Shown here: positions 1 through 64,000 of the stretch, piece by piece
Layout: each line of letters starts with the position of its first letter
Numbering within the stretch: position 1 is the first letter of the stretch
From: Thermococcus eurythermalis
GTDB taxonomy: Archaea > Methanobacteriota_B > Thermococci > Thermococcales > Thermococcaceae
DNA length: 64,000 nucleotides
Assembly (NCBI RefSeq): GCF_000769655.1
Contig: NZ_CP008887.1
Coordinates: 1,798,001 to 1,862,000 of the forward strand
Reading direction: 5' to 3'
The notes under the pieces: model-generated
What the model was told of the DNA's origin: nothing
Seen by the model: only the letters and a program-made list of their open reading frames with translations
Database searches by the model: none
Made by a program: the position numbers and the translations under genes

Positions 1-622
1 TCATCTTGCGGACTTCTCGAACTATGTGCTCGGCGTATTTTTTGAATGCCTCCTCCGGGAGCTTGCCACCGGTGAAGCTGACGACTATCTCCGGTTTTCC
101 TCCCGACTTCTGAGCAGGCTTGGGGACAGCCTTTTCTCCTGGCTTTTTCTCGGCCACGGGTTTCTGCTCTGGGACCGGCTCGGGCTTAGGTGCAGGCTCT
201 TTTGCTTCCGGTACCTCCTTAGGCCTAACCTGTACCGCCGAACCTGAGAACAGCTCATCAAGGGGAATCTTAGGAGTCTCTGAATAAACGTCGAGGTTTT
301 CGGCTATTGAAAGCTTCATTTCAATCTCGTCGAGTGAATAAGCATCAACTACCATGGGCTTGCCAAGAAGGGCCTTAAAGAGGTTTAATGCGTCTTCTCC
401 AACGAGTGTCTGCTTATTATCAACGACGAGACATTCAGCCGCCAGCACCTTTGAGCTGTCCAGGAGTATTGTTATGTAGTACTTGCCGCGCTGATCCTTG
501 GCGAATACTTTGAGAAAGGCTCCCTTCCCTTCACTGAGGGCTTTTTTGGCCAGCTCAGTGAGGTCTTTTTTTGATGTCACCACCACGTTCTCAACTAATG
601 GGGTCTTGTCAGGTAACTGCAT
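1..622 (-). CDS. DUF2226-type protein, 5' part only (runs off the window)
   Basis: Open on the minus strand from an ATG at 622 to the window edge, giving about 207 residues with no stop; the C-terminus lies outside. I chose the ATG at 622 because GGTGGTG sits a few bases upstream; an in-frame ATG at 634 is possible. The first 130 residues look like a folded alpha/beta domain. Then comes a linker of about 40 residues rich in Pro, Lys, Ala and Glu, and a second domain begins (SFTGGKLPEEAFKKYAEHI). It resembles the DUF2226 proteins of Thermococcales from memory; function unknown. It is divergent from the DHH gene, and the TATA-like run at 638-646 may serve it. Confidence 0.65.
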   Translation of the reverse strand, partial: MQLPDKTPLVENVVVTSKKDLTELAKKALSEGKGAFLKVFAKDQRGKYYITILLDSSKVLAAECLVVDNKQTLVGEDALNLFKALLGKPMVVDAYSLDEIEMKLSIAENLDVYSETPKIPLDELFSGSAVQVRPKEVPEAKEPAPKPEPVPEQKPVAEKKPGEKAVPKPAQKSGGKPEIVVSFTGGKLPEEAFKKYAEHIVREVRKM

Positions 623-747
623 CCCCACCACCATTAGCTATATATACTCCCCATTCCGAATCCACATAAAGAACTTAGGGCGATGTCACGGTTTAGTATA
701 CCAGAGCCCCTATTTAAACATTGTTGTGCAGGACACGGGTGATGCTT

Positions 748-2211
748 ATGAGAGTCCTTATCCTGGGTGGTGGGGCCCTTGGACGCTCAATAGCCGAAGC
801 CCTCAAGGGAGAGTTCGATGTGGTTATCGTGGAGAAGGATGAAATCCGCGCCAGAACCCTTGAGGAGAGCGGTTTTCACGTTGTCCAGGGAGATTTCTCT
901 TACACGGCCACGCTCCTAAAGGCCGGAATCGAGAAGTCCGAACTTGTTGTGATGACCACTATGAACGTGGATACAATAAAAAAGACCATATACGTGATCA
1001 GAACAAACAACAAGGACGTCCCAATCATGACAGTACTCCCGGACGATATCGGGCTGGACGAGCTCACCGAGAGCATAAAAGAGAGCTTCGAGGCCGATGT
1101 TAAGGTTGACTACGCCATATCCCCAAGAACTGCACTCAAGAACGCGCTCATTGATATGGTAAAGCAGATAGGAGAGAAGAAGAACGTAAACCTTCTCGTG
1201 AAAAAGCTCCTCGAGCTGAAAAATGAGGGTGACTCCCTCCTCATCGCCATGCACGACAACCCAGACCCGGACTCACTCGCGAGCGCCGCCGCGCTGAGCG
1301 TCATAGCCCAGACGCTCGGATTCAAGACGAAAATCGTCCACGGGGGCGAAATAACCCACCACGAAAACAGGGCCTTCATCAACCTCCTTGGCATTGACGT
1401 AACGCGCATCTCAAGGGGCTCTTACGAGATAAGGCGCTACCCGTTCATAGCGCTCGTTGACTGCCAGCCGAACGGGAACATCACAATCCTTGAGAGCTTG
1501 GACTACGAGCGGATTAAAATCATCATAGACCACCACCAGATACTCCAGCATCTCCCTGACATTATTCCAGAGGACGCGTTCCTAGACATAAGGCCCGAGG
1601 TCAACTCGGCTTCCTCAATCCTCGTCGAGTATCTTAGAGGACTTAACATACCCATCTCGCCGTCCCTCGCAACGGCACTCTTCTACGGCATCTACGTGGA
1701 CACGAAGAGGTTCTCAAAGCTGAGCCCGGTCGACCTCAAGGCGATTGAGTTCCTGGCGGGAAAGGTTGACTACGAGCTCCTCGACAAGATTGAGCACCCA
1801 GATATAAGCACAGAAACCGCGGAAATCCTCGCGAGGGCAATAATGCACAGGAAAATCTACAAGAACGTCATAATAAGCAACGTGGGCTTCATCACGAACC
1901 GCGACGCCCTGGCAGAAGCCGCGGACTTTCTCCTCCGCCTCGAAGGCATAACGACCGTCCTCGTCTTCGGCATAGTGGACGACAAGATTGAAATCTCAGC
2001 GAGGACAAGAGACGTCAGGGTCAACATTGGTGCCGTCCTAAAAGAGGCCTTTGGCGAGCTCGGAAGCGGAGGGGGGCACGCGAGAGCAGGCGGCGCCAGG
2101 ATACACCTCGGAATCTTCAAGCTCGCCAAGGACAAGAACTCCCTGCTCAGGCTCGTGGAAGAAGCGGTAACTGAGAGATTCCTAGAAGCATTAAAGGTGA
2201 AAGAAAGTTAA
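748..2211 (+). CDS. TrkA-N/DHH-DHHA1 phosphoesterase
   Basis: 487 residues. Residues 1-130 form a Rossmann TrkA-N domain (MRVLILGGGALGRSIAEAL, then VIVEKD and VVQGD), which in potassium channels binds NAD or nucleotides. Residues 140-487 are a DHH/DHHA1 phosphoesterase with all motifs visible: HDNPDPD, LVDCQ, IIDHHQ, VDTKRF and the C-terminal GSGGGHARAGG. The DHH family splits nanoRNA, pAp or cyclic dinucleotides using two metal ions. The fusion suggests a soluble enzyme whose activity is sensed through the TrkA-N domain; cyclic di-AMP is a reasonable but unproven substrate. I chose the ATG at 748 because GGTGATG precedes it; starts at 721 and 742 are less likely. Its stop overlaps the convergent gene. 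Confidence 0.85.
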   Translation: MRVLILGGGALGRSIAEALKGEFDVVIVEKDEIRARTLEESGFHVVQGDFSYTATLLKAGIEKSELVVMTTMNVDTIKKTIYVIRTNNKDVPIMTVLPDDIGLDELTESIKESFEADVKVDYAISPRTALKNALIDMVKQIGEKKNVNLLVKKLLELKNEGDSLLIAMHDNPDPDSLASAAALSVIAQTLGFKTKIVHGGEITHHENRAFINLLGIDVTRISRGSYEIRRYPFIALVDCQPNGNITILESLDYERIKIIIDHHQILQHLPDIIPEDAFLDIRPEVNSASSILVEYLRGLNIPISPSLATALFYGIYVDTKRFSKLSPVDLKAIEFLAGKVDYELLDKIEHPDISTETAEILARAIMHRKIYKNVIISNVGFITNRDALAEAADFLLRLEGITTVLVFGIVDDKIEISARTRDVRVNIGAVLKEAFGELGSGGGHARAGGARIHLGIFKLAKDKNSLLRLVEEAVTERFLEALKVKES

Positions 2212-2417
2212 TCCTCCTTAGCCCTAACGAGGATTATGTCCCCGATGGCCGTGACGCGGTCGTAGGGGATACCAACTTTTTCACCCGGAAGGACGAGCGC
2301 CATAACCTGCCCCCTACCCCTGTCGAGGTCTATCAGCACTTCATCAACGTAGCCAACGTAGTTGCCCTTCGTATTGTAAATCTGTTTTCCGTAAAGCTTC
2401 GAGAGCCTCCTCACCAT
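2208..2417 (-). CDS. PRC-barrel domain protein
   Basis: 69 residues, a single PRC barrel: six short beta strands beginning LYGKQIYNTKGNYVGYVDEV and ending GDIILVRAKE. PRC barrels are small scaffolds found in photosynthetic reaction centre H subunits, in RimM and as stand-alone archaeal proteins near cell-division and RNA genes. No partner is evident. The ATG at 2417 is preceded by GGCGGTG, which decides it over a GTG nine bases upstream. The last four bases overlap the end of the convergent DHH gene, so the two transcripts must overlap. A related but different PRC protein lies at 45847-46182. Confidence 0.8.
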   Translation of the reverse strand: MVRRLSKLYGKQIYNTKGNYVGYVDEVLIDLDRGRGQVMALVLPGEKVGIPYDRVTAIGDIILVRAKED

Positions 2418-2474
2418 TTCAATCACCGCCTTAGGTTATTGATGAGCATATTTAAGCGTTGCTTTCACGGGCGC

Positions 2475-3110
2475 TTACTCCACGACTTCAATCCTGACCC
2501 TGTCACCGTCCTTGAGGCCGAGCTTCTCCCTCAGGTTCACAGGTGCTATTATCTCAGCAATCTTCGGCGGGTGCACCGTTCTTGAGGGCACGACGACTGC
2601 CCCCTCAACGCCGTCAATCCTGACCCTGTATGCCTTAACATCACCAAAAGTCCTGCCTCCCTTGGTAAATCCTGGGATTATGACGGGCCTCACGTTGCAG
2701 AGGGCGTCAAAGACGGTCTTGGGGAAGAGGACACGGACGTTCAGCGTTCCGAGATACGGCTCAAAGCCAAGGTACTCTTGAATCAGGGGGGAGTACTGTT
2801 TGACGTAATAGGCCCCCTCCCCAAGTCCAGAGACCACCTCACCGACAATCACACCGGTTGATAGTGCCTCCGAAATCTCGTCGCAGAGCGCCCGGAGGAA
2901 GTTCGCACCCTCCGGTGTCACCCCTACGAGGGTTCTCTTCCCCTCAACGCTCTTCTCGATTAGGTCTTCCTCCTCCATCTCATTTAGGAGCCTCAGAACC
3001 GTCTGTGGGGAGACACCAAGCTCTTCGGCGAGCTCCCTCACGGTGACCCGGACTTTCTTCCCTACAGCACCCTTTCTCGCCAGGGAAACAAGGAGTCTTA
3101 CTTTCTTCAT
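2475..3110 (-). CDS. ribK: CTP-dependent riboflavin kinase
   Basis: 211 residues. The N-terminal 85 residues are a winged helix ([22 protein letters not shown]). The rest is the DUF120 riboflavin kinase barrel, with the glycine-rich [14 protein letters not shown] and the pair GTLNVRV and [20 protein letters not shown]. This archaeal family makes FMN from riboflavin with CTP instead of ATP as phosphate donor. The fused helix-turn-helix is common in Euryarchaeota and suggests an additional regulatory role, not shown here. Its start overlaps the stop of endonuclease V by four bases (ATGA type), so the two are translated from one message with translin upstream. Confidence 0.92.
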
Positions 3111-3688
3111 GTTCTCACCTTTGAGAGCTTGTCAGCGAGCTTAAGAGGTTTCGGATAGCTTCCGCCAAGTGCTCCAACCACCTCGGCGGCCGACTTCAAA
3201 TCAACCAGATGCCCGACGCTTACATAAGCTTTTCCTACCTTTTTGTAGAGGCCCTCCGGCACGCCGCGCAGCGGCCTCTTCGCGACGCCGATGACGGGCT
3301 TTTTGAGCACCAGTCCTATGTGAGAGGCCAGCCCGTAGCCCCTTGGGTGGGCCCTACCGTGCCCTTCAACAAGGAGAACGTCAAAGTCCGCGTTTTTGGC
3401 AACAAGCAGGACCGGCCTTGTCTCCCTGAGAAAGAAATAGGTCGGGATATAGGGGAAGGTTGCCCTGGCTTTGGTCGTTCTCGCTTCCAGGACTTCGCAG
3501 TCCGGAAACGTACAGACAACCAGGGCAGAGACGGCCGTGTTTTCTCTGTACGAGACGTCAACAGCGCCGACGGTCTCAATGGAATCTACGTCAAGCGGTC
3601 TCTCGACTACCCTTTTTGAGAACTCCCTCTGGAGCTGGGCTATCTTTTTGAGTTTTTCGGTAATTATGTAATCCTTTAATTCAGTCAT
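3107..3688 (-). CDS. nfi: Endonuclease V
   Basis: 193 residues, a little shorter than bacterial Nfi. Endonuclease V cuts the second phosphodiester bond 3' of deoxyinosine, a deamination product that forms quickly at high temperature. Visible family motifs are AVDVSY with the first catalytic Asp, the [11 protein letters not shown] wedge-like segment, and [21 protein letters not shown] carrying the second acidic residue. The C-terminal LKLADKLS is also typical. Middle gene of a three-gene minus-strand operon: it overlaps translin by 8 bp and riboflavin kinase by 4 bp. Confidence 0.93.
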
Positions 3689-4307
3689 TCTTTAGGGCCT
3701 TCTCAAGCTTTTCCTCGAGGCTCTTGTTGAGCTTGGCCCTCGTTAGGTCTTCGAGGGTTCTCTCGAGAACGTAGCGCGCCTGGTCCTGCTTTTGCCTCAC
3801 GTTGACAAGCCCCTTCGGATACTCAAGGGTTATGAGCGCGTTGTAAACTCTCTCCATCTCGCTGTAAACCTTCTCGGCAGTCGCGATGTCTCCTTCAAGC
3901 AGCCTGTGGAGGAAATACCTCCTCAGCTCCCCCACGAAATCGCCAACCCCAAGGGCGTAGTCGGCCTCTGGAACTCCAAGCTCAGAGGGCTCAGGATACG
4001 GCCTGCCTGTAACGTAGCTCATGAGGAGTGAGGCCTCCACGAACTCCTGATGGGCCGTCTGGACGTAGCCAGCGTAGTACAGGTCAGGGTGGTTGGCCAG
4101 CATTTCTCTGACCTTTAGTACTCTCTCCCTGGCCTCCTTCCACCTCTGCTCGGCGAGTCTGAGGTCGCCCCTGTGGAGGGCCTTGACCGTGTCGCCGCTG
4201 AGCCTTACTATCTCCCTGGTAACCTTAAGGGCCTCTTCCCTAAGCGAGTCCTTTTCGTCGAGGGTCTTTCTTATGAAATCTATAATCGCCTCAATGTCCC
4301 CGCTCAC
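3681..4307 (-). CDS. Translin family protein
   Basis: About 208 residues, nearly all alpha-helical, with the translin pattern of alternating charged helices (TREIVRLSGDTVKALHRGD, EASLLMSYVTGR, GVGDFVGELRRYFLHRLLEGD). Archaeal translins are ring-forming RNA/ssDNA-binding proteins related to the RNase subunits of eukaryotic C3PO. I place the start at the GTG at 4307, which has GGTGAT three bases upstream and lies downstream of a TATA-like TTTTTAAG. An open frame continues upstream to an ATG at 4373, but that would precede the promoter. First gene of the translin-nfi-ribK operon. Confidence 0.8.
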   Translation of the reverse strand: MSGDIEAIIDFIRKTLDEKDSLREEALKVTREIVRLSGDTVKALHRGDLRLAEQRWKEARERVLKVREMLANHPDLYYAGYVQTAHQEFVEASLLMSYVTGRPYPEPSELGVPEADYALGVGDFVGELRRYFLHRLLEGDIATAEKVYSEMERVYNALITLEYPKGLVNVRQKQDQARYVLERTLEDLTRAKLNKSLEEKLEKALKND

Positions 4308-4367
4308 GGTATCACCAGGCGGTGTTAGAAAAGGGAGCTTAAAAATGTGGGCTTGGCTATCCCCCAC

Positions 4368-4507
4368 CTTCATCGGAGGCTGAAGCCACTCTCAGGCGGT
4401 CCGGAGGCCAAGCCCTGTCCGCCCGGCATCGTCCACGGGACATCATCGGAGGCGGAGCCCACTCCGTCCGGCGGGCCAACCGGGCGGGACCGTCGTAGAA
4501 AATTTTT
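4368..4507 (+). ncRNA. Candidate structured GC-rich RNA upstream of metK
   Basis: No convincing protein is encoded here. Base composition jumps to strongly GC-rich between AT-rich flanks. A plus-strand promoter-like CTTAAAAA lies at about 4338-4345, and a T5 tract ends the block at 4502-4506. Possible pairings by eye: GTCCGCCCGG near 4419 with CCGGGCGGGAC near 4484 (10 bp, one bulge); GGCGGAG with CTCCGTC around a CCCA loop near 4450-4467; and a small GTCC/GGAC hairpin. A partial direct repeat starting CATCGGAGGC occurs at 4371 and 4444. It could be an H/ACA-type or other sRNA, or a structured metK leader. No family recognised. Confidence 0.4.
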
Positions 4508-4571
4508 CGTGCAGAATTTTAAGGGTTTCGAAATTAATAACTCCCAGGAATGTTGGTCTTACAGGTTCATG

Positions 4572-4588
4572 CCGAAAATTATATAAAG
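4572..4588 (+). promoter_or_regulatory. metK promoter (BRE/TATA)
   Basis: CCGAAAA (BRE) is followed directly by TTATATAAAG (TATA), a near-consensus Thermococcales promoter. Initiation would be expected about 25 bases downstream, near 4612, leaving a short leader with GGTGGTG before the metK ATG at 4635. Confidence 0.75.
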
Positions 4589-4634
4589 ACTTCATCGAAG
4601 CGGGCCTTGCTAAATAAAAAAGGTGGTGACGCTC

Positions 4635-5852
4635 ATGGCTGAGAAGGTTAGGAACATCGTCGTTGAGGAGCTCGTTAGAACCCCGGTCGAGATGCAGCAG
4701 GTCGAGCTCGTTGAAAGGAAGGGAATTGGACACCCCGACAGCATAGCCGACGGCATTGCCGAGGCCGTCAGCAGGGCCCTCAGCAGGGAGTACATCAAGA
4801 GATACGGTATAATCCTCCACCACAACACCGACCAGGTCGAGGTCGTTGGCGGTAGGGCCTATCCACAGTTCGGCGGTGGTGAAGTCATCAAGCCGATTTA
4901 CATCCTCCTCTCTGGAAGGGCCGTTGAGATGGTTGACAGGGAGCTCTTCCCGGTTCACGAGATAGCGATAAAGGCCGCCAAGGACTACCTCAAGAAGGCC
5001 GTCAGGCACCTCGACATCGAGAACCACGTCATCATTGACTCCCGCATAGGGCAGGGAAGTGTTGACCTCGTTGGAGTCTTCAACAAGGCCAAGGAGAACC
5101 CGATTCCGCTCGCCAACGACACCTCCTTCGGTGTCGGCTACGCCCCGCTCAGCGAGACGGAGAGGATAGTCCTCGAGACCGAGAAGGCCCTCAACAGCGA
5201 CGACTTCAAGAAGGAGTGGCCGGCAGTCGGTGAGGACATCAAGGTCATGGGCCTCAGGAAGGGCGACGAGATTGACCTCACCATAGCTGCAGCCATAGTT
5301 GACAGCGAGGTCGCCAACCCGGACGAGTACATGGCCGTCAAGGAGGCCATCTACCAGAAGGCCAAGGAGATAGTCGAGGCCCACACCGAGAGGAAGGTCA
5401 ACATCTACGTCAACACCGCCGACGACCCGAAGAACGGCATCTACTACATCACCGTCACCGGAACGAGCGCCGAAGCCGGTGACGACGGTAGCGTTGGCAG
5501 GGGCAACCGCGTCAACGGCCTCATCACCCCGAACAGGCACATGAGCCTGGAGGCCGCCGCTGGAAAGAACCCAGTCAGCCACGTTGGAAAGATTTACAAC
5601 CTCCTCTCGATGCTCATAGCCAACGACATCGCCGAGCAGGTCGAGGGCGTCGAGGAGGTCTACGTCAGGATTCTGAGCCAGATAGGAAAGCCCATTGACG
5701 AGCCCCTCGTAGCGAGCGTCCAGATAATCCCGAAGAAGGGCTACTCAATTGATGTCCTCCAGAAGCCGGCCTACGAGATCGCCGACGCCTGGCTCGCCAA
5801 CATAACCAAGATACAGAAGATGATTCTCGAAGACAAGCTCAACGTCTTCTGA
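4635..5852 (+). CDS. metK: S-adenosylmethionine synthetase, archaeal type
   Basis: 405 residues, the usual length for the archaeal MAT family, which is only distantly related to bacterial MetK. It makes S-adenosylmethionine from methionine and ATP. Visible family signatures are [21 protein letters not shown] near the N-terminus, [33 protein letters not shown], and [20 protein letters not shown]. The start is fixed by GGTGGTGA six bases before the ATG at 4635; an upstream GTG at 4623 lies inside that ribosome binding site. Codon use is strongly biased, consistent with high expression. Stand-alone gene with a strong promoter. Confidence 0.96.
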
Positions 5853-5898
5853 ATTCCCTCTATCTTTTCCACTGTTCTGAAATCCAAAAGTTTAGAAG

Positions 5899-6114
5899 TC
5901 AGTAGGAGTAACTGCTCTGCTTGAGGGCCCTCAGGAGCCTGGCTTCCTCCGCCATTATGGCCAGCTTCTCCCTCCTAACCTTGGAGAGTTTGGAGGAAAC
6001 GTTCTTCTTCTGCCTGGCAAGCCTAACAAGCTTGGCCTCCTCAAGGACGAGGAGCTCCTTCCTCCTCTTAACGACCTCAAGCCTCCTCTGGAGGATTGAC
6101 TTAACCCTCTCCAT
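5899..6114 (-). CDS. Small basic coiled-coil protein
   Basis: 71 residues, very rich in Lys, Arg, Leu and Glu, with a heptad-like pattern over nearly the whole length (SILQRRLEVVKRRKELLVLE, then KLVRLARQKK and EEARLLRALK), so probably one long helical hairpin or a dimeric coiled coil. It ends in a polar SSYSY tail. The ATG at 6114 has GGTGATACC in front. It does not match a family I know. Size and charge would suit a nucleic-acid or ribosome-associated protein, but that is a guess. Convergent with metK; a TATA-like AAGATTTAAC lies upstream. Confidence 0.7.
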   Translation of the reverse strand: MERVKSILQRRLEVVKRRKELLVLEEAKLVRLARQKKNVSSKLSKVRREKLAIMAEEARLLRALKQSSYSY

Positions 6115-6245
6115 GGTATCACCTGCTATATTGGAGGTCGTTAAATCTTATAAGGCTTTCGGTGAATGTTAAAGCTAATCTCGACAATTGACTAAATAAA
6201 AACTTAAGCACCCCCTATTTTTTCTCTTTACGGAGGTGAGGGAGA

Positions 6246-6902
6246 ATGAAGCTCGTGGCCCTGACGGACATCCACGGCAACAGGGGGATGGCGAAGAGGC
6301 TCGCAGAGCACCTGAAGAAGGAGAAGCCAGACGCCCTTATTATTGCAGGAGACGTAACGAACTTCTCCGGGGCAGAAGTCGCTAGGAAAGTCCTTGAACC
6401 CCTCCTTGAGACCTGCGTCCCAATCCTGGCCGTCCATGGCAACTGCGACGGCAGGGACATGCCAGAGCTCCTTGAGGAGCTTGGAATCGGCATCCACAAC
6501 AAACGGCGGGAGCTCAACGGCATTGGATTCGTTGGAATCGGGGGCTCGAACATCACACCCTTCAACACAGTCTGGGAGCTGACCGAGGACGAAATCCGCG
6601 AAATCCTTGAGAGAAATTACCGCCCCGGCGACGCTATAGTCTCCCATGCCCCGCCGAAGGACACAAAGGCAGACCGCGTCCATTCAGGGCTCCACGTTGG
6701 AAGTTCAGCGCTGAGGAAGTTCATCGAGGACAACCAGCCCCCGCTCGTCATTACAGGCCACATACACGAGGCGAGGAGCGTTGACCATGTTGGGGAAACG
6801 GTAATCGTGAACCCAGGCCCACTCTTCAGGGGGTACTACGCGGTCATAGACTTTGCCGAGAAAAGAAAAAAGGTAGAGGACGTCAAGCTAAAGGAGCTCT
6901 AA
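6246..6902 (+). CDS. Calcineurin-like metallophosphoesterase
   Basis: 218 residues with all the metallophosphoesterase motifs: TDIHGN (metal ligands Asp and His), IIAGDVTN, VHGNCD, VSHAPP and GHIHEA. These fold around a two-metal centre and split phosphomonoesters or diesters. The compact size and NPGPLFRGYYAVID ending place it with the archaeal Icc/YfcE-like group, whose substrates are mostly unknown. GAGGTGAGGGAGA precedes the ATG. It overlaps the end of the convergent aminotransferase by four bases. A second, distinct member is at 45143-45850. Confidence 0.88.
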   Translation: MKLVALTDIHGNRGMAKRLAEHLKKEKPDALIIAGDVTNFSGAEVARKVLEPLLETCVPILAVHGNCDGRDMPELLEELGIGIHNKRRELNGIGFVGIGGSNITPFNTVWELTEDEIREILERNYRPGDAIVSHAPPKDTKADRVHSGLHVGSSALRKFIEDNQPPLVITGHIHEARSVDHVGETVIVNPGPLFRGYYAVIDFAEKRKKVEDVKLKEL

Positions 6903-8068
6903 ACAAGTTCTTTTTCCCTCAAAACCTTCTCCATCCTGTCCATAGCTTCCTCAAGCTTCTCGTAGGCGGTCGCATAGCTTATCCTTATGTATCCCTCGCC
7001 AGCCTTTCCGAAGGCCGAGCCTGGAACGACCGCGACCTTGGCTTCTTTCAACATGAGCTCGCTGAACTCCTTGTCGGTTAAGCCGGTGTCCCTAATCCTC
7101 GGGAATATGTAGAACGCTCCCTTGGGCTTGACCGTCGGAAGGCCCATCTCGTTGAGGCGCTTCCAGACGAGGTTCCTTCTCCTGTCGTACTCCTGTCTCA
7201 TCTCTTCGACTGCTTTCCAGCTCCTCTCGTCCTCGAGGGCCTTCGCGGCCGCGTACTGGGCAAAGGTAACCGGACAGGTGGCGTTGTACATCTGGAAGCG
7301 GGTCATCTTCTCGATTATCCATGCGGGGGCCGCGACGAAGCCGAGGCGCCAGCCGGTCATGGCGAAGGTCTTGGAGAAGCCGTTTATCGTTATCGTCCGC
7401 TCGAACATGCCGTCGAGGGAAGCGATGCTGTGGTTCTTGACCCCGTCGTAAACGAAGTGCTCGTAAACTTCATCGCTGAAGACGATGAGGTCGTGCTCGA
7501 CCGCGAAGTCTGCAATCTCCTCAAGGTCCTTCTTAGTCAGAACCGCGCCGGTCGGGTTGTTCGGGGAGTTTATGATGAGCGCCCTGGTTTTGTCGCTCAC
7601 GTGCTTTTCGAGGTCGTCAACGGAAAGGCGGAACTCGTTCTCCTCGTAGGTCGGAACCTCAACCGGTCTTCCTCCGGCGAGAATGACGGCCGGGGCATAG
7701 CTGACGAACATCGGACTCGGGATGAGGACTTCTTCCCCATCCTTGAGAAACGTTGCAAGGCCCATAATAAAAGCCTGGTTCGCCCCGACGAGCACCATTA
7801 TTTCGCTCTTCGGGTCGGCCTCGATGCCGTTCTGCTCCCTGAGCTTTCTCGCTATCGCCTCGCGGAGCATCGGCAGGCCGGCGTTCGGGCCGTAGTGCGT
7901 CATGCCCTTATCAAGGGCCTCCTTAGCATATTCCTTTATATGCTCCGGCGTGTCGAAGTCAGGTTCGCCGATTCCAAGTGATATGAGACCCTCAACGCCC
8001 TGGGCAAGGTCGAAGAGCTTTCTAATCTCAGAGGGGTTAACCATCTCAAGCCTGTCGCTCAGCGCCAT
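6899..8068 (-). CDS. Aromatic/aspartate aminotransferase (PLP fold type I)
   Basis: 389 residues. It is very close, as I remember it, to the aromatic aminotransferase of Pyrococcus horikoshii (also 389 residues), which moves the amino group of Phe, Tyr or Trp to 2-oxoglutarate. Family signatures: GIGEPDFDTP, HYGPNAGLP, the substrate-loop INSPNNPTGAVL, SDEVYEHFVY, and NGFSKTFAMTGWRLG, which carries the PLP-binding Lys. The C-terminal FYIFPRI and RISYA are also conserved. GGTGAT before the ATG at 8068 sets the start; an ATG nine bases earlier overlaps that site. Confidence 0.93.
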   Translation of the reverse strand: MALSDRLEMVNPSEIRKLFDLAQGVEGLISLGIGEPDFDTPEHIKEYAKEALDKGMTHYGPNAGLPMLREAIARKLREQNGIEADPKSEIMVLVGANQAFIMGLATFLKDGEEVLIPSPMFVSYAPAVILAGGRPVEVPTYEENEFRLSVDDLEKHVSDKTRALIINSPNNPTGAVLTKKDLEEIADFAVEHDLIVFSDEVYEHFVYDGVKNHSIASLDGMFERTITINGFSKTFAMTGWRLGFVAAPAWIIEKMTRFQMYNATCPVTFAQYAAAKALEDERSWKAVEEMRQEYDRRRNLVWKRLNEMGLPTVKPKGAFYIFPRIRDTGLTDKEFSELMLKEAKVAVVPGSAFGKAGEGYIRISYATAYEKLEEAMDRMEKVLREKELV

Positions 8069-8377
8069 GATAATCACCGTTCTCCCTTCTCGGCGATGTT
8101 TATAACCTTACCTCGACAAAAAGATAGACAGCAGAGCACTTAAACGGACCTCAAGGCATAATTCTGGCGGAAAACTTATTTCTCCAGACCACATGAAAAG
8201 GCACCGGGTAGAAGTTCGGGAGAATAAACTTTCGGATTTTTGATGGATACGTTGGTAAACTTTTGAATCCCCGCCATTTTCTCCTACATATTTCCACAAA
8301 TATGTTTTGTTTTTCAACGGAAAGCCTTTTTATGGGACGGTTCGACTTTCATCTGAATACTTGTGGAGGGTCTCAAA
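8069..8377. other. Intergenic region with divergent promoters
   Basis: 309 bases between divergent genes. It holds the aminotransferase ribosome binding site and promoter at its left end, a perfect dyad at 8286-8305, and the serK promoter CTTTTTATGG at about 8324-8333. Open frames here show no protein-like character. Confidence 0.6.
8286..8305. promoter_or_regulatory. Perfect inverted repeat upstream of serK
   Basis: ACATATTT-CCAC-AAATATGT: 8-bp arms around a 4-base spacer. It ends about 20 bases before the serK TATA box (near 8326). In archaea, a dyad just upstream of BRE/TATA more often serves an activator or Lrp-type regulator than a simple repressor. It does not match the Tgr, SurR or iron-box patterns. 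Confidence 0.45.
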
Positions 8378-9106
8378 ATGGGAGTTGAAAAGGTTCCAAA
8401 ATACGACATCCCGACCATCAAGGTCGACTACGTTTTTATTGACCTCGACAAGATGAAGCCGCACGAGCAGCTTGTCCAGAAGGAGCTCGAGGCCTTTATT
8501 GAGAGCGTCACGGGAAGTGGTCTCTTCTGGAAGCCCATGCTCCTCGCAAAGATTCCGGGGACGGACGAGTACCTCATCGTTGACGGCCACCACCGCTGGG
8601 CCGGTCTTCAGAAGCTCGGCGCGAAAAGGGCCCCGTCCGTTATCCTCGACTACTTCAGCGCCGATGTTAAGGTCTACACCTGGTACCCGGCCTTCAAGGG
8701 CGACCTCAACGAAGTCCTTGAGAGGCTCAAAGCCGAGGGGCTTGAGGTTATAGAGGACCCCGAGGCCGAGGAGAAGGCCGAGAGGGGCGAGATAGCCTTC
8801 GCCATCGTCGGTGAGAAGGTCTTTGCTATTCCTGGCGGTCTTGAGGAGCAGAAGAAGGTCAGCAAGGTTCTCGACGAGATGAGCGTCGAGGGCAGGATCG
8901 AGCTCATCTACTACGGCCTCAAGGAGGACGCCAGAGAGGACATGGGCAAGGGCGAAATAGACTACGTGTTCATCAGGAAGGCTCCGAGCAAGGAGGAGGT
9001 CATGGAGCTCGTCAAGCGCGGCGAGGTCTACTCCCCGAAGACCACCAGGCACGTCCTCCCGTTCAACCCGGACAAGATTGACGTCAAGCTTGAAGAGCTG
9101 TTTTAA
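8378..9106 (+). CDS. serK: ADP-dependent L-serine kinase (ParB/Srx fold)
   Basis: 242 residues. The family was defined by T. kodakarensis SerK, which phosphorylates free L-serine to O-phosphoserine with ADP as donor, feeding cysteine synthesis and sugar metabolism. The fold is ParB/sulfiredoxin-like, yet the protein is metabolic and not a partition factor. The catalytic Glu is present at residue 30 (KPHEQ), and the metal/nucleotide motif VDGHHRWAGLQKLG spans residues 68-81 with Asp69 and His72. The ATG at 8378 is preceded by GGAGGG. Single gene with its own promoter and a nearby dyad; a T-rich stretch follows the stop. Confidence 0.93.
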   Translation: MGVEKVPKYDIPTIKVDYVFIDLDKMKPHEQLVQKELEAFIESVTGSGLFWKPMLLAKIPGTDEYLIVDGHHRWAGLQKLGAKRAPSVILDYFSADVKVYTWYPAFKGDLNEVLERLKAEGLEVIEDPEAEEKAERGEIAFAIVGEKVFAIPGGLEEQKKVSKVLDEMSVEGRIELIYYGLKEDAREDMGKGEIDYVFIRKAPSKEEVMELVKRGEVYSPKTTRHVLPFNPDKIDVKLEELF

Positions 9107-9186
9107 TGCCCTATGACTTCTTTTTGATTTTGTTGTAGCATAATTCTTTAAATAGACGTGCTTTGAAATTTTTATTGAGGGAAAAT

Positions 9187-11157
9187 ATGAGTCTCTCATG
9201 GGTGGCTTCAACAACCAATATACTTCGGATTGTAAGTGATTTAGATCGCTATAGAGTTTGGTTGAAAAAGTTCCATGAAATTGACTTAACAAACGATCAA
9301 GAAGTTTCTAGTGAGATTTTTCTAGGTTACAAGTTTTTCTTTGATGTTGCTTTTAGAGCTCTTCTCGATGACTTAGTTTCCGTGCCGTGGTTTGACGGAG
9401 AGGATGAAATTTTTATTAGCGCTCTTGGAAGAGGGGTGCATCTTAATAACATCCCCAACAGTTCAGAGCATGTTATCTTCTTAAAGAACATATGGTACAA
9501 ACACCTAGAAAAAGTCCTCTTAGCAAAAGACTGGAAAGATCTCAAAGTCAGATTAAAATATCTCAACCTGAATGTCTTAGAGAAGTTCTTTGAGGTATTT
9601 AAATGCTGTATCGTGCCCGAGAGCCCGTATTCCCTTGAAAAACTGTATTGGCTATGGTCAATAGACGACGCGCTAGTTAGATATACCGATACTCAGATGG
9701 GATATCCCAAGCCCTATGTTGACATACTAGTTCCACAAACCAGCAAATATTATGGAAATGCCGATGAATATTTAGACATAGTTTTTCGAGGTTATGTGTA
9801 CACACTCCAATATTTGTGGTATTCACTGATAGGGGAGGAGAGAGATTTCTCAAAGATACCGCATTTAGATAAAATGCATATTGCAGACAAAATTTTTGGA
9901 AAAGAAATCCAAAGAGAACTTTACTCGTTAATTCCAAAAGAAGAAAAAGAAGAAGTTGAAACTAGATGGATCGAACTTGAACGTTACATCAAGTGGAAGA
10001 GCCTGGATCGCTTTTTCGGTATACTAAACGAGAATTTTGTGAAAAAACTTGAGAAAACATATGGAATTATGCATATCAGCCCAAATAACAGCGAACTCTT
10101 TAGGGTACGTTGTAAATGTGACCCAATACAAATCCTCAAGAAATTTTATCGTCCTTTTCCGGAACCCTCTTTTATGGAATCAGATAAGAGAAAAAGCTAC
10201 GAAGACTGGAAGCGGTACTTAGATGTAGAATTTCTTTGGCTTCCATTAGACACTCTTAGTTCTGCAGGAGGAGGAACGTTTAATGGTGCAGCTGCATTTA
10301 TATATCTCCTTTCAGGACTATGTGAGTTTAAGAAAAAGCAACGGGCAACAAATCCCACAAAGGTTCTGAGAATAAAGCATCCTGAGGACATTGGTCACAG
10401 GATATCCTACGCTCTTTTGGTAGAATCGTTTGGACAGCTTTACAACCCCCCTGGGTGGATTGTGTTTTATGAGGTAGGAACTGATTTTTCAGGTACTGGT
10501 GGATCCTGGTATTATGAGGTGGAAGATGTTATCAAAAAATACGGCAAAATGCTTGAGGTAAGAGATGTTGTTGTACCCGAGGAGATTTTTAGGAAGTACT
10601 TACTTAACGAGTCTGTACGTGAAGTTTCAAACGAATATTTTCAAATAGAAAGCCTAAAAAAGAGGGTTCTGGAGTATGAAAGTCATGTACAAAGACTCCA
10701 CGAAGCCATGTCCTCTTATAGGGGGTTACTCCCGGAATTGCTAGTTTATTATCTTTTAAGCTCTGGAGAGCTTCCAATTAAAAAATTCAAGGATATCAAA
10801 TGGCGTGTCACACTTGGCGGGGAAGAAATAGACATCCTAGCTTTAGATGAAGATGAGGTTCCTTGGATTTTTGAGTGTAAATTCAACACGCACAAAGAGG
10901 AGTTTGCCTCAATAGTTGATCAGCTAAAGCGGAAAAAGGAACAAGTAGAGAAAGCGTATAAAAGAACACCAGTTCTTTACTTAGTGTTCTTGGCCAATAA
11001 GAACCAATATGAACTGAGCTACTTCGAAAAGTACAACATTAACGTCTTGGTACTTGAAAGAGAACTCAGAAAGTATTTAGACATAAACACTATTGAGAAA
11101 TTACTAGTGGATATCCCTAGCATCTCCTTGGATGAAATCCATAGCAATTTATATTAA
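9187..11157 (+). CDS. AT-rich orphan with C-terminal PD-(D/E)XK nuclease-like domain
   Basis: 656 residues, one large gene visibly richer in A+T than everything around it (ATA, AAA, GAA, TTA codons dominate), which suggests recent transfer. Residues 1-500 match no family I know; they are rich in aromatic and charged residues. The last 150 residues carry a restriction-endonuclease-like signature: GGEEIDILALD with Asp549, then WIFECKF with Glu563 and Lys565, followed by a helix (EEFASIVDQLKRKKEQVEKA) and a strand VLYLVFLA. This order, D-x14-E-x-K, is the PD-(D/E)XK core. The ATG at 9187 follows GAGGG. A role in defence or DNA repair is inferred from domain and composition only. Confidence 0.75.
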   Translation: MSLSWVASTTNILRIVSDLDRYRVWLKKFHEIDLTNDQEVSSEIFLGYKFFFDVAFRALLDDLVSVPWFDGEDEIFISALGRGVHLNNIPNSSEHVIFLKNIWYKHLEKVLLAKDWKDLKVRLKYLNLNVLEKFFEVFKCCIVPESPYSLEKLYWLWSIDDALVRYTDTQMGYPKPYVDILVPQTSKYYGNADEYLDIVFRGYVYTLQYLWYSLIGEERDFSKIPHLDKMHIADKIFGKEIQRELYSLIPKEEKEEVETRWIELERYIKWKSLDRFFGILNENFVKKLEKTYGIMHISPNNSELFRVRCKCDPIQILKKFYRPFPEPSFMESDKRKSYEDWKRYLDVEFLWLPLDTLSSAGGGTFNGAAAFIYLLSGLCEFKKKQRATNPTKVLRIKHPEDIGHRISYALLVESFGQLYNPPGWIVFYEVGTDFSGTGGSWYYEVEDVIKKYGKMLEVRDVVVPEEIFRKYLLNESVREVSNEYFQIESLKKRVLEYESHVQRLHEAMSSYRGLLPELLVYYLLSSGELPIKKFKDIKWRVTLGGEEIDILALDEDEVPWIFECKFNTHKEEFASIVDQLKRKKEQVEKAYKRTPVLYLVFLANKNQYELSYFEKYNINVLVLERELRKYLDINTIEKLLVDIPSISLDEIHSNLY

Positions 11158-11180
11158 ACCTCCCTTTCTCACTTCCTATG

Positions 11181-11230
11181 CCGATGAGGAATCAACCCAC
11201 TGAAAGATGATGACGCATGGGCTTATCTGA
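11181..11230 (+). ncRNA. C/D box sRNA candidate
   Basis: All four boxes of an archaeal C/D guide RNA occur with near-ideal spacing: C box CCGATGA (11181-11187), 12-nt guide, D' CTGA (11200-11203), 3-nt spacer, C' ATGATGA (11207-11213), 13-nt guide, D CTGA (11227-11230). Such RNAs, bound by L7Ae, Nop5 and fibrillarin, direct 2'-O-methylation of the target base paired five positions before D or D'. Predicted target strings are UGGGUUGAUUCC for the D' guide and AUAAGCCCAUGCG for the D guide; I could not assign them. It fits wholly between two genes. Confidence 0.72.
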
Positions 11231-11251
11231 GGTGCGTCCGGGGGAGTAATG

Positions 11252-11920
11252 ATGTTGCGGGCACTGATATTTGACGTTGATGAGACCCTCGTCTACTATG
11301 AGGGCTACGACCACCGCGAATGGTACGAGAACTGGGTCATGCCCGCCCTCAGGAAGCACGGCATCGAGCTTGACTACGAGACCTACAAAAAGACAGTAAC
11401 GGGTAATCTCCCGAGGAGCTATATCGAGCGCTTTGGAATAGACCACGTTGAGTTCTGGCAGATTGTTGATAGTGTAAACCTTGAGTACCGCAAGAAGATG
11501 GCAGAGCTCGGGCGGATAAGGCCCTTTCCCGATGTTGGTGCCCTAAAAGAACTGAAAGAGATGGGGCTTAAGCTGGCCGCGGTCAGCAACGCCTCCCAGG
11601 AGTGCACCGAGTTCGTTTTGGATCTCTTTGGCCTGAGGAAGTACTTTGACGTCGTCTACGGCAAGGATTACTCAAACCTCGACGGCGTCAAGCCCGACCC
11701 CTACCTCGTCAAGAAGGCCCTCAAAGCGTTGGGTGTAGCCCCTCAAGAGACCCTGATGGTCGGGGACAGCCACCACGACGTCCTCGCCGGAAAGCGCGCC
11801 GGCATGAAGGTGGTTAATGTCACGCGCTTCGGAAAAGTTGAGGGCGCAGACTACTACGTGAAAGACCTGTGGGAGCTCGTGGAGCTCGTGAAAAAGATGA
11901 TGGGGGGTCAATCCCCATAG
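11252..11920 (+). CDS. HAD-superfamily phosphatase
   Basis: 222 residues. Motif I LIFDVDETLVYY (nucleophile Asp), motif II AAVSNAS, motif III Lys within GVKPDPYLVKKAL, and motif IV MVGDSHHDVLAGKRAGM are all intact, with a helical cap between motifs I and II. This is the phosphoglycolate/haloacid-type subfamily; the substrate is probably a small phosphate ester. Two ATGs stand side by side at 11249 and 11252; the second is better spaced from GGGGGAG. The end overlaps the MBL-fold remnant on the other strand by 13 bp. Confidence 0.88.
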   Translation: MLRALIFDVDETLVYYEGYDHREWYENWVMPALRKHGIELDYETYKKTVTGNLPRSYIERFGIDHVEFWQIVDSVNLEYRKKMAELGRIRPFPDVGALKELKEMGLKLAAVSNASQECTEFVLDLFGLRKYFDVVYGKDYSNLDGVKPDPYLVKKALKALGVAPQETLMVGDSHHDVLAGKRAGMKVVNVTRFGKVEGADYYVKDLWELVELVKKMMGGQSP

Positions 11921-12135
11921 AATTCTTTTTCAAAGACGTCGATTCCGACTTTAAGGTTTCCAAGCCAGTTGAGGAAGTTCTCAACGTGATCGTCCCTGAA
12001 TATCGCCCCGTGCGGTGGCGCTATTATTTTGGGGTTCAGCTTTCTAACAAAGCGCACCCACACCCTCAAGGCCTTCGTTGAGCTCACGTAGCGCCTGTGG
12101 AAACAGTCTGCTCCAGCAGGAGGTCGTATCCCCAC
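11908..12135 (-). pseudogene. Remnant of an MBL-fold/flavoprotein-like hydrolase (C-terminus only)
   Basis: An open frame of 75 codons whose last 60 residues look like the end of a metallo-beta-lactamase-fold protein of the diiron/flavodiiron type (RYVSSTKALRVWVRFVRKLN, then PKIIAPPHGAIF with the metal-ligand His). The N-terminal two thirds, including the HxHxDH motif, is missing: upstream sequence to about 12200 contains no continuation in any frame that I can see. No ribosome binding site precedes the first ATG. Most simply, a once complete gene was truncated by deletion, its place now partly taken by an sRNA candidate. Confidence 0.6.
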
Positions 12136-12209
12136 TATATTCCCGTCCCGCCGCCAAGGTCTTGAGCCAGCAACAAAACAGTTAAAATCATAAGCAGAGA
12201 AAACAGCAG

Positions 12210-12267
12210 GCCCGATGACGAAGGATTAACCGGCTGACACGTGATGACATCGGCCTTGACCGAGGGC
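12210..12267 (+). ncRNA. Second C/D box-like sRNA candidate
   Basis: CCGATGA (12212-12218), 15-nt guide, D' CTGA (12234-12237), 3-nt spacer, GTGATGA (12241-12247), 12-nt guide, then CCGA (12260-12263) in place of a canonical D box. A 4-bp closing stem GCCC/GGGC (12210-12213 with 12264-12267) brackets it. TTAAAA at 12182 is placed about 26 bases before the expected 5' end. The off-consensus D box lowers confidence. The D-guide target would read UCAAGGCCGAUG. Confidence 0.42.
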
Positions 12268-12338
12268 TTACCTACATAACCACTTACAAAAAAGAGATAT
12301 AAACACATGGGCCCTCTTATATGCGGGAGAGTGAAAGC

Positions 12339-12773
12339 ATGCTGGAATTGTTTGCTCCCCTGCTCTCAGGGGCAATTACGGGCAAGCGCAAGCCCGCACA
12401 TCACTTTAGGATAGTCCACTCGCTCAACGAAGTCCGTGAAGAAAGGGCGGTTGTAATTGGCAGGGTGGGAACAAAGGTTCCACCGGAATGGGAGCTCGTG
12501 ACTGTGGGTGCCGCCGGCGGCTTTTTTGGCCCTAGAGAGCTTCACAGAGTTCTTGACGGTATCGTATCAAGCCTCAGTAAAGACCCGGACAGGGCAATCG
12601 TCATAGCCTGCCCCGAGTACCTTGCCCTCCACAACGGCTTCAACGCCCTTTTTAAGTTCCTCAACGACGTCCGGGATTACGCAATCCTCCACGGGGGCAG
12701 AGTTTACCTGATAACCGACGAATCCTCGTGGGATCCCAGAGAGTTTGCGCTTCTAAAGAGGCTTGAAGGCTAA
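12339..12773 (+). CDS. DUF835 family protein
   Basis: 144 residues. The C-terminal half resembles DUF835, an archaeal domain related to P-loop-like regulators (RAIVIACPEYLALHNGF, then ILHGGRVYLITDESSWDPRE and LLKRLEG). Function unknown. I start it at the ATG at 12339 because the TATA box ATATAAAC at 12295-12302 would place the transcript start near 12325, downstream of the earlier ATG at 12321. Stand-alone gene; a convergent serS follows. Confidence 0.65.
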   Translation: MLELFAPLLSGAITGKRKPAHHFRIVHSLNEVREERAVVIGRVGTKVPPEWELVTVGAAGGFFGPRELHRVLDGIVSSLSKDPDRAIVIACPEYLALHNGFNALFKFLNDVRDYAILHGGRVYLITDESSWDPREFALLKRLEG

Positions 12774-12834
12774 AACCGCACCTGGTTGCGCTTTGCGGCC
12801 CCAAAATGGGGTTGAAAGCAAAAAGTAGAAAAGC

Positions 12835-14202
12835 TCACTCCCCGCAGCACTTCTCCTTCATGTGGTCGGGCAGAATCTCCTTGAAGCCCGTGTACTTCCA
12901 GAGCGCCTTCGGGAGCTTTACGACGCCTTCCTCGGTCTGGTGGTTCTCAAGGATTGCAACGATGGCCCTCGAAGTGGCTATCGCCGTCGAGTTGAGCGTG
13001 TGGACGAACTTCGGCTTCTCGTGGGTCTTGTCGCGGAAGCGAATGTTCAGCCTCCTCGCCTGCCAGTCGGTACAGTTGCTCGCGCTGACAACCTCCCTGA
13101 ACTTGCCCTGCCCTGCCATCCAGGCCTCGATGTCGTACTTCTTGGCGGCGACGTAGCCGAGGTCGCCGGTGCAGATGTTGACGACCCTGTAAGGTATCTC
13201 AAGCTCCTGGAATATCTCCTCAGCGTTCGCTATGAGCCTCTCGTGCCACTCCCAGCTCTCCTCTGGCCTTGAATAAACAAACTGCTCGACCTTGTGGAAC
13301 TGGTGGACGCGGAAGATTCCCTTCGTGTCCTTTCCCGCGGTTCCGGCCTCCTTTCTGAAGCAGGGGCTAACGCCGACGTAGAGGAGCGGTAGGTCTTTGC
13401 CGTCGAGGATTTCGTTGGCGTGCATTCCAGCGAGCGGGTGCTCTGCCGTCGGAATGAGGTATAAATCTTCGCCCTCAACCTTGTAGATGACGTCCTCGAA
13501 GTCCTCAAAGGTCGTCGCGCCCTCCTCGACGAAGCGCCTGACCATGTAGGGTGGTATGACGGGGGCGAAGCCCTTCTCTATGAGCTTGTCGAGGGCGAAG
13601 CGTATGAGGGCCAGATCGAGTATGACAAGCTCGTTGAGGAGGTAGTAGAAGCGCGCACCGCTCACCTTCGCGGCCCGCTCAAGGTCAGCCCCTCTCAAAA
13701 GCTCAAGCATGTCAACGTGGAGCCTCGGCCTCCAGCTCAACACCTCGTAGTCCATCTTCCCGAGGCTCTGCTCCTTAAAGCTTTCGAGGAAGCCCTCCCA
13801 GACCTTAGCCTTGCCCCAGAACCTTATCGGGACGTTGTCCTCGTCGCTCTCCCCGACCGGGACGCTCTCGTGGGTAATGTTGGGGAGGCGCCAGAGGTAG
13901 TAGTCGATTTTCTTCTTAAGCTCCTCGACTTCCTTCTCAAGCTCCTCAATCTGCCTCACTATCTCGTTGCTCTTCGCGAGAAGGTCGTCTACCGGTTCGC
14001 CGGCCTTCTTGCGCTTGCCTATCTGGACTGCCAGCTGGTTGCGCTCCTTTCTGAGCTGGTTGATTTTCTTCAGGTTTTCGCGCCACTTGGCATCGAGCTC
14101 AAGGATTTCGTCAATCCATTTGACCTTCTCGGTTTCGCCCCTCTTGATGAGGTCCTTCTTAACGACCTCCGGCTTTTCGCGGATGAGCTTTATGTCGAGC
14201 AT
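12835..14202 (-). CDS. serS: Seryl-tRNA synthetase
   Basis: 455 residues, the normal class II SerRS type (not the rare methanogen form). Residues 1-110 are the long antiparallel coiled-coil arm that grips the tRNA variable arm (RKERNQLAVQIGKRKKAG, then EEVEELKKKIDYYLW). The catalytic core follows, with motif 1 near RFALDKLIEKGFAPVIPP, motif 2 FRKEAGTAGKDTKGIFRVHQF and motif 3 TSRAIVAILENHQ. The ATG at 14202 is preceded by GGTGTTGG. The ending HMKEKCCGE has adjacent cysteines and is probably disordered. Single gene. Confidence 0.96.
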   Translation of the reverse strand: MLDIKLIREKPEVVKKDLIKRGETEKVKWIDEILELDAKWRENLKKINQLRKERNQLAVQIGKRKKAGEPVDDLLAKSNEIVRQIEELEKEVEELKKKIDYYLWRLPNITHESVPVGESDEDNVPIRFWGKAKVWEGFLESFKEQSLGKMDYEVLSWRPRLHVDMLELLRGADLERAAKVSGARFYYLLNELVILDLALIRFALDKLIEKGFAPVIPPYMVRRFVEEGATTFEDFEDVIYKVEGEDLYLIPTAEHPLAGMHANEILDGKDLPLLYVGVSPCFRKEAGTAGKDTKGIFRVHQFHKVEQFVYSRPEESWEWHERLIANAEEIFQELEIPYRVVNICTGDLGYVAAKKYDIEAWMAGQGKFREVVSASNCTDWQARRLNIRFRDKTHEKPKFVHTLNSTAIATSRAIVAILENHQTEEGVVKLPKALWKYTGFKEILPDHMKEKCCGE

Positions 14203-14317
14203 AGCCAACACCTAACCAGAGAACGAACGGCGTTTAAAAAAGGTTTCCTAAGCTACACAACTACCTACACAAAAGCGCTATAAGAATGAGTGAGAAACTC
14301 CTTAGAGGGCCGGCGCA

Positions 14318-15403
14318 ATGAAGATGGCTTACTCATCACTTTTCCAGAGGTACGAGCGCCTCTATGAAAAGGCCATTGAAGAGGGTAACCCTGAAAAGGC
14401 ACGTTTTTTTGCCCTCCAGTGCGCCGGCCTCCTGAGGAAGCTCGCTTCCGAGGAGTTACAGTTCTCGCACTACTACCTCAAGCTGGCCGAGGAGTGGGAA
14501 AGAAAAGCTGAGAACGTTGATACGGAGATTAAAAAGCGCTCCAACGGAATTGAAAGGCTTATAACGACATCAAACGTAACGTGGGAGGACGTTGGAGGGT
14601 TAGAAGAGGCAAAAAAGCTCCTCGCTCAAGCCGTTGGGATAGCAATGGCGAAGGTTCCGGGAAAGTTCAAGCCCTGGAAGGGGGTTCTCCTCTTCGGCCC
14701 TCCGGGGACGGGAAAAACGCTACTGGCGAAGGCCCTGGCCGGGAGCATGAAGGCCACGTTCATAGGAGTTAAGGTGAGCGACGTCCTCAGCAAGTACTTT
14801 GGAGAGTCCAGCAAGATAGCCTCGTCTATCTACTCCCTCGCGAGGCAGAAAGCCCCAAGCGTCGTTTTCATAGACGAGTTCGACGCCCTTGGTATGAGGC
14901 GCTCCGCAATGGAAGACGCAGGGAGAAGGCTTCTGGGAACTATTCTCGCGGAGATAGACGGGTTCCATGACTCGGACAGGGTAATCACCCTCGCATCGAC
15001 CAACGCCCCCTGGGACCTGGACGAGGCCATGCTCTCCCGCTTTCCGCTGAGGATTTACGTCCCCCTCCCCGACGAGAAGGGGGCAAAGGAGATATTCGCA
15101 ATACATCTAAGGGGGTTTCCCCTGCGGGTCACGCTGGAGTCGCTGGCCAGGATAGCCGTTAGGAAGCTCTACTCGGGTAGAGAAATAGCCAACGCCTGCA
15201 CTTTTGCGGTCCTCCACATGCTGGAGGAGATGAACCCCGAGCTGAGCGACCCTCTAAAGGTGGGCTCGATAGCAGGAAAAGAGCTCACAGTAAGGCCTCT
15301 CGAAGCGGAAGACTTCCGCTATGCATTCAGAAGGGTGAAGAGCCCCATAAAGAAGGAGCTTCTGAGAAAATACGAGAAATGGGCAAAGGAGTACGGTGTT
15401 TAG
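14318..15403 (+). CDS. AAA ATPase with MIT-like N-terminal helices
   Basis: 361 residues. Residues 1-70 form a three-helix pattern (RYERLYEKAIEEGNPEKARF, QCAGLLRKLASEE, YLKLAEEWERKAE) like the MIT domain of Vps4/katanin. A single AAA module follows: VTWEDVGGLEEAKKLL, Walker [18 protein letters not shown], Walker B VVFIDEFDAL, sensor 1 LASTNAPWDLD and arginine finger region MLSRFPLR. The order matches Vps4-type meiotic-clade ATPases, although Thermococcales are not known for ESCRT-III. The substrate is unknown. GAGGG precedes ATG 14318; an ATG at 14324 is possible. Its last four bases overlap moeA. Confidence 0.85.
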   Translation: MKMAYSSLFQRYERLYEKAIEEGNPEKARFFALQCAGLLRKLASEELQFSHYYLKLAEEWERKAENVDTEIKKRSNGIERLITTSNVTWEDVGGLEEAKKLLAQAVGIAMAKVPGKFKPWKGVLLFGPPGTGKTLLAKALAGSMKATFIGVKVSDVLSKYFGESSKIASSIYSLARQKAPSVVFIDEFDALGMRRSAMEDAGRRLLGTILAEIDGFHDSDRVITLASTNAPWDLDEAMLSRFPLRIYVPLPDEKGAKEIFAIHLRGFPLRVTLESLARIAVRKLYSGREIANACTFAVLHMLEEMNPELSDPLKVGSIAGKELTVRPLEAEDFRYAFRRVKSPIKKELLRKYEKWAKEYGV

Positions 15404-16602
15404 CCAAAGAATGTGACCTCAACCTCTTCTCCGGCTCCCAATATCTCCACGTTCTCCGGGACTTCAATGAAGCCGTCTGCATCAACGAAGCTAGTGACTG
15501 CACCACTCCCCTTGAGTATTGGAATGGCTTTATCGCCCTCTATCCTGACCGGGAGAAACTGGCGCCTCCCCTTGACCGAGAAGACCTTGTAGGCGAGCCT
15601 CTTCCTGACCTTTCTGACTTCGCTTTCCCTTCCGATGAGCTTCCTGAGGAGCGGTGCGACGAGGAGGGTGAAGTTCGTGAGACAGCTCGTTGGGTAACCC
15701 GGGAGTCCAAACACCGGCTTTCCGTCTATGAGGCCGATTATCGTCGGCTTGCCCGGCTGAATCGCTATGCCGTGTATTTTCACCTCGCCGAGCTCCCCTA
15801 TTATCGAACTGGTGAGGTCCCTTATCCCTCCGCTCGCGCCGCCGCTCAGAATCACGATGTCACAGCACTCCACTCCCTTCTCTATGAGCGCCTTCAGACT
15901 CTCCCGGTCGTCCCTGGCTATGCCCAGGAAGACGGCCTCACCACCGAGCTCCCTCACGGCATCGGTGATTGCCCGCCCGTTAATATCGTAAATCTTGCCA
16001 GGCCTGAGATCCTCTCCAGGGAGAATCAGCTCGTTGCCCGTACTTATCACGGCGACCTTTGGCTTCCTGAAGACAGGGACTTCGGTCAACCCGACGGCCG
16101 ATAGGAGCGCGGTCTCCTTGAAGCCGAGCCTCGTCCCTCTCCTGAGCAGGGGCTGGCCCTTCTGTATGTCCGCACCGGCCTTCATAACTCCAAGACCGGG
16201 GTAGGCGGGCTTGTAGATGACCACCTCGTCCCCTTCCCTGTCCACGTCCTCGAACTGTATGACTGCATCTGCACCCTTCGGCAGGGGGGCCCCTGTGGAG
16301 ATGTAAACGCTCTCCCCCGGCTTCAGTTCCAACTGAGGGACGTCTCCGGCGTTGATTTCACCGACGACCTTCAGCCTCACCGGCTCGCTCTCGCTCGCCA
16401 TAAAGGTGTCCTCTGCCCTCACCGCGTAGCCGTCAACGGTTGCCCTGTCAAAGGGCGGGACGTCTATGGGCGACGTTATGTCCTCCGCCAGAACCCTGCC
16501 GAGGGCCCCGCCGAGGGGGACTCTCTCAACTTTTGGCTCCAAGGGGAATGAGTCTATGACCTCAAGGGCCTTTTCGAGGGGAACGACCTTCAGGAACGCC
16601 AT
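15400..16602 (-). CDS. moeA: Molybdopterin molybdenum/tungsten transferase
   Basis: 400 residues with the four MoeA domains in order: VPPFDRATVDGYAVRAED near the N-terminus, an inserted domain, the MoCF_biosynth domain (VAVISTGNELILPGE, then ILSGGASGGIRD and FGLPGYPTSCL), and a C-terminal barrel ending GAGEEVEVTFFG. It inserts the metal into adenylated molybdopterin. In Thermococcales the metal is mainly tungsten, for aldehyde ferredoxin oxidoreductases. ATG 16602 follows GGTGATAC. Convergent with the AAA ATPase gene. Confidence 0.93.
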   Translation of the reverse strand: MAFLKVVPLEKALEVIDSFPLEPKVERVPLGGALGRVLAEDITSPIDVPPFDRATVDGYAVRAEDTFMASESEPVRLKVVGEINAGDVPQLELKPGESVYISTGAPLPKGADAVIQFEDVDREGDEVVIYKPAYPGLGVMKAGADIQKGQPLLRRGTRLGFKETALLSAVGLTEVPVFRKPKVAVISTGNELILPGEDLRPGKIYDINGRAITDAVRELGGEAVFLGIARDDRESLKALIEKGVECCDIVILSGGASGGIRDLTSSIIGELGEVKIHGIAIQPGKPTIIGLIDGKPVFGLPGYPTSCLTNFTLLVAPLLRKLIGRESEVRKVRKRLAYKVFSVKGRRQFLPVRIEGDKAIPILKGSGAVTSFVDADGFIEVPENVEILGAGEEVEVTFFG

Positions 16603-16666
16603 CGTATCACCGGAAGAAAAGAAAAGTGCTGAAGTATAAATGAGTTGCGTAAACGGGGGCGTTTAC

Positions 16667-16713
16667 TTTTTTCTTTTGAAAGCCCCGCCCCTTTAGGGCG
16701 GGGAGGAGGTCAG
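16667..16713 (+). repeat. IS200/IS605-derived solo end (about 47 bp)
   Basis: TTTTTCTTTTGAAAGCC, as at the left end of the IS copy at 49103, is joined to a GCCCCGCCC-TTTA-GGGCGGGG hairpin and then GGAGGTCAG, as at the right end at 50993. Nothing else of the element remains. The terminal GTCAG supplies the stop codon of the acidic protein on the minus strand. Confidence 0.7.
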
Positions 16714-16844
16714 CACTCGTCCTCCTCTTCCCAGTCTTCTTCCCACTCCTCTTCCCAGTCCTCGTCCTCCCACTCTTCGAGCTCAAACTCCTCGTCGAGG
16801 AGCTCCTCTTCGACTTCAACCTTTTTCTTCTTGGGCGGCTCCAT
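16710..16844 (-). CDS. Very small acidic Trp/Glu-rich protein
   Basis: 44 residues: MEPPKKKK, then a run of more than 30 residues made almost only of Glu, Asp and Trp (EEWEDEDWEEEWEEDWEEE), ending DEC. GTGAGGAGGAC before the ATG is a good ribosome binding site, and CTTTTTAAG upstream (about 16896) a fair promoter. Periodic Trp among acids is striking. No family recognised. The stop codon is formed by the right end of an IS605 relic, so the protein may originally have been longer. Confidence 0.6.
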   Translation of the reverse strand: MEPPKKKKVEVEEELLDEEFELEEWEDEDWEEEWEEDWEEEDEC

Positions 16845-16965
16845 GTCCTCCTCACCCTGGCTTCGTTTTGACCTACTGAACTTTAGCCCACAGGGCTTAA
16901 AAAGGTTTAAACGCCCCGAGCTCGATTTCGAAAAAGGTTTATATCAGCCGTGAGAAGTGAGTACC

Positions 16966-17721
16966 ATGAGAGTCGCGATTGTCACGGGCGACGCGAGAGT
17001 GTATTACACGGCCACAAAAGTCCTGAAGGAGTATGGAATCCCCTTCCTGAGCCTGAGGGTAGGTGAGAGGATTCCCTACGACGTTGAGGTAGTCCTCACG
17101 GGCGAGAAGGATAAGGTGGACTTTCCGGTCAAGGTCATCGTCCGAGATGAGAACTTTATAGACGAACTTCTCGCGAGACTGGAAGGGAGGGAGAGGTTTA
17201 AGAACGTCTTCATCGCAATAGACCCCGGAGAGAGACCCGGCTTAAGCGTCGTTGCAGACGGGAGGGTCATAGAAGTCCACCGCCTCGGAAGCCCGCGAGA
17301 TGTTGAAATCGTTGTTGACCTGCTCGAAAAGTACCCCGGTGCGAGGATAAAGATAGGCCACGGCGCGAAGAGGCACAGGACAATGACCCTCAAGGCCCTC
17401 GGCAGAGCCCTCGGCTACGATTACCCCATAATCGTCGTGAACGAGTTCAGGACGACCCCCAAAGTCGGGGGAATAGAAAGCTCCTCTGTCGTGGACATCG
17501 TAGCCTCAATCAACATCGGCCTGAGGGAGGGGCGTGAGACAACGATAGGGGAACTCCTTGAGGTCAAAGAGCCGACCAAAAAGGAGATAGAGCACATAAA
17601 GAGGAGGAGCCGGGAGCTGAGCGGCAACATAACAATTCCCTCAAGCCTCGCGAGGGAGGTTGCCCTCGGGAATCTAACCCTTGAGGAGGCGATTGAACTT
17701 CACAGGAGGCGTTCAAGATGA
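16966..17721 (+). CDS. RNase H-like fold protein of unknown function, partner of cdc48
   Basis: 251 residues. Residues 85-150 look like the start of an RNase H/RuvC fold ([20 protein letters not shown], a catalytic-type Asp followed by a beta hairpin, then [20 protein letters not shown]). Ahead of it lies a Rossmann-like domain ([20 protein letters not shown]). The C-terminal 60 residues are helical and basic, ending HRRRSR. I know no named family. The TATA box TTTATATC (16938-16945) leaves almost no leader before ATG 16966. Its end overlaps the cdc48 start (ATGA), so the two are co-translated. Confidence 0.75.
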
Positions 17722-20228
17722 TATTCGGAAAGGAAGAGAGGGTTGATGAGATCAAGCTTAGGGTCGCGGAGGCCCTCAAGAGGGACGTCGGCAGGGGCAT
17801 AGTCCGCTTTGACAGGAAGTACCAGAAACAGCTCGGAGTGGAGCCGGGCGACATCGTTGAGCTGATCGGAGAGAGGAACACCGCCGCCATAGTGGCCAAC
17901 GCCCACCCTGACGACCGCGGACTGGACATCATCAGGATGGACGGCTACATCAGGAGGAACGCGGGGGTCAGCATAGGCGACTACGTGACCGTCAGGAGGG
18001 CGGAGGTCAAGGAGGCAAAGAAAGTAGTCCTTGCTCCAGCCCAGAAGGGCGTCTTCATTCAGATTCCAGGCGACCTTGTGAAGCAGAACCTGCTCGGCAG
18101 GCCCGTAGTTAAGGGAGACCTCGTAGTCGCCAGCAACAGGAGCGAGACCTACTACGGCGGCTCTCCGTTTGACGACCTTCTGAGGGGTCTCTTCGAGGCG
18201 ATGCCCATCGGCTTCGGCGAGCTCAAGTTCGTCGTCGTGAACACGGTTCCCAAGGGAATCGTCCAGATAACCTACAACACAGAGGTCGAGGTGCTCCCGC
18301 AGGCGGTCGAAGTCCGCGAGGAGAGCATCCCCGAGGTGACCTACGAGGACATTGGCGGTCTTGACGAGGCCATCCAGAAGATACGCGAGATGGTTGAGCT
18401 CCCGCTCAAGCACCCAGAGCTCTTCGAGCGCCTGGGCATTGAACCGCCGAAGGGAGTGCTCCTCTACGGTCCGCCCGGAACCGGTAAGACTCTCTTAGCG
18501 AAGGCCGTCGCTAACGAGGCCAACGCCCACTTCATAGCCATCAACGGCCCCGAGATAATGAGCAAGTTCTACGGCGAGAGTGAAGAGAGGCTCAGAGAGA
18601 TTTTCAAGGAGGCCGAGGAAAACGCCCCGAGCATCATCTTCATTGATGAGATTGACGCCATAGCGCCGAAGAGAGAAGAGGTCGTCGGCGAGGTCGAGAA
18701 GAGGGTTGTTTCACAGCTCCTCACGCTCATGGACGGCCTCAAGAGCAGGGGCAAAATCATAGTCATAGCCGCAACGAACAGGCCTGACGCCATTGACCCT
18801 GCCCTCAGGAGGCCCGGAAGGTTTGACAGGGAGATTGAAGTCGGCGTTCCCGACAAGCAGGGTAGAAAGGAGATACTCCAGATACACACCAGAGGAATGC
18901 CGCTCGAGCCGGACTACGACAAGGCAACCGTCCTGAAGGTTCTGAAGGAGATGAAGTCCAGGAAGTCCTTTAACGAGGAAAGGCTAGAGGCCCTGATTCA
19001 GAAGGTTGAGGGGGCCAAAGACGAGGCAGAAATCAAGGAAATCCTCAAGAGCGAAGGCGAGATATACGCGGAGGTCAGAAACAGGCTCATAGACAAGATG
19101 CTTGAGGAGATTGCCGAGAAGACGCACGGCTTCGTCGGTGCTGACTTAGCCGCCCTCGCGAGAGAGGCCGCTATGGTCGTCCTGAGGAGGCTCATCAATG
19201 AAGGCAAGATAAACCCCGAGCAGGATAAGATACCGCCCGAAGTCCTCCAGGAGCTCCGTGTCAGGAAGGAAGACTTTTATGAGGCCCTCAAGATGGTCGA
19301 GCCGAGCGCTCTCAGGGAGGTTCTCATAGAGGTTCCGAACGTCCGCTGGGACGACATAGGTGGATTAGAAGACGTTAAACAGGAGCTCCGCGAGGCAGTG
19401 GAATGGCCCCTCAAGTACCCGAAGGCGTTCGAGAGGCTCGGCATAACGCCCCCGAGGGGAATACTCCTCTACGGTCCGCCTGGAACCGGTAAGACCCTCC
19501 TTGCAAAGGCCGTTGCCAACGAGAGCGAGGCCAACTTCATCGGCATCCGCGGGCCGGAAGTGCTGAGCAAGTGGGTCGGTGAGAGCGAGAAGAGGATTAG
19601 GGAGATATTCAGGAAGGCTCGCCAGGCCGCTCCGACGGTCATATTCATCGACGAGATTGACGCCATAGCCCCGGCGAGGGGTGCCGAGGGGGACAGAGTA
19701 ACCGACAGGCTCATCAACCAGCTCCTCACCGAGATGGACGGCATAGAGAGGAACAGCGGTGTCGTTGTCATAGCCGCCACCAACAGGCCGGACATCCTCG
19801 ACCCAGCTCTGCTGAGGCCTGGAAGGTTCGACAGGCTCGTGCTCGTGCCAGCGCCCGACGAGAAGACCAGGCTTGAGATACTCAAGGTGCACACGAGACG
19901 CGTCCCGCTCGCGGAAGACGTCAGCCTCGCGGAGCTGGCAAAGAAGACCAAAGGCTACTCGGGAGCTGACCTCGAAGCCCTCGTCAGAGAAGCCGCGCTC
20001 ATCACTATGCGCAGGGTCATGCGCGAACTGCCCACGGAGCTCGTTGAGAGCGAGAGCGAGGAGTTCCTTGAGAGGCTCAAGGTATCAAAGAGGGACTTCG
20101 AGGAGGCCCTGAAGAAAATCAAGCCCAGCATAACGCCGTACATGATCGAGTACTACAAGAACTTCGAGGAGGGCAGAAAGAGGAGACATGAAAAGGAGCG
20201 CGGTGGCGTGGACTACTACACGTTCTGA
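17718..20228 (+). CDS. CDC48/VCP-type double AAA ATPase
   Basis: 836 residues. The N domain (1-180) is the double-psi barrel plus four-strand barrel that binds adaptors. D1 has Walker [19 protein letters not shown] (near 247-263) and Walker [18 protein letters not shown]2 has the same Walker A near 585-600 and [19 protein letters not shown]. Between them is a charged insertion ([20 protein letters not shown] onward, about 60 residues) typical of Thermococcales homologues. It unfolds proteins for the proteasome and remodels complexes. The C-terminus [16 protein letters not shown] ends in a Tyr-containing tail like that recognised by the proteasome (HbYX-like, YTF). Confidence 0.95.
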
Positions 20229-20274
20229 CCGCTTTGACGCCTTTACAATTTTCTTTAAATCTCTTTTCTAGGAA

Positions 20275-21201
20275 TTACGTTTCCCTCTGCTCCCTGTACC
20301 ACTCGACCGTCTTCTTGAGACCCTCTTCGAGTGAAAACTCCGGCTCAAAGCCCAGCTTCTTTATCTCAGTTATGTCCGCCTGGCTGTGCCTTATGTCTCC
20401 AGGCCTCGGCTTGTCGAAGACTATCGAGCTCGTTGTTCCGGTTATTTCAATGATTTTCATTGCGAGCTCAAGAATGGTTGTCTGCCTTCCGGTCGCGACG
20501 TTGAAGACCCGCCCGTTGGCTTTCCTGCTCTCGGCGACGAGGAGGTTCGCCCTGACGACGTCCTTCACGTAGATGAAATCGCGCGTCTGCTTGCCGTCGC
20601 CGTAAATAACAAGCGGTTCTCCAGCTAAGGCCCTGTTGATGAATATGCTTATCACGCCTGCGTACTGGTTGGCGCTCTGTCTCGGGCCGAAGACGTTAAA
20701 GTAGCGCAGGGAAACGACTGGCAGGCCGTAGAGCTCGTGGTAGACGCGGAGGTACTCTTCAGCGGTTGCCTTCGTGACTCCGTAAGGGGATAGGGGCTTT
20801 GGCCGTTCAGTTTCCTTCAGCGGAAGGTTGGGGTTGTCGCCGTAGACCGCGGCGGAAGACGCGAAAATTAGCTTTCCATTGCCTTCAAGGAGAGCCCTGA
20901 TGATGTTTAGTGTCCCGAGGACGTTTACCTCCTCCGTAAAAACGGGGTCGCGTATGCTCTCGACGACGCTTACCTGCGCCGCCTCGTGGAAAACGTAGTC
21001 AGCGTGGCTTATCAGCTCGGCTATCGCGTCATAATCTCTTATGTCCGCCTTGACGAGCTTTGCCCCCGGAGGGACGTTCTCCTCCTTTCCCGTGTACAGG
21101 TTGTCAATGACGATGACGTCGTTGTCCTTGACAAGCTCCCAGGCTATGTGCGAGCCAATGAAGCCCGCTCCCCCGGTGACAACGATTAACTTGTTCCTCA
21201 T
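20275..21201 (-). CDS. NAD-dependent sugar epimerase (UDP-glucose 4-epimerase type)
   Basis: 308 residues, extended short-chain dehydrogenase. NAD-binding GGAGFIGSHIAWEL, then VIDNLYTGKEENVP, the catalytic YGVTKATAEEYLR (Tyr and Lys three apart), and GDGKQTRDFIYVKDVVRA, which are typical of GalE/WbpP epimerases. It should interconvert UDP-glucose and UDP-galactose or their N-acetyl forms for glycoconjugates. Start at ATG 21201 after GGGGTTGAG. Alone on its strand; substrate not determinable from sequence. Confidence 0.88.
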   Translation of the reverse strand: MRNKLIVVTGGAGFIGSHIAWELVKDNDVIVIDNLYTGKEENVPPGAKLVKADIRDYDAIAELISHADYVFHEAAQVSVVESIRDPVFTEEVNVLGTLNIIRALLEGNGKLIFASSAAVYGDNPNLPLKETERPKPLSPYGVTKATAEEYLRVYHELYGLPVVSLRYFNVFGPRQSANQYAGVISIFINRALAGEPLVIYGDGKQTRDFIYVKDVVRANLLVAESRKANGRVFNVATGRQTTILELAMKIIEITGTTSSIVFDKPRPGDIRHSQADITEIKKLGFEPEFSLEEGLKKTVEWYREQRET

Positions 21202-21249
21202 GCTCAACCCCTGGGATGTAGGGGAGAGACCTTAAGTTTCTTTCTCTCG

Positions 21250-21528
21250 TTAAATCATCCTGAGCTTCACGGCCTTCATAATGTCCTCCTTTGAGGGTGG
21301 GTTTCCAGAGACGTTCGAGTAGATGCTCACAAGGTCGTTTATAATCATGGAGAGTTTTTCAATGATGTCCTTGCTCTTGTTCCAAGGGGTGGCATAGCGG
21401 AACTCTATGATGTCGGCTAGGTCGTCAATGGTGAACTCGTAGATGACTCTCTCACTGGGACACTCAACAAGCAACAGCTTCCCGTCCTTAAGGACTGCCC
21501 TAAAGCCGGTCTTCTGGCTCTCCACCAT
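21250..21528 (-). CDS. Small hypothetical protein
   Basis: 92 residues, a beta-rich first half (RAVLKDGKLLLVECPSERVI) followed by helices (DIIEKLSMIINDLVSIYSNV). No known motif, membrane segment or cysteine pattern. GTGATGCC precedes the ATG. Upstream and on the same strand is only an intergenic stretch of about 150 bases before purA, which runs the other way. Seems a real, conserved-type gene by codon use, but the role is unknown. Confidence 0.65.
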   Translation of the reverse strand: MVESQKTGFRAVLKDGKLLLVECPSERVIYEFTIDDLADIIEFRYATPWNKSKDIIEKLSMIINDLVSIYSNVSGNPPSKEDIMKAVKLRMI

Positions 21529-21682
21529 ATGGCATCACGTTACTTACTTGGTCATCGAAGTACTTTAAGGTTGTGCTCCCGGACTATGAAAATTTTGGGT
21601 GCATCGTGTTTGGATTAACAAATTTTTGTCCATTCCGAAACCATTATAAGTCACTTATTGACTTAAACCTGGGTAAGGAGCC

Positions 21683-22702
21683 ATGCCGAGCTACATAGTC
21701 GTTGGCGGTCAGTGGGGAGACGAGGGCAAGGGGTCAATAATAGCGTACCTTGCCCTGAAGGATAAGCCTGAAGTAATAGCGCGCGGTGGAGTGGGAACGA
21801 ACGCTGGTCACAGCGTCTTTATCAACGGCAGGAAGTACGCCGTCAGACAGCTCCCGACGGGCTTCATGCAGACCAAGGCCAGGCTTCTCGTCGGAGCGGG
21901 AGTTCTCGTTGACCCGGAGGTCTTTTTCCACGAGCTTGAGCACCTGAAGGACTTCAACGTTGCAGAGAGGGTCGGGATTGACTACCGCTGCGCTATAATT
22001 GAGGAGAAGCACAAACAGCTAGACCGCTCCAACAGCCACCTGCACGAAAAGATAGGGACAACTGGAAGCGGCTGCGGGCCCGCTAATGCAGACAGGGTCA
22101 TGAGGAAGGCCAAGCTCGCGAGGGACATCAAGGAGCTTGAGCCCTATCTGACGGACGTCGCCCAGGAGGTAAACGACGCCCTCGACGAAGGGAAGCTCGT
22201 CCTCGTTGAGGGGACCCAGGGCTTTGGACTGAGCCTCTACTACGGGACTTACCCGTACGTGACCTCAAAGGACACAACAGCTTCTGCCATTGCGAGCGAC
22301 GTTGGAATAGGGCCTACGAGGGTTGACGACGTCATAGTCGTCTTCAAGAGCTTCCCGACGCGCGTCGGAGAGGGGCCGTTCCCGACCGAGATGAGTCAGA
22401 AAGAGGCTGAGAAAATGGGTCTCGTTGAGTACGGCACAGTTACAGGCAGGAGGAGAAGGGTCGGCTGGTTCGACTTCGAGTTCGCGCGCTATTCGGCGAG
22501 GATAAACGGCGCGACGATGCTAGCCGTGACGATGCTCGACAAATACGACAAAGAGGCCTTCGGTGTCACCGACTACGACAAACTGCCGAAGAGGGCCAAG
22601 GAGTTCATAGAGGAGATAGAAGAAAGGGTCGGCGTCCCGGTCGGGCTGATAAAGACCGGGCCCGAGCTGGAGCACATCATTGACAGGCGGGACGTCATTT
22701 GA
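21683..22702 (+). CDS. purA: Adenylosuccinate synthetase (short archaeal form)
   Basis: 339 residues, about 90 shorter than the bacterial enzyme, which is normal for Thermococcales. It joins IMP and aspartate using GTP, the first step to AMP. The GTP-binding loop [12 protein letters not shown] at residues 5-16 with the catalytic Asp, GTNAGHS with the catalytic His, and [14 protein letters not shown] are all present. The C-terminal [14 protein letters not shown] binds substrate. Promoter ATTATAAG near 21643; ribosome binding site AAGGAG. The stop overlaps the convergent gene by 8 bp. Confidence 0.95.
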
Positions 22703-24746
22703 CGGCGTACTTGCTCTCGACCTGAGCCAGCCTGAACTTGGACGAGATGCCGCTTCCCCTGACGAGGTCGTGGTCCACCAGCTCCCCTGTGAGGGTGTTG
22801 TACTTTCCGAAGTATATCCCCTTTTTTCCAACACCTTTTACCCCTGCATAGCCCTCCTCGATGTTGTGGACTATCCATTCAACCTCTATGGTGTCCCCGT
22901 ACTTTTCCCTCACGAACTGGGTGAACGCTTTGGTGATGGCGCTCTCAATGTACTGGTGCTCAAATTCGAGAATTTCACCCGTTGTCCTGTGGACTTTGAG
23001 CCTTCCGAAGGCCTTTGAGCCCGTAAACTCGACTTCCCAGTGGTCAGAAAGTCTGAGGCACTCAATGGAGGGGTTCGGCTCGACCTCCAGGATTTTTGCG
23101 AGCACGATTTCCTCGACGCGCTTCTTCTTGAGGAACCTGTCTGTCTCTCTAACCTCGCCCGAGAGGGATACGAAGACCTTAACGATGTCCCGCTCACCCT
23201 CCAGGGTTATTATAAACCCGTTTTCAGATTCTTCGGTGAATATCGCCCTGTAGTCCCCATACTTCCTGACCGCAAGCTCGGCGGCCAGATTAGCTCCAAC
23301 CTCCAGCGAGGACTCAAGGACTTTTCCGGTCTCGCCGTCGTACTCAAGGCGGGCCCTGATGCCGCTCCCCTCGAACTCAGCTCTGACAAGGGCGTGGCCG
23401 GCAACCTTGCACGACTTCAGCTCAATGTCCCTGACGACCTCAAGGGCCCAGCCCGCGATGCTCTTCAGGACTTCCTTCGGGGAGCCGAGGTCGCGGGTGC
23501 TGATAATTTCCCCCGTCCGCTGGTCAAGGTGGACTGCAAGAACCTTCCCACCGCTCAAAATGTCAACAACGACCGCACCGGAGTGCCTCTCAACTCCTAT
23601 TACCTGACCGTCGCCGTACCTGGACAGGACTGCGTTCAGTATGGCATCCTCGGTCAGAGCCGACTGGAACCTCCTAACGTCCCCGCTGTAGGAATTGACC
23701 TCGATTTCAAAGAGGTATCTGCTCGTTCTGCCCCTTATCAGGCTGAAGCGCCTTTTGGTGACGATTTCAACGGTTACCGGCTCTTCGCCAAGTTCTGCCC
23801 TCACATGGTTCTTTGCCAGTTCAACGAGCTCCTCCCCGCTTAGGGGCTCGGCTTTGGCGCTCACGCGGCCTATGGCAAAATCGAAGAGAACTTCCACGGG
23901 CTTTGAACCTGCTGAGAACGTCACCTGGGCTTTTTTGGGCACGTATGCTTTTCTTGGGCTGGTGGCCCGCAGGTCAAGCCACCCACGCCTCGCGGCCTCC
24001 TCAACCACGGGTTTTACGGGGTCAACGTCGTTCTCCACTTCTATTTCAGTTGCCAGAACCGTCGCAACGTCCTCCAGGAGGGCCTTCATTGCCTTGCCCT
24101 TCAGCTCTCCTTCAACGTTTAGAACGAGGTTCTCACCATCGTAGAAAGCCTTACCACTGCCGTTTTCTCGCACCCAGGGAACGACGTAGACGGGTTTAAG
24201 CGTCAGCGTTAGGCCCTCAAGTTTGAGAGCCTCGGGCCGGATACCAAACCGGTAGGAGACTACCTTCTTTGCCTCCTCGATGAGCTTCTGTGGCGATACC
24301 GATTCAAGGAGCGGCCCATCAAGAACGAACTCTTTCAGCTCCTCCGGCTTCTCTCCCTCTGGAAGGAGCTTCTCAAGAAGCGTCTTTGGAGGTGCTATGG
24401 AGTAGCGGTTAAAGGTCTCGGAGAGCCACTCGGGGCCAAAAACGGCAATCCCTTCAAGCTCGTAGTCAAGGTCATCTAGTGCTATGAGAACTGCCCTGCC
24501 GTACTTCGACAGCACGCTTTCAAGCCAGTCCTTTTTGGGTTTTCCCCTTAAAAGGGCAACCGCAAGGGTCTCTCGCCCGTAGAACGGGTCGTTGCGCTCC
24601 CCTATCACCACGGCGAGCCTGGCCTTCCCCCTCTTTTTATACTCCCTCCCTGTCTCCGAGAAACCTGCCCTCCCAATGAGCTCGGCAAGTCCCTCCACAA
24701 CGAGGTCCTCGGGGGCCAGAAGTACCATAGACGGTTCCCACGCCAT
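22695..24746 (-). CDS. Large cytoplasmic protein with PepSY-like repeats
   Basis: 683 residues from ATG 24746 (GGGG upstream; TATA-like AAATATTTATCC near 24785). The N-terminal 120 residues look like an alpha/beta domain ([39 protein letters not shown]). The remainder contains several PepSY/YcdB-like units of about 75-80 residues, each with a helix, strands and a closing T/SGE(I/V) turn: [47 protein letters not shown]. PepSY domains usually sit outside the cell and inhibit peptidases. Here no signal peptide or membrane segment is seen, which is unusual. Function unknown. Confidence 0.75.
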
Positions 24747-24831
24747 AGTAAATCCCCATATAATTAAATGGGGTAAAAGGATAAATATTTTTTGGGTTTC
24801 TCGGCGTTTACAATTAATCACAATCGACCCA

Positions 24832-25617
24832 CTAGCTCCGGGAGGCCCCCTCAACCAGCCACTGGATTATCGTCCTGTGGAACTCGTCAGCCCACTCTGG
24901 GTCTTCGAATATCTCGTGGTAGGCCCCCTCAAACTCTTTAAGCGTCTTGTCCTCTATTTTGAGCTCTTCAAAGAGTTTTCTTGCCCCCTCCGGGGGCGTT
25001 ATGACGTCGCCAGTGCCAACGAGGAGCAGGACAGGGGCTTTTATTCTATCTGCTTCCATGTGTGCCAGCTCCATGTTCACGAAGATGCTCCTTCCGAGCT
25101 TGGCCGAAATCCTGTCGTGGACAAGGGGGTCTTCAATGTAACGTTTAACCGCCTCGGGATTCCTGGAAAGCAGGTTTGGATTAATGCCGTTGGAGAGCAC
25201 TATTCCTGGGGCTATTTTTCCAAGGAACTTTGCGAGGGCCACCATGAAGCCAGACGTTTCCGGGCTCTTGGCGAGGGCGGGCGAGGAGGCCACGAGGCCG
25301 CGTATCTTGTCGGGCCTCGTCTCGGCGTAGCGTATTACGGTTAGGCCGCCGAGGCTGTGCCCGAAGATGAAGGGCTTCTCACCTATTTCTGCAATTATAG
25401 AATCAATTATTTCCATAGCCTCTTCAACGCTGGTGTGCCCCCTCTTGCCGGGGCTCTTCCCGTGACCGGGCCAGTCAAAGGCATAGACAGCGAAGCCGGC
25501 ATCGTTGAGCTCTTTAATCAGCCTTCCGTACCTCCCGCTGTGCTCTCCGAGGCCGTGGACAAGAACCACCCAGCCCCGCTCGGGGGTTCCGAACTTGGCT
25601 TTATATATTTCAGCCAT
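24832..25617 (-). CDS. Alpha/beta hydrolase, monoacylglycerol lipase/lysophospholipase-like
   Basis: 261 residues. Oxyanion-hole HGLGEHSGRYG near residue 22, DWPGHGKS, nucleophile elbow FGHSLGGLTV, acid residue VGTGDVITPPEG and catalytic His in GAYHEIFEDPE form a complete catalytic triad in the monoglyceride-lipase subfamily (Hydrolase_4). No signal peptide, so cytoplasmic. Likely splits acyl esters or lysolipid-like substrates; archaeal lipids are ethers, so the natural substrate may be an exogenous ester. Start at ATG 25617 after GGCGATGA. Gap of about 85 bases to the next gene on the same strand. Confidence 0.88.
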   Translation of the reverse strand: MAEIYKAKFGTPERGWVVLVHGLGEHSGRYGRLIKELNDAGFAVYAFDWPGHGKSPGKRGHTSVEEAMEIIDSIIAEIGEKPFIFGHSLGGLTVIRYAETRPDKIRGLVASSPALAKSPETSGFMVALAKFLGKIAPGIVLSNGINPNLLSRNPEAVKRYIEDPLVHDRISAKLGRSIFVNMELAHMEADRIKAPVLLLVGTGDVITPPEGARKLFEELKIEDKTLKEFEGAYHEIFEDPEWADEFHRTIIQWLVEGASRS

Positions 25618-25686
25618 AGTCATCGCCAGTCGGGAAATTTAGAAAAGGAAGATTTAAGGTTTTCAGTGCGAACCCCGAAGTGCGGA

Positions 25687-26340
25687 TTAATATGAAAATC
25701 GGTTCTCCTTTATCCTCTCGTTGGCAAAGCGGACGATTTTCTGGACGTCCTCACCAATTGTGTCCGGCTCTGGCTTCATCAGGACGTAGAATACGTTGGT
25801 CTTCGGCGTGAGCGAAACGTGCTTGACGTTGTGGGGGTTGGAGAGGCTTTCAACGAGCTCCTTAAGGTTTTCGATGTCCCGCTTTTTCTCGTATAAGGCC
25901 TCGTATTGTTTCCCGGCAATCTCAATCGTCTCCTTCTGGAGGAAGTCTTCGTTCTCGATGTCCGGCTTCAGCCTGTAGTAGCCCTTCTGGATGAGGTGCG
26001 CCTCGCGCTTTATCTGGGCAAAGGGCCTGACCACAATGTAGAGCTTGTCGTGTCTGCTGGTTAGCAGGGAAATCGGAAAGTAAAGGATGCTGTGCCTCGG
26101 CAAGAGTGTTAAAGTATACTCGAACTTCCTGGTGTTGTTGCGGTTGACTTTGTATTCAGCGCGGAAGCCGATGTATCCGCCGAGCCACGTATAGTCCTCG
26201 CTCTCGGGCTTTACGACCTCCTTTATCGCCCTTATGTAGTGCTCCATCAAAAGCAGGTTGAGCTTCCTTCCGCGGTAGTACTGGATAACTGAGATTCCAG
26301 CTAAGACAAATATTGCCGCAAACAGCGCCTGGTTGTCCAT
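25687..26340 (-). CDS. Membrane-anchored hypothetical protein
   Basis: 217 residues. Residues 4-20 are a single N-terminal membrane helix (ALFAAIFVLAGISVI), followed by a soluble part with several beta strands (YTLTLLPRHSILYFPISLL) and a helical end (VQKIVRFANERIKENRFSY). No known family. It follows the DUF59 gene by one base, so it belongs to the ArsA/DUF59 operon. GGAGGATTAAG sets the start. The operon context hints at membrane or metal-related work, nothing firmer. Confidence 0.7.
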   Translation of the reverse strand: MDNQALFAAIFVLAGISVIQYYRGRKLNLLLMEHYIRAIKEVVKPESEDYTWLGGYIGFRAEYKVNRNNTRKFEYTLTLLPRHSILYFPISLLTSRHDKLYIVVRPFAQIKREAHLIQKGYYRLKPDIENEDFLQKETIEIAGKQYEALYEKKRDIENLKELVESLSNPHNVKHVSLTPKTNVFYVLMKPEPDTIGEDVQKIVRFANERIKENRFSY

Positions 26341-26341
26341 C

Positions 26342-26632
26342 TTAATCCTCCTCCAGCGGGTAATACCTTTCAAGGGTTCTTGAATCCAGTATCTCAAGAC
26401 GGGCGATATCATCGAGGATAGCAACGATGTCCTTAACGATTCTCCGCTTCACAGGCCAGCTGAGGGCGTTCTGGAACGGGTGTCGTAGCCCCTCTGAAAG
26501 GCGCAGGTAAATCCTTACACCGTCCTCGTCAGCAATGACTTTCTCAACAAGTCCAAGGCTTACTATGTCCATCTCCGTTATCGGTTCTTTAACCTGTCTA
26601 AGCCTCTGGTATACCTCCTTCTCAACGTCCAA
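26342..26632 (-). CDS. DUF59/MIP18-type Fe-S assembly protein
   Basis: 96 residues with the DUF59 layout: a helix (VYQRLRQVKEP), EMDIVSLGLVEKVIADEDGVRIYL as the central sheet, and a final helix VKRRIVKDIVAILDDI. Family members (SufT, MIP18, PaaD) help deliver Fe-S clusters, often with a P-loop ATPase. Here the ATPase is the ArsA-like gene directly upstream, whose end it overlaps by 11 bp. The start is a TTG at 26632 with GGGGGA upstream; no ATG exists before residue 21. The usual catalytic Cys of SufT-type proteins is absent. Confidence 0.7.
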   Translation of the reverse strand: MDVEKEVYQRLRQVKEPITEMDIVSLGLVEKVIADEDGVRIYLRLSEGLRHPFQNALSWPVKRRIVKDIVAILDDIARLEILDSRTLERYYPLEED

Positions 26633-27614
26633 CTATTATTCCCCCAAGCTCCTTAAGCCTCTCGACCCCTCTTGGTTCCTCCGGAAAGACGGGTATCTTC
26701 ACAATCTCCAGCCCTTTGAACCGCCTCTCAACTTCCATGAGCACCTTCCGCTGGGCCTCAAGCCTTGCTTTCAATTCAGGAACATCATTCCTCAGTTCGA
26801 GGACTTTGTTCATAACTATCATGTTGAAGGGAATCTTGAACTTCCTAAGGCTTTCGTATGCCCTCTCGGTCTCATAGAGAGGTAGCATCTCCGGGTTCAT
26901 CACCGCCACGACGCTCGTTTTCTCTGGGTCTGTGAGCACGCTCTCGACGAATGCAACTTCCTCTCTGTAGGTCTTTAGCTCCTTCATAACCGCGTCCTCT
27001 TCTTCCCTTGTCGGGAGCTTGAACTCCTTGCCCTCCACAACAAACTCCTGCTCGCCGTGGATGTTGGCTATCGCAGCGCGCTTGTCAAGAATGGCTCTCC
27101 TTATTTCAATGAGCTTGTCCGTCCAGATGAGGGAGATTTTGGGGAGGGCGAGGACACGGAGTGTCAGGCCCGTGGGTGGGGTATCAAAGACTATGACGTC
27201 CCACTCGTCGCCCCTGGTCAGGATTTCCCTTATCGCTTCGAGAGTGGCGTACTCCTCTATTCCGGGCGAGAAGCTCAGCACCTCAAAGTATTTCTCTAGG
27301 TTTATGACAGTGAGGTAGCGGTAGGTGTGCTTCATGCTCTCCTCAAGGTGCTTTAGATAGGCCTTTATCAGTTTCTCCATGTCGAGCTCTGCCGCGTAGA
27401 GGTTTTCGGTTATCTTCTTCGGTTTATCAGAGAGCTTCTCCATCAGTACGTCCCCAAGGTTGTGCGCCGGGTCAAGAGATACTATCAGCGTTTTGTATCC
27501 CCCCTCAGCGAGGGCGATTGCCGCCGCCGCTGAGCTGGTTGTCTTGCCGACTCCACCTTTTCCTATGAAAAAGACGACGCGGTAGCCTTTTTTGGGGACG
27601 AAGAACTCCCTCAT
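26622..27614 (-). CDS. ArsA/Get3-family ATPase
   Basis: 330 residues. The deviant Walker A FFIGKGGVGKTTSSAAAAIAL at residues 15-35, switch I SLDPAHNLGDVL, switch II VIVFDTPPTGLTLRVLALP and the A-loop-like VVAVMNPEMLPLYET define the ArsA/Get3 group. Get3 targets tail-anchored membrane proteins; ArsA drives arsenite efflux. The paired metal-binding Cys of ArsA are not visible, favouring a Get3-like or Fe-S-related role. One single ATPase half, so it must dimerise. GAGGTGAGCAC precedes the ATG. Neighbours: a 96-residue protein upstream, a DUF59 protein downstream. Confidence 0.87.
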   Translation of the reverse strand: MREFFVPKKGYRVVFFIGKGGVGKTTSSAAAAIALAEGGYKTLIVSLDPAHNLGDVLMEKLSDKPKKITENLYAAELDMEKLIKAYLKHLEESMKHTYRYLTVINLEKYFEVLSFSPGIEEYATLEAIREILTRGDEWDVIVFDTPPTGLTLRVLALPKISLIWTDKLIEIRRAILDKRAAIANIHGEQEFVVEGKEFKLPTREEEDAVMKELKTYREEVAFVESVLTDPEKTSVVAVMNPEMLPLYETERAYESLRKFKIPFNMIVMNKVLELRNDVPELKARLEAQRKVLMEVERRFKGLEIVKIPVFPEEPRGVERLKELGGIIVGR

Positions 27615-27623
27615 GTGCTCACC

Positions 27624-27914
27624 TCACGTTATTTCAAACATGCCGGCCAGTTCGCCGAGGATGTCGTCCATATCAACGACCCTGCGCTGCATAACGTAAA
27701 GCTCACGCGTCATATGGGGAAGGAGCCGTATCACAAGGGTAGTGGGTGGGCTGGGGATCCCCACGAACTCGCCCATAAGGATGAGCGCGAAGACGTTCTC
27801 AAGCTCTCTCAGCTCGAACTCAAGATATTCGGTTGAGCTGTGTTTAAACGCGCCGAAAAACCCCCTTAAAAAAGCTTTGAGGTTTTCTACCGGGCTTTTT
27901 TCTCTATCCTTCAT
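27624..27914 (-). CDS. Small hypothetical protein upstream of the ArsA-like gene
   Basis: 96 residues, helical (PVENLKAFLRGFFGAFKH, then RELENVFALILMGEFVGIPS, HMTRELYVMQRRVVDMDDI). No recognised domain. GGTGGTGAGA before the ATG at 27914. It lies 9 bases before the ArsA-like gene on the same strand, so it is the first gene of that operon. Similar small proteins often accompany ArsA-like ATPases in Thermococcales as far as I recall; the role is unknown. Confidence 0.65.
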   Translation of the reverse strand: MKDREKSPVENLKAFLRGFFGAFKHSSTEYLEFELRELENVFALILMGEFVGIPSPPTTLVIRLLPHMTRELYVMQRRVVDMDDILGELAGMFEIT

Positions 27915-27953
27915 TCTCACCACCTAATGAAAATGGGAGAAATAAAGAAGGAA

Positions 27954-29693
27954 TCAGGCCGCAGCTGCAGCATACTCTTCCTCTGGCTTCTTCCAGGCGA
28001 GGTAGAAGTCCCACGCCAGCAGGAAGTTCAGGATCAGGCCGACGAGGAGCGAGCCCTTGACCGCTATGAGGGTGCTTCCACTGAGCGGCACAGTAACTAT
28101 GTACCATACCAGAGCTGCGGTCACTGTTATCCAGAGGAACAGCGCGGGTATTAGTACGGCCCAGCTCCACTTTCCGGCCTTCTGGACTTTGGCGGCCCAG
28201 AGTGCGGCGGTCATCATTGCTATGCTCGCAAGGAGCTGGTTCATTCCTGCGAACGCTGGCCAGATGACCTTGTAACCGGCACCCCATGCAAGGTAAGTTC
28301 CGAGAACGGCTATGATTATTGACGCCACCCACTTGTTGGTTATGGTCTTCCATATGCCCTGGCTGGTGTCTGCAACCATTCCAAAGAGCTCCTGCCAGGC
28401 GAACCTTCCAAGCCTGGTGGCGGTGTCAAGCGAGGTCAGTGTGAAGGCCGAGACCCACAGTGTAGCGAAGGTCTTTCCGAAGGTCTCGCTGACGCCGTAG
28501 AACTCGCTGACACCCTTAGCGTAGCCCCCGATGAAGGTTCCGAGACCGCCCTTGTTGATGTACTCTGTTGCCCACTGTCCGGGGTCAAGACCGGTGAGCT
28601 GGACACCGTAGACGGCTATGGCGGTTATGACTATTGTTGAAAGGAAGCCCTCTGTGAACATGCCGCCGTATCCTACGAGTAGACCGTGTATCTCCTTGTC
28701 AAGCTGCTTTGAAGACGTTCCTGAACCCACAAGGGAGTGGAAACCGCTGAGGGCACCACACGCTATTATCAGCGGCACAGTCGGCCAGAACGGCGATGGA
28801 ACTGCTTCTGTGCCCTTGACCACATAGGCGCTCCAGGAAGTGAACGCTGGGGCAGTGAAGTCCTTGGCGAGAAGCACGAAGGCGATTCCTCCAAAGATGA
28901 GCCCGAACCAGAGTATGTACGCGTTGAGGTAGTCCCTTGGCTGGAGGAGCACCCAGACTGGCAAGGAAGCTGCTACAATGATGTACACGAGCAGGATTAT
29001 GTTCCAGTAGTGGTATGCAGTTTTGTAGGGGGCAGTATCCACCGTGGTCTGGCCCTCCACGAAGACCAACGGGTGGTTGAGGCCAATCCAGACCGCTAGG
29101 GCGAGGAGGAATATGCCTATTATTGTTCCCAGCTTGAAGTCAATCTTGACCTTGTAGAGCAGCCAGCCGAGGAGCACTGCAACCACTAAGAACAGGAGCG
29201 TCGCGGTGGCGGCTTCTGGGGTCGTAGTGAGAAGCTTCGCCGTCACCGCAACGAACGCCGCAACGACGAGCAACAGAGTGAACCAGATGTAGACCTCAAA
29301 GGCGATTCCAGTTCTCCTGCTCATAAGCTTTCCTGCAATCCACTGGACTGACTTACCATCGTAGCGGACAGATGACATCAATGCCAGGTAGTCGTGAACC
29401 GCACCGATGAAGACGTTTCCGAACCAGACCCAGATGAGTCCCGGAAGCCATCCCCATGCCATTGCCACCGCTGGACCAACTATAGGCCCAGCACCGGCTA
29501 TCGAAGCGAAGTGGTGTCCGTACAGAACAAGTGGGTGTGCTGGGACGTAGTCAACGCCATCGTAGAGCCTGTGTGCGGGGGTCGGCCTGTTAGGGTCGGC
29601 TTTAACAACTTTGTTCTGGAGGGCCTTACCGTAGGTAAAGTACATGGCCAGATATATGGCCGCAGCCAGTAGGATTATAACAGCGGAGTTCAT
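27954..29693 (-). CDS. cstA: CstA family peptide/pyruvate transporter
   Basis: 579 residues, polytopic, with about 15 hydrophobic segments. CstA motifs visible: HFASIAGAGPIVGPAVAMAWGW near residue 60, GNVFIGAVHDYLALM, LVGSGTSSKQLDKEIHG, and SAFTLTSLDTATRLGRFAWQE. CstA and relatives import peptides or pyruvate, which suits a peptide-fermenting archaeon. GGAGGCGCAG precedes the ATG at 29693. The promoter carries a dyad between TATA and the transcript start. Single gene. Confidence 0.92.
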   Translation of the reverse strand: MNSAVIILLAAAIYLAMYFTYGKALQNKVVKADPNRPTPAHRLYDGVDYVPAHPLVLYGHHFASIAGAGPIVGPAVAMAWGWLPGLIWVWFGNVFIGAVHDYLALMSSVRYDGKSVQWIAGKLMSRRTGIAFEVYIWFTLLLVVAAFVAVTAKLLTTTPEAATATLLFLVVAVLLGWLLYKVKIDFKLGTIIGIFLLALAVWIGLNHPLVFVEGQTTVDTAPYKTAYHYWNIILLVYIIVAASLPVWVLLQPRDYLNAYILWFGLIFGGIAFVLLAKDFTAPAFTSWSAYVVKGTEAVPSPFWPTVPLIIACGALSGFHSLVGSGTSSKQLDKEIHGLLVGYGGMFTEGFLSTIVITAIAVYGVQLTGLDPGQWATEYINKGGLGTFIGGYAKGVSEFYGVSETFGKTFATLWVSAFTLTSLDTATRLGRFAWQELFGMVADTSQGIWKTITNKWVASIIIAVLGTYLAWGAGYKVIWPAFAGMNQLLASIAMMTAALWAAKVQKAGKWSWAVLIPALFLWITVTAALVWYIVTVPLSGSTLIAVKGSLLVGLILNFLLAWDFYLAWKKPEEEYAAAAA

Positions 29694-29726
29694 TTCTGCG
29701 CCTCCATCAAAGTTTTGCACTATGAT

Positions 29727-29741
29727 GTACAAATTATGTAC
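29727..29741. promoter_or_regulatory. Inverted repeat in the cstA promoter
   Basis: GTACA-AATTA-TGTAC, 5-bp arms with a 5-base spacer, directly downstream of the minus-strand TATA-like CATTTAAG (29740-29747). A protein bound there would cover the -20 to -5 region and block RNA polymerase, so a repressor site is likely. Confidence 0.42.
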
Positions 29742-29842
29742 TTAAATGCCTTTCGGCAAAAACCTGAGAATACTTCGGCTTTTCACTAAAAAACAGAGGA
29801 AAAAGAGATTTTAGATAAATAAAAAGTTAACACGGTTCTTCG

Positions 29843-31624
29843 TCAGCCCAGTTCTATCAGTGGGTCGCCGGTGTTTACGGCGTCGCCTTCTTTTACGTAG
29901 ATTTTCTTTACGACGCCGTCTTTTGGTGCTGGAATCTCGTTCTCCATTTTCATGGCCTCAAGCACGAGGAGTCCCTGACCAGTCTTGACTTCCTGGCCCT
30001 CGCTTACAAGGATTCTAACAACCTTACCAGGCATTGGGGCCGTAACAGTATTCGGCGAAGCCTGCGCAGGGGCCGGCGAAGGGGCGCTTGGAACTGGTGT
30101 TGGAGCAGGCGCAGGAACAGGAGCCGGAGCACTTGGAGCGGACGGAACTGGAGCAGTAGCCCCAGCGCCCGCTATCTGGGGCAGATACCTGAGGGCGCTG
30201 AGGTCAACCCCCTCGACCCCAACCTCGAACTCCACGCCGTCAACGTACACCCTGAACTTCTGCGCGGTCTTCGGGATTTCAGGTTTTCTGATTCCCTCGG
30301 CCCTTACCCTGAAGAACTCAAGGGCAACCTGCGGGAAGAGGCAGTAGGTGAGAACGTCCTCCTCCTTCTGGAGGTAGCCGAGCTCCTCAAGCTCCTTCCT
30401 GCACTTCCCCAGCCGGGGTTCGAGCAGCTCTCCAGGCCTTACCGTTATCGGCTCCTCGTCACCGAGGACGAGCTTCTTGAGCTCCGGGTTTATCTCCGCC
30501 GGCGGCCTGCCGTAGAAGCCCTTGATGTAGTTCTTGACCTCGTTGGTTATCCTCTCGTACCTCCCGAAGAGGACGTTGAGGACGGCCTGCGTCCCTACTA
30601 TCTGGCTCGTAGGCGTCACCAGAGGGGGCCAGCCGAGGTCTTCTCTGACGCGCGGAATTTCGTTCAGCACTTCATCGAGCTTGTCGAGAGCGTTCATCTC
30701 CTTGAGCTGGGCTATGAGGTTGGAGTACATCCCGCCGGGAACCTGGTACTTCAGGACGTAGGGGTTGACCATGAGTGCCTCCTTGTGGAGCAGACCCCAG
30801 TACTTCTCCTCAAGCAGTTTCTTCAGGTAGCGGGAGACCTCGTGGATTAACTCTCTGTCTAGGTGGCTTCCGACGGCCTTCGGAAGGGCGTGCCATATCG
30901 TCTGTATTCCCGGCTGGGCCGTTCCAAAGGCGAGGGGGCTTATTGCTGTATCTATGTAGTCTGCACCAGCCTCAACGGCCTTGAGATAGGTTGCCACAGC
31001 CATTCCCGTGGTTGAGTGGGTGTGAACGTTCACGGGCACTCCGTATGTTTCTTTTATCTCCCTGACCAGCTCGTAGGCCTTTTTAGGCGTCAGCAGGCCG
31101 GCCATGTCCTTGATGGTTATGACGTCAACGTCGAGCTGGAGGAGCTCTTCGACCTTCTTCATATAGTACTCCAGTGTAAAGATTTTGCCGGTGGTGTAAG
31201 CTATAACTCCCTGCACCTCTGCGCCGACGTCCTTGGCCTTCCTTATCGCCACCTCCATGTTCCTGACGTCGTTGAGCGCATCGAAGATGCGGAAGATGTC
31301 AATTCCGTTCTTGTGCGCCAGCTCGACGAACTTCTCGACGACATCGTCAGGATAATGGCGGTAGCCGACGACGTTCTGCCCCCTGAGGAGCATCTGGAGC
31401 TTGGTCTTCCTTATATGCTCTCTGAGGAGTCTGAGCCTCTCCCAGGGGTCTTCTTTCAGATAGCGGATGCAGACATCGAAAGTTGCCCCTCCCCAGACCT
31501 CCATCGAGTAAAATCCTATCTTATCCATCTTCTCGGCTATGGGAAGCATGTCCTCCGTCCTGAGGCGCGTCGCTATGAGGGACTGGTGGGCATCCCTAAA
31601 CGTGGTGTCTATTATCTCCACCAT
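29843..31624 (-). CDS. Pyruvate carboxylase subunit B / oxaloacetate decarboxylase alpha, biotin-carrying
   Basis: 593 residues. Residues 1-270 are the carboxyltransferase TIM barrel (EIIDTTFRDAHQS with metal ligands, MEVWGGATFD, GQNVVGYRHYPDD, NVHTHSTTGMA). Then comes the conserved PYC/OADA domain, an Ala/Pro-rich flexible linker of about 45 residues, and a biotin carrier domain with the biotinylation site LVLEAMKMENEI. It moves CO2 between biotin and pyruvate/oxaloacetate. The other subunit is not in the window. ATG 31624 has GGGTGATGG upstream. The biotin ligase at 32706 presumably charges the Lys. Confidence 0.92.
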   Translation of the reverse strand: MVEIIDTTFRDAHQSLIATRLRTEDMLPIAEKMDKIGFYSMEVWGGATFDVCIRYLKEDPWERLRLLREHIRKTKLQMLLRGQNVVGYRHYPDDVVEKFVELAHKNGIDIFRIFDALNDVRNMEVAIRKAKDVGAEVQGVIAYTTGKIFTLEYYMKKVEELLQLDVDVITIKDMAGLLTPKKAYELVREIKETYGVPVNVHTHSTTGMAVATYLKAVEAGADYIDTAISPLAFGTAQPGIQTIWHALPKAVGSHLDRELIHEVSRYLKKLLEEKYWGLLHKEALMVNPYVLKYQVPGGMYSNLIAQLKEMNALDKLDEVLNEIPRVREDLGWPPLVTPTSQIVGTQAVLNVLFGRYERITNEVKNYIKGFYGRPPAEINPELKKLVLGDEEPITVRPGELLEPRLGKCRKELEELGYLQKEEDVLTYCLFPQVALEFFRVRAEGIRKPEIPKTAQKFRVYVDGVEFEVGVEGVDLSALRYLPQIAGAGATAPVPSAPSAPAPVPAPAPTPVPSAPSPAPAQASPNTVTAPMPGKVVRILVSEGQEVKTGQGLLVLEAMKMENEIPAPKDGVVKKIYVKEGDAVNTGDPLIELG

Positions 31625-31764
31625 TGCCATCACCCGCATTTCTGCCAGTCACTCCGTATATGCCACCTAACCAGAGAACCACTTTAAAAATGTTCCGACA
31701 TGGGGTGAGACATGTTACGGCAAGTGTCGAAAGAAGGGAAGTAGTAAAAACGGACAAAACGGGC

Positions 31765-32610
31765 TCAGATGAGCCCCTCGGCCTTGGCGGCCTCCTCCGG
31801 GTCCTCGTTGCGGTGGACAACCCTGATAAGGGCCTTAATGAACGGCTCGGGGTTCTCACGCTGGAAGATGTTCCTCCCAACGACTGCCCCGGCACCACCG
31901 GCCTCTATGACCTCCCAGACGAGCTTGAGGAAGTCAACGGGGTTGTCGGTCTTAGCACCGCCGCTGAGCAGGACTGGGACTCCTGCGGCGGCATCGACCA
32001 CCTTAGCAAAGGTCTCCCTTGAGCCCGTCCAGTAGGTCTTTATCATGTCGGCGCCGCTCTCGGCCGCGGCCCTCGCTCCATACATGACGACGCGGTAGTC
32101 CTCCTTTTTACCATAGCGCTCGTTGATGTACGGCCCGCGCGGGTAGGCGAACTGAACGACCGGGAAGCCAAGGTCGTGGGCGTAGCTCGCTATCTCGGCG
32201 AACTGGCGCATCATAACGTCCTCAGCCGGGCTGCCCCAGTAGACGGTTGCAGCTATTGCATCGGCGCCGAGCTTCACTGCATCTTCAACGAAGCCCAGCT
32301 GGCTCTGGAGGAGCTGGTCTCCCTTCGGGCGGAGGTTGGTCTTGCTGGTAAGCTTTACCATGAGGCCGACGTTGGGCTTTACTTCGTCACCGGCTATCCT
32401 AGCGAGGCCCGGGAGCATCATAACGCCGTCGATTCCGGCCCTAACGACCTTCCTTATGATGACCTTCGGGTTAACATGCTCCCAGTGCTCCTCGAAGTCG
32501 GTAGGCCCGTGCTCGAAGCCGTGGTCCATCGCGAATATGAGGGCCCTTCCGTCCCTCCTGAAGAAGCGCCTCATCCTCCTCTTTATGCCCACGTTCTGGT
32601 ACGCGTCCAT
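31765..32610 (-). CDS. fba: Fructose-bisphosphate aldolase, class I archaeal (DhnA) type
   Basis: 281 residues. The family (as in P. furiosus) uses a Schiff-base Lys, here in [10 protein letters not shown]. Other signatures are [14 protein letters not shown] near the N-terminus, GVMMLPG, and the phosphate-binding [10 protein letters not shown] and [12 protein letters not shown]. It interconverts fructose 1,6-bisphosphate with the two triose phosphates in the modified Embden-Meyerhof pathway and in gluconeogenesis. ATG 32610 follows GGTGATTAG. A Tgr-like motif overlaps its transcript start (32614-32630), which would tie it to sugar-dependent control. Confidence 0.94.
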
Positions 32611-32613
32611 ACT

Positions 32614-32630
32614 AATCACCGGGAGTGATA
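32614..32630 (-). promoter_or_regulatory. Tgr-type operator (TGM-like) at the fba start
   Basis: On the minus strand TATCAC-N5-GTGATT, matching the Thermococcales Glycolytic Motif TATCAC-N5-GTGATA at 11 of 12 fixed positions. It lies downstream of a CTTAAATT TATA box (about 32644-32651), where Tgr is known to repress in the absence of sugars. One half doubles as the ribosome binding site GGTGAT, so part of the match is not independent. Confidence 0.6.
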
Positions 32631-32705
32631 TATCTTTTGAGAATTTAAGGTTTTCCTTGACGAAAAGGTGTTTAAGCCCAAGGTCGAGCTGTGAACGGTG
32701 GTTGG

Positions 32706-33425
32706 ATGGAGAAAATGAAGCGGATTGTAGGGGTCAAGGTTATACAGCTCGACGAGGTAGGTTCAACAAACGAATACGCCAAGACTATTGCCCATGAGGC
32801 TCCAGAGGGAACTGTGGTCATTGCCAAGCGGCAGACTGCCGGAAGGGGCAGGAAGGGGCGTTCGTGGGCTTCTCCCGAGGGAGGCATCTGGATGAGCGTG
32901 ATTTTAAAGCCCCCGCGGGTTGACCCGAGGCTGGCCTTCGTCGGGGCGCTGGCGGTGGTGGACACGCTCGCGGACTTCGGGATTTCTGCGGGAATAAAGT
33001 GGCCCAACGACGTGTGGGTCGGCGGAAGGAAGGTATCCGGCATACTGGCAGAGGGAAAAGCTGGAGAATACAGCATACTGGGGATAGGCCTCAACGTGAA
33101 CAACCCCATTCCGGAGGAGCTGAAGGACAATGCAACTTCGATGATGGAGCTCATAGGCTCGAAGCTTCCCCTTGAAAAAGTCCTGAAGAGGCTTCTCCTG
33201 CACCTGGACGGCTGGTACCGGGTCTTCCTTGAGAGGCCCGACCTGCTGATGGCAAAAGTCCGCGAGAGGACGTTCATACTGGGGAAGCCCGTTACAGTGA
33301 TAGAAGGGGAGGAAAGAATCTCAGGTATAGCACTGGACGTACTGGACGACGGCTCGTTGCTTATGGACATTGGTGGGCAGTTAAGGAGAATCACGTATGG
33401 AGATGTCTCGTTAAGGCTTTTCTAA
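32706..33425 (+). CDS. birA: Biotin--protein ligase (no DNA-binding domain)
   Basis: 239 residues. The biotin loop [10 protein letters not shown], substrate motif [28 protein letters not shown] and [17 protein letters not shown] give a complete BPL catalytic domain; residues 190-239 are the small SH3-like C-domain. It lacks the helix-turn-helix of E. coli BirA, so it modifies proteins but should not repress genes. It makes biotinyl-AMP and attaches biotin to the Lys of the AMKM motif, for example in the protein at 29843-31624. ATG 32706 follows GGTGGTTGG. Divergent from fba. Confidence 0.93.
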
Positions 33426-33525
33426 GTTTTTGTCATTTTGTCAAGCTTCTTGGGATAAGATTAATATGCCACCCATCGAGTAAATAATCTTGCTGGCAAT
33501 TAGTCAGCTAAATGGGGGTGAGACA

Positions 33526-34818
33526 GTGGGGAAGGGACTGCTGAAAAGGTATTTAGAGTATCCAATACTGTGGAAAATACTCTATGGTTTGATTTTGGGT
33601 GCCGTCTTTGGACTTATAGCGGGGCACTACGGCTATGCAGAGGCAGTGAAGACGTATATAAAGCCCTTCGGTGACCTCTTTGTGCGCCTGTTGAAGATGC
33701 TTGTCATGCCGATTATCCTGGCATCTCTTGTCGTCGGTGCGGCCAGCATAAGCCCCGCCCGTCTCGGCCGCGTTGGCCTCAAGATAGTCGTCTATTATCT
33801 TGTCACCTCTGCGATGGCGGTTTTCTTTGGTCTCATCGTTGGCAGAATCTTCAACGTCGGCGCGAACATTGACCTCGGCTCAGGCACCGGCAAGGCAATT
33901 GAGGCCCAGCCGCCTTCCCTGGTGGACACGCTCCTCAATATAGTGCCGACAAACCCCTTCGCGTCGCTGACCAACGGGGCAGTGCTCCAGGTGATATTCT
34001 TCGCCATAGTCCTTGGAATAGCGATAACCTACCTCATGAACAGGGAGGAGGAGCGCGTTAGGAAGTCAGCGGAGACCCTCCTGAGAGCCTTTGACGGTCT
34101 GGCCGAGGCAATGTACCTCATAGTTGGTGGTGTCATGCAGTACGCCCCGATAGGTGTCTTTGCCCTCATAGCCTACGTTATGGCCTCTCAGGGAGTCAAA
34201 GTCGTTGGCCCGCTCGTCAAGGTCGTCGCGGCAGTTTACCTTGGCTTAATCCTTCAGATAGGCATAACCTACTTTATCCTGCTCAAGGTCTTTGGAATTG
34301 ACCCGGTCAGGTTCCTTAGGAAAGCCAAAGACGCCATGCTGACTGCCTTCGTCACGAGGAGCTCAAGCGGCACACTTCCAGTCACGATGCGCGTGGCAGA
34401 TGAAGAGATGGGCATTGACAAAGGTATCTATTCCTTCACCCTTCCGCTCGGCGCGACGATAAACATGGACGGAACGGCGCTCTACCAGGGTGTAACAGTG
34501 CTCTTCGTCGCCAATGCCATCGGCCAGCCCCTCACACTTAGCCAGCAACTGATAGTCGTCCTTACTGCAGTCCTCGCTTCGATTGGGACCGCCGGCGTCC
34601 CGGGAGCTGGAGCGATAATGCTTGCGATGGTTCTCCAGAGCGTCGGCCTCGACCTCAGCGCGGGCAGTCCAGTGGCCCTTGCATACGCCATGATACTCGG
34701 AATTGACGCCCTCCTTGACATGGGCAGGACGATGGTCAACGTCACCGGAGACCTGGCCGGGACGACGATCGTGGCTAAGACCGAGGGAGAGCTCGACGAG
34801 AGCAAGTGGCGTGACTGA
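33526..34818 (+). CDS. gltP: Sodium-coupled aspartate transporter, GltPh/GltTk type
   Basis: 430 residues, the length of T. kodakarensis GltTk, and extremely similar to it as I recall. Eight membrane helices plus two hairpins: HP1 carries [14 protein letters not shown]7 has the [10 protein letters not shown] sodium/substrate site, HP2 is [13 protein letters not shown], and TM8 has [14 protein letters not shown] with substrate-binding Asp, Arg and Asn. It brings in L-aspartate with three Na+. The start is a GTG at 33526 after GGGGGTGAG; the open frame extends upstream without a good start. A small hairpin GCTGGC/GTCAGC lies in the leader at 33494-33510. Confidence 0.95.
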
Positions 34819-34904
34819 CCGCTTTCTTTTCTCCGCTTTTCTTGGGCAAACTTAATATACCCTCTCCCGTTTCTATGAGGCAGGACAGCTGGAGGTAAAG
34901 ATAC

Positions 34905-36308
34905 ATGAGGAAGTTTGGATTTTTGGTTGTTGCTATTCTCCTCGCTGGAATTGTTGCCGGAGGAGTTTCGGCGTCCAGCGAATACAAAGAGGTGCAGGAA
35001 AATGAGTACTGGGTCTCTTGGGACGGAAGCGCCAACGTGTCGCTGAAGACCACATTGTACGGCCCCGAAGAAGCACTGAACGGAACTAAGGAGAGCATAC
35101 TTGAGGTGGGAGTTGAAAACGCGACGAGAATGTTCCTCTCCCAGAAACAGCAGGCCCTTTCACGGCTTGGGCTTACCCTTGAAAACGCTACAGTGGAAAT
35201 TTCGGGACACGATACAACCGGCCCCATCACGGTCGCGATAAGCGGCGTAATCCCCGGCCTCGCGCGCTACTACTCCTACGACGACGCCTGGGAGGTTTCT
35301 CTGGACGTTCTCCGCGTGCTTGACCTTTCACAGTTTGACCCGACTACAATCAACGGCTCAATGCACCTTGAAAACTACTTTACAGTCCACCTTCCAGAAG
35401 GGGCCGAGGTCAAAAACGTCACCAAGGGCTTCAAGGTTGAGTCCGGCGGAAGCTACATACAGCTTGATGTTGAGGTAGATGGGACTACAATCACCGCGCA
35501 CTCGGTCATATATTTCAAAGACGGTGTTACAACGGACGACCTGACCGTGCTGTACTCAAAGCTCGGCCCGGTTACCATTAAATACGGTGGAAAGGCGGGA
35601 GTTGAGGAATACTCCACCTGGGTGATGCGGATATACAACAACATAACCGTTGATGAGGACAGAACGATTCTCGAAAGCGTTGAAGAGTACGTCGAGCCCG
35701 AATCATACGTTAACTACCTTAAAGCCCAGTTTGCGTATCTCGGACTCCAGCAGGCGGAGCAGAGCCTCTACCAGAGCTACGCTCGGACGTTCCAGAGCAG
35801 GGGCGTAAACGTCCTGTCTGGCAACGTCTCGATACAGAACGTCGAGTCCACCGGTCCCCTCGTCGTGAGATACCGCTGGAACCTTCAGGGGTTCGTCAGC
35901 AAGGTCAATGACACATACATCTATGAGTACGACCCGAGGCTCGAATTCGGGAACATAAGCTTCTCTCACAGGCTCAACGCGGCCCTTAACGAGACCAAAG
36001 TCACAAGGATTAAGCTCCCTGAGGGCTACGAGTTCACAAAGCTCCCAGGCAACATAGAGGCCAAGACGGACGCAGGAAGCGTTGTAATGAAGGTCACCAA
36101 GCTCAGCGAGAACGAAGTCCTGATAGAGAGCAATGTATACCTCCGCTACGGCGTTCCGGCAGATGACTACCGGGCCCTCATGGCGCAGGTTCCCGAAAAA
36201 GTCGAGTTTGGCTATGTCGTCAAGGCTGAAGAGGCCAGCGGTGTCTGCGGGCCCGCCTTCGTGGTGGGCCTTGCAGTGCTCCCGCTTCTCCTGAGGCGGA
36301 GGCGCTGA
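34905..36308 (+). CDS. Secreted/anchored protein with CGP-CTERM tail
   Basis: 467 residues. Signal peptide at residues 1-24 (KFGFLVVAILLAGIVAGGVSA). The exported part is beta-rich with two similar-looking halves and about 15 N-x-S/T glycosylation sequons (NVS, NGT, NAT, NIT). The C-terminus SGVCGPAFVVGLAVLPLLLRRRR is the CGP-CTERM sorting signal, known only from Thermococcaceae: a Cys-Gly-Pro motif, one membrane helix and an Arg cluster, probably processed and lipid-attached at the Cys. Function unknown; a cell-surface structural or binding protein is likely. GGAGGTAAAG ribosome binding site; TATA ACTTAATATACC near 34850. Confidence 0.82.
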   Translation: MRKFGFLVVAILLAGIVAGGVSASSEYKEVQENEYWVSWDGSANVSLKTTLYGPEEALNGTKESILEVGVENATRMFLSQKQQALSRLGLTLENATVEISGHDTTGPITVAISGVIPGLARYYSYDDAWEVSLDVLRVLDLSQFDPTTINGSMHLENYFTVHLPEGAEVKNVTKGFKVESGGSYIQLDVEVDGTTITAHSVIYFKDGVTTDDLTVLYSKLGPVTIKYGGKAGVEEYSTWVMRIYNNITVDEDRTILESVEEYVEPESYVNYLKAQFAYLGLQQAEQSLYQSYARTFQSRGVNVLSGNVSIQNVESTGPLVVRYRWNLQGFVSKVNDTYIYEYDPRLEFGNISFSHRLNAALNETKVTRIKLPEGYEFTKLPGNIEAKTDAGSVVMKVTKLSENEVLIESNVYLRYGVPADDYRALMAQVPEKVEFGYVVKAEEASGVCGPAFVVGLAVLPLLLRRRR

Positions 36309-36398
36309 CCCTCTTTTCTTTCCCCTTACGAACCTCACGAAAAAGCTTAAAAACGGATTCTCAAAGCATCAACAGGCATTGCGAGGGGAGGTGTGACC

Positions 36399-36554
36399 AT
36401 GTCAAGGAACAAGCCACTCGCCAAGAAGCTCAGGCTTGCAAAGGCTAACAAGCAGAACAGGCGCGTTCCTGTTTGGGTTATCGTCAAGACGAACAGGAAG
36501 GTTCTCACTCACCCGAAGAGGAGGCACTGGAGGAGAACCAAGCTCAAGGAGTGA
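36399..36554 (+). CDS. rpl39e: 50S ribosomal protein L39e
   Basis: 51 residues, almost a third Arg and Lys, with the family's [20 protein letters not shown] and [16 protein letters not shown]39e lines the ribosomal exit tunnel in archaea and eukaryotes. GGGGAGGTGTGACC precedes the ATG, and a TATA box AGCTTAAAAAC lies about 60 bases upstream. First gene of the L39e-L31e-aIF6-L18Ae operon; ten bases separate it from L31e. Confidence 0.95.
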
Positions 36555-36564
36555 GGTGGTCTAA

Positions 36565-36834
36565 ATGATCAAGCCCGGTGAGGAAGTCGTGTTCGTAGTC
36601 CCGATCAAGAAGATAAAGAAGCGCGTTCCGCGCTGGAAGAGGGCCCCGAGGGCCGCCAGGTTCGTCCGCGAGTGGATAGCCAGGCACGCCAAGGCCGACG
36701 AGGTAGTCATCGGCACCGACGTCAACGAGAAGCTCTGGGAGCGTGGAATAGAAAAGCCACCCAGCAAGCTCCGCGTCAAGGTCGTCGTCGAAGAGGAAGA
36801 AGGCAAGAGGATTGCCAAGGTCTCCCTCGCCTGA
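36565..36834 (+). CDS. rpl31e: 50S ribosomal protein L31e
   Basis: 89 residues. Family pattern [20 protein letters not shown] and [20 protein letters not shown], with [20 protein letters not shown]. It sits at the exit of the peptide tunnel, on the docking surface for signal recognition particle. GAGGTGGTCTAA ribosome binding site between L39e and this gene. Second gene of the operon, 27 bases before aIF6. Confidence 0.96.
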
Positions 36835-36861
36835 TTTTAACCACTTTTTAGAGGTGACGAG

Positions 36862-37548
36862 ATGCACATCGAGAGGCTCGATTTTGAGAACTCCCCGTAT
36901 CTTGGTGTTTACGGCTTCGCTACCGACAGGGTAGCCGTCATCAGGGAGGGCCTTGGCGAGAAGAAGCTTGAAGTCCTCAGAGAGGTTTTGAAGGTTCCGC
37001 TCATCGAGACGAGCATAATGAAGTCCCGCATAGTCGGTGTGTTTGTTGCAGGGAACTCAAACGCTCTCATAGTCCCGTGGTACATCTGGGACGCCGAGCT
37101 CGACTTCATGAACGCCCAGCTCAGAGAATACGGGATTGACATGGAGGTCGTCCCCTTCCAGAGCAGGCTTACCGCCCTTGGGAACCTGATCCTGGCAAAC
37201 GACAGGGGCGCCCTCGTCAGCAAGGAGTTCACGAGGGAAGAAGCCAAGAAAATCGAGGACATACTCGGCGTTCCAGTCGAGAGGGGAGTTATAGCCGACT
37301 ACATATCCGTTGGAAGCGTCGGCGTTGTCACGAACAAAGGTGGTCTCGTGCATCCCGAGGCGACCGACGAGGAGCTTGAGTGGCTGAGCGACCTCTTCAA
37401 GGTTGACGTCTACGTCGGAACCGCCAACATGGGCGTCCCCTTCGTCGGCTCGTGTATGATAGCCAACTCGCACGGCGTCGTCGTCGGACACCTCACGACC
37501 GGTCCTGAGATTGTGAAGATTGAGGAGGCGCTCGGCTTCCTCGGATAA
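36862..37548 (+). CDS. eif6: Translation initiation factor aIF6
   Basis: 228 residues, a five-fold pentein. The repeating pattern is evident (GVFVAGNSNALIVP, GNLILANDRGALVS, GSVGVVTNKGGLVHPEAT, VGSCMIANSHGVVVGHLTTG). It binds the large subunit at L14e/L24e and stops premature joining of the subunits. GAGGTGACGAG ribosome binding site. Third gene of the conserved archaeal L39e-L31e-aIF6-LX operon. Confidence 0.97.
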   Translation: MHIERLDFENSPYLGVYGFATDRVAVIREGLGEKKLEVLREVLKVPLIETSIMKSRIVGVFVAGNSNALIVPWYIWDAELDFMNAQLREYGIDMEVVPFQSRLTALGNLILANDRGALVSKEFTREEAKKIEDILGVPVERGVIADYISVGSVGVVTNKGGLVHPEATDEELEWLSDLFKVDVYVGTANMGVPFVGSCMIANSHGVVVGHLTTGPEIVKIEEALGFLG

Positions 37549-37593
37549 AGCTTAAAAGTTCACCTTCAAAGGCCCGCTGAAGGAGGGATGAAA

Positions 37594-37827
37594 ATGGAGG
37601 TCAAGGTCTACTGCGTTAAGGGAGTCTTTGAGAGGGGTAAGCTCAAACAGCCGTTCACCAAGGAGTACCGCGCTCTCAAGCCCGAGCACGTCGAAGAGCT
37701 CGTTTACTCCGACATAGGCAGCAAGCACCGCGTCCCGAGGAGCAAGATATGGATTGAGAGCATCGAGGAGATAAAGCCCGAAGAGGCCGAAGACCCTGTC
37801 GTCAGAAGGCTCAGCCTTGAGCTCTGA
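37594..37827 (+). CDS. rpl18a: 50S ribosomal protein L18Ae (LX)
   Basis: 77 residues, the single-domain archaeal LX form ([40 protein letters not shown]). It is half the size of eukaryotic L18a, which is normal. I take the ATG at 37594 because GGAGGG ends seven bases before it; an ATG at 37588 overlaps that site. The last 17 bases overlap the convergent PP-loop gene. Confidence 0.94.
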
Positions 37828-38425
37828 TTTCTCTTTTCCATCCCAAAACCCTTGACTGGTAGTGTCTCTTTGGGAATATCTCCAGCGGGTCAATCCCCTT
37901 CTCGCGGAGCAGGTGCCTCAGTTCCACCTCGTAGTCCGCTTTTTGCAGCTCCTCGCTCTCTCGGATATCCACAACGAAAAGCCTTTCGGTAAGCTCGCGT
38001 ATCGTCTTGTAACCAAGGCCGAGCAGAGGCCTGATGTAAGCTACATTGAACCTGTCCTCCAGCGAGCGGGCCTTCGGGAGGTCGAGGAGCGGAACCCTGT
38101 CGTCCCTCCGCGTCCCGTCGCTCACTCTCTCCACTTCCGGGAGGGAAGCTAGGGCTTCGAGGGCCCTCTCGTGGATGAACTGTATCGCGTTGTTGGGGTG
38201 GCCGTCGTTTACCGCCATCTCGGCAGCTTTCTCAAGGACTTCTAACGGGAGACTGAGAACCCTGTGCCTAAAACCGAGCCTCTCGGCGGTCTCCTGCGCG
38301 TACTTCCAGTTGTCGAGCAGGCCAAAGGTAACGGTCACCAGCTCGACTTCGTAGCCCATCTGGCTTAGTATCCAAGCGGCCAGGCTGGAGTCCTTTCCTC
38401 CTGAGTACAGGTGGTGCACCCTCAT
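37811..38425 (-). CDS. PP-loop ATP pyrophosphatase-like protein
   Basis: 204 residues. The N-terminal [14 protein letters not shown] is the PP-loop that binds ATP and gives adenylated intermediates in tRNA thiolation, diphthamide and asparagine synthetase chemistry. A second conserved block is [16 protein letters not shown] and [15 protein letters not shown]. No CxxC zinc motifs are present, so it is unlike TtuA/TtcA. I cannot name the substrate; tRNA modification or diphthamide-type amidation are options. ATG 38425 after GGTGATGG. Runs against L18Ae. Confidence 0.78.
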
Positions 38426-38536
38426 AGCCATCACCAGCTTTCGTCAGTTAAGCTCTTTATCCTGCTGGGGAAATATCTTTAAAAGGCCAACCTTTTTAAG
38501 GCCCTTTCGGGCGAGATGTTAAGAGAGGTGAGAGAG

Positions 38537-38947
38537 ATGGAGAAACGCTTACCAGGTAAGGTGAGGAGGGCTCTGCGTGCGAGATACTACGATATCGAGC
38601 CGCGAGCGTGGATTGGGAAGAAGGGCCTGGCTGAGAGTGTAATCGAGGAAATAAACACCCAGCTTGAGAAGGACGGCGTGCTGAAGGTTGAGATAAGGAA
38701 GGGCGCGCTCATCTCGACTGGACTGGACAGGAAAACCCTAGCAGAGAAAGTCGCGGAGCTGACGGACAGCGAGCTGATAGACGTCAGGGGCAAAAGGTTT
38801 ATATTGTTCAAACCGAGGGAAGGCTGGGAAAGGTATTTAAGGCGCCTTGAAAGAAAGGCGTCGGCTGAGAGGCGGGAGGAACCCGCCCGTAAAGTCAGGC
38901 TCGACATCGCTAACTTCAGGAAGAAGTTTAGAAAGGGGAGGGATTGA
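38537..38947 (+). CDS. YhbY/CRM-domain RNA-binding protein
   Basis: 136 residues. The CRM/YhbY domain covers residues 1-90 with ARAWIGKKGLAESVIEEIN-like spacing (the GKKG loop typical of the KH-like fold), VLKVEIRKG and ELIDVRGKRFILFK. A basic tail (ERREEPARKVRLDIANFRKK) follows, likely for rRNA contact. YhbY binds pre-50S particles. GAGGTGAGAGAG decides for ATG 38537 over an ATG at 38516. Four bases from S19e, so co-transcribed with it. Confidence 0.82.
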   Translation: MEKRLPGKVRRALRARYYDIEPRAWIGKKGLAESVIEEINTQLEKDGVLKVEIRKGALISTGLDRKTLAEKVAELTDSELIDVRGKRFILFKPREGWERYLRRLERKASAERREEPARKVRLDIANFRKKFRKGRD

Positions 38948-38950
38948 AAA

Positions 38951-39403
38951 ATGGCGACTGTCTATGACGTTCCCGGTGACCTGCTCGTTGAGAGGGTCGC
39001 TCAGGCGCTGAAGGAGATAGAGGAGATAAAGCCCCCGGAGTGGGCCCCGTTCGTCAAGACCGGCAGGCACAAGGAGAGGCTCCCGGAGCAGGACGACTGG
39101 TGGTACTACAGGGTTGCCAGCATACTCAGGAAGGTCTACATTGACGGGCCCGTCGGAATTGAGAGGCTCAGGACCTGGTACGGCGGTAGAAAGAACCGCG
39201 GCCACGCCCCGGAGCACTTCTACAAGGCCGGCGGAAGCATCATAAGGAAGGCCCTCCAGCAGCTTGAGGCGGCTGGCTTCGTCCAGAAGGTTCCGGGCGA
39301 GGGGAGGGTCATAACCCCCAAGGGCCAGAGCTTCCTCGACAAGATTGCCACCGAGCTCAAGAAGGAGCTCGAGGAGCAGATTCCGGAGCTCAAGAAGTAC
39401 TGA
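38951..39403 (+). CDS. rps19e: 30S ribosomal protein S19e
   Basis: 150 residues. [20 protein letters not shown], then [20 protein letters not shown] and the winged-helix [39 protein letters not shown] are typical S19e. It binds at the head of the small subunit and is needed for its maturation. GAAAA between the genes is a weak ribosome binding site, so translation may be coupled to the YhbY-like gene just upstream. PDCD5 follows 75 bases later with its own promoter-like TTTTTAAC. Confidence 0.96.
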
Positions 39404-39478
39404 GCTCCGTCCCTTTTCTCACACCCTACCCAATACATTTTTAACTTCGACTTCTGAGCCTCAACCGGAGGTGAGAGA

Positions 39479-39817
39479 ATGGCGGAGGACATAGAAGAGA
39501 TTAGGAAGCGTAAGCTCATGGAGCTCCAGAAGAAGTACCTTGAACAGCAGAAGGCCCAGGAGGAAGCCCTCCAGAGGGAAATGGAGCTTGAGGCCCAGCT
39601 CGATGCAATAATGAGGAAAGTCTTGACCCCCGAGGCGAGGGAAAGGCTCGGGCGCGTCAAGCTCGTCAGGCCCGAACTCGCGAGGCAGGTGGAGCTCGTA
39701 CTTGCCCAGCTCTACCAGGCGGGCCAGATAACGGAGCCCCTTGATGACGCCAAGCTGAAGAAAATCCTTGCCCAGATTGACGCGAGGACGAGAAGGGACT
39801 TCAGGATTAAGTGGTAG
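39479..39817 (+). CDS. PDCD5-related DNA-binding protein
   Basis: 112 residues. A long charged N-terminal helix (KRKLMELQKKYLEQQKAQEE) leads into the compact helical bundle of the PDCD5/TFAR19 family (ILTPEARERLGRVKLVRPEL, ARQVELVLAQLYQAGQITEP) and the conserved end LLAQIDARTRRDFRIKW-like tail. In eukaryotes it binds TIP60 and chaperonin; the archaeal protein binds DNA and possibly the chaperonin. GGAGGTGAGAGA ribosome binding site. It sits next to S19e in many archaea, as here. Confidence 0.9.
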   Translation: MAEDIEEIRKRKLMELQKKYLEQQKAQEEALQREMELEAQLDAIMRKVLTPEARERLGRVKLVRPELARQVELVLAQLYQAGQITEPLDDAKLKKILAQIDARTRRDFRIKW

Positions 39818-39831
39818 CGGACGGTGCATCA

Positions 39832-40125
39832 ATGGATGCGCGGGAGATAGTGAAGATACTGGACGAAAAGGGGGAGGTCAGTCTCGACACCTGGAAGGTT
39901 GTGTCCGTCCGCGTGAACGAGGACGGAACGGCGGACGTCCTGTACAAAAACCGCCACGTGGGTAGCGAGGAGAACCCGGTCTTCCTGTGGATATACGCCA
40001 ACATGGTGGAAGATGATTGGGACGTCAGGGTTTTGGAGAGGATAACGTTCCAGAAGGAAGACCTGCTCTGGCTGCTGAAGTTCATCTTCCCGAAAGTTAA
40101 GGTTTATAAGGGGCTTGGCAAATAG
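39832..40125 (+). CDS. Small conserved-type protein between PDCD5 and TFB
   Basis: 97 residues with alternating strands and helices (REIVKILDEKGEVSLDTWKV, DGTADVLYKNRHVG, FLWIYANMVEDDWDVRVLER) and a hydrophobic helix EDLLWLLKFIFPKVKVY. No family I can name. The ATG at 39832 follows GGTGCATC 14 bases after the PDCD5 stop, so it belongs to that operon. The setting among translation and transcription genes suggests housekeeping, nothing more specific. Confidence 0.7.
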   Translation: MDAREIVKILDEKGEVSLDTWKVVSVRVNEDGTADVLYKNRHVGSEENPVFLWIYANMVEDDWDVRVLERITFQKEDLLWLLKFIFPKVKVYKGLGK

Positions 40126-40147
40126 CCGGCCGGCCGGGGGTGTTTAA

Positions 40148-41047
40148 GTGAGCGGGAAAAGAGTCTGTCCCGTCTGTGGTTCTACCGAGTTCATTTATGA
40201 CCCCAGCAGGGGTGAAATAGTCTGTAAGGTTTGCGGTTACGTCATCGAAGAGAACGTGGTAGATGAGGGGCCCGAGTGGAGGGCCTTTGACCCAAGCCAG
40301 AGAGAGAAGAGGGCGCGTGTTGGAGCTCCCGAAAGCATACTCCTCCACGACAAGGGTCTCTCCACCGACATAGGTGTGGACCGCTCCCTCACCGGGTTGA
40401 TGAGGGAGAAGATGTACCGCCTCAGGAAGTGGCAGAGCCGCCTGAGGGTCAGTGACGCCGCCGAGCGTAACCTCGCGTTTGCACTGAGCGAGCTTGACAG
40501 GATAGCGAGCCAGCTCAAGCTTCCAAGGCACGTTGAGGAGGAGGCCGCGAGGCTCTATAGGGAGGCAGTCAGAAAGGGCCTGATTAGGGGCCGTTCCATT
40601 GAGGCAGTCATAGCGGCCTGTGTGTACGCCGCGTGCAGGCTGTTGAAAGTTCCGAGAACCCTTGACGAGATAGCTGACATCTCCCGCGTCGACAAAAAGG
40701 AAATCGGAAGGAGCTTCCGCTTCATAGCAAGGCACCTCAACCTCACTCCAAAGAAGCTCTTCGTCAAGCCCACCGACTACGTGAACAAGTTCGCCGACGA
40801 GCTCGGTCTGAGCGAGAAGGTAAGGAGGAGGGCCATCCAGATACTCGAAGAGGCATACGAAAGGGGCCTCACGAGCGGAAAGAGCCCAGCTGGTCTCGTC
40901 GCCGCGGCGCTCTACATCGCAGGGCTCCTCGAAGGGGAGAAAAGGACACAGAGGGAAGTTGCAGAGGTCGCCCGTGTCACCGAGGTCACCGTCAGGAACC
41001 GCTATAAAGAGCTCGTTGACAAGCTGAACCTCAAGATACCGCTTTAG
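40148..41047 (+). CDS. tfb: Transcription initiation factor B
   Basis: 299 residues. N-terminal zinc ribbon [24 protein letters not shown] (pairs of Cys 19 apart), B-reader/B-linker region [20 protein letters not shown], then two cyclin folds beginning near residues 105 and 200 with the recognition helix [19 protein letters not shown] that reads the BRE. It recruits RNA polymerase to TBP-bound promoters. Thermococcales often have two TFBs; this one has a full zinc ribbon. The start is GTG at 40148 with GGGTG upstream. Its end overlaps fen by 4 bp. Confidence 0.96.
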
Positions 41048-42063
41048 CGGAACCAGCTCTCAAGCGTCCTCTGTTTTCCTGCTTTTACTGCCTTCTTCAG
41101 CCTCTCAAGGCCGTTTTTAACGCGCTCCTCGCTGAAGTCATGCTCGTCGCAGAGGAACTTCAGGATTCCCTCCTCGTCCGGCTCGCGCCACTTAAGTTCG
41201 TAATCATCAGTAACAGGCGGGTCAAGGAAGAACTCCTTTATCGCATACAGGTCAACGTCGCTCTCCTTCTGGTACTTCTTGAGCGGGTCTTTTGAGCGTT
41301 TCACTATCGTTAAGGCTTTCTTTGGCCCGATACCCTTGATTCCGCCAGGGTTGTAGTCCGTGCCGACGAGGATTGCCAGCTCAATGAGCTTTCCCCTGTC
41401 AATTCCAAGCTCCTTGAGTACCTCTTCAAGAACCACGAGCTCTGGCTTCACTTCAACGTAGACGTTCTTTCCGGGAAGCTTCCTCCTTCCCGTTATCGTG
41501 AGGTTCCTCACGAGCCTTGGCGCCCCGAAGAGGAGCGAGTCGTAGTCCTGGCTCGCGGAGGCGTATACCTTGCCCTCCTGTGCCATGTAAGCGGCCTGGG
41601 CCTCACCCTCGCTTGGGGCCTGGACGACGGGTATTCCCATAAGCTGGAGGAGCTTTTTGGCGTCTTCGATCAGGGTCTCGTTCAGTTTCGTCGCCCTCAT
41701 CGCGTACTTCTTGGCCTCCTCTATGTCGCCCCTCTCAAGGGCCTCGTGCCACTTTTCCTCGGCCTTTTCTCTCGCCTCGCGCCTCTTCTCAAGCTCTTTT
41801 TTCTTAAATGCGGGGGGCTCACCGTCAAAGACGTAGGCTGGCTTTATTCCTACCTCCATCAGATTGATCGTCCGATAAAAGAACCCGCTGAGGTGAGAGG
41901 TAATCCTCCCCTTTGAGTCCATGAGCGGTGTTCCGTCGCGCTGTCTTATTGTTGAGAGGAACTGGTACATTGCGTTGAACGCGTCTATAGCAACTTTCTT
42001 CCCATAGAGGTTTTCGAGCTCAATCTCCTTCCTGGGAATCAGCTCGCCGATTTGGACTCCCAT
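41044..42063 (-). CDS. fen: Flap endonuclease 1
   Basis: 339 residues. The N and I nuclease regions carry the metal-binding acids: [44 protein letters not shown] and [20 protein letters not shown], the last also the helix-hairpin-helix that holds the DNA. The C-terminus [10 protein letters not shown] is a PCNA-binding PIP box. It trims 5' flaps during Okazaki fragment maturation and base excision repair. Start ATG 42063 after GGGTGAATC. Convergent with tfb. Confidence 0.97.
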
Positions 42064-42156
42064 TGTGATTCACCCAAGAAAAGTGGGAAAGGAAGTATTT
42101 AGGGTTTGCCTCGGCCTACCGGGTTGCTCATCACGCATCAGAGAGGGGAAGGCTCC

Positions 42157-42612
42157 TCATCGGCGGTAGAAACCCTTCTCGATGAGGAACTCCTCGTGCT
42201 TCGTCCTCCTCTGCCTCTCCTGCACGTAGATCCAGCCCATAACAAATATCAGCGCCGCAATACCGAAGAGCGTCTGCCAGCCGAGCTTGTTGTAGTCGAG
42301 GGTGATTATAATCTTCCTCACCATTGCCAGGACACCGAGCTCGACGACGTTCCGCATGCTGACGTGGTGTTCAGTGACGTACATGGTGAGCAGTTCAAAT
42401 ATTTCAAGGAAGATTATGATAAGGACTATCTGGTGAAGAACTTCCTCGACGTCAAAGGCGTGCATGCTTTCTGTAATAAGGTTGGCCATGAGATAAACCA
42501 CGTAGCCCATAGTTACCGTCGCCAAGCCTATCACAACTATGTCAAAAAGCACGCTGAGCCACTTGAGCAGGAGGCTCTCGATGACGCCGGGGTCACGGTG
42601 CCTCTTGACCAT
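42157..42612 (-). CDS. PsiE-like four-helix membrane protein
   Basis: 151 residues. Four membrane segments (VLFDIVVIGLATVTMGYVVY, VLIIIFLEIFELLTMYV, VELGVLAMVRKIIITL, TLFGIAALIFVMGWIYV) in the layout of the phosphate-starvation-inducible PsiE family, with the family's HVSMRNVVELG and charged C-terminal tail. Function of PsiE unknown. Two close starts: ATG 42618 and ATG 42612; GGGGT is better spaced for the second. Stand-alone gene. Confidence 0.75.
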   Translation of the reverse strand: MVKRHRDPGVIESLLLKWLSVLFDIVVIGLATVTMGYVVYLMANLITESMHAFDVEEVLHQIVLIIIFLEIFELLTMYVTEHHVSMRNVVELGVLAMVRKIIITLDYNKLGWQTLFGIAALIFVMGWIYVQERQRRTKHEEFLIEKGFYRR

Positions 42613-42800
42613 AGTCATACCCCAAGAGGAGTCACTTAAATCGCTAAAAACTTTTCGACAATCCTAAGGGTTCTTTGAAAGCCTAAGAAATCTTCACCGA
42701 GAATTTTGAAACATCGGTTGGGAACTTTCGGTCTTTAAACGTCCGTCGAGCCCAACATCGGCAAAAAGAGAAGAGAAAGGTTTTAACTGGCTTTTATGTC

Positions 42801-43018
42801 TTTTCTTTTGAAAACTTCGCCCACTGGAAAGGTGTCCACTCAGAACTAAGTGAGTAGTTAGGACTCCCGTGGCGATTCCCCTGTGATAACCCCAATCCGG
42901 CTTTGCCGGTAGGGGTAACGGGCCCAAGACCGGGCCTTCGGGCGAACCCGAAACCGGTGACGGGAGTAGGGAATGATTGCCCGTAAACCGAACCGCCCAC
43001 GGGCGGGGAGGAGGTCAG
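42801..43018 (+). mobile_element. Internally deleted IS200/IS605 derivative with structured interior
   Basis: 218 bp. Left end TTTTCTTTTGAAAAC matches the IS copy at 49103 and the solo element at 16667. Right end CCGCCC-AC-GGGCGG followed by GGAGGAGGTCAG (to 43018) matches the right end at 50993. No transposase remains. The middle can fold strongly: ACTCCCGT (42863-42870) with ACGGGAGT (42960-42967) encloses ACCCC/GGGGT (42889-42893, 42912-42916) and a CCGGC-TTT-GCCGG hairpin (42897-42909). In the plus frame short stretches resemble the Gly/Pro-rich tails of IS605 TnpB proteins. It ends 38 bases before the acetyl-CoA synthetase gene. Confidence 0.7.
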
Positions 43019-43055
43019 AGACGTAAAAGCGTGAATGTCATCAGAGGTGATAAAG

Positions 43056-44447
43056 ATGGCAGACCCGAAGATTGAAGCACTTTTCAGGCCCAAGAGCGTC
43101 GCCGTTATCGGCGCTTCCGGAAAGCCCGGCAAGATAGGATACGCTATTATGAAGAACCTCGTGGAGTACGGCTACGAGGGCAAGATTTACGCCGTCAACG
43201 TCAAGGGCGGCGAGATTGAGATAAGCGGAAGAAATTTCCCCGTCTACAAGAGCATTCTTGACGTTCCCGACGAGGTTGACATGGCAGTTATCGTTGTCCC
43301 GGCCAAGTTCGTCCCGCAGGTCGTCGAGGAGTGCGGGAAGAAGGGCGTTAAGGTTCTCCCGATCATCAGCTCCGGCTTTGGTGAGCTCGGCGAGGAGGGC
43401 AAGAAGATCGAGCAGCAGCTCGTTGAGACCGCCCACAAGTACGGCATGAGGATTCTCGGCCCGAACATCTTCGGTGTCGTCTACACCCCGGAGAAGCTCA
43501 ACGCCACCTTCGGCCCGACCGACGTCATGCCCGGCCCGCTCGCCCTCATCAGCCAGAGCGGAGCCCTTGGAATTGCCCTCATGGGCTGGACCATCCTAGA
43601 GAAGGTCGGTCTTTCAGCGGTCGTCAGCGTTGGAAACAAGAGCGACATAGACGACGCCGACCTCCTCGAGTTCTTCAAGGAGGACGAGAACACCAAGGCC
43701 ATCCTCATCTACATGGAGGGTGTCAAGGACGGAAGAAAGTTCATGGAGACCGCCAGGGAGGTCAGCAAGGTCAAGCCAATAGTCGTCATCAAGGCCGGAA
43801 GGAGCGAGCGCGGTGCTAAAGCCGCCGCTTCCCACACCGGTTCCCTCGCCGGAAGCGACAAGGTCTACGATGCCGCCTTCAAGCAGGCCGGCATAATAAG
43901 GGCCTACACCATCGGTGAGGCCTTCGACTACGCGAGAACCCTCAGCAACCTACCTGAGCCCGAGGGAGAGAACGTCGTCATCATCACCAACGGTGGTGGA
44001 ATTGGTGTTATGGCCACCGACGCGGCCGAGGAAGAGGGACTCCACCTCTACGACAACCTCGAAGAGCTCAAGATATTCGCCAACCACATGCCACCCTTCG
44101 GAAGCTACAAGAACCCGGTTGACCTCACCGGCATGGCCGGCGCCGAGGGCTATGAGGGTGCCATCAGGGACGCCCTTGCCCACCCGGAGATGCACAGCAT
44201 AGCCGTCCTCTACTGCCAGACCGCGGTTCTTGACCCGCGTGACCTTGCCGACATAGTCATCCGCGAGTACAACGCCAGCGGAAGGAAGAAGCCGCTCGTC
44301 GTTGCCATCGTTGGTGGAATCGAGGCCAAGGAAGCCATCGACAGGCTCAACGAGGAAGGAATCCCGGCCTACCCGGAGCCGGAGAGGGCTATAAAGGCTC
44401 TCGCCGCCCTCTACCGCTGGAGCAGGTGGAAGGCCAAGCAGAAGTGA
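43056..44447 (+). CDS. acdA: Acetyl-CoA synthetase (ADP-forming) alpha subunit, isoform I type
   Basis: 463 residues, the size of P. furiosus ACD I alpha, and very like it as I recall. CoA-binding domain RPKSVAVIGASGKPGKIGYA at the N-terminus; two succinyl-CoA-ligase-like domains follow with LISQSGALGIALMGW and the phosphorylated-His loop KAAASHTGSLAGSDKVY (His near residue 260). Together with a beta subunit it turns acetyl-CoA, ADP and phosphate to acetate, CoA and ATP, the main substrate-level ATP step of peptide and sugar fermentation. The beta subunit is not in this window. GAGGTGATAAAG ribosome binding site. An IS605 relic occupies the upstream region. Confidence 0.95.
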   Translation: MADPKIEALFRPKSVAVIGASGKPGKIGYAIMKNLVEYGYEGKIYAVNVKGGEIEISGRNFPVYKSILDVPDEVDMAVIVVPAKFVPQVVEECGKKGVKVLPIISSGFGELGEEGKKIEQQLVETAHKYGMRILGPNIFGVVYTPEKLNATFGPTDVMPGPLALISQSGALGIALMGWTILEKVGLSAVVSVGNKSDIDDADLLEFFKEDENTKAILIYMEGVKDGRKFMETAREVSKVKPIVVIKAGRSERGAKAAASHTGSLAGSDKVYDAAFKQAGIIRAYTIGEAFDYARTLSNLPEPEGENVVIITNGGGIGVMATDAAEEEGLHLYDNLEELKIFANHMPPFGSYKNPVDLTGMAGAEGYEGAIRDALAHPEMHSIAVLYCQTAVLDPRDLADIVIREYNASGRKKPLVVAIVGGIEAKEAIDRLNEEGIPAYPEPERAIKALAALYRWSRWKAKQK

Positions 44448-44507
44448 ATTTCGCTTCTTTCCCAAAATCTTTTTATACCTCCGTAGCGTAATTCAAAGAG
44501 GGTTGTA

Positions 44508-45110
44508 ATGAAGCGCTGGCTGAAACTTTTTGGAATCGTTCTTTTCACAATAGGTTTCGTCCTTGCCGCGACTTACGACCGGCCGAACTGCTCTGGAATT
44601 GCCTGTCCTTTCACGTTTCCCGCCCTTGAGCTGAAGGCGAACTCAGGGGATGTTTTCGTGTGGCCTCCAGATGCCACACCTCCAAACGTCACCTACAATG
44701 CCAGCGGGGGCTATTTCGTCTTTCTGAGCGATTACTTCGTCCCCCTGCAGGAGTTCTACCTGAAAGTTTCCGGCAGGGCCGGGTTCAACGTCAGCGGGAA
44801 GCTCACGATTTTTCCGAGGAGGGAGTTCAGAGAGATTGAGGCGACCTACATTAACGGCACCCTCCAAGTGGGGGACGCCCTCTACAGGAGGAACATCCGG
44901 GGAATACTCGTAGAGAACGGGACGAGGATAAGGGAAATGGCCGTTTACGACGACCCTGCAACCTACAAGGAGTTCAAATACTGCACTGAACACTACGAAG
45001 AGATTGTAAAGGCCTGCCGGGCCAGCGGTTCCCCAGAGTACCAGCTTCCCCTTGGGCTTGGCCTGATGCTCGCGGGCATCGCCCTCTTTGCCTACGGGAT
45101 GAAGTTTTAA
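44508..45110 (+). CDS. Membrane-anchored extracytoplasmic protein
   Basis: 200 residues with a hydrophobic helix at each end (KLFGIVLFTIGFVLAATY, and LPLGLGLMLAGIALFAYGMKF). The middle is extracytoplasmic by charge and by about six N-x-S/T sequons, with cysteines CSGIAC and CTEHYEEIVKAC that may pair. No family recognised. TATA box CTTTTTATACC at 44468 leads to a nearly leaderless start at ATG 44508. The phosphoesterase gene follows 32 bases later on the same strand. Confidence 0.72.
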   Translation: MKRWLKLFGIVLFTIGFVLAATYDRPNCSGIACPFTFPALELKANSGDVFVWPPDATPPNVTYNASGGYFVFLSDYFVPLQEFYLKVSGRAGFNVSGKLTIFPRREFREIEATYINGTLQVGDALYRRNIRGILVENGTRIREMAVYDDPATYKEFKYCTEHYEEIVKACRASGSPEYQLPLGLGLMLAGIALFAYGMKF

Positions 45111-45142
45111 GTCCCTTCTCCCATTTTCCTTCGGTGGTGGCA

Positions 45143-45850
45143 TTGATCGTAGCGCTCATCTCCGACATTCACTCTAACCTTGAGGCGCTTGGAGCTGTCT
45201 GGGATGAGATAAAGCACGCTGATGCCGTTCTCTGTATGGGCGACCTCGTGGGCTACGGCGCTTCTCCGAATGAAGTCGTGGAATTCGTGAGGAAGCAGAT
45301 GAAAAAGCGGACTTTTCTCTGCGTCCGCGGAAACCACGACAACGCGATAGCCTTCGGTGCTGAGTGGGGCTTCAACCCCTACGCGAGGCAGGCCGTTCGC
45401 TGGCACCAGAGGGTCATGACCGTAGAAAACCTTGAGTTCCTAAGGCAACTTCCTGTGAGGCAGCTCTTCACAGACGACACCGGACGGAGCTACCTGCTCA
45501 TTCACGGCTCCCCAAGGGCTCCTCTGGAGGAATACCTCTTCCCGTGGCTCCCTGATGAGGAGTTCAAGGCCGTTCTGAGCTACGTCCGCCAGGACGACCT
45601 TCTGGTCGGCCACACCCACGTGCCAATGCTGAAGGTCGTCGAAGGAAGAAGGATAATAAACCCAGGCTCGATCGGCCAGCCGAGGGACGGGGACTGGAGG
45701 GCGAGCTATGCCATAATAGATACGGAAAGAGAGCCGCCCGGCAACGTTGAATTTCACAGGGTTGAATATGACGTGGAAGAAGCGGCCAGAAAGATAATAG
45801 ACGCGGGACTGCCGAGGTTTCTGGCGGATAGGCTATATGAAGGCCTTTAG
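45143..45850 (+). CDS. Metallophosphoesterase (YfcE/serine-threonine phosphatase-like)
   Basis: 235 residues. LISDIHSNLEAL, CMGDLVGYGASPNEVV, VRGNHDNAI, LIHGSPRAPLEEYLFP and VGHTHVPM give all five metal-binding blocks. The group (COG0639-like archaeal) hydrolyses phosphodiesters or small phosphomonoesters; substrate unknown. I take a TTG at 45143 as start because GGTGGTGG lies four bases before it and the homologous N-terminus begins there; GTG codons at 45134 and 45137 are inside that ribosome binding site. Overlaps the convergent PRC gene by four bases. Confidence 0.88.
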   Translation: MIVALISDIHSNLEALGAVWDEIKHADAVLCMGDLVGYGASPNEVVEFVRKQMKKRTFLCVRGNHDNAIAFGAEWGFNPYARQAVRWHQRVMTVENLEFLRQLPVRQLFTDDTGRSYLLIHGSPRAPLEEYLFPWLPDEEFKAVLSYVRQDDLLVGHTHVPMLKVVEGRRIINPGSIGQPRDGDWRASYAIIDTEREPPGNVEFHRVEYDVEEAARKIIDAGLPRFLADRLYEGL

Positions 45851-46182
45851 TCTTTCTTCTTCAGGCCGCCGCTAAGGACGCTCCTTGCCCTTGACTGGGC
45901 GGGCTTCGGGAGGCGCTTGAGCTTGGAGCGGGCGGCGAGCTTGCTGGCGTCAATTATTATGACCTCTCCAATGCTCTTCACGGCACTGACGGGAATCAGG
46001 AGAAGTCCCTCGTGGTCGGTCACGAACTCGCTAGTGTCAAGGTCTTCGTCCGGCTCGGCAACGATAACAAGGATTTCTCCGGTCTCCTCATCGAAGCTGA
46101 AGTCGTAGACCCAGCCGAGCCTTATTCCAGTGTCAGTTATAAGCTCAACATCCCTAAGCTTGGATGCCATTATCTTGACCAT
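45847..46182 (-). CDS. PRC-barrel domain protein
   Basis: 111 residues. PRC barrel from residue 2 to about 85 (ELITDTGIRLGWVYDFSFDE, GLLLIPVSAVKSIGEVIIID), then a basic tail of about 25 residues (RSKLKRLPKPAQSRARSVLS) that could touch RNA or DNA. GAGGTGGCGAAG fixes the start at ATG 46182; the frame is open further upstream. TATA GGTTTTATACG near 46230. Longer and more basic than the PRC protein at 2208-2417. Confidence 0.8.
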   Translation of the reverse strand: MVKIMASKLRDVELITDTGIRLGWVYDFSFDEETGEILVIVAEPDEDLDTSEFVTDHEGLLLIPVSAVKSIGEVIIIDASKLAARSKLKRLPKPAQSRARSVLSGGLKKKD

Positions 46183-46266
46183 CTTCGCCACCTCTGGGGT
46201 TAATCGTGTAGGCATTTGGGACCAACGTATAAAACCTTTTCCAAAGGAATCTATAAAAAGAGGGAG

Positions 46267-46689
46267 TCAAACCTTCGTGCCCTGCTTGGCCTGGAGCTCC
46301 TGGGCCTTCCTCGCGAGTTCTCCGAGCTGTGCCTCAATTTTCTTCAGGGCATCCTGAGTCCTTGCTATTGCCTCTTCGTACTCCTTGATGCGCTCGTCCA
46401 GGTACTCGATGGCGCTGTCGAGGTTCTTCTCGACAGCGTAGCCCGCCCCAACGCTGACGATTGCGTTTTCCTTGTCTGTTATTTTGCCCCTTAGGAACGA
46501 ACCTGCGCCAATTGGAACGAGAATCTCAGCTTCTCCCTCAGTCTTTTTAAGCCCTTCAAGGGTCTCCCTGACGGCCTTGAACTCGTTCATTCCCAGGGTA
46601 AGGAGCTCAAGGTTCTGGGCAAGGAGCTGTGCCTGTGCCTGCAGGAGCTGATACTCATAAGCAAGCTTTTCCATCTCCTTCTCGACCAT
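46267..46689 (-). CDS. pfdA: Prefoldin subunit alpha
   Basis: 140 residues. Two long coiled-coil helices ([20 protein letters not shown] and [20 protein letters not shown]) flank beta hairpins containing [16 protein letters not shown] and [15 protein letters not shown], the alpha-prefoldin hallmark. Two alpha and four beta subunits form the jellyfish-shaped holdase that feeds the thermosome. ATG 46689 after GGTGATAG. Alone; the beta subunit is elsewhere. Confidence 0.94.
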
Positions 46690-46751
46690 CGCTATCACCG
46701 GAGAAACTATGGAAATGAGCTTTTAAGGTTTGGGCTAAAAAGGAGGAAGAA

Positions 46752-47642
46752 TCAGCGGAGAATCTCCTCGGCAATTCTCTGGGCAATCTCCTTGAGTGCC
46801 TTACTCGCCGGGCTGTCGGGGAAGGCCTCCACCACGGGCCTGAGCATTGACATGCTCTTTGGAATCGCCCTGTCGTAGGGTATCTCTCCCAGTATTGGAA
46901 TCCCCTCGCTTTCGGCCCACTCCCTGAGCGCGGTAAAGCCTGGGTTCAGGTCGGATTTGTTGATAATGAGGTAAGCCGGCTGTCTGAAGTGCTGGACGAC
47001 CTTGTAGGCGCGCTGGACGTCGCTGAGGGAAGCGGGTGTCGGCTCGGCAATCAGTATCGTCAGGTCGGCCCCACCTATGCTCGCTATTACCTGACAGCCG
47101 ATTCCAGCCGCTGAATCAACAATCATGTGCTCAAGGCCAAGCTCGTCCATCAGCTTCTTCGCCCACTCCTTCTCTTCGGTTACGAGCTTCCCGCTCTCCG
47201 GTCTGCCGACGTCGAGCTGGGCCGAAATAATCGGAAAGCCGTACTTCGTGGTTCCCTTCCTGATGACTCCCGAACGGGCCTCCTCCAGGGTTATGGTTCC
47301 TGGGACGGGACAGACAAGGCCGCAGACGTTGCAACCCTCGCAGGTGAGCTCGTTGACGACGTAGTTGCCGTCCTCGTCGATGTAAATGCACTCATAGGGA
47401 CAGCGCTCGTAGCAGATGCCACAGCGGACGCAGCTCTCCGGGTTTATCCTCGCAATCTTCGCACCTATGTGCTCGCGCTCTTCCTCCCACTCCTCAACAC
47501 CAAGGAGGAGACCGAGGTTCGGTGCCTCTGCATCGGCATCAACAGCTATGAGCTTATACCTGTCCTTCAGGAAGTAGAGGAGCGAGGCAGTAATCGTGCT
47601 CTTTCCAACGCCACCCTTACCGCTCGCAATCGCAACCTGCAT
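46752..47642 (-). CDS. MinD/Mrp-like P-loop ATPase with inserted ferredoxin domain (copy 2)
   Basis: 296 residues. Deviant Walker A ASGKGGVGKSTITASLL at the N-terminus. A two-cluster ferredoxin insert sits at about residues 70-120: CVRCGICYERCPYECIY and CEGCNVCGLVCPVPG, each a CxxCxxCxxxCP motif for a [4Fe-4S] cluster. The ATPase then resumes (MIVDSAAGIGCQV, LIAEPTPASLSDVQRAYKV). This is COG1149, thought to load or sense Fe-S clusters; no defined substrate. It begins within the stop codon of the preceding copy (TGATG), so the two are co-translated. Confidence 0.9.
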   Translation of the reverse strand: MQVAIASGKGGVGKSTITASLLYFLKDRYKLIAVDADAEAPNLGLLLGVEEWEEEREHIGAKIARINPESCVRCGICYERCPYECIYIDEDGNYVVNELTCEGCNVCGLVCPVPGTITLEEARSGVIRKGTTKYGFPIISAQLDVGRPESGKLVTEEKEWAKKLMDELGLEHMIVDSAAGIGCQVIASIGGADLTILIAEPTPASLSDVQRAYKVVQHFRQPAYLIINKSDLNPGFTALREWAESEGIPILGEIPYDRAIPKSMSMLRPVVEAFPDSPASKALKEIAQRIAEEILR

Positions 47643-48511
47643 CACTCACCACCCCCGAGGAAGTCGGCAACCTTCTCAGCCAGCTCGCGGAAGATTTTCG
47701 ACTCCGGGACGTCTTCCAGCACCACTGGCCTTCCAGAGACGTAGCTTTTCACTATGTTCTCGCTGTACGGGATTTCGGCAACTATCTCTGCGCCGTACTT
47801 CTCGGCCCTCTCTCTGACTTTCTCGACGTCTCCGAGGTCTGCCCTGTTGACAACGACCCACGTCTTGAGGTTCATCAGTCTTCCGAGCTGGAGGATAAGC
47901 TCAGTGTCGTGAATTCCAAGCGGGGTCGGCTCGGTAACAGCGATAAGGAGTTTTGAGCCTTCTATTGCCTTTGAGACCGTATTACCGGTTCCGGCAGCTG
48001 TATCAACCATCAAGAGGTCGTAGTCCAGGTTCCTCGCGCGCCTCTTGGCCTCGACAACGAGGGGCATCGAGCGCTCCTCACCCTCCCTGAGCTTTCCGGT
48101 GACGAGGGTGAAACCGTAGGGCGTCTCGGTTACGTAGGTGTGGCCGACAACACGGAAGGCCTCCTGAATGGCCCCTGGAACGGGACAGACTATCTCACAG
48201 GCCCTGCAACCAGAGCAGAGGTTGGGCATTAGGAACGGTGTCCCGTCCCTCAGCGTGACTATCGCGTGCTCCTCGCAGACCTCGGCGCACTTCCTGCACT
48301 TGGTGCACTTGGAGTAGTCAAACTTTGGCATGAACTGGTTGACTGGTTCCTCGCTGGCCAGCTCAACACCCAAAAGCAGGTGGTCGTTTGGTGCTTCCAC
48401 GTCCAGATCAGCTAAAACCAGCTTGAAGCGCCTCGCAAGCTCGACCGCGAGGTTAATTGCGACCGTTGACTTTCCAGTTCCTCCTTTCCCACCGCTCACG
48501 GCTATCTGCAA
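47642..48511 (-). CDS. MinD/Mrp-like P-loop ATPase with inserted ferredoxin domain (copy 1)
   Basis: 289 residues, a paralogue of the downstream gene with the same layout: Walker A SGGKGGTGKSTVAINLA, ferredoxin insert CTKCRKCAEVCEEHAIV and CSGCRACEIVCPVPG, and DTAAGTGNTVSKAI. Two adjacent, non-identical copies suggest a heterodimer, as in many Archaea. An iron-box-like sequence overlaps the expected transcript start (48529-48542) and a NifX-like gene is transcribed the other way. The ATG at 48511 has GAGGTGAGAG upstream (minus strand). Confidence 0.9.
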   Translation of the reverse strand: MQIAVSGGKGGTGKSTVAINLAVELARRFKLVLADLDVEAPNDHLLLGVELASEEPVNQFMPKFDYSKCTKCRKCAEVCEEHAIVTLRDGTPFLMPNLCSGCRACEIVCPVPGAIQEAFRVVGHTYVTETPYGFTLVTGKLREGEERSMPLVVEAKRRARNLDYDLLMVDTAAGTGNTVSKAIEGSKLLIAVTEPTPLGIHDTELILQLGRLMNLKTWVVVNRADLGDVEKVRERAEKYGAEIVAEIPYSENIVKSYVSGRPVVLEDVPESKIFRELAEKVADFLGGGE

Positions 48512-48528
48512 GCTCTCACCTCCGAGAA

Positions 48529-48542
48529 TTAGGCTAACCTAA
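48529..48542 (-). promoter_or_regulatory. Iron-box-like operator (DtxR/IdeR type)
   Basis: TTAGGCTAACCTAA (plus strand) is identical to the last 14 bases of the bacterial DtxR consensus, with 5-bp inverted arms TTAGG/CCTAA. It lies just downstream of the TATA-like CTTAAAAG of the minus-strand Fe-S ATPase operon, where a bound repressor would block transcription, and just upstream of the TATA (48546-48553) of the divergent NifX-like gene. Thermococcales encode DtxR-type iron regulators. Confidence 0.6.
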
Positions 48543-48556
48543 AAGCTTTTAAGCTT

Positions 48557-48572
48557 TGTGCATACGCTCACA
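48557..48572 (+). promoter_or_regulatory. TGTGCATA element after the TATA box of the NifX-like gene
   Basis: TGTGCATACGCTCACA with TGTG/CACA ends. Its first eight bases equal those of the perfect palindrome in the promoter of the second NifX-like gene (59038-59051), at the same place relative to TATA (CTTTTAAG, 48546-48553). Confidence 0.4.
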
Positions 48573-48584
48573 ACGGTGATGCTC

Positions 48585-48992
48585 ATGAGGTGCCTTAAGG
48601 TCGCGTTCGGAATGGAAGACGATGAGAGGCTGATAGACGCGCACTACGGTGATTCAGAGTTCTTCGCAATCTACGAAGTCTGCGAGGACGGGAGTGTAAA
48701 GCTCCTCGAAAAGAGACCTAACAAAGCCAGGGACTTTGAGGAGCACGACGAAGGTCATGGTGACCCTAGGAAGTTCAAGGCCGTTGTGAGCCAGCTCCTC
48801 GACGTTGATGTTTTGGCGGCATTCAGAATGGGGCCGAACTTCCTGCGCATAAGGGACAAGACCAACAAGGTGGCCTTCTTCACGAGGACGAGGGACTTAA
48901 AGCTCGCCCTCCAGAGGGTCATTGAAAACTTCGACGACCTGTGGGAGCAGGTGCAGGCTAAGAAGGCCGAGAAGCCGCCGATAGAGGAGTGA
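48585..48992 (+). CDS. NifX/NifB-like (dinitrogenase cofactor domain) protein
   Basis: 135 residues. The domain begins CLKVAFGMEDDERLIDAHYG, then EFFAIYEV, and ends with a helical part (LKLALQRVIENFDDLWEQVQ). COG1433-type domains bind iron-molybdenum cofactor precursors or Fe-S clusters in nitrogen fixers; in non-fixing archaea the ligand is unknown. The typical histidine is present in EEHDEGHGDPRKF, a possible metal site. ATG 48585 follows GGTGATG. Divergent from the two Fe-S ATPases, a pairing seen widely in Archaea. The gene remnant at 48996 follows by four bases. Confidence 0.78.
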   Translation: MRCLKVAFGMEDDERLIDAHYGDSEFFAIYEVCEDGSVKLLEKRPNKARDFEEHDEGHGDPRKFKAVVSQLLDVDVLAAFRMGPNFLRIRDKTNKVAFFTRTRDLKLALQRVIENFDDLWEQVQAKKAEKPPIEE

Positions 48993-48995
48993 GTT

Positions 48996-49102
48996 ATGAG
49001 GTTCCTTGGGATAGTGCCCAAGGTCTTCCTTTTCGCCTTTCCTTATGCCCTCCTCGCGTTCTACCTGAACTCCCTCTATGGTGTTTGGAATCCAAGGTTG
49101 CA
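48996..49102 (+). pseudogene. 5' remnant of an isoprenylcysteine methyltransferase-like membrane protein
   Basis: ATG at 48996, four bases after the NifX-like stop, with GAGTGAG as ribosome binding site. About 35 codons encode a first membrane helix (VPKVFLFAFPYALLAFYLNS, LYGVW) and then run into the left end of the IS element at 49103. The matching 3' end lies just beyond the IS (50994-51107). Identification of the family comes mainly from that 3' piece. Confidence 0.6.
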
Positions 49103-49223
49103 TTTTTCTTTTGCAAGCCTCGCCCTTTAGGGCTGGGATGCAATAAACGACCCAACGAGCAATCAAACAAGAAAGCAAAAAGTATTTAAGCCATAATGCA
49201 TACCATACATTAAGGGGTTCACA

Positions 49224-49658
49224 ATGAAGCCAGAAATACCAATACTTTCAAGAACGAGACACGCAAAACACTACTTAGCCTATCACTTTGTATGGATTCC
49301 AAAATACAGGAGAGACATTCTCGTCGGAAAAGTTGCCGAGAGGCTCAAACAAATGCTCAAGGAGTATGCCGAGGAAATTAATTGTGAGGTTATCGCCATC
49401 GAAGTAATGTCCGACCACGTGCACGTTTTTCTCAGGGCAAAGCCAAACCTTTCACCAGCCAAAATAATTAACCACTTAAAAGGTAAAACCGCCAGAAAAC
49501 TCCTCCAAGAATTCCCCGAATTGAGGGCAAAAACGACCAACGGTCGCTTATGGTCACGCTCCTACTTTGTAGCCTCCGTTGGTTATGTAACCAACGAGAT
49601 TGTTAAGCACTATGTTGAAACCCAATGGGAGCGTGAGTTAAAACGAAAAGGACAGTAA
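49224..49658 (+). CDS. tnpA: IS200/IS605 transposase TnpA (HUH/Y1)
   Basis: 144 residues. The HUH motif is DHVHVFL at residues 63-69; VSVGYVTNEIVKHYVETQ-like sequence near residues 114-130 carries the active tyrosine. The N-terminal HYLAYHFVWIPKYRRDIL is typical of archaeal copies. Y1 transposases cut single-stranded DNA at the element's hairpin ends without duplicating the target. The frame is intact, so TnpA may be active and could move the relics in trans. TATA GTATTTAAGCC near 49183; GGGGT ribosome binding site. Confidence 0.93.
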   Translation: MKPEIPILSRTRHAKHYLAYHFVWIPKYRRDILVGKVAERLKQMLKEYAEEINCEVIAIEVMSDHVHVFLRAKPNLSPAKIINHLKGKTARKLLQEFPELRAKTTNGRLWSRSYFVASVGYVTNEIVKHYVETQWERELKRKGQ

Positions 49659-50952
49659 CAATAAAACTCCACCCCTCAAAAGAACAAGCGAAAATCCTCC
49701 ACCAGTTAGCCGATTCAGGAGCCAAAGCCTGGAACCGAGTAAACTACTTGAGGCGACAACAATACTTCAAAGACCAAATCGTGGACTTTAACAGAACCGA
49801 GAAAACCGTTTATGGGGAGTTTAAACGGGAAATCGGTTCAGCAACCGTCCAGCAAATAGCGAGGAAAAACGCCGAAGCTTGGCGGAGTTTCTTCTCCCTC
49901 CTCCGAAAAAAGCGGAATGGTGAACTTCCCTCTTGGCTTAAGCCCAAACCACCAAACTATCTCAAAGAAGGCTGGCAGAGAAAACCCTTAATCGTCCTGA
50001 GAAACGACCAGTACAAGATTGAAGGGAACAAACTAATCCTCAAGGGTCTTGGCAAGTTTAAACGCCTCGAAGTCCAGTTTAAGGGAAGAATTCACCTGAA
50101 GGGCAAGCAGGGGCGGTTAGAAATCACTTACGACCCCGTTAGGAGAAAATGGTATGCTCACGTGAGCTTTACAGTCGAGGAAAAACTCGAAGACGAAAAA
50201 TGGGTAAGAGTTCCAAGAACTCCAAAGGGAAGCCTCTCGGCGGGCATAGACTTGGGAGTGAACAATCTCATGGCCGTCTATGTCGAGAATGGAGAAAGCT
50301 TTCTGGTCAATGGAAGACCGCCTAAAAGCATTGACTTCTACTGGAGGAAGAAGATTGCTGACTACCAGTCAAAACTCAATAAATCGGGAGCCAAGACGAG
50401 TAGGAAACTCAGGAGAATGCACGAAAAGGCTAAGCTTCAGGCTAAACACTACATCAACACTGCCGTAAGAGGAACGGTTAGGAAGCTCTACGAGTTGGAG
50501 TTAATAGAATCGTCGTTGGTTATCCAAAGGGCATGGCTCGGAATTCTGACAAGGGTAAAAGGCAGAACTTCCTCCTCTCTCACGTTTGGAGGTTTAATTA
50601 CGTTATTAAACGCTTGATTGAAGTTGCGGAAGAGTATGGTGTTCGGGTTTTGGTCGTGAATGAAGCTTTCACGTCTAAGGTTTGCCCTGTTTGCGGGAGG
50701 CCCCACGAGGGGGCTCGCTTTGTCAGGGGTTTGTTTAAGTGTCCCGCAACGGGGCTTGTTTTTAATGCAGACTTAGTTGGAGCGTTTAACATTTTGAGGA
50801 AGGTTGTGAGGACCATAACCCCGAACTTGGGCGGTTTGTACGCCCAAGGGAGGAGTAACTGGCCGAAGGCCCGGCCAGAGGGGCTGAAAAGCCCATTTAA
50901 AGTGGGCTTTGGGGAGGCCCCTCAAACCTCCCTGCCGTTGGCGAGGGGTTAA
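49637..50952 (+). pseudogene. tnpB: tnpB (RNA-guided nuclease homologue), frameshifted
   Basis: The coding frame starts beside the tnpA stop (KRTVTIKLHPSKEQAKILHQ) but has no ATG or GTG in a proper place: the first in-frame codon after a stop is GTT. The frame breaks at about 50497: TTGGAGTTAATAGA should read TTGGGAGTTAATAGA, i.e. one G is missing, after which the sequence continues in another frame as GVNRIVVGYPKGMARNSDKG and so on to 50952. All RuvC residues survive: Asp in GIDLGVNNL, Glu in VVNEAF, Asp in NADLVGAFNIL. The zinc motif has CPVC but the second pair is reduced to CPATG. Likely inactive unless frameshifted. Confidence 0.85.
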
Positions 50953-50993
50953 TTCGTTGGAACCCTCGCCCTTCAGGGCGGGGAGGAGGTCAG
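50826..50993 (+). ncRNA. Omega-RNA (reRNA)-like structured region at the tnpB 3' end
   Basis: Four perfect hairpins in a row: CTTGGGCG/CGCCCAAG (50826-50848), CTGGCC/GGCCAG (50859-50878), AAAGCCCA/TGGGCTTT (50888-50910) and the right-end TCGCCC/GGGCGG hairpin. This overlaps the last codons of tnpB and the right end, where the guide-carrying RNA of IS605 TnpB is known to be made. Expression is inferred. Confidence 0.6.
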
Positions 50994-51107
50994 TGGATTG
51001 CCGTAATGAAATTTATAGGTGAGGAAGAGAAAGCCCTTGAGGAGATGTTCGGCGATGAGTGGGGAGAATACGCAAAAAGGACGCCCAGGTTCCTACCGGG
51101 GCTTTGA
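50994..51107 (+). pseudogene. 3' remnant of an isoprenylcysteine methyltransferase-like gene
   Basis: Open for 37 codons from the IS right end to a TGA at 51105-51107. VMKFIGEEEKALEEMFGDEW, then GEYAKRTPRFLPGL, is the typical ending of ICMT/phospholipid methyltransferase-family proteins. The middle of such a protein (roughly 120 or more residues) is absent between this and the 5' piece, so the insertion went with a deletion. Confidence 0.6.
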
Positions 51108-51588
51108 ACTCCTGCCCGTTCATCTCTACGTTCTGACCCACCTGAAGAAAGCCGGGGTGGACTACGCCAAGATGATGGCTAAGATGGGCGGTTTGCCCCT
51201 TGAGCTTATAGAAGACGCTATAAACGACCTTCTTGAGCTCAGACTGATTGAGCGCGATTCGGGGAGCGCGATAAAGAGGAGCAGGGCGCGCTTCAAAAAG
51301 GCCTTTGAGGTCCACAAGCACCACACCTACTACCGCCTCTCCCGCGAAGGTGAGCTCTTCGTCCGTTCGATTGATGAGAGGTGGCTTAAGCGATATTTCG
51401 ACGGCCTCTTCCCAAACGGGTGGAAGGCCATCCAAGCGCTCGCCGAAAGCAAAGACCTAAACGAAGCGGGTAGAAGGGTGAGTATTGACGGTGAGACCCT
51501 CGAAGGGCTGAAGATCCTCCGCTTCGTAACTGAGAAAGGGAGAAAAACGGAGTTCTTCAGGCGATTGTGGGAGTTTCTTCGTGGTTAG
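51055..51588 (+). CDS. DUF2250 winged-helix-type protein
   Basis: 177 residues. From about residue 20 on it resembles DUF2250, an archaeal domain of helix-turn-helix type (LLPVHLYVLTHLKKAGVDYA, MAKMGGLPLELIEDAINDLL, LRLIERDSGSAIKRSRARFK). The C-terminal half has another helical module (WKAIQALAESKDLNEAGRRV, GETLEGLKILRFV). Probably a transcriptional regulator; target unknown. The ATG at 51055 lies within the ICMT remnant in another frame, with GAGGAG upstream; before the IS insertion this would have been a normal overlapping operon pair. Confidence 0.7.
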   Translation: MSGENTQKGRPGSYRGFELLPVHLYVLTHLKKAGVDYAKMMAKMGGLPLELIEDAINDLLELRLIERDSGSAIKRSRARFKKAFEVHKHHTYYRLSREGELFVRSIDERWLKRYFDGLFPNGWKAIQALAESKDLNEAGRRVSIDGETLEGLKILRFVTEKGRKTEFFRRLWEFLRG

Positions 51589-51712
51589 AGTTTGATGATG
51601 CTCTCCGCCTTCAATTCCACGAATCTCTCAGGATATTTTCCCGAATGTAGGCATTTGTCCCATTGTCTGAGCAGGGAGAGGAGCTATGAATTCAGATATA
51701 TGGGCAACCTAT

Positions 51713-51728
51713 TAAGAGGTTCCTCTTA
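51713..51728. promoter_or_regulatory. Dyad TAAGAGG-TT-CCTCTTA upstream of trmO
   Basis: 7-bp arms around two bases, about 20 bases after a TATA-like AGATATATGGG (51694). A second TATA-like TTTTAAAC at 51759 fits the trmO start better, so the dyad may control a minor promoter or be a relic. Confidence 0.35.
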
Positions 51729-51801
51729 TTTCTCCACAACAAAGCATCACTAGAAGGGTTTTAAACTTCTCCTGTCGAACACACACCGGGGAAGGAAAGT
51801 G

Positions 51802-52293
51802 ATGGAAGTAACGTACCGCATTATCGGGGTCATCCACAGCCCCTTCAAGGAGCCAAAGGGCGTTCCAATACAGCCCTCTGCCGCCAGAGGAGTTAGAGGA
51901 ACCGTGGAGCTCTTCCCGGAGTACTCGCCGGGATTGAAGGACATCGAAGGGTTCTCGCACATCATACTGATATACCACCTCCACCTCGCGAAGCCCGGAA
52001 AGCTCCTCGTCAGGCCGTACATGGACGATGAGGAGCATGGAGTCTTCGCCACCCGCGCACCGAGCAGGCCAAACCCAATAGGCCTCTCGATAGTGAGGCT
52101 CATCAGTGTTGAGGGAAACGTGCTCCACATCGAGGACGTTGACATCGTTGACGGGACGCCTCTGCTCGACATAAAGCCATACGTGCCGGAGTTTGACATC
52201 AGAACCGTCGAGAGAACGGGCTGGCTGGAGAGAAACGTTCACAAGCTCTCGGAGACCAGAGACGACGGCAGGTTCGTAAAGGAAGAGGGATAA
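51802..52293 (+). CDS. trmO: tRNA (t6A37) methyltransferase, TrmO/TsaA-like
   Basis: 163 residues, the single TsaA-like barrel domain of TrmO. Signatures RIIGVIHSPFKEPKGVPIQP, GLKDIEGFSHIILIYHLHLA, VFATRAPSRPNPIGLSIVRL and VDIVDGTPLLDIKPYVPEFD are all conserved. It methylates N6 of threonylcarbamoyladenosine at position 37 of some tRNAs using S-adenosylmethionine; archaeal members are shorter than bacterial ones. ATG 51802 is chosen over a GTG three bases earlier. TATA TTTTAAAC near 51759. Confidence 0.9.
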   Translation: MEVTYRIIGVIHSPFKEPKGVPIQPSAARGVRGTVELFPEYSPGLKDIEGFSHIILIYHLHLAKPGKLLVRPYMDDEEHGVFATRAPSRPNPIGLSIVRLISVEGNVLHIEDVDIVDGTPLLDIKPYVPEFDIRTVERTGWLERNVHKLSETRDDGRFVKEEG

Positions 52294-52324
52294 AGGAGTT
52301 TCACTGAATTGCCAACAACACAAA

Positions 52325-53065
52325 TCATGGCACCTCAACCACGTACTTCCTGTTCCCCCTCTCGAAGCCCCTGAATGAGCCGAGCTTCAGGCCGAGCAGG
52401 GCCTTTTGAAAGTTGACCACCTTCATGGCCGCGAGATGAGTAACGCGCGTGCCCTTGAGGAACTCTGGCAGAAGCTGTCCGGTCGGCCCGGTCAGGACGA
52501 AGAGCTTCGCCCTCTTTGCCCTGTCAATGAGCATATCAATAGTTCCGTTGACAAGGCAGGTTGCACTCGCTATGACCGCGTCCATCTCCGGGAGCAGGTA
52601 GTACTCAAGGGCGTCGCTGTAAGTATCTTTATCCCAGAGCTTAGGATTCCGCTCGAAGACGTATAACTCATAGCCCCTCTCGCGCAGGGCCTTGGCCAGC
52701 GGGGGCATGTTGCCGACCAGTGCGACATTTCCGGCATCTTCCGGGAGGAGCTCAAGCACATCGACCCACTCCGCGCCGCTGAGGTCTATGTGGTACTGCG
52801 AGACCGCGTTTATTGCCGCAAGGCCCAACGTGCGCTCGATGACGTTGAGGCTGTCGGCTTTTTTGATGAAGGCCTCAAGCGAGGGCTCACTTATTGAGTT
52901 CGTGTAGCGCTGAACCTCTTCTGGCAGGGTCATTGCCACGCCGAGTGCCTTTCCCTTCTCGCCTTCAACAAGAACCCACGTGTAAGGGAGGGCAAAGCCG
53001 AAGTCAACCAGCTCAAGCCCATCAGTAAGTTCCAAGGCTTTTTTCTTTATTTTCCCAAGTAGCAT
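52325..53065 (-). CDS. DUF364 (putative metal-chelation Rossmann) protein
   Basis: 246 residues. The DUF4213 N-terminal domain is followed by DUF364 (ALVGNMPPLAKALRERGYEL, YVFERNPKLWDKDT, and DAVIASATCLVNGTIDMLID, TGPTGQLLPEFLKGTRVTHL). The family is described as a putative heavy-metal chelation protein, and many members sit beside FecCD-type ABC transporters, as here. Last gene of the 52-57 kb operon, immediately after its neighbour. It might receive or process the imported metal complex; not shown. Confidence 0.8.
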   Translation of the reverse strand: MLLGKIKKKALELTDGLELVDFGFALPYTWVLVEGEKGKALGVAMTLPEEVQRYTNSISEPSLEAFIKKADSLNVIERTLGLAAINAVSQYHIDLSGAEWVDVLELLPEDAGNVALVGNMPPLAKALRERGYELYVFERNPKLWDKDTYSDALEYYLLPEMDAVIASATCLVNGTIDMLIDRAKRAKLFVLTGPTGQLLPEFLKGTRVTHLAAMKVVNFQKALLGLKLGSFRGFERGNRKYVVEVP

Positions 53066-53797
53066 TCAATCACCCCCAACTCTAATCTCCACGAGGCCAT
53101 CTATCCCGAGTTCAGGGATTTCAAAAGCTGTGCCGTTGAAACGGAGCGTAAAACTTCCAGAGAGGAGCTTATCCAGCGAATACTCGGCCGTCTCGTTCTC
53201 AAAGACAAGGTAGGCCTTCTTAGCCTCAGGCCAGGGATTCGCAAGCCTTATGGCCCACGAGAGCGGAACGCTTGAGATGTTCCCGTTGGCAACTGCCTCC
53301 GGCGAGTGATAGAGCCCAAGGGTTCTGCCCGTGAGCCAGAGCTCGTTCTCAACGTCGCCGTAGATGTGGAGTGAGGCGCCCTTCACAAACTCAAGCACAG
53401 TTACGTTCGGAAGCCAGTGACATTTGCACCCATAGTTCAGAGGCATGACGAGCCGCGGCGAACCGTTGAAGGGCTCCCCATCGCGGTAGAGGGCGAGTAC
53501 GGCGCTCGCGTTGCCGGGTATACTGACTATTTCCCCATCCCTGTTGATGACGTTCACAACTCTTCCGGAGCCGAGCTCACCGAGGGGAACACCTTTCCAG
53601 CCCACGGAGCGCCCGAGGGCGAAGTCCGGTATCTTGAGTTCCTTCATGGGCATCTTCTCCAGATTAGCAACCGTGTAGGCCCTGACGCCATCACCGATTA
53701 CGTAGATGGTCTGCACTCCCGCATTCTCCGCACCGTGCTGGAAAGAGAGGCAGGCGCAGGCGATGACCGCGAGGAGCAGGGGAACAAACCGTCTCAT
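53066..53797 (-). CDS. Exported protein with sulfite-oxidase-fold-like domain
   Basis: 243 residues with a signal sequence (FVPLLLAVIACACLSF); a Cys after the hydrophobic stretch could be a lipid anchor. The mature part (GRSVGWKGVPLGELG, GEIVSIPGNASAVLALYRDG, PRLVMPLNYGCKCHWLPNVT, VLEFVKG) resembles the molybdopterin-binding oxidoreductase domain and the N-terminal domain of the substrate-binding protein in the same operon. The conserved Cys pair CKC is a plausible ligand for a metal or pterin. It overlaps the ATPase gene by four bases. Role in uptake inferred from context. Confidence 0.7.
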   Translation of the reverse strand: MRRFVPLLLAVIACACLSFQHGAENAGVQTIYVIGDGVRAYTVANLEKMPMKELKIPDFALGRSVGWKGVPLGELGSGRVVNVINRDGEIVSIPGNASAVLALYRDGEPFNGSPRLVMPLNYGCKCHWLPNVTVLEFVKGASLHIYGDVENELWLTGRTLGLYHSPEAVANGNISSVPLSWAIRLANPWPEAKKAYLVFENETAEYSLDKLLSGSFTLRFNGTAFEIPELGIDGLVEIRVGGD

Positions 53798-54618
53798 AAC
53801 CGTGCCTCCGACCGGTCCTTAATAACACTTCTCGTTAATAATTCCGTTTTCCGTAAAACGCTCCTATTTACCTTGGGAAAGACTACAATCCTGTCCCCAA
53901 CTCCGCCAACTGCAACAGGGAGCCCATACAGTTCTGAGAGGTTTTCGGATGTCATCACAATCTTGGGGTCACCTGAGGCCATTAGAGAACCGTCCTTCAG
54001 GAGAAAGACCACGTCGCAGAATGCAAAGGCTTGATTCGGGTCGTGGAGGGAAATCAGAACGAGCTTCTTCCTTCCAAGCTCCCTTATGGCCGAGAGAACA
54101 AGGTACTGGTTCCTGAAGTCCAGGAAGGAAGTCGGCTCGTCGAAGAGGAACAGCCTTCCATCCTGGGCAATTGACCTGGCTATCATCGCGAGCCTCTTCT
54201 GGCCGCCGCTTAGCTCGATGAAGGGTCTCTCGGCGAGATTCTCAATTCCGAGGGCCTTCAGTGCCTCAAGCGCCTTCTTCTCGTCCTCCGTTGTTGGACC
54301 GGTCACAGGGCTCACGTAGGGGTTTCTGCCCATCAGAACGACCTCAAAGACGGTATAGGGGAAGTTCACGGAGAACTCCTGGGGCGAGTATGAGACCAGT
54401 CTCGCGCGCTCCCGCTCGGGCAGCTCAAGCAGGTCAGTATCGTCGAGTATCACCCTCCCCCGTGGCCGCAGGATTCCGGCGATGCACTTCATCAGCGTGC
54501 TCTTTCCGGCACCGTTCGGCCCAAGAAGGCAACCCACCCCAGATTTGAGCTCAAGGGAAACCCCCTTCAAGACGTCCTTTCCACCATAGGAGACGCTCAG
54601 TCCCTCAACCCTTAACAT
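53794..54618 (-). CDS. FecE/BtuD-type ABC transporter ATP-binding protein
   Basis: 274 residues. Walker A LLGPNGAGKSTLMKCIAG, Q-loop YSPQEFSVNF, signature ELSGGQKRLAMIARSIAQ, Walker B LFLFDEPTSFLDF and H-switch LISLHDPNQAFAF are all present. The family powers uptake of iron-siderophores, heme or cobalamin. About 40 residues extend beyond the usual C-terminus. ATG 54618 after GGCGGTGGC; it overlaps the permease gene by 14 bp. Confidence 0.93.
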   Translation of the reverse strand: MLRVEGLSVSYGGKDVLKGVSLELKSGVGCLLGPNGAGKSTLMKCIAGILRPRGRVILDDTDLLELPERERARLVSYSPQEFSVNFPYTVFEVVLMGRNPYVSPVTGPTTEDEKKALEALKALGIENLAERPFIELSGGQKRLAMIARSIAQDGRLFLFDEPTSFLDFRNQYLVLSAIRELGRKKLVLISLHDPNQAFAFCDVVFLLKDGSLMASGDPKIVMTSENLSELYGLPVAVGGVGDRIVVFPKVNRSVLRKTELLTRSVIKDRSEARL

Positions 54619-55546
54619 GCCACCGCCTCCTCGCGAGTATGAGCACGAGCACCGGCGCGCCGATGAGCGACGTCACAACACCTAGAGGAAGCTCAAAGGT
54701 CGCAACACTCCTCGCAATGTCGTCGCAGAGGAGAAGAAGTGATGCCCCCACGAGGGCCGATGTGGGAACGAGAACCCTGTTATCATGCCCAACAAGGAGC
54801 CTCGCTATGTGGGGGCTCACCAGCCCGACCCAGCCTATCATTCCCGCCATGGCCGTTGAAGCCGAGATTCCGAGGGCTGAGAGCGCTATAAAAAGGGCCC
54901 GGTAAAACCGGACGTTTAAGCCCAGGGACTTTGCCTCCTCCTCGCTCAGGCTCATAACGTTGAGAGGCCAGCGGAGGAACAGTACGCCGGTTATGCTGAC
55001 GACAATCGGGGCGAGCATCAACTTTATGCTCTCCCAGCGGAGGCCGGCAAAGCTCCCGAGGAGCCAGAAGACTATCGTCGGGAGCTTATCATACGGGTCC
55101 GCCAGGTACTTAGCGAAGCCGACGAGGGCGGAGAAGAAGGCGGAAACGGCTATCCCGGCGAGGATTAGGCTCAAAAGGCCATCTCCTATGAACCTCGACA
55201 GCTTCCACACGATGACGACGGCGATTAGGCCAAAGACAAACGCGGAGAGCTGGATTGCGTAGGGGCTTTGGGCCAGGAGTATCGCGATGACTGCCCCAAA
55301 AGCGGAACCGCTTGTGACCCCCAAGAGGTTCGGGCCCGCGAGGGGATTTCGGAAGACGTTCTGAAACGTCAATCCGGCGAGGGAGAGGCAGGCGCCGACG
55401 AGGGCCGAGGCCAGAATCCTTGGCAGGCGGATCTCAAGCAGTATCGTCCTATCAAGCGGGCTCAGGGTAAACGGCGAGAAGTATAACCTGCCGACGAAAG
55501 GTGAAACAAGGAAAACCAAAAGGAAAAGCCAAACCGCTTTTTTCAC
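54605..55546 (-). CDS. FecCD-family ABC permease
   Basis: 313 residues, eight to ten membrane helices. FecCD signatures: LEIRLPRILASALVGACLSL, AGLTFQNVFRNPLAGPNLLG, and GMIGWVGLVSPHIARLLVGH, the coupling helix region for the ATPase. It forms a homodimeric channel with the ATP-binding protein downstream. Overlaps the binding-protein gene by four bases upstream. Confidence 0.93.
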   Translation of the reverse strand: MKKAVWLFLLVFLVSPFVGRLYFSPFTLSPLDRTILLEIRLPRILASALVGACLSLAGLTFQNVFRNPLAGPNLLGVTSGSAFGAVIAILLAQSPYAIQLSAFVFGLIAVVIVWKLSRFIGDGLLSLILAGIAVSAFFSALVGFAKYLADPYDKLPTIVFWLLGSFAGLRWESIKLMLAPIVVSITGVLFLRWPLNVMSLSEEEAKSLGLNVRFYRALFIALSALGISASTAMAGMIGWVGLVSPHIARLLVGHDNRVLVPTSALVGASLLLLCDDIARSVATFELPLGVVTSLIGAPVLVLILARRRWHVKG

Positions 55547-57156
55547 GGCATATCACCTACTATATTTACATCGCTAGGATTTATCCCGTACCATCTTTCA
55601 TAGAACTCGTCAGCCTTTGCCTTGACGTCGAGGTCGCTGAAAAGCTCCGGGTGGAGAACCTTGGCGAGCCAGTAGAGGCCCAGAACCCATTTGGGGGCGG
55701 GGTAATCCCAGCTCTCGCCGTCGTTGGGCATGGCATAGACTTTGCCTTCTTTCACTGCCTTTATCTGGCTCCAGGCGGGGTCGCTCAGGAGTTCCCTCTT
55801 GATTTCTGGGGCCGGCTTCTTGGGGGAGTAGCTCACGACTATTATAACGTCCGGGTTCCACTTCGCGACCTGCTCAACGTTGATGGTGTTCCATCCTCCC
55901 GGCAGGTCTTTTGAGACGCTGTCCCCACCGGCCATCTCTATCATTCTGTTCTGGAAGTACTCCTTTCCGGGCGCTTTGAAAGCCTTGTCCTTCATGCTAT
56001 ATTGAATTAGGAGAACCCTTGGCCTCCCGCTTGCCTTTGAGGTTCTGTTGGTTACAAAGGCAACGGCCTCCCTGTAGTAGGAGACGGCTTCCTTGGCTTT
56101 TTCCTCCTTTCCGAGAACATCTCCTACGATTTCGAGGCTCTTAAGGTATGAGTCCATAGTCTCAAGGTTGAGTGCTATTACCGGAATGCCGAGCCCTTCA
56201 AGGGCCTTGTTTATATTCTCGTCGCCCCAGTATGCGGTCAGAACGACGTCCGGGTTGAGCCCCTTTACAGTCTCGATATTGGCGCTCTTTGGACTGCCAA
56301 CGAATACCATCCTGCTCTTGACGTCCGGGTCTATCAGGGCTATAAACTGGTCGTTTATCGCCAGAGGGGTGCTCCCAACGATTTTCTTCCCGTCCTCGAC
56401 GCCCAGGAAGTAGACCATCTGGGTGGCCAGACCGTAGAGCGAGACCATCCTGTTCACAGGTTGCTTGACCTTAACCGTTCGGTTCCGGAAGTCCTTGACG
56501 ATGACGTAGCCTGCGTCCCCTTCCGTTTCCCCGGAGGAAGACTTCCTAACGACGTCAATCTCAACGACGGCCTTGACCCAGCGGTTTCCAGGGGTGATGA
56601 GCGTCTCGTTACCGACCAGAGCCAGCTTGAGTGTGTAAGTTTTCCCGTCCAGCGCGAACTCTATCGGTGTTCCATTAAACTCATAGGCCAGGATTGGGAC
56701 CATGGAGCCGTTGGTCGGATTTCCCGCTTCATCATAAAGCGGTACGCCCTTACCCAGAAGGAAATCGTAGTCAACCGTCAGGGTATAACCGTCAGCCGCC
56801 TTTATGATGTAGTTATGGCCCTCTGAGAGCCAGCCGAACTTTTTGAGAAGGTCAACGAGAGCTACTCCTTTGTAGACACCGACGTTCTTTATTGAGCCCT
56901 TCTTCGTTCTCAGCCCACCCCTTCCGGCAACCTGTGGGAACTCCCTGAGGTTCTCGAACGTCAACGACTTTTTGGTTCCATCGGGACCAACGAGGGTCAA
57001 AACTACCTCCTTTGAGGAGGCTGAGAGCGATACGGAAGCCGTGGTATAGGAAGTATTCGAAGTTTTAGATGTTGAAGTCTCCGAGCTTATACACCCTCCC
57101 GAGAGTACACTCAATATTAGAACCGAGATTATGAACAGGGAAGCAACTTTCCTCAT
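55543..57156 (-). CDS. ABC substrate-binding lipoprotein fused to a sulfite-oxidase-fold-like domain
   Basis: 537 residues. Lipoprotein signal with lipobox LSGGC near residue 23. Residues 45-210 look like the molybdopterin-binding sulfite-oxidase fold (VGVYKGVALVDLLKKFGWLS, IIKAADGYTLTVDYDFLL, ILAYEFNGTPIEFALDGKTY, RWVKAVVEIDVV). Residues 225-537 are a TroA/FhuD-like helical-backbone binding domain (RMVSLYGLATQMVYFLGVED, VETVKGLNPDVVLTAYWGDE, WNPDVIIVVSYSPKK). The fusion is uncommon. Substrate candidates: metal chelate, cobalamin or a pterin-bound metal. TTAGGCAAACAAAA at 57201 is a weak (11 of 14) match to the iron box at 48529. Confidence 0.85.
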   Translation of the reverse strand: MRKVASLFIISVLILSVLSGGCISSETSTSKTSNTSYTTASVSLSASSKEVVLTLVGPDGTKKSLTFENLREFPQVAGRGGLRTKKGSIKNVGVYKGVALVDLLKKFGWLSEGHNYIIKAADGYTLTVDYDFLLGKGVPLYDEAGNPTNGSMVPILAYEFNGTPIEFALDGKTYTLKLALVGNETLITPGNRWVKAVVEIDVVRKSSSGETEGDAGYVIVKDFRNRTVKVKQPVNRMVSLYGLATQMVYFLGVEDGKKIVGSTPLAINDQFIALIDPDVKSRMVFVGSPKSANIETVKGLNPDVVLTAYWGDENINKALEGLGIPVIALNLETMDSYLKSLEIVGDVLGKEEKAKEAVSYYREAVAFVTNRTSKASGRPRVLLIQYSMKDKAFKAPGKEYFQNRMIEMAGGDSVSKDLPGGWNTINVEQVAKWNPDVIIVVSYSPKKPAPEIKRELLSDPAWSQIKAVKEGKVYAMPNDGESWDYPAPKWVLGLYWLAKVLHPELFSDLDVKAKADEFYERWYGINPSDVNIVGDMP

Positions 57157-57315
57157 CTGAATCCCTCCGACGAGTCCACATACGCGGAATATTTAACATT
57201 TTAGGCAAACAAAAGAGTTTACGTTAAATGGTGTTATTTACTAAAGAGACCTCAATGTCCACGCCAAAGCACAAAAAAGATGGTGCGGGGGATTCTTACC
57301 TGCCTAATCTAAAGT

Positions 57316-57960
57316 TTAATCAGATGAATACTCCTTCACGGCCTTTATCACCACAAAGCTCCCCTCACCGTAGCCCGGCTTGACGGGCTCAACTTCTTTA
57401 ATTTCGTCGAGCCTGTGGAAGAGAGTCTGGACTATCTCGAATTTCCTGAAGCCGACCTTCTTGAGCAGTTCCAGAAGTTCCTCCGTGGAGAAGAACCTCG
57501 CCTCGCGGTAGAAAACGCTTTTCTCTTTGTTTCGCTCGTATTCCTGCCCTATCGGACTGTTCCTGTCAACAAAGCCTATTATGAGCGCTCCACCAGGTTT
57601 CAGAACGCGGTAGGCCTCGCGTAAAGCCTTTTCAGGGTCGTCAACGAAGCATATTGTAGTAACCATTAGGAGGTAGTCGAGGCTTTCATCGGAGAAAGGA
57701 AGGCTTTCGGCAACCCCCTCGATGACTTCTATGCCCCTCCTTCTGGCTATCTCCGCCATGGCCTTCGAAGGCTCGACGCCGAGCTTTATCCCGAGCGGTT
57801 CCGCGAAGCGGCCGGTTCCAACGCCAATCTCCGCCCCATTTCCTTCTTTCGGCAGAAGCTTCCTAACAGCCTCAAGCTCGGAGAGGTAAGCGTATCCGTG
57901 CCTCTCAAACCAGGCCTCATACCTTCCCGTGAACTTCTCAAAGGGTTCCGTTTTTGGCAT
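57316..57960 (-). CDS. Class I SAM-dependent methyltransferase (Methyltransf_11)
   Basis: 214 residues. Motif I GNGAEIGVGTGRFAEPLG binds S-adenosylmethionine; AEIARRRGIEVIEGVAESLP, DESLDYLLMVTTICFVDDPE and LREAYRVLKPGGALIIGFVD are motifs post-I to III of the UbiE-like group. Small-molecule methylation is likely, substrate unknown. ATG 57960 follows GGGGGTGTACGGG. Divergent from the radical SAM gene by about 80 bases. Confidence 0.88.
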   Translation of the reverse strand: MPKTEPFEKFTGRYEAWFERHGYAYLSELEAVRKLLPKEGNGAEIGVGTGRFAEPLGIKLGVEPSKAMAEIARRRGIEVIEGVAESLPFSDESLDYLLMVTTICFVDDPEKALREAYRVLKPGGALIIGFVDRNSPIGQEYERNKEKSVFYREARFFSTEELLELLKKVGFRKFEIVQTLFHRLDEIKEVEPVKPGYGEGSFVVIKAVKEYSSD

Positions 57961-58039
57961 CCCGTACACCCCCCGATATATGGGAGAATGGGCTCAAAAA
58001 CCTTATACGCTTTTAGACCAACCTAATCCCGGTGGTGAT

Positions 58040-58993
58040 ATGATAGCATTCGGCCCGGTTCCCTCAAGAAGACTCGGAAAGAGCCTTGGAGTGAATAACA
58101 TTCCAGATAAGGTCTGCACCTACGCCTGCGTTTACTGCCAGATTGGGAGAACTTTGAGGATGGAAATCGAGAGGAGGGCCTTCTACGACCCGAAGCTGAT
58201 ATTCAGGGAAGTCTCCGAGAAAGTCAACGAAGCCCTGGAGAGGGGAGAGAAAATCGATTACATAACCTTCGTCCCCGACGGGGAGCCAACGCTCGATGCC
58301 AACCTTGGAAGGGAGATAGACCTTCTCAGAAGGCTCGGGATAAAGCTCGCCACCCTCACAAACGCTTCCTTAATCTGGCGTGAGGACGTTAGGGAAGACC
58401 TTCTCAAGCTGGACTTCGTCTCGCTGAAGGTGGACGCCGTCAGCGAGGCCCTCTGGAGAAAAATTGACAGGCCCCACAAGAGCCTGAGCCTGGAGAGAAT
58501 CCTTGAGGGGATGCTTGAGTTCAGGAAGGAGTTCGGAGGAAAACTCGTGACCGAGACCATGCTGATAGACAACGTGGACTACGGCGATGAGTTTGAGCGG
58601 ATAGCAGAATTTTTAAAGGAGCTAAAGCCGGACACGGCCTACATAGCCGTCCCCACCAGGCCCCCGGCCGAGCCATGGGTGAGGCCCGCGAGAGAGGAAG
58701 TCATCAACAGGGCGTTTCAGGCCTTCAGCAAAGCTCTCGGCGAAGACCGCGTGGAGTACCTCATAGGCTACGAGGGGAACGCGTTCGCATTCACCGGAAA
58801 CGTGGAGGAGGATTTACTCAGCATCACCGCCGTCCATCCCATGAGGGAAGACGCCGTGAGAGAGTTCCTACGGAAGGCGAACGCCGACTGGAGCATCATC
58901 GAAAAGCTGATTCGGGAAAACAAGCTCATAGAGCTGGAATATGAAGGGAAGAAGTTTTACATGAGGCGGTTGAAGAGCAGAGAAACACGGTGA
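58040..58993 (+). CDS. Radical SAM protein (COG0731 type, wyosine-synthase related)
   Basis: 317 residues. The [4Fe-4S]-binding motif CTYACVYCQ (CxxxCxxC) at about residue 29 follows FGPVPSRRLGKSLGVNNIPD, the family's typical opening. GEPTLDANLG is the SAM-binding GE motif; WIRPAREEVINRAFQAF-like sequence and a winged-helix C-terminus (MREDAVREFLRKANADWSII) complete it. The group is related to TYW1-like tRNA enzymes but has no flavodoxin domain or proven substrate. ATG 58040 follows GGTGGTGAT. Alone on its strand after the methyltransferase. Confidence 0.85.
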   Translation: MIAFGPVPSRRLGKSLGVNNIPDKVCTYACVYCQIGRTLRMEIERRAFYDPKLIFREVSEKVNEALERGEKIDYITFVPDGEPTLDANLGREIDLLRRLGIKLATLTNASLIWREDVREDLLKLDFVSLKVDAVSEALWRKIDRPHKSLSLERILEGMLEFRKEFGGKLVTETMLIDNVDYGDEFERIAEFLKELKPDTAYIAVPTRPPAEPWVRPAREEVINRAFQAFSKALGEDRVEYLIGYEGNAFAFTGNVEEDLLSITAVHPMREDAVREFLRKANADWSIIEKLIRENKLIELEYEGKKFYMRRLKSRETR

Positions 58994-59037
58994 GGCACCA
59001 ACCTCCCAATGTTAGGGCAACCGAAAACTTTAAATGC

Positions 59038-59051
59038 TGTGCATATGCACA
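59038..59051. promoter_or_regulatory. Perfect palindrome TGTGCATATGCACA in the NifX-like promoter
   Basis: 14-bp perfect palindrome beginning two bases after the TATA box CTTTAAAT (59028-59035; BRE CCGAAAAC before it). A repressor bound there would block initiation of the NifX-like operon. The DUF134 protein at 62822 is a natural candidate regulator, by analogy of neighbourhood only. Confidence 0.6.
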
Positions 59052-59081
59052 AAATAATAGAGAAGAAGTGAGGTGGTGGAT

Positions 59082-59693
59082 ATGAGGATCGCGATACCAA
59101 CCAACGGTGGAGGGAGGAACGACACCGTAGCCCCTGTCTTTGCCCGCGCTACGGCGTTCTACATAGCGGACGTTGACGAGAACGGAAACATCATCAGTGA
59201 AAAGGTCATCCAGAATGGTGCCGCCATGGCCGGCGGAGGGGCCGGCCCAATGGCCGTTCAGACCCTCATCAACGAGGGCGTCGAAGCAATAGTGGCACCA
59301 CAGGTCGGCCCGAACGCCCTCGGCGCAATCCAAGCGGCCGGAATAAAGCTCTACCAGGTCGCCCCGGGAACCCCGGTAGAGGAGGCCATAAAGGCAGTGG
59401 TCAGCGGAAGCGCCGGCCAGTTCACGGCTCCAGCGGCACCTGCCCCGGCGACACCGACGGCACCGACCCCCGCTTATGGGCCTTATCCAGCAACACCCGC
59501 GTACCCAGCTTACCCAGCCTACGGCTTCGGCCCCGGTTGGGGTAGAGGCTGGGGCCGCGGCTGGGGAAGAGGCCGCGGATGGGGCCGTGGATGGGGCAGA
59601 GGTGGCAGAGGCTGGGGTGCAAGGCTCGGTTACTGCCCCTGGACAGGCCAGCCCAGCAGAAGGGCTCTCCGCTGGCTCTACGGCTGGTGGTGA
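59082..59693 (+). CDS. NifX-like domain protein with Gly/Arg/Trp-rich tail
   Basis: 203 residues. Residues 1-105 are the dinitrogenase iron-molybdenum cofactor domain (MRIAIPTNGGGRNDTVAPVF, ATAFYIADVD, GAGPMAVQTLINEGVEAIVA, LGAIQAAGIKLYQV). A Pro/Ala-rich linker of about 40 residues leads to about ten GWGRGRG-type repeats and a C-terminal CPWTGQPSRRALRWLYGWW. The repeat may bind nucleic acid or stack in assemblies. Members in nitrogen-fixers carry metal clusters; here the ligand is unknown. GAGGTGGTGGAT before ATG 59082. Operator palindrome in its promoter. Confidence 0.8.
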   Translation: MRIAIPTNGGGRNDTVAPVFARATAFYIADVDENGNIISEKVIQNGAAMAGGGAGPMAVQTLINEGVEAIVAPQVGPNALGAIQAAGIKLYQVAPGTPVEEAIKAVVSGSAGQFTAPAAPAPATPTAPTPAYGPYPATPAYPAYPAYGFGPGWGRGWGRGWGRGRGWGRGWGRGGRGWGARLGYCPWTGQPSRRALRWLYGWW

Positions 59694-59750
59694 AGCCTTT
59701 TCTTTTTCTCTTATGAGCGCAAGCTTTGAGACCGCACGGAGGAAAGGAAA

Positions 59751-59993
59751 ATGCCAAGAGGTATGGGAAGAGGAATGGGAAGGGGCTACGGCAGGGGGAG
59801 ATACGGATTCTACCCATTCAGCCCCTTTGGCAGTGCTTACGGTATAATTGACCTGTTACTCCTGCTTGGAATCCTGTACTTCCTGTTCAAGCTCTTCCTC
59901 GTGGCGCTTCCATACGCCCTGGGGCTGGCAATACTCCTGCTCCTCAGGTCTTTCCTGGGGCGCCGCTTCTGGGGATGGGGACGGCTGTTTTGA
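59751..59993 (+). CDS. Small Gly/Arg-rich membrane protein
   Basis: 80 residues. N-terminal MPRGMGRGMGRGYGRGRYGF shares its opening with the DUF134 protein (MPRGGPGWGRGRG) and the tails of both NifX-like proteins. Two membrane segments follow: YGIIDLLLLLGILYFLFKLF and VALPYALGLAILLLL, ending in a basic FLGRRFWGWGRLF. GGAGGAAAGGAAA ribosome binding site. Middle gene of the cluster; it may anchor the NifX-like proteins to the membrane, which is inference. Confidence 0.72.
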   Translation: MPRGMGRGMGRGYGRGRYGFYPFSPFGSAYGIIDLLLLLGILYFLFKLFLVALPYALGLAILLLLRSFLGRRFWGWGRLF

Positions 59994-60048
59994 GCTTATG
60001 CAAACTTTTTTAAGTTCGGTTTTCCTAATTCATCTGGAGGTGACGTGG

Positions 60049-60534
60049 ATGAGGATTATAGTCTCAACTGTAACTGGAGGACTCGACGACAGGGTGAACC
60101 CGGCGTTTGGTAGAACGCCCACTTTTACCATAGTTGACGTCGAGAACGGCGAGATAGTAAACGTTCAGGTCGTCCAGAACCCCGGCTACAGCCAGCCGAG
60201 GGGAGCTGGAGTCACAGCGGCCCAGTTCGTCATAGATCAGGGAGCCGATGCCGTAATAGCCGGCCAGTTCGGGCCGAACTCCTACGGCGTCCTCCAGGCG
60301 GCAGGGGTAAGGATGTACTCCGCCCCACCAACCATGACCGTTAGGGAAGCCGTTGAGGCCCTCCTCCGCGGTGAGCTCCAGCCCGGAATCCAGGGAGGAG
60401 CGGGAATGGGCCCCGGTGGCGGCATGGGAATGGGACGCGGTATGGGCAGGGGTATGGGAAGAGGCGGAGGAATGGGAAGAGGTCGCGGTATGGGTCGCGG
60501 AATGGGCGGCGGATACGGCAGGGGTTCCTGGTGA
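60049..60534 (+). CDS. Second NifX-like protein with Met/Gly/Arg-rich tail
   Basis: 161 residues. Residues 1-110 are the NifX-like domain (MRIIVSTVTGGLDDRVNPAF, TPTFTIVDVENGEIVNV, GVTAAQFVIDQGADAVIAGQ, YGVLQAAGVRMYSAPPT). Residues 115-161 are a tail of GMGRGMGRG units without Trp, unlike the first paralogue. The strands of identical codons make it repetitive at DNA level. GGAGGTGACGTGG precedes ATG 60049; TATA ACTTTTTTAAG near 60004, without the TGTGCATA element, so control may differ. Confidence 0.8.
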   Translation: MRIIVSTVTGGLDDRVNPAFGRTPTFTIVDVENGEIVNVQVVQNPGYSQPRGAGVTAAQFVIDQGADAVIAGQFGPNSYGVLQAAGVRMYSAPPTMTVREAVEALLRGELQPGIQGGAGMGPGGGMGMGRGMGRGMGRGGGMGRGRGMGRGMGGGYGRGSW

Positions 60535-60567
60535 ACCTCCCTTTTATTCTTCACCTGTTGAAACCCG

Positions 60568-60612
60568 CTGACCTCCTTCCTGCTCTGAAGGGCGAGGCTA
60601 AAGAAAGAAAAA
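60568..60612 (-). repeat. IS200/IS605-derived solo end (about 45 bp)
   Basis: Read on the minus strand: TTTTTCTTTCTTTAGCC, then TCGCCC-TTCAGAGC, then AGGAAGGAGGTCAG. Same joint of left-end and right-end sequence as the element at 16667, with more mutations, so older. Confidence 0.6.
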
Positions 60613-60745
60613 TGTTAAGAATCGCTTATCTTTTTACCGATACACCAACAATACTGTGATTCCTGTTGATTGCGGAAGACTAAACTCAGCATTCTGAGAA
60701 AGCCTTTTCAATTCTTCAACATTATTATTTTTGACGGTGGTAACC

Positions 60746-61324
60746 ATGAGAAGGGGCCAAATTCTTGCCGGGGTTCTCGCCCCAATAGTCGCCCTTACCG
60801 GAATCGGGGTCGCCATTCTCATCCACCGCTCGTGGTGGAGGCTCACAGGGAACGCCATAAGTGACCTAGGAAAAGTCGGTCTGCACCACAACTGGGTTCT
60901 CAACGTTTCGCTCGTTGTCTCCGCGGCCCTGGCAATCTACTACGTGGCAGGTCTATTAAAAGAAGCCACGAGCACAGTGCAAAAAGCCGGAATCGGGATT
61001 TTCATTCTCGGTCTAGTGTTTCTGTCACTGATAGGCATATTCCCTGAGGGGACAAGCCCCCACTACTACGTCAGCTGGGGCTTCTTCATCTTTGCGAGCC
61101 TCGGTTTCCTGGTGGCAGGTATTGGGCTCGGCCTCGCGGGGGAGAAGGATCTCGGACTCTTCAGTGTGGTCCTGTTTGCAGTGGGCTGGGCCCTCGCACT
61201 CTGGGCAAAGAACCGCTATCCCGGTGTCGCGCCCGCAGAGTTCATCGGGGCGTTTGGAGTGATAATCTGGCACTATGTTGTGATGTGGAAAAAGTTCAGA
61301 GGGGCTCCTCGTCCCAGAGGCTGA
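60746..61324 (+). CDS. DUF998 membrane protein
   Basis: 192 residues, five to six membrane helices, of the DUF998 type (GVLAPIVALTGIGVAILIHR, WWRLTGNAISDLGKVG, and LSLIGIFPEGTSPHYYVSWG). DUF998 proteins are small integral membrane proteins of unknown function; the ISDLG and FPEG motifs after the first and third helix are typical. GGTGGTAACC sets the start at ATG 60746. The 3' end overlaps the PPC-domain gene by 29 bp. Confidence 0.78.
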   Translation: MRRGQILAGVLAPIVALTGIGVAILIHRSWWRLTGNAISDLGKVGLHHNWVLNVSLVVSAALAIYYVAGLLKEATSTVQKAGIGIFILGLVFLSLIGIFPEGTSPHYYVSWGFFIFASLGFLVAGIGLGLAGEKDLGLFSVVLFAVGWALALWAKNRYPGVAPAEFIGAFGVIIWHYVVMWKKFRGAPRPRG

Positions 61325-61718
61325 GGTTGTTCCCCCTCTCTTTTCTTACAAGCGGTTCACCCAGAAGTTCCCGGATATAGAGCTCGGCCACGAAGACTTC
61401 TCCCTTTATCAGATGCCCTCCAAAAACGTCTCCGCTGGCATTGCCAAGTGTGACGTGAAGGTGTGCAAAGGGCTTCCCGTCCTTTACGCTGATGTTGCCG
61501 AGGAGCGTGAGCAGCTCGAATGTCCCAGCGAGCTCAATCTTCTTGTAGTTCCGGGTTTCCTCCGAGTAGTAGCCAACAACAGGGTTTCTGAGCGAGCCAA
61601 TCCCGCTGACCATCGCGGTCGTTATACCGTTCTTTTCGGCGAACCCCTTCACAAAACCGAGCAGGTCTTCTCCCTCAGGAACCCTAAGAAGGAAGGCCCT
61701 TCCAGGTTTGAACTCCAT
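61296..61718 (-). CDS. PPC/DUF296-domain protein
   Basis: 140 residues, a full stand-alone PPC (DUF296) domain: FLLRVPEGEDLLGFVKGFAE, AMVSGIGSLRNPVVGYYSEE, and HLHVTLGNASGDVFGGHLIK with the conserved metal-binding His residues. In plants the same fold is attached to AT-hooks; in archaea it is a homotrimer of unknown task. GGTGGGAATT before ATG 61718. Convergent with the DUF998 gene. Confidence 0.87.
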   Translation of the reverse strand: MEFKPGRAFLLRVPEGEDLLGFVKGFAEKNGITTAMVSGIGSLRNPVVGYYSEETRNYKKIELAGTFELLTLLGNISVKDGKPFAHLHVTLGNASGDVFGGHLIKGEVFVAELYIRELLGEPLVRKERGNNLSLWDEEPL

Positions 61719-61772
61719 AATTCCCACCTCAAAGCTAATAAAACTCCATGATTTAACGCTTTGGGTGGTCAG

Positions 61773-62297
61773 ATGAGAACCAAAGAAGCAATAATGGCGA
61801 TTTTACCCGAACTGGAAGAGCTTGAAGAGGTGGACTTCCGCCAGTATGCTCCTCCATACCCGAATCTTCTCAAAGCCTTCCTTGAGAGTGGAGAGAAAGG
61901 CCTTCCAGCGTTTCAGCGGCTAGCAGAGGAAACGGTTGGTAAAGAAGCCGTTGGACATGTGCTCCTCTCGCTCCTCCAGTACCTCCTCATACGCTACCGC
62001 CGCTTTGGTGAGTATGCCGTCGTAAAGCCGACCGTAAAGGTCTTCCTGACGCTCAAGGGCTGGCTCACCGAGAATGGTCTAACGGAAGACTGGCACAGAA
62101 TCCTTGGCTCATTTGTCGGCTACCTCGTGACTATGTTGCCCATTATAGTAGAGCACGAGGACAAGGAAACAGCCCTCTCCTATACGAAGCTTGTAGAAAG
62201 CCTCGTTGAGGAAGCCTCTGAAAAGTTCAACAATGAATACTACGACGAGCTACTCACTCGGGTTCGGGAGTTCAGAAAGAAGATAGAAGAAGACTAA
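61773..62297 (+). CDS. Hypothetical helical protein
   Basis: 174 residues, almost wholly alpha-helical (RTKEAIMAILPELEELEEVD, AFQRLAEETVGKEAVGHVLL, SFVGYLVTMLPIIVEHEDKE). No signal peptide or metal motif. ATG 61773 after GGGTGGTCAG. The end overlaps queD by four bases. I cannot assign a family. Confidence 0.65.
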   Translation: MRTKEAIMAILPELEELEEVDFRQYAPPYPNLLKAFLESGEKGLPAFQRLAEETVGKEAVGHVLLSLLQYLLIRYRRFGEYAVVKPTVKVFLTLKGWLTENGLTEDWHRILGSFVGYLVTMLPIIVEHEDKETALSYTKLVESLVEEASEKFNNEYYDELLTRVREFRKKIEED

Positions 62298-62749
62298 CGC
62301 TCAAGAACCACCTGGGCATAGCTCCTTGGGTCTTCCCACACTTTGACGAGGATTTTTTTCACGTTGTCCCCTGCCTTTTCTGCTATCCTTTCAGCAAACC
62401 ACTCGGCTATGTACTCAGCCGTGACGTTGGGCTTGTTTAGGACTACAACTTCCTCCCCAGGGAGCTCAAGCCGTTTGCCGTTCTTTTCGACGACCACTCT
62501 TCCCCCTCTTTTCTCTACAACCCAGTCCTCGCTTACGAGAATCCTGTGGTCAAGGAGTTTTATGAGCTTGCTGAGGTGGTTGAAGTCGAATATCATACCG
62601 TTCTCGTTGATGTCGCCCCATATCTCCACGTCAACGTTGTAGGTGTGGCCATGTATGCGGAGGCACTTGCTGTCGTAGGGAAGGGCGAGGAAGTGCGAAC
62701 TGTCGAAGTCCTTGTGCCAGCCTATCTTTCTCTCCACGACCCTGAACAT
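62294..62749 (-). CDS. queD: 6-carboxytetrahydropterin synthase (QueD/PTPS family)
   Basis: 151 residues. Zn-binding His residues in DSSHFLAL and IHGHTYNVDVEIWG, with the catalytic Cys in SKCLRIHGH as in QueD. C-terminal VTAEYIAEWFAERIAEK and VWEDPRSYAQVVL complete the T-fold. It should turn 7,8-dihydroneopterin triphosphate into 6-carboxytetrahydropterin on the way to preQ0 and archaeosine in tRNA. The normal Cys argues against a PTPS-III (folate) role. Confidence 0.88.
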   Translation of the reverse strand: MFRVVERKIGWHKDFDSSHFLALPYDSKCLRIHGHTYNVDVEIWGDINENGMIFDFNHLSKLIKLLDHRILVSEDWVVEKRGGRVVVEKNGKRLELPGEEVVVLNKPNVTAEYIAEWFAERIAEKAGDNVKKILVKVWEDPRSYAQVVLER

Positions 62750-62821
62750 GCTTTCACCGACCTGAAAGTTCTCCGTTAAGGTTATAACTCTAACTGGACA
62801 AACCCGTTGAAGGTGCTAGAA

Positions 62822-63175
62822 ATGCCAAGAGGAGGGCCAGGATGGGGACGAGGACGGGGCAGAAGGCGGAAGATGAGAATGATAGGCTTCATTCCGCAGG
62901 TTAGGCACTTCTATCCGGCCCTACCCCCTGTAGGACAACCAAAACCGCCGATTTTCATGACCTACGAGGAGTTTGAGGCCCTCAGGCTGGTTGATTATGA
63001 GGGACTCACTCAGGAGGAAGCGGGAAAGAGGATGGGAGTCTCAAGGGGAACCGTGTGGAGGGCATTGAGCTCGGCCAGAAAAAAGGTCGCCCAGATGCTC
63101 GTGGAGGGCAGGGAATTGATAATCCTGCCCCAAGGAAACGAGGCCCTAAAGGGCATCGACGAAGAAGGCCTGTAA
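62822..63175 (+). CDS. DUF134 helix-turn-helix regulator
   Basis: 117 residues. N-terminal MPRGGPGWGRGRGRRRKMRM is a glycine/arginine stretch like the tails of the NifX-like proteins. The DUF134 core follows (PIFMTYEEFEALRLVDYEGL, TQEEAGKRMGVSRGTVWRAL, SSARKKVAQML), a sigma-like HTH. In many genomes this family (COG1342) sits with COG1433 NifX-like genes and is thought to regulate them. ATG 62822 after GGTGCTAG. It is the last protein gene of the window that I can support. Confidence 0.85.
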   Translation: MPRGGPGWGRGRGRRRKMRMIGFIPQVRHFYPALPPVGQPKPPIFMTYEEFEALRLVDYEGLTQEEAGKRMGVSRGTVWRALSSARKKVAQMLVEGRELIILPQGNEALKGIDEEGL

Positions 63176-64000
63176 GGCCAGTATTCGTAAAAACATCTTT
63201 TCTAATCGAGTTATTGGCCAGTAGGAGGTATTTAACGGTTTTCTTAGTTTTAGGCACACCTAATTTTGTGCAAGATTTATCTCTCAATTTTTTCGGAGAT
63301 ATTTTACTAGAAAAAGTATTGAGAACCAAAAAGAACAAAAAAGTTTTTATAAGAACTTGTTGAAGTTGTTACGTAACTAATATGTAATTATAGTTTTTAA
63401 AACACAATTATTAAAAATTAATCAAAAAACAATTAACAATAGTTAAAACTCCAAAAAATATACCATTGAAACACATAATAACACATAAACTTACAATAAA
63501 AAACACCAACTTTTCTGGAGAGTATGCATTTCTGATCGATGCTACATTGCGAAGTAACAGATTCACATTTCGGTGGATCAGAGTCAAAAAGTAGCAATGA
63601 GCACAGTGTTGGGACCCGGACTGTTGAGGTTGCCCCTGTTTAGATTGAATTATATCCGCGCAACCTGTTGAAAAGCTTCAGTATGAGCATATGGCACTAC
63701 CCACAAGGCCTCTGAACCATAAGAAAGCACAGGAGTATGAGTAGAGTCAGTGAGATATCGTTTTGATGCTCCAAGAAGTCTAGTTACAATACTCATTACG
63801 AGACTAACAGCAGGGTACTGTCGACTGGTCACAGAACAAGAACTGGGAATTAAACAACAAGACCCCAAAGTGGATTCCAAACTAAGGGGTTGTCCAACGA
63901 CTTCCTGCGGGTGTAAGCTAAAAGATGAGCAGTCACATTAAAACCAGGTCTCCACAACGGAGTTAACTTTTGCCTAGCTTTCACATATACTGAAGCGATT
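63176..64000. other. 825 bp without a recognisable gene
   Basis: The first part, to about 63520, is strongly A+T-rich (runs of A and T, short direct and inverted motifs such as GTTACGTAAC at 63368-63377). From 63520 on the composition is closer to average, but both strands show only short open frames, the longest 76 codons (minus, 63650-63880) and 63 codons (plus, 63750-63941), with no start signal or family I recognise. A short frame near 63520-63590 (FLIDATLRSNRFTFRWIRVK) looks mildly protein-like and may be the end of a decayed gene. No tRNA or CRISPR repeats seen. Confidence 0.5.

Follow-up and report, generated by a model that had tools for sequence, protein, structure and literature searches.

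Gene X, an open reading frame in the chromosome of Thermococcus eurythermalis, encodes a protein that we consider, with a probability of about two in three, to be a horizontally mobile archaeal immune effector, in which an N-terminal part (the N-module) would sense a cue and license cleavage by a C-terminal nuclease. The defence role is inferred from genomic context, namely from the defence genes that neighbour relatives of X in other archaea. Judged from its composition and distribution, X is a mobile, horizontally transferred gene that is foreign to its chromosome. Sequence comparisons further assign it to an undescribed archaeal family, which combines a constant front of about 470 residues with exchangeable back ends, usually of a nuclease fold; no description of this family was found in the literature searched. 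The antiviral genes that accompany some of its members point to a virus sensor of a new type, which would activate a nuclease.

Position, composition and mobility of gene X

Within the window, i.e. the whole stretch of 64,000 nucleotides that was analysed, the gene for this 656-aa candidate sensor-nuclease was delimited from its ORF, translation, relatives and GC/GC3 values. It occupies positions 9187..11157 of the forward strand, with the ATG at 9187 and the stop codon at 11155-11157. As the earlier note had described, it is one gene of 656 codons with serK (8378..9106, forward strand) on its left and a HAD gene on its right, and the coordinates agree. Its greater AT-richness in comparison with both neighbours was likewise confirmed, the GC content being 0.380 and GC3 0.382, vs 0.547-0.590 and 0.616-0.817, correspondingly, in eight neighbouring genes. 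Upstream of X, we read a TATA-like sequence, TTTAAATA (9147..9154, forward strand), and GAGGG is located at 9177-9181, ahead of the ATG; the TATA-like element and the upstream sequence suggest that X may have a promoter of its own.

Between X and the HAD gene, where the insert ends on its right side, lies a C/D-box sRNA-like sequence (11180..11232, forward strand), which scored 33.9 bits with the Rfam model sR47 (cut-off 40) and 26.7 bits with sR14, and which aligns with the empty site of genome G024. It should be added that a second sequence of this kind, ahead of the DUF835 gene (12211-12265), scored over the cut-off (sR14, 41 bits). Relatives mostly carry one C/D-box sRNA-like sequence after serK, and HAD and DUF835 are not arranged in the same order in all genomes, which suggests that this intergenic spot has been reshuffled.

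Gene X was present in three of the 115 genomes of the phylum, namely in the window genome (G000), G009 and G037. The copy in G009 is intact, and that in G037 (47% identity) has decayed, with two in-frame stops and one frameshift. In G000 and G009, X follows serK, and in G037 it is found between idsA and leuS, the serK site of this genome being empty. serK itself occurs in 57 of the 61 genomes of the genus, and at the 30 serK loci read it mostly has a C/D-box sRNA immediately after it and then HAD or DUF835, an arrangement that represents the empty site. Because there are only three carriers, two sites and empty serK sites in relatives, X was not inherited vertically across the genus, in line with the foreign origin proposed in the earlier note. 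Between G000 and G009 serK is 94% identical, and the X proteins at the same site only about 65-66%, which would fit one old insertion followed by losses, fast evolution, or two separate events. At the serK site the ends of the insert are short, AT-rich and TTTTAA-like, and no clean target-site duplication was seen.

Across the family, X genes were more AT-rich than their flanks at 19 of 20 loci, and remnant or split copies were detected in G037, G653, G343 and G704. In the N-module tree, members of host family f31 fell into three separate positions, although the deep branches of this tree are weak. One genus harbours both a full-length X (L049 8350-10305) and a remnant of 72 residues (L053, G343:C1:1731852-1732046), each adjoining methyltransferase genes that resemble trimethylamine methyltransferases; the two may go back to one insertion that has decayed to different degrees.

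A lone AT-rich gene that is mobile between sites and leaves decaying copies might also encode a free-standing endonuclease and be selfish, driving its own insertion into intergenic sites. This would sit badly with insertion sites that differ and show no recognised integrase or intron signals, with the retention of the 470-residue front through exchange of the nuclease, and with the operons with methyltransferases described below, and we regard it as very unlikely.

The nuclease domain and the module in front of it

The PD-(D/E)XK nuclease domain, delimited by the structural model, Foldseek and profile matches, comprises residues 512-645 (10720..11121, forward strand). The pattern D549-x13-E563-C-K565 is present exactly as the earlier note had it, with the predicted catalytic aspartate D549 at 10831..10833 and the second half of the motif, E563-C564-K565, at 10873..10881 (both forward strand). 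By itself this pattern would be weak evidence: its loose form, D-x(8,20)-E-x-K, appeared in 57% of composition-shuffled tails, and in 4.4% once hydrophobic flanks were included. The motif is more than chance because it is conserved in the relatives. Thus, E517, the glutamate of the first core helix (10735..10737, forward strand), D549, E563 and C564 do not vary among the relatives that retain the nuclease C-terminus, and the conservation of the predicted catalytic residues extends down to 16-17% identity. K565 is kept in all but two such relatives, being replaced by T in G847 and by R in G276, so that some family members may be inactive.

An AlphaFold model built from 22 sequences (m8082589ed8d4) had a pLDDT of 86.4 and a pTM of 0.70, an earlier model from four sequences having been poor (pLDDT 56). 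The model contains the alpha-beta-beta-beta-alpha-beta core (helix 482-525, strands 534-543, 546-554 and 559-565, helix 570-591 and strand 596-601) with D549, E563 and K565 in order, and the top PDB matches are members of the PD-(D/E)XK superfamily, features that place the domain in this superfamily. The fold proposed in the earlier note is therefore borne out by the predicted structure as well as by the residues conserved in relatives.

The leading Foldseek matches in the PDB were NucS/EndoMS, Card1, SfsA and Cdn1, over about 105-137 columns and with E-values of 0.006-0.09 and probability 1.00; with E-values of 0.006-0.02, kinship to NucS or Card1 holds at the level of fold class only. A profile search of PDB sequences returned AF1548 (E=0.009) and Can2 (E=0.014), the latter matching over chain residues 234-349 only, i.e. 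within the nuclease part of Can2. Pfam matched the window protein with DUF234 only (E=0.0016, score 19.3 vs the cut-off of 22.5), and its matches in NCBIfam and PADLOC were of no use. The likeness to this C-terminal domain of archaeal P-loop ATPases is thus a weak match of the nuclease region below the cut-off, and the P-loop ATPase domain that precedes DUF234 had no ATPase match in X. Furthermore, PADLOC CARF_PDDEXK models matched four family members (best 7.6e-9), with the matched residues, wherever these were given, lying in the nuclease part (about 451-597 in the G309 protein). A BspD6I-like nickase, the structural match of rank 7, was dropped (rmsd 19-37), SRP14-like folds from both PDB Foldseek searches were weak (probability 0.47-0.63) and set aside, and PHROG and NCBIfam matches were weak and judged to be due to chance.

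As the nuclease core of X has NucS/EndoMS as its best structural match, and the X profile picks up a NucS gene, a NucS/EndoMS-like role in the repair or processing of DNA has to be considered. However, X occurs in a few per cent of genomes, is mobile and is often a pseudogene, and for this reason a role as a repair factor is a poor fit. Moreover, NucS/EndoMS is a repair enzyme of about 230 residues with a small N-terminal domain, whereas X, patchy and mobile, is a protein of 656 aa with a different front; the NucS architecture is absent from X, the approximately 105-110 matching columns all lying in the nuclease, as judged by length and core position. We hold this to be the least probable of the readings considered.

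The N-module itself (residues 1-475) consists of an all-helical front (residues 1-350; 9187..10236, forward strand), modelled with a pLDDT mostly of 80-97, and an alpha/beta domain (residues 354-475; 10246..10611, forward strand), recognised from the alignment, invariance counts and secondary structure. In the model, a long helix (residues 482-525; 10630..10761, forward strand) leads from the N-module to the nuclease. The alpha/beta domain holds the most conserved site of the family, made up of H398, S407-Y408, G423-W424, F427 and D433-x-S435-G436; H398, S407, Y408, W424 and F427 were invariant in 20 of 20 covering sequences, and D433 and S435 each differed in a single sequence. No match to residues 1-475 was obtained in Pfam, NCBIfam, PADLOC or the PDB, although Foldseek ranks whole-model matches and the nuclease could thereby mask a weak match of the front. 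The statement of the earlier note that a front of about 500 residues is undescribed accordingly stands for the libraries searched.

The domain behind the N-module is not constant. In G438 the nuclease is replaced by an SLFN_AlbA_2 (Schlafen/AlbA_2) domain (E=2e-20), and in G443 and G1206 by a third C-terminal domain (L085 6856-7425 and L105 7623-8177, both reverse strand), the two versions of which are related to each other (blastp 4e-9) and had no useful Pfam match. Because the domain behind it changes, the N-module is a module in its own right, and the exchange of effectors indicates that it is the sensing and control part. More specifically, and at somewhat less than even odds, the N-module would be an archaeal counterpart of CARF or SAVED with a fold not yet described: it would sense infection, serve at least three different effector domains and bind a ligand at H398, S407-Y408 and D433-x-S435.

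Relatives across Archaea and their genomic neighbours

With the window protein alone as a query, no match was found in phages, plasmids, viral contigs or genome contigs; the distant relatives were reached only with a profile built from the three Thermococcus copies, which was then grown stepwise. Profile searches of archaeal genomes and plasmids revealed about 20 such relatives across Archaea. Among 394 genomes sampled from the phylum of G394, 15 gave a match, some only by remnants or by the nuclease region. Loci in which the profile matched the nuclease region only (L045-L047, L067, L068 and L074-L080) were left out of the family; L047, rejected as a member, is the NucS gene mentioned above. 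A member from a named, cultured archaeon is WP_011222360.1 (L104 7971-9815), a full-length protein annotated as hypothetical and encoded on plasmid pNG500 of Haloarcula marismortui.

By raw count, defence genes were present at seven of the 20 X loci (G309, G341, G610, G847, G482, G1206 and, by a weak Mrr match, pNG500), and about 12 of the 20 were without recognised defence neighbours. The family is mobile and patchy and, on this count of neighbours at 20 loci, found near other defence genes. The three Thermococcus copies have ordinary neighbours with no defence genes among them; the defence neighbours that the earlier note proposed to look for are thus seen around relatives in other archaea, but not around the window copy.

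G309 carries an apparent operon of an HKD-Snf2 helicase (PADLOC, 1.1e-160), an Eco57I methyltransferase, a RecF-like ATPase (best match mad3, 4.6e-18) and X, followed by an EVE-domain gene. This candidate multi-gene defence operon (L050 6827-18988, reverse strand), with a 171-aa protein also encoded downstream of X, matches parts of the MADS, DISARM and IIG models, with a full fit to none. In G610 and G847, an Eco57I/TaqI_C methyltransferase gene is placed directly upstream of X, with an overlap of 4 bp in G847; here too the genes appear to form an operon. The type I locus of G1206 has genes for HsdM, HsdS-like, HsdR-like, DUF262-like and OLD-like ATPase proteins near X, HsdS and DUF262 having been read by eye from the sequence. 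AbiEi and AbiEii stand beside X in G341, DUF262-like and DruE/DpdJ-like helicase genes in G482 (Druantia-like, Gmr-type company), and a HEPN protein, a weak Mrr match and an antitoxin/PIN pair near X on pNG500. Separately, a 1066-aa protein near the G759 member (L083 11219-14419, reverse strand) appears STAND-like by eye and had no PADLOC match at 1e-8.

The methyltransferases bring in the possibility that X supplies the restriction activity in a methyltransferase-linked system: its N-module would read DNA, and X would cut according to the mark of an Eco57I-type adenine methyltransferase, attacking DNA lacking the modification or, where X is orphaned, DNA carrying it. Such a role would agree with the position of X directly after the methyltransferase in G610 and G847, in the apparent operon of G309 and beside HsdM in G1206, and with an Eco57I methyltransferase encoded elsewhere in 3/3 X-bearing Thermococcus genomes vs 26/61 in the genus, a co-occurrence that is not significant (chance about 0.07). 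However, most X copies, including that of the window, have no methyltransferase nearby, and several of the linked methyltransferases resemble IIG enzymes. Neither does this role explain why the nuclease can give way to a Schlafen domain, which belongs to a known type of RNase, or to a domain without a nuclease match. Altogether, we think it unlikely. The single-protein defence candidate of the earlier note remains the supported reading, with the amendment that the system is not always single-gene, being methyltransferase-linked in G309, G610 and G847.

Proposed action and comparison with known systems

As an immune effector, X would have its nuclease kept idle by the N-module until the latter detects a sign of infection by a virus or plasmid. 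The nuclease would then be released allosterically through the long helix, and the released X dimer would cut nucleic acid, either that of the invader or, suicidally, the cell's own. In those genomes that have a DNA methyltransferase gene ahead of X, methylation may label the cell's own DNA; in the window organism, X would act alone.

Can2/Card1 of type III CRISPR systems resemble the layout proposed for X, a sensor front with a PD-(D/E)XK nuclease behind it. Matches between the nuclease parts exist at the profile and fold levels, the Foldseek match of the X nuclease to Card1 having a probability of 1.00 and an E-value of 0.012. Once activated by cA4, Can2 cuts supercoiled DNA and ssRNA in a metal-dependent manner, and the study describing it overlaid its nuclease on EndoMS (PMC7969007). 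The front of Can2/Card1 has about 165 residues, in contrast to about 470 in X, and the X family exchanges its effector. No CARF domain was found in X, the matches to CARF-nuclease models covering the nuclease part only where positions were shown, and no CRISPR neighbours were seen at X loci.

Shedu (SduA), in which a single protein combines nuclease and sensor (PMC12839542), is likewise a one-protein defence system, and its PD-(D/E)XK nuclease also follows the sensor. It differs from the X family, in which a constant front is combined with different effectors. The window protein had no Shedu match in Pfam or PADLOC, and Shedu was not among the seven PADLOC models matched by 23 members; both libraries contain a Shedu model. 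By these tests X lies outside Can2/Card1 and Shedu, because it has no CARF domain and no match to a Shedu nuclease model.

Archaeal immunity beyond CRISPR and restriction-modification is poorly known. If the proposed role is true, X would represent a widespread archaeal immune family that is absent from PADLOC-DB 2.0.0, with a sensor without a recognised fold and an interchangeable effector. In a genus open to laboratory genetics the family is represented by one gene alone, which makes the proposal directly testable. Furthermore, the combination of a constant sensor with varying effectors would provide a handle for finding further effector types.
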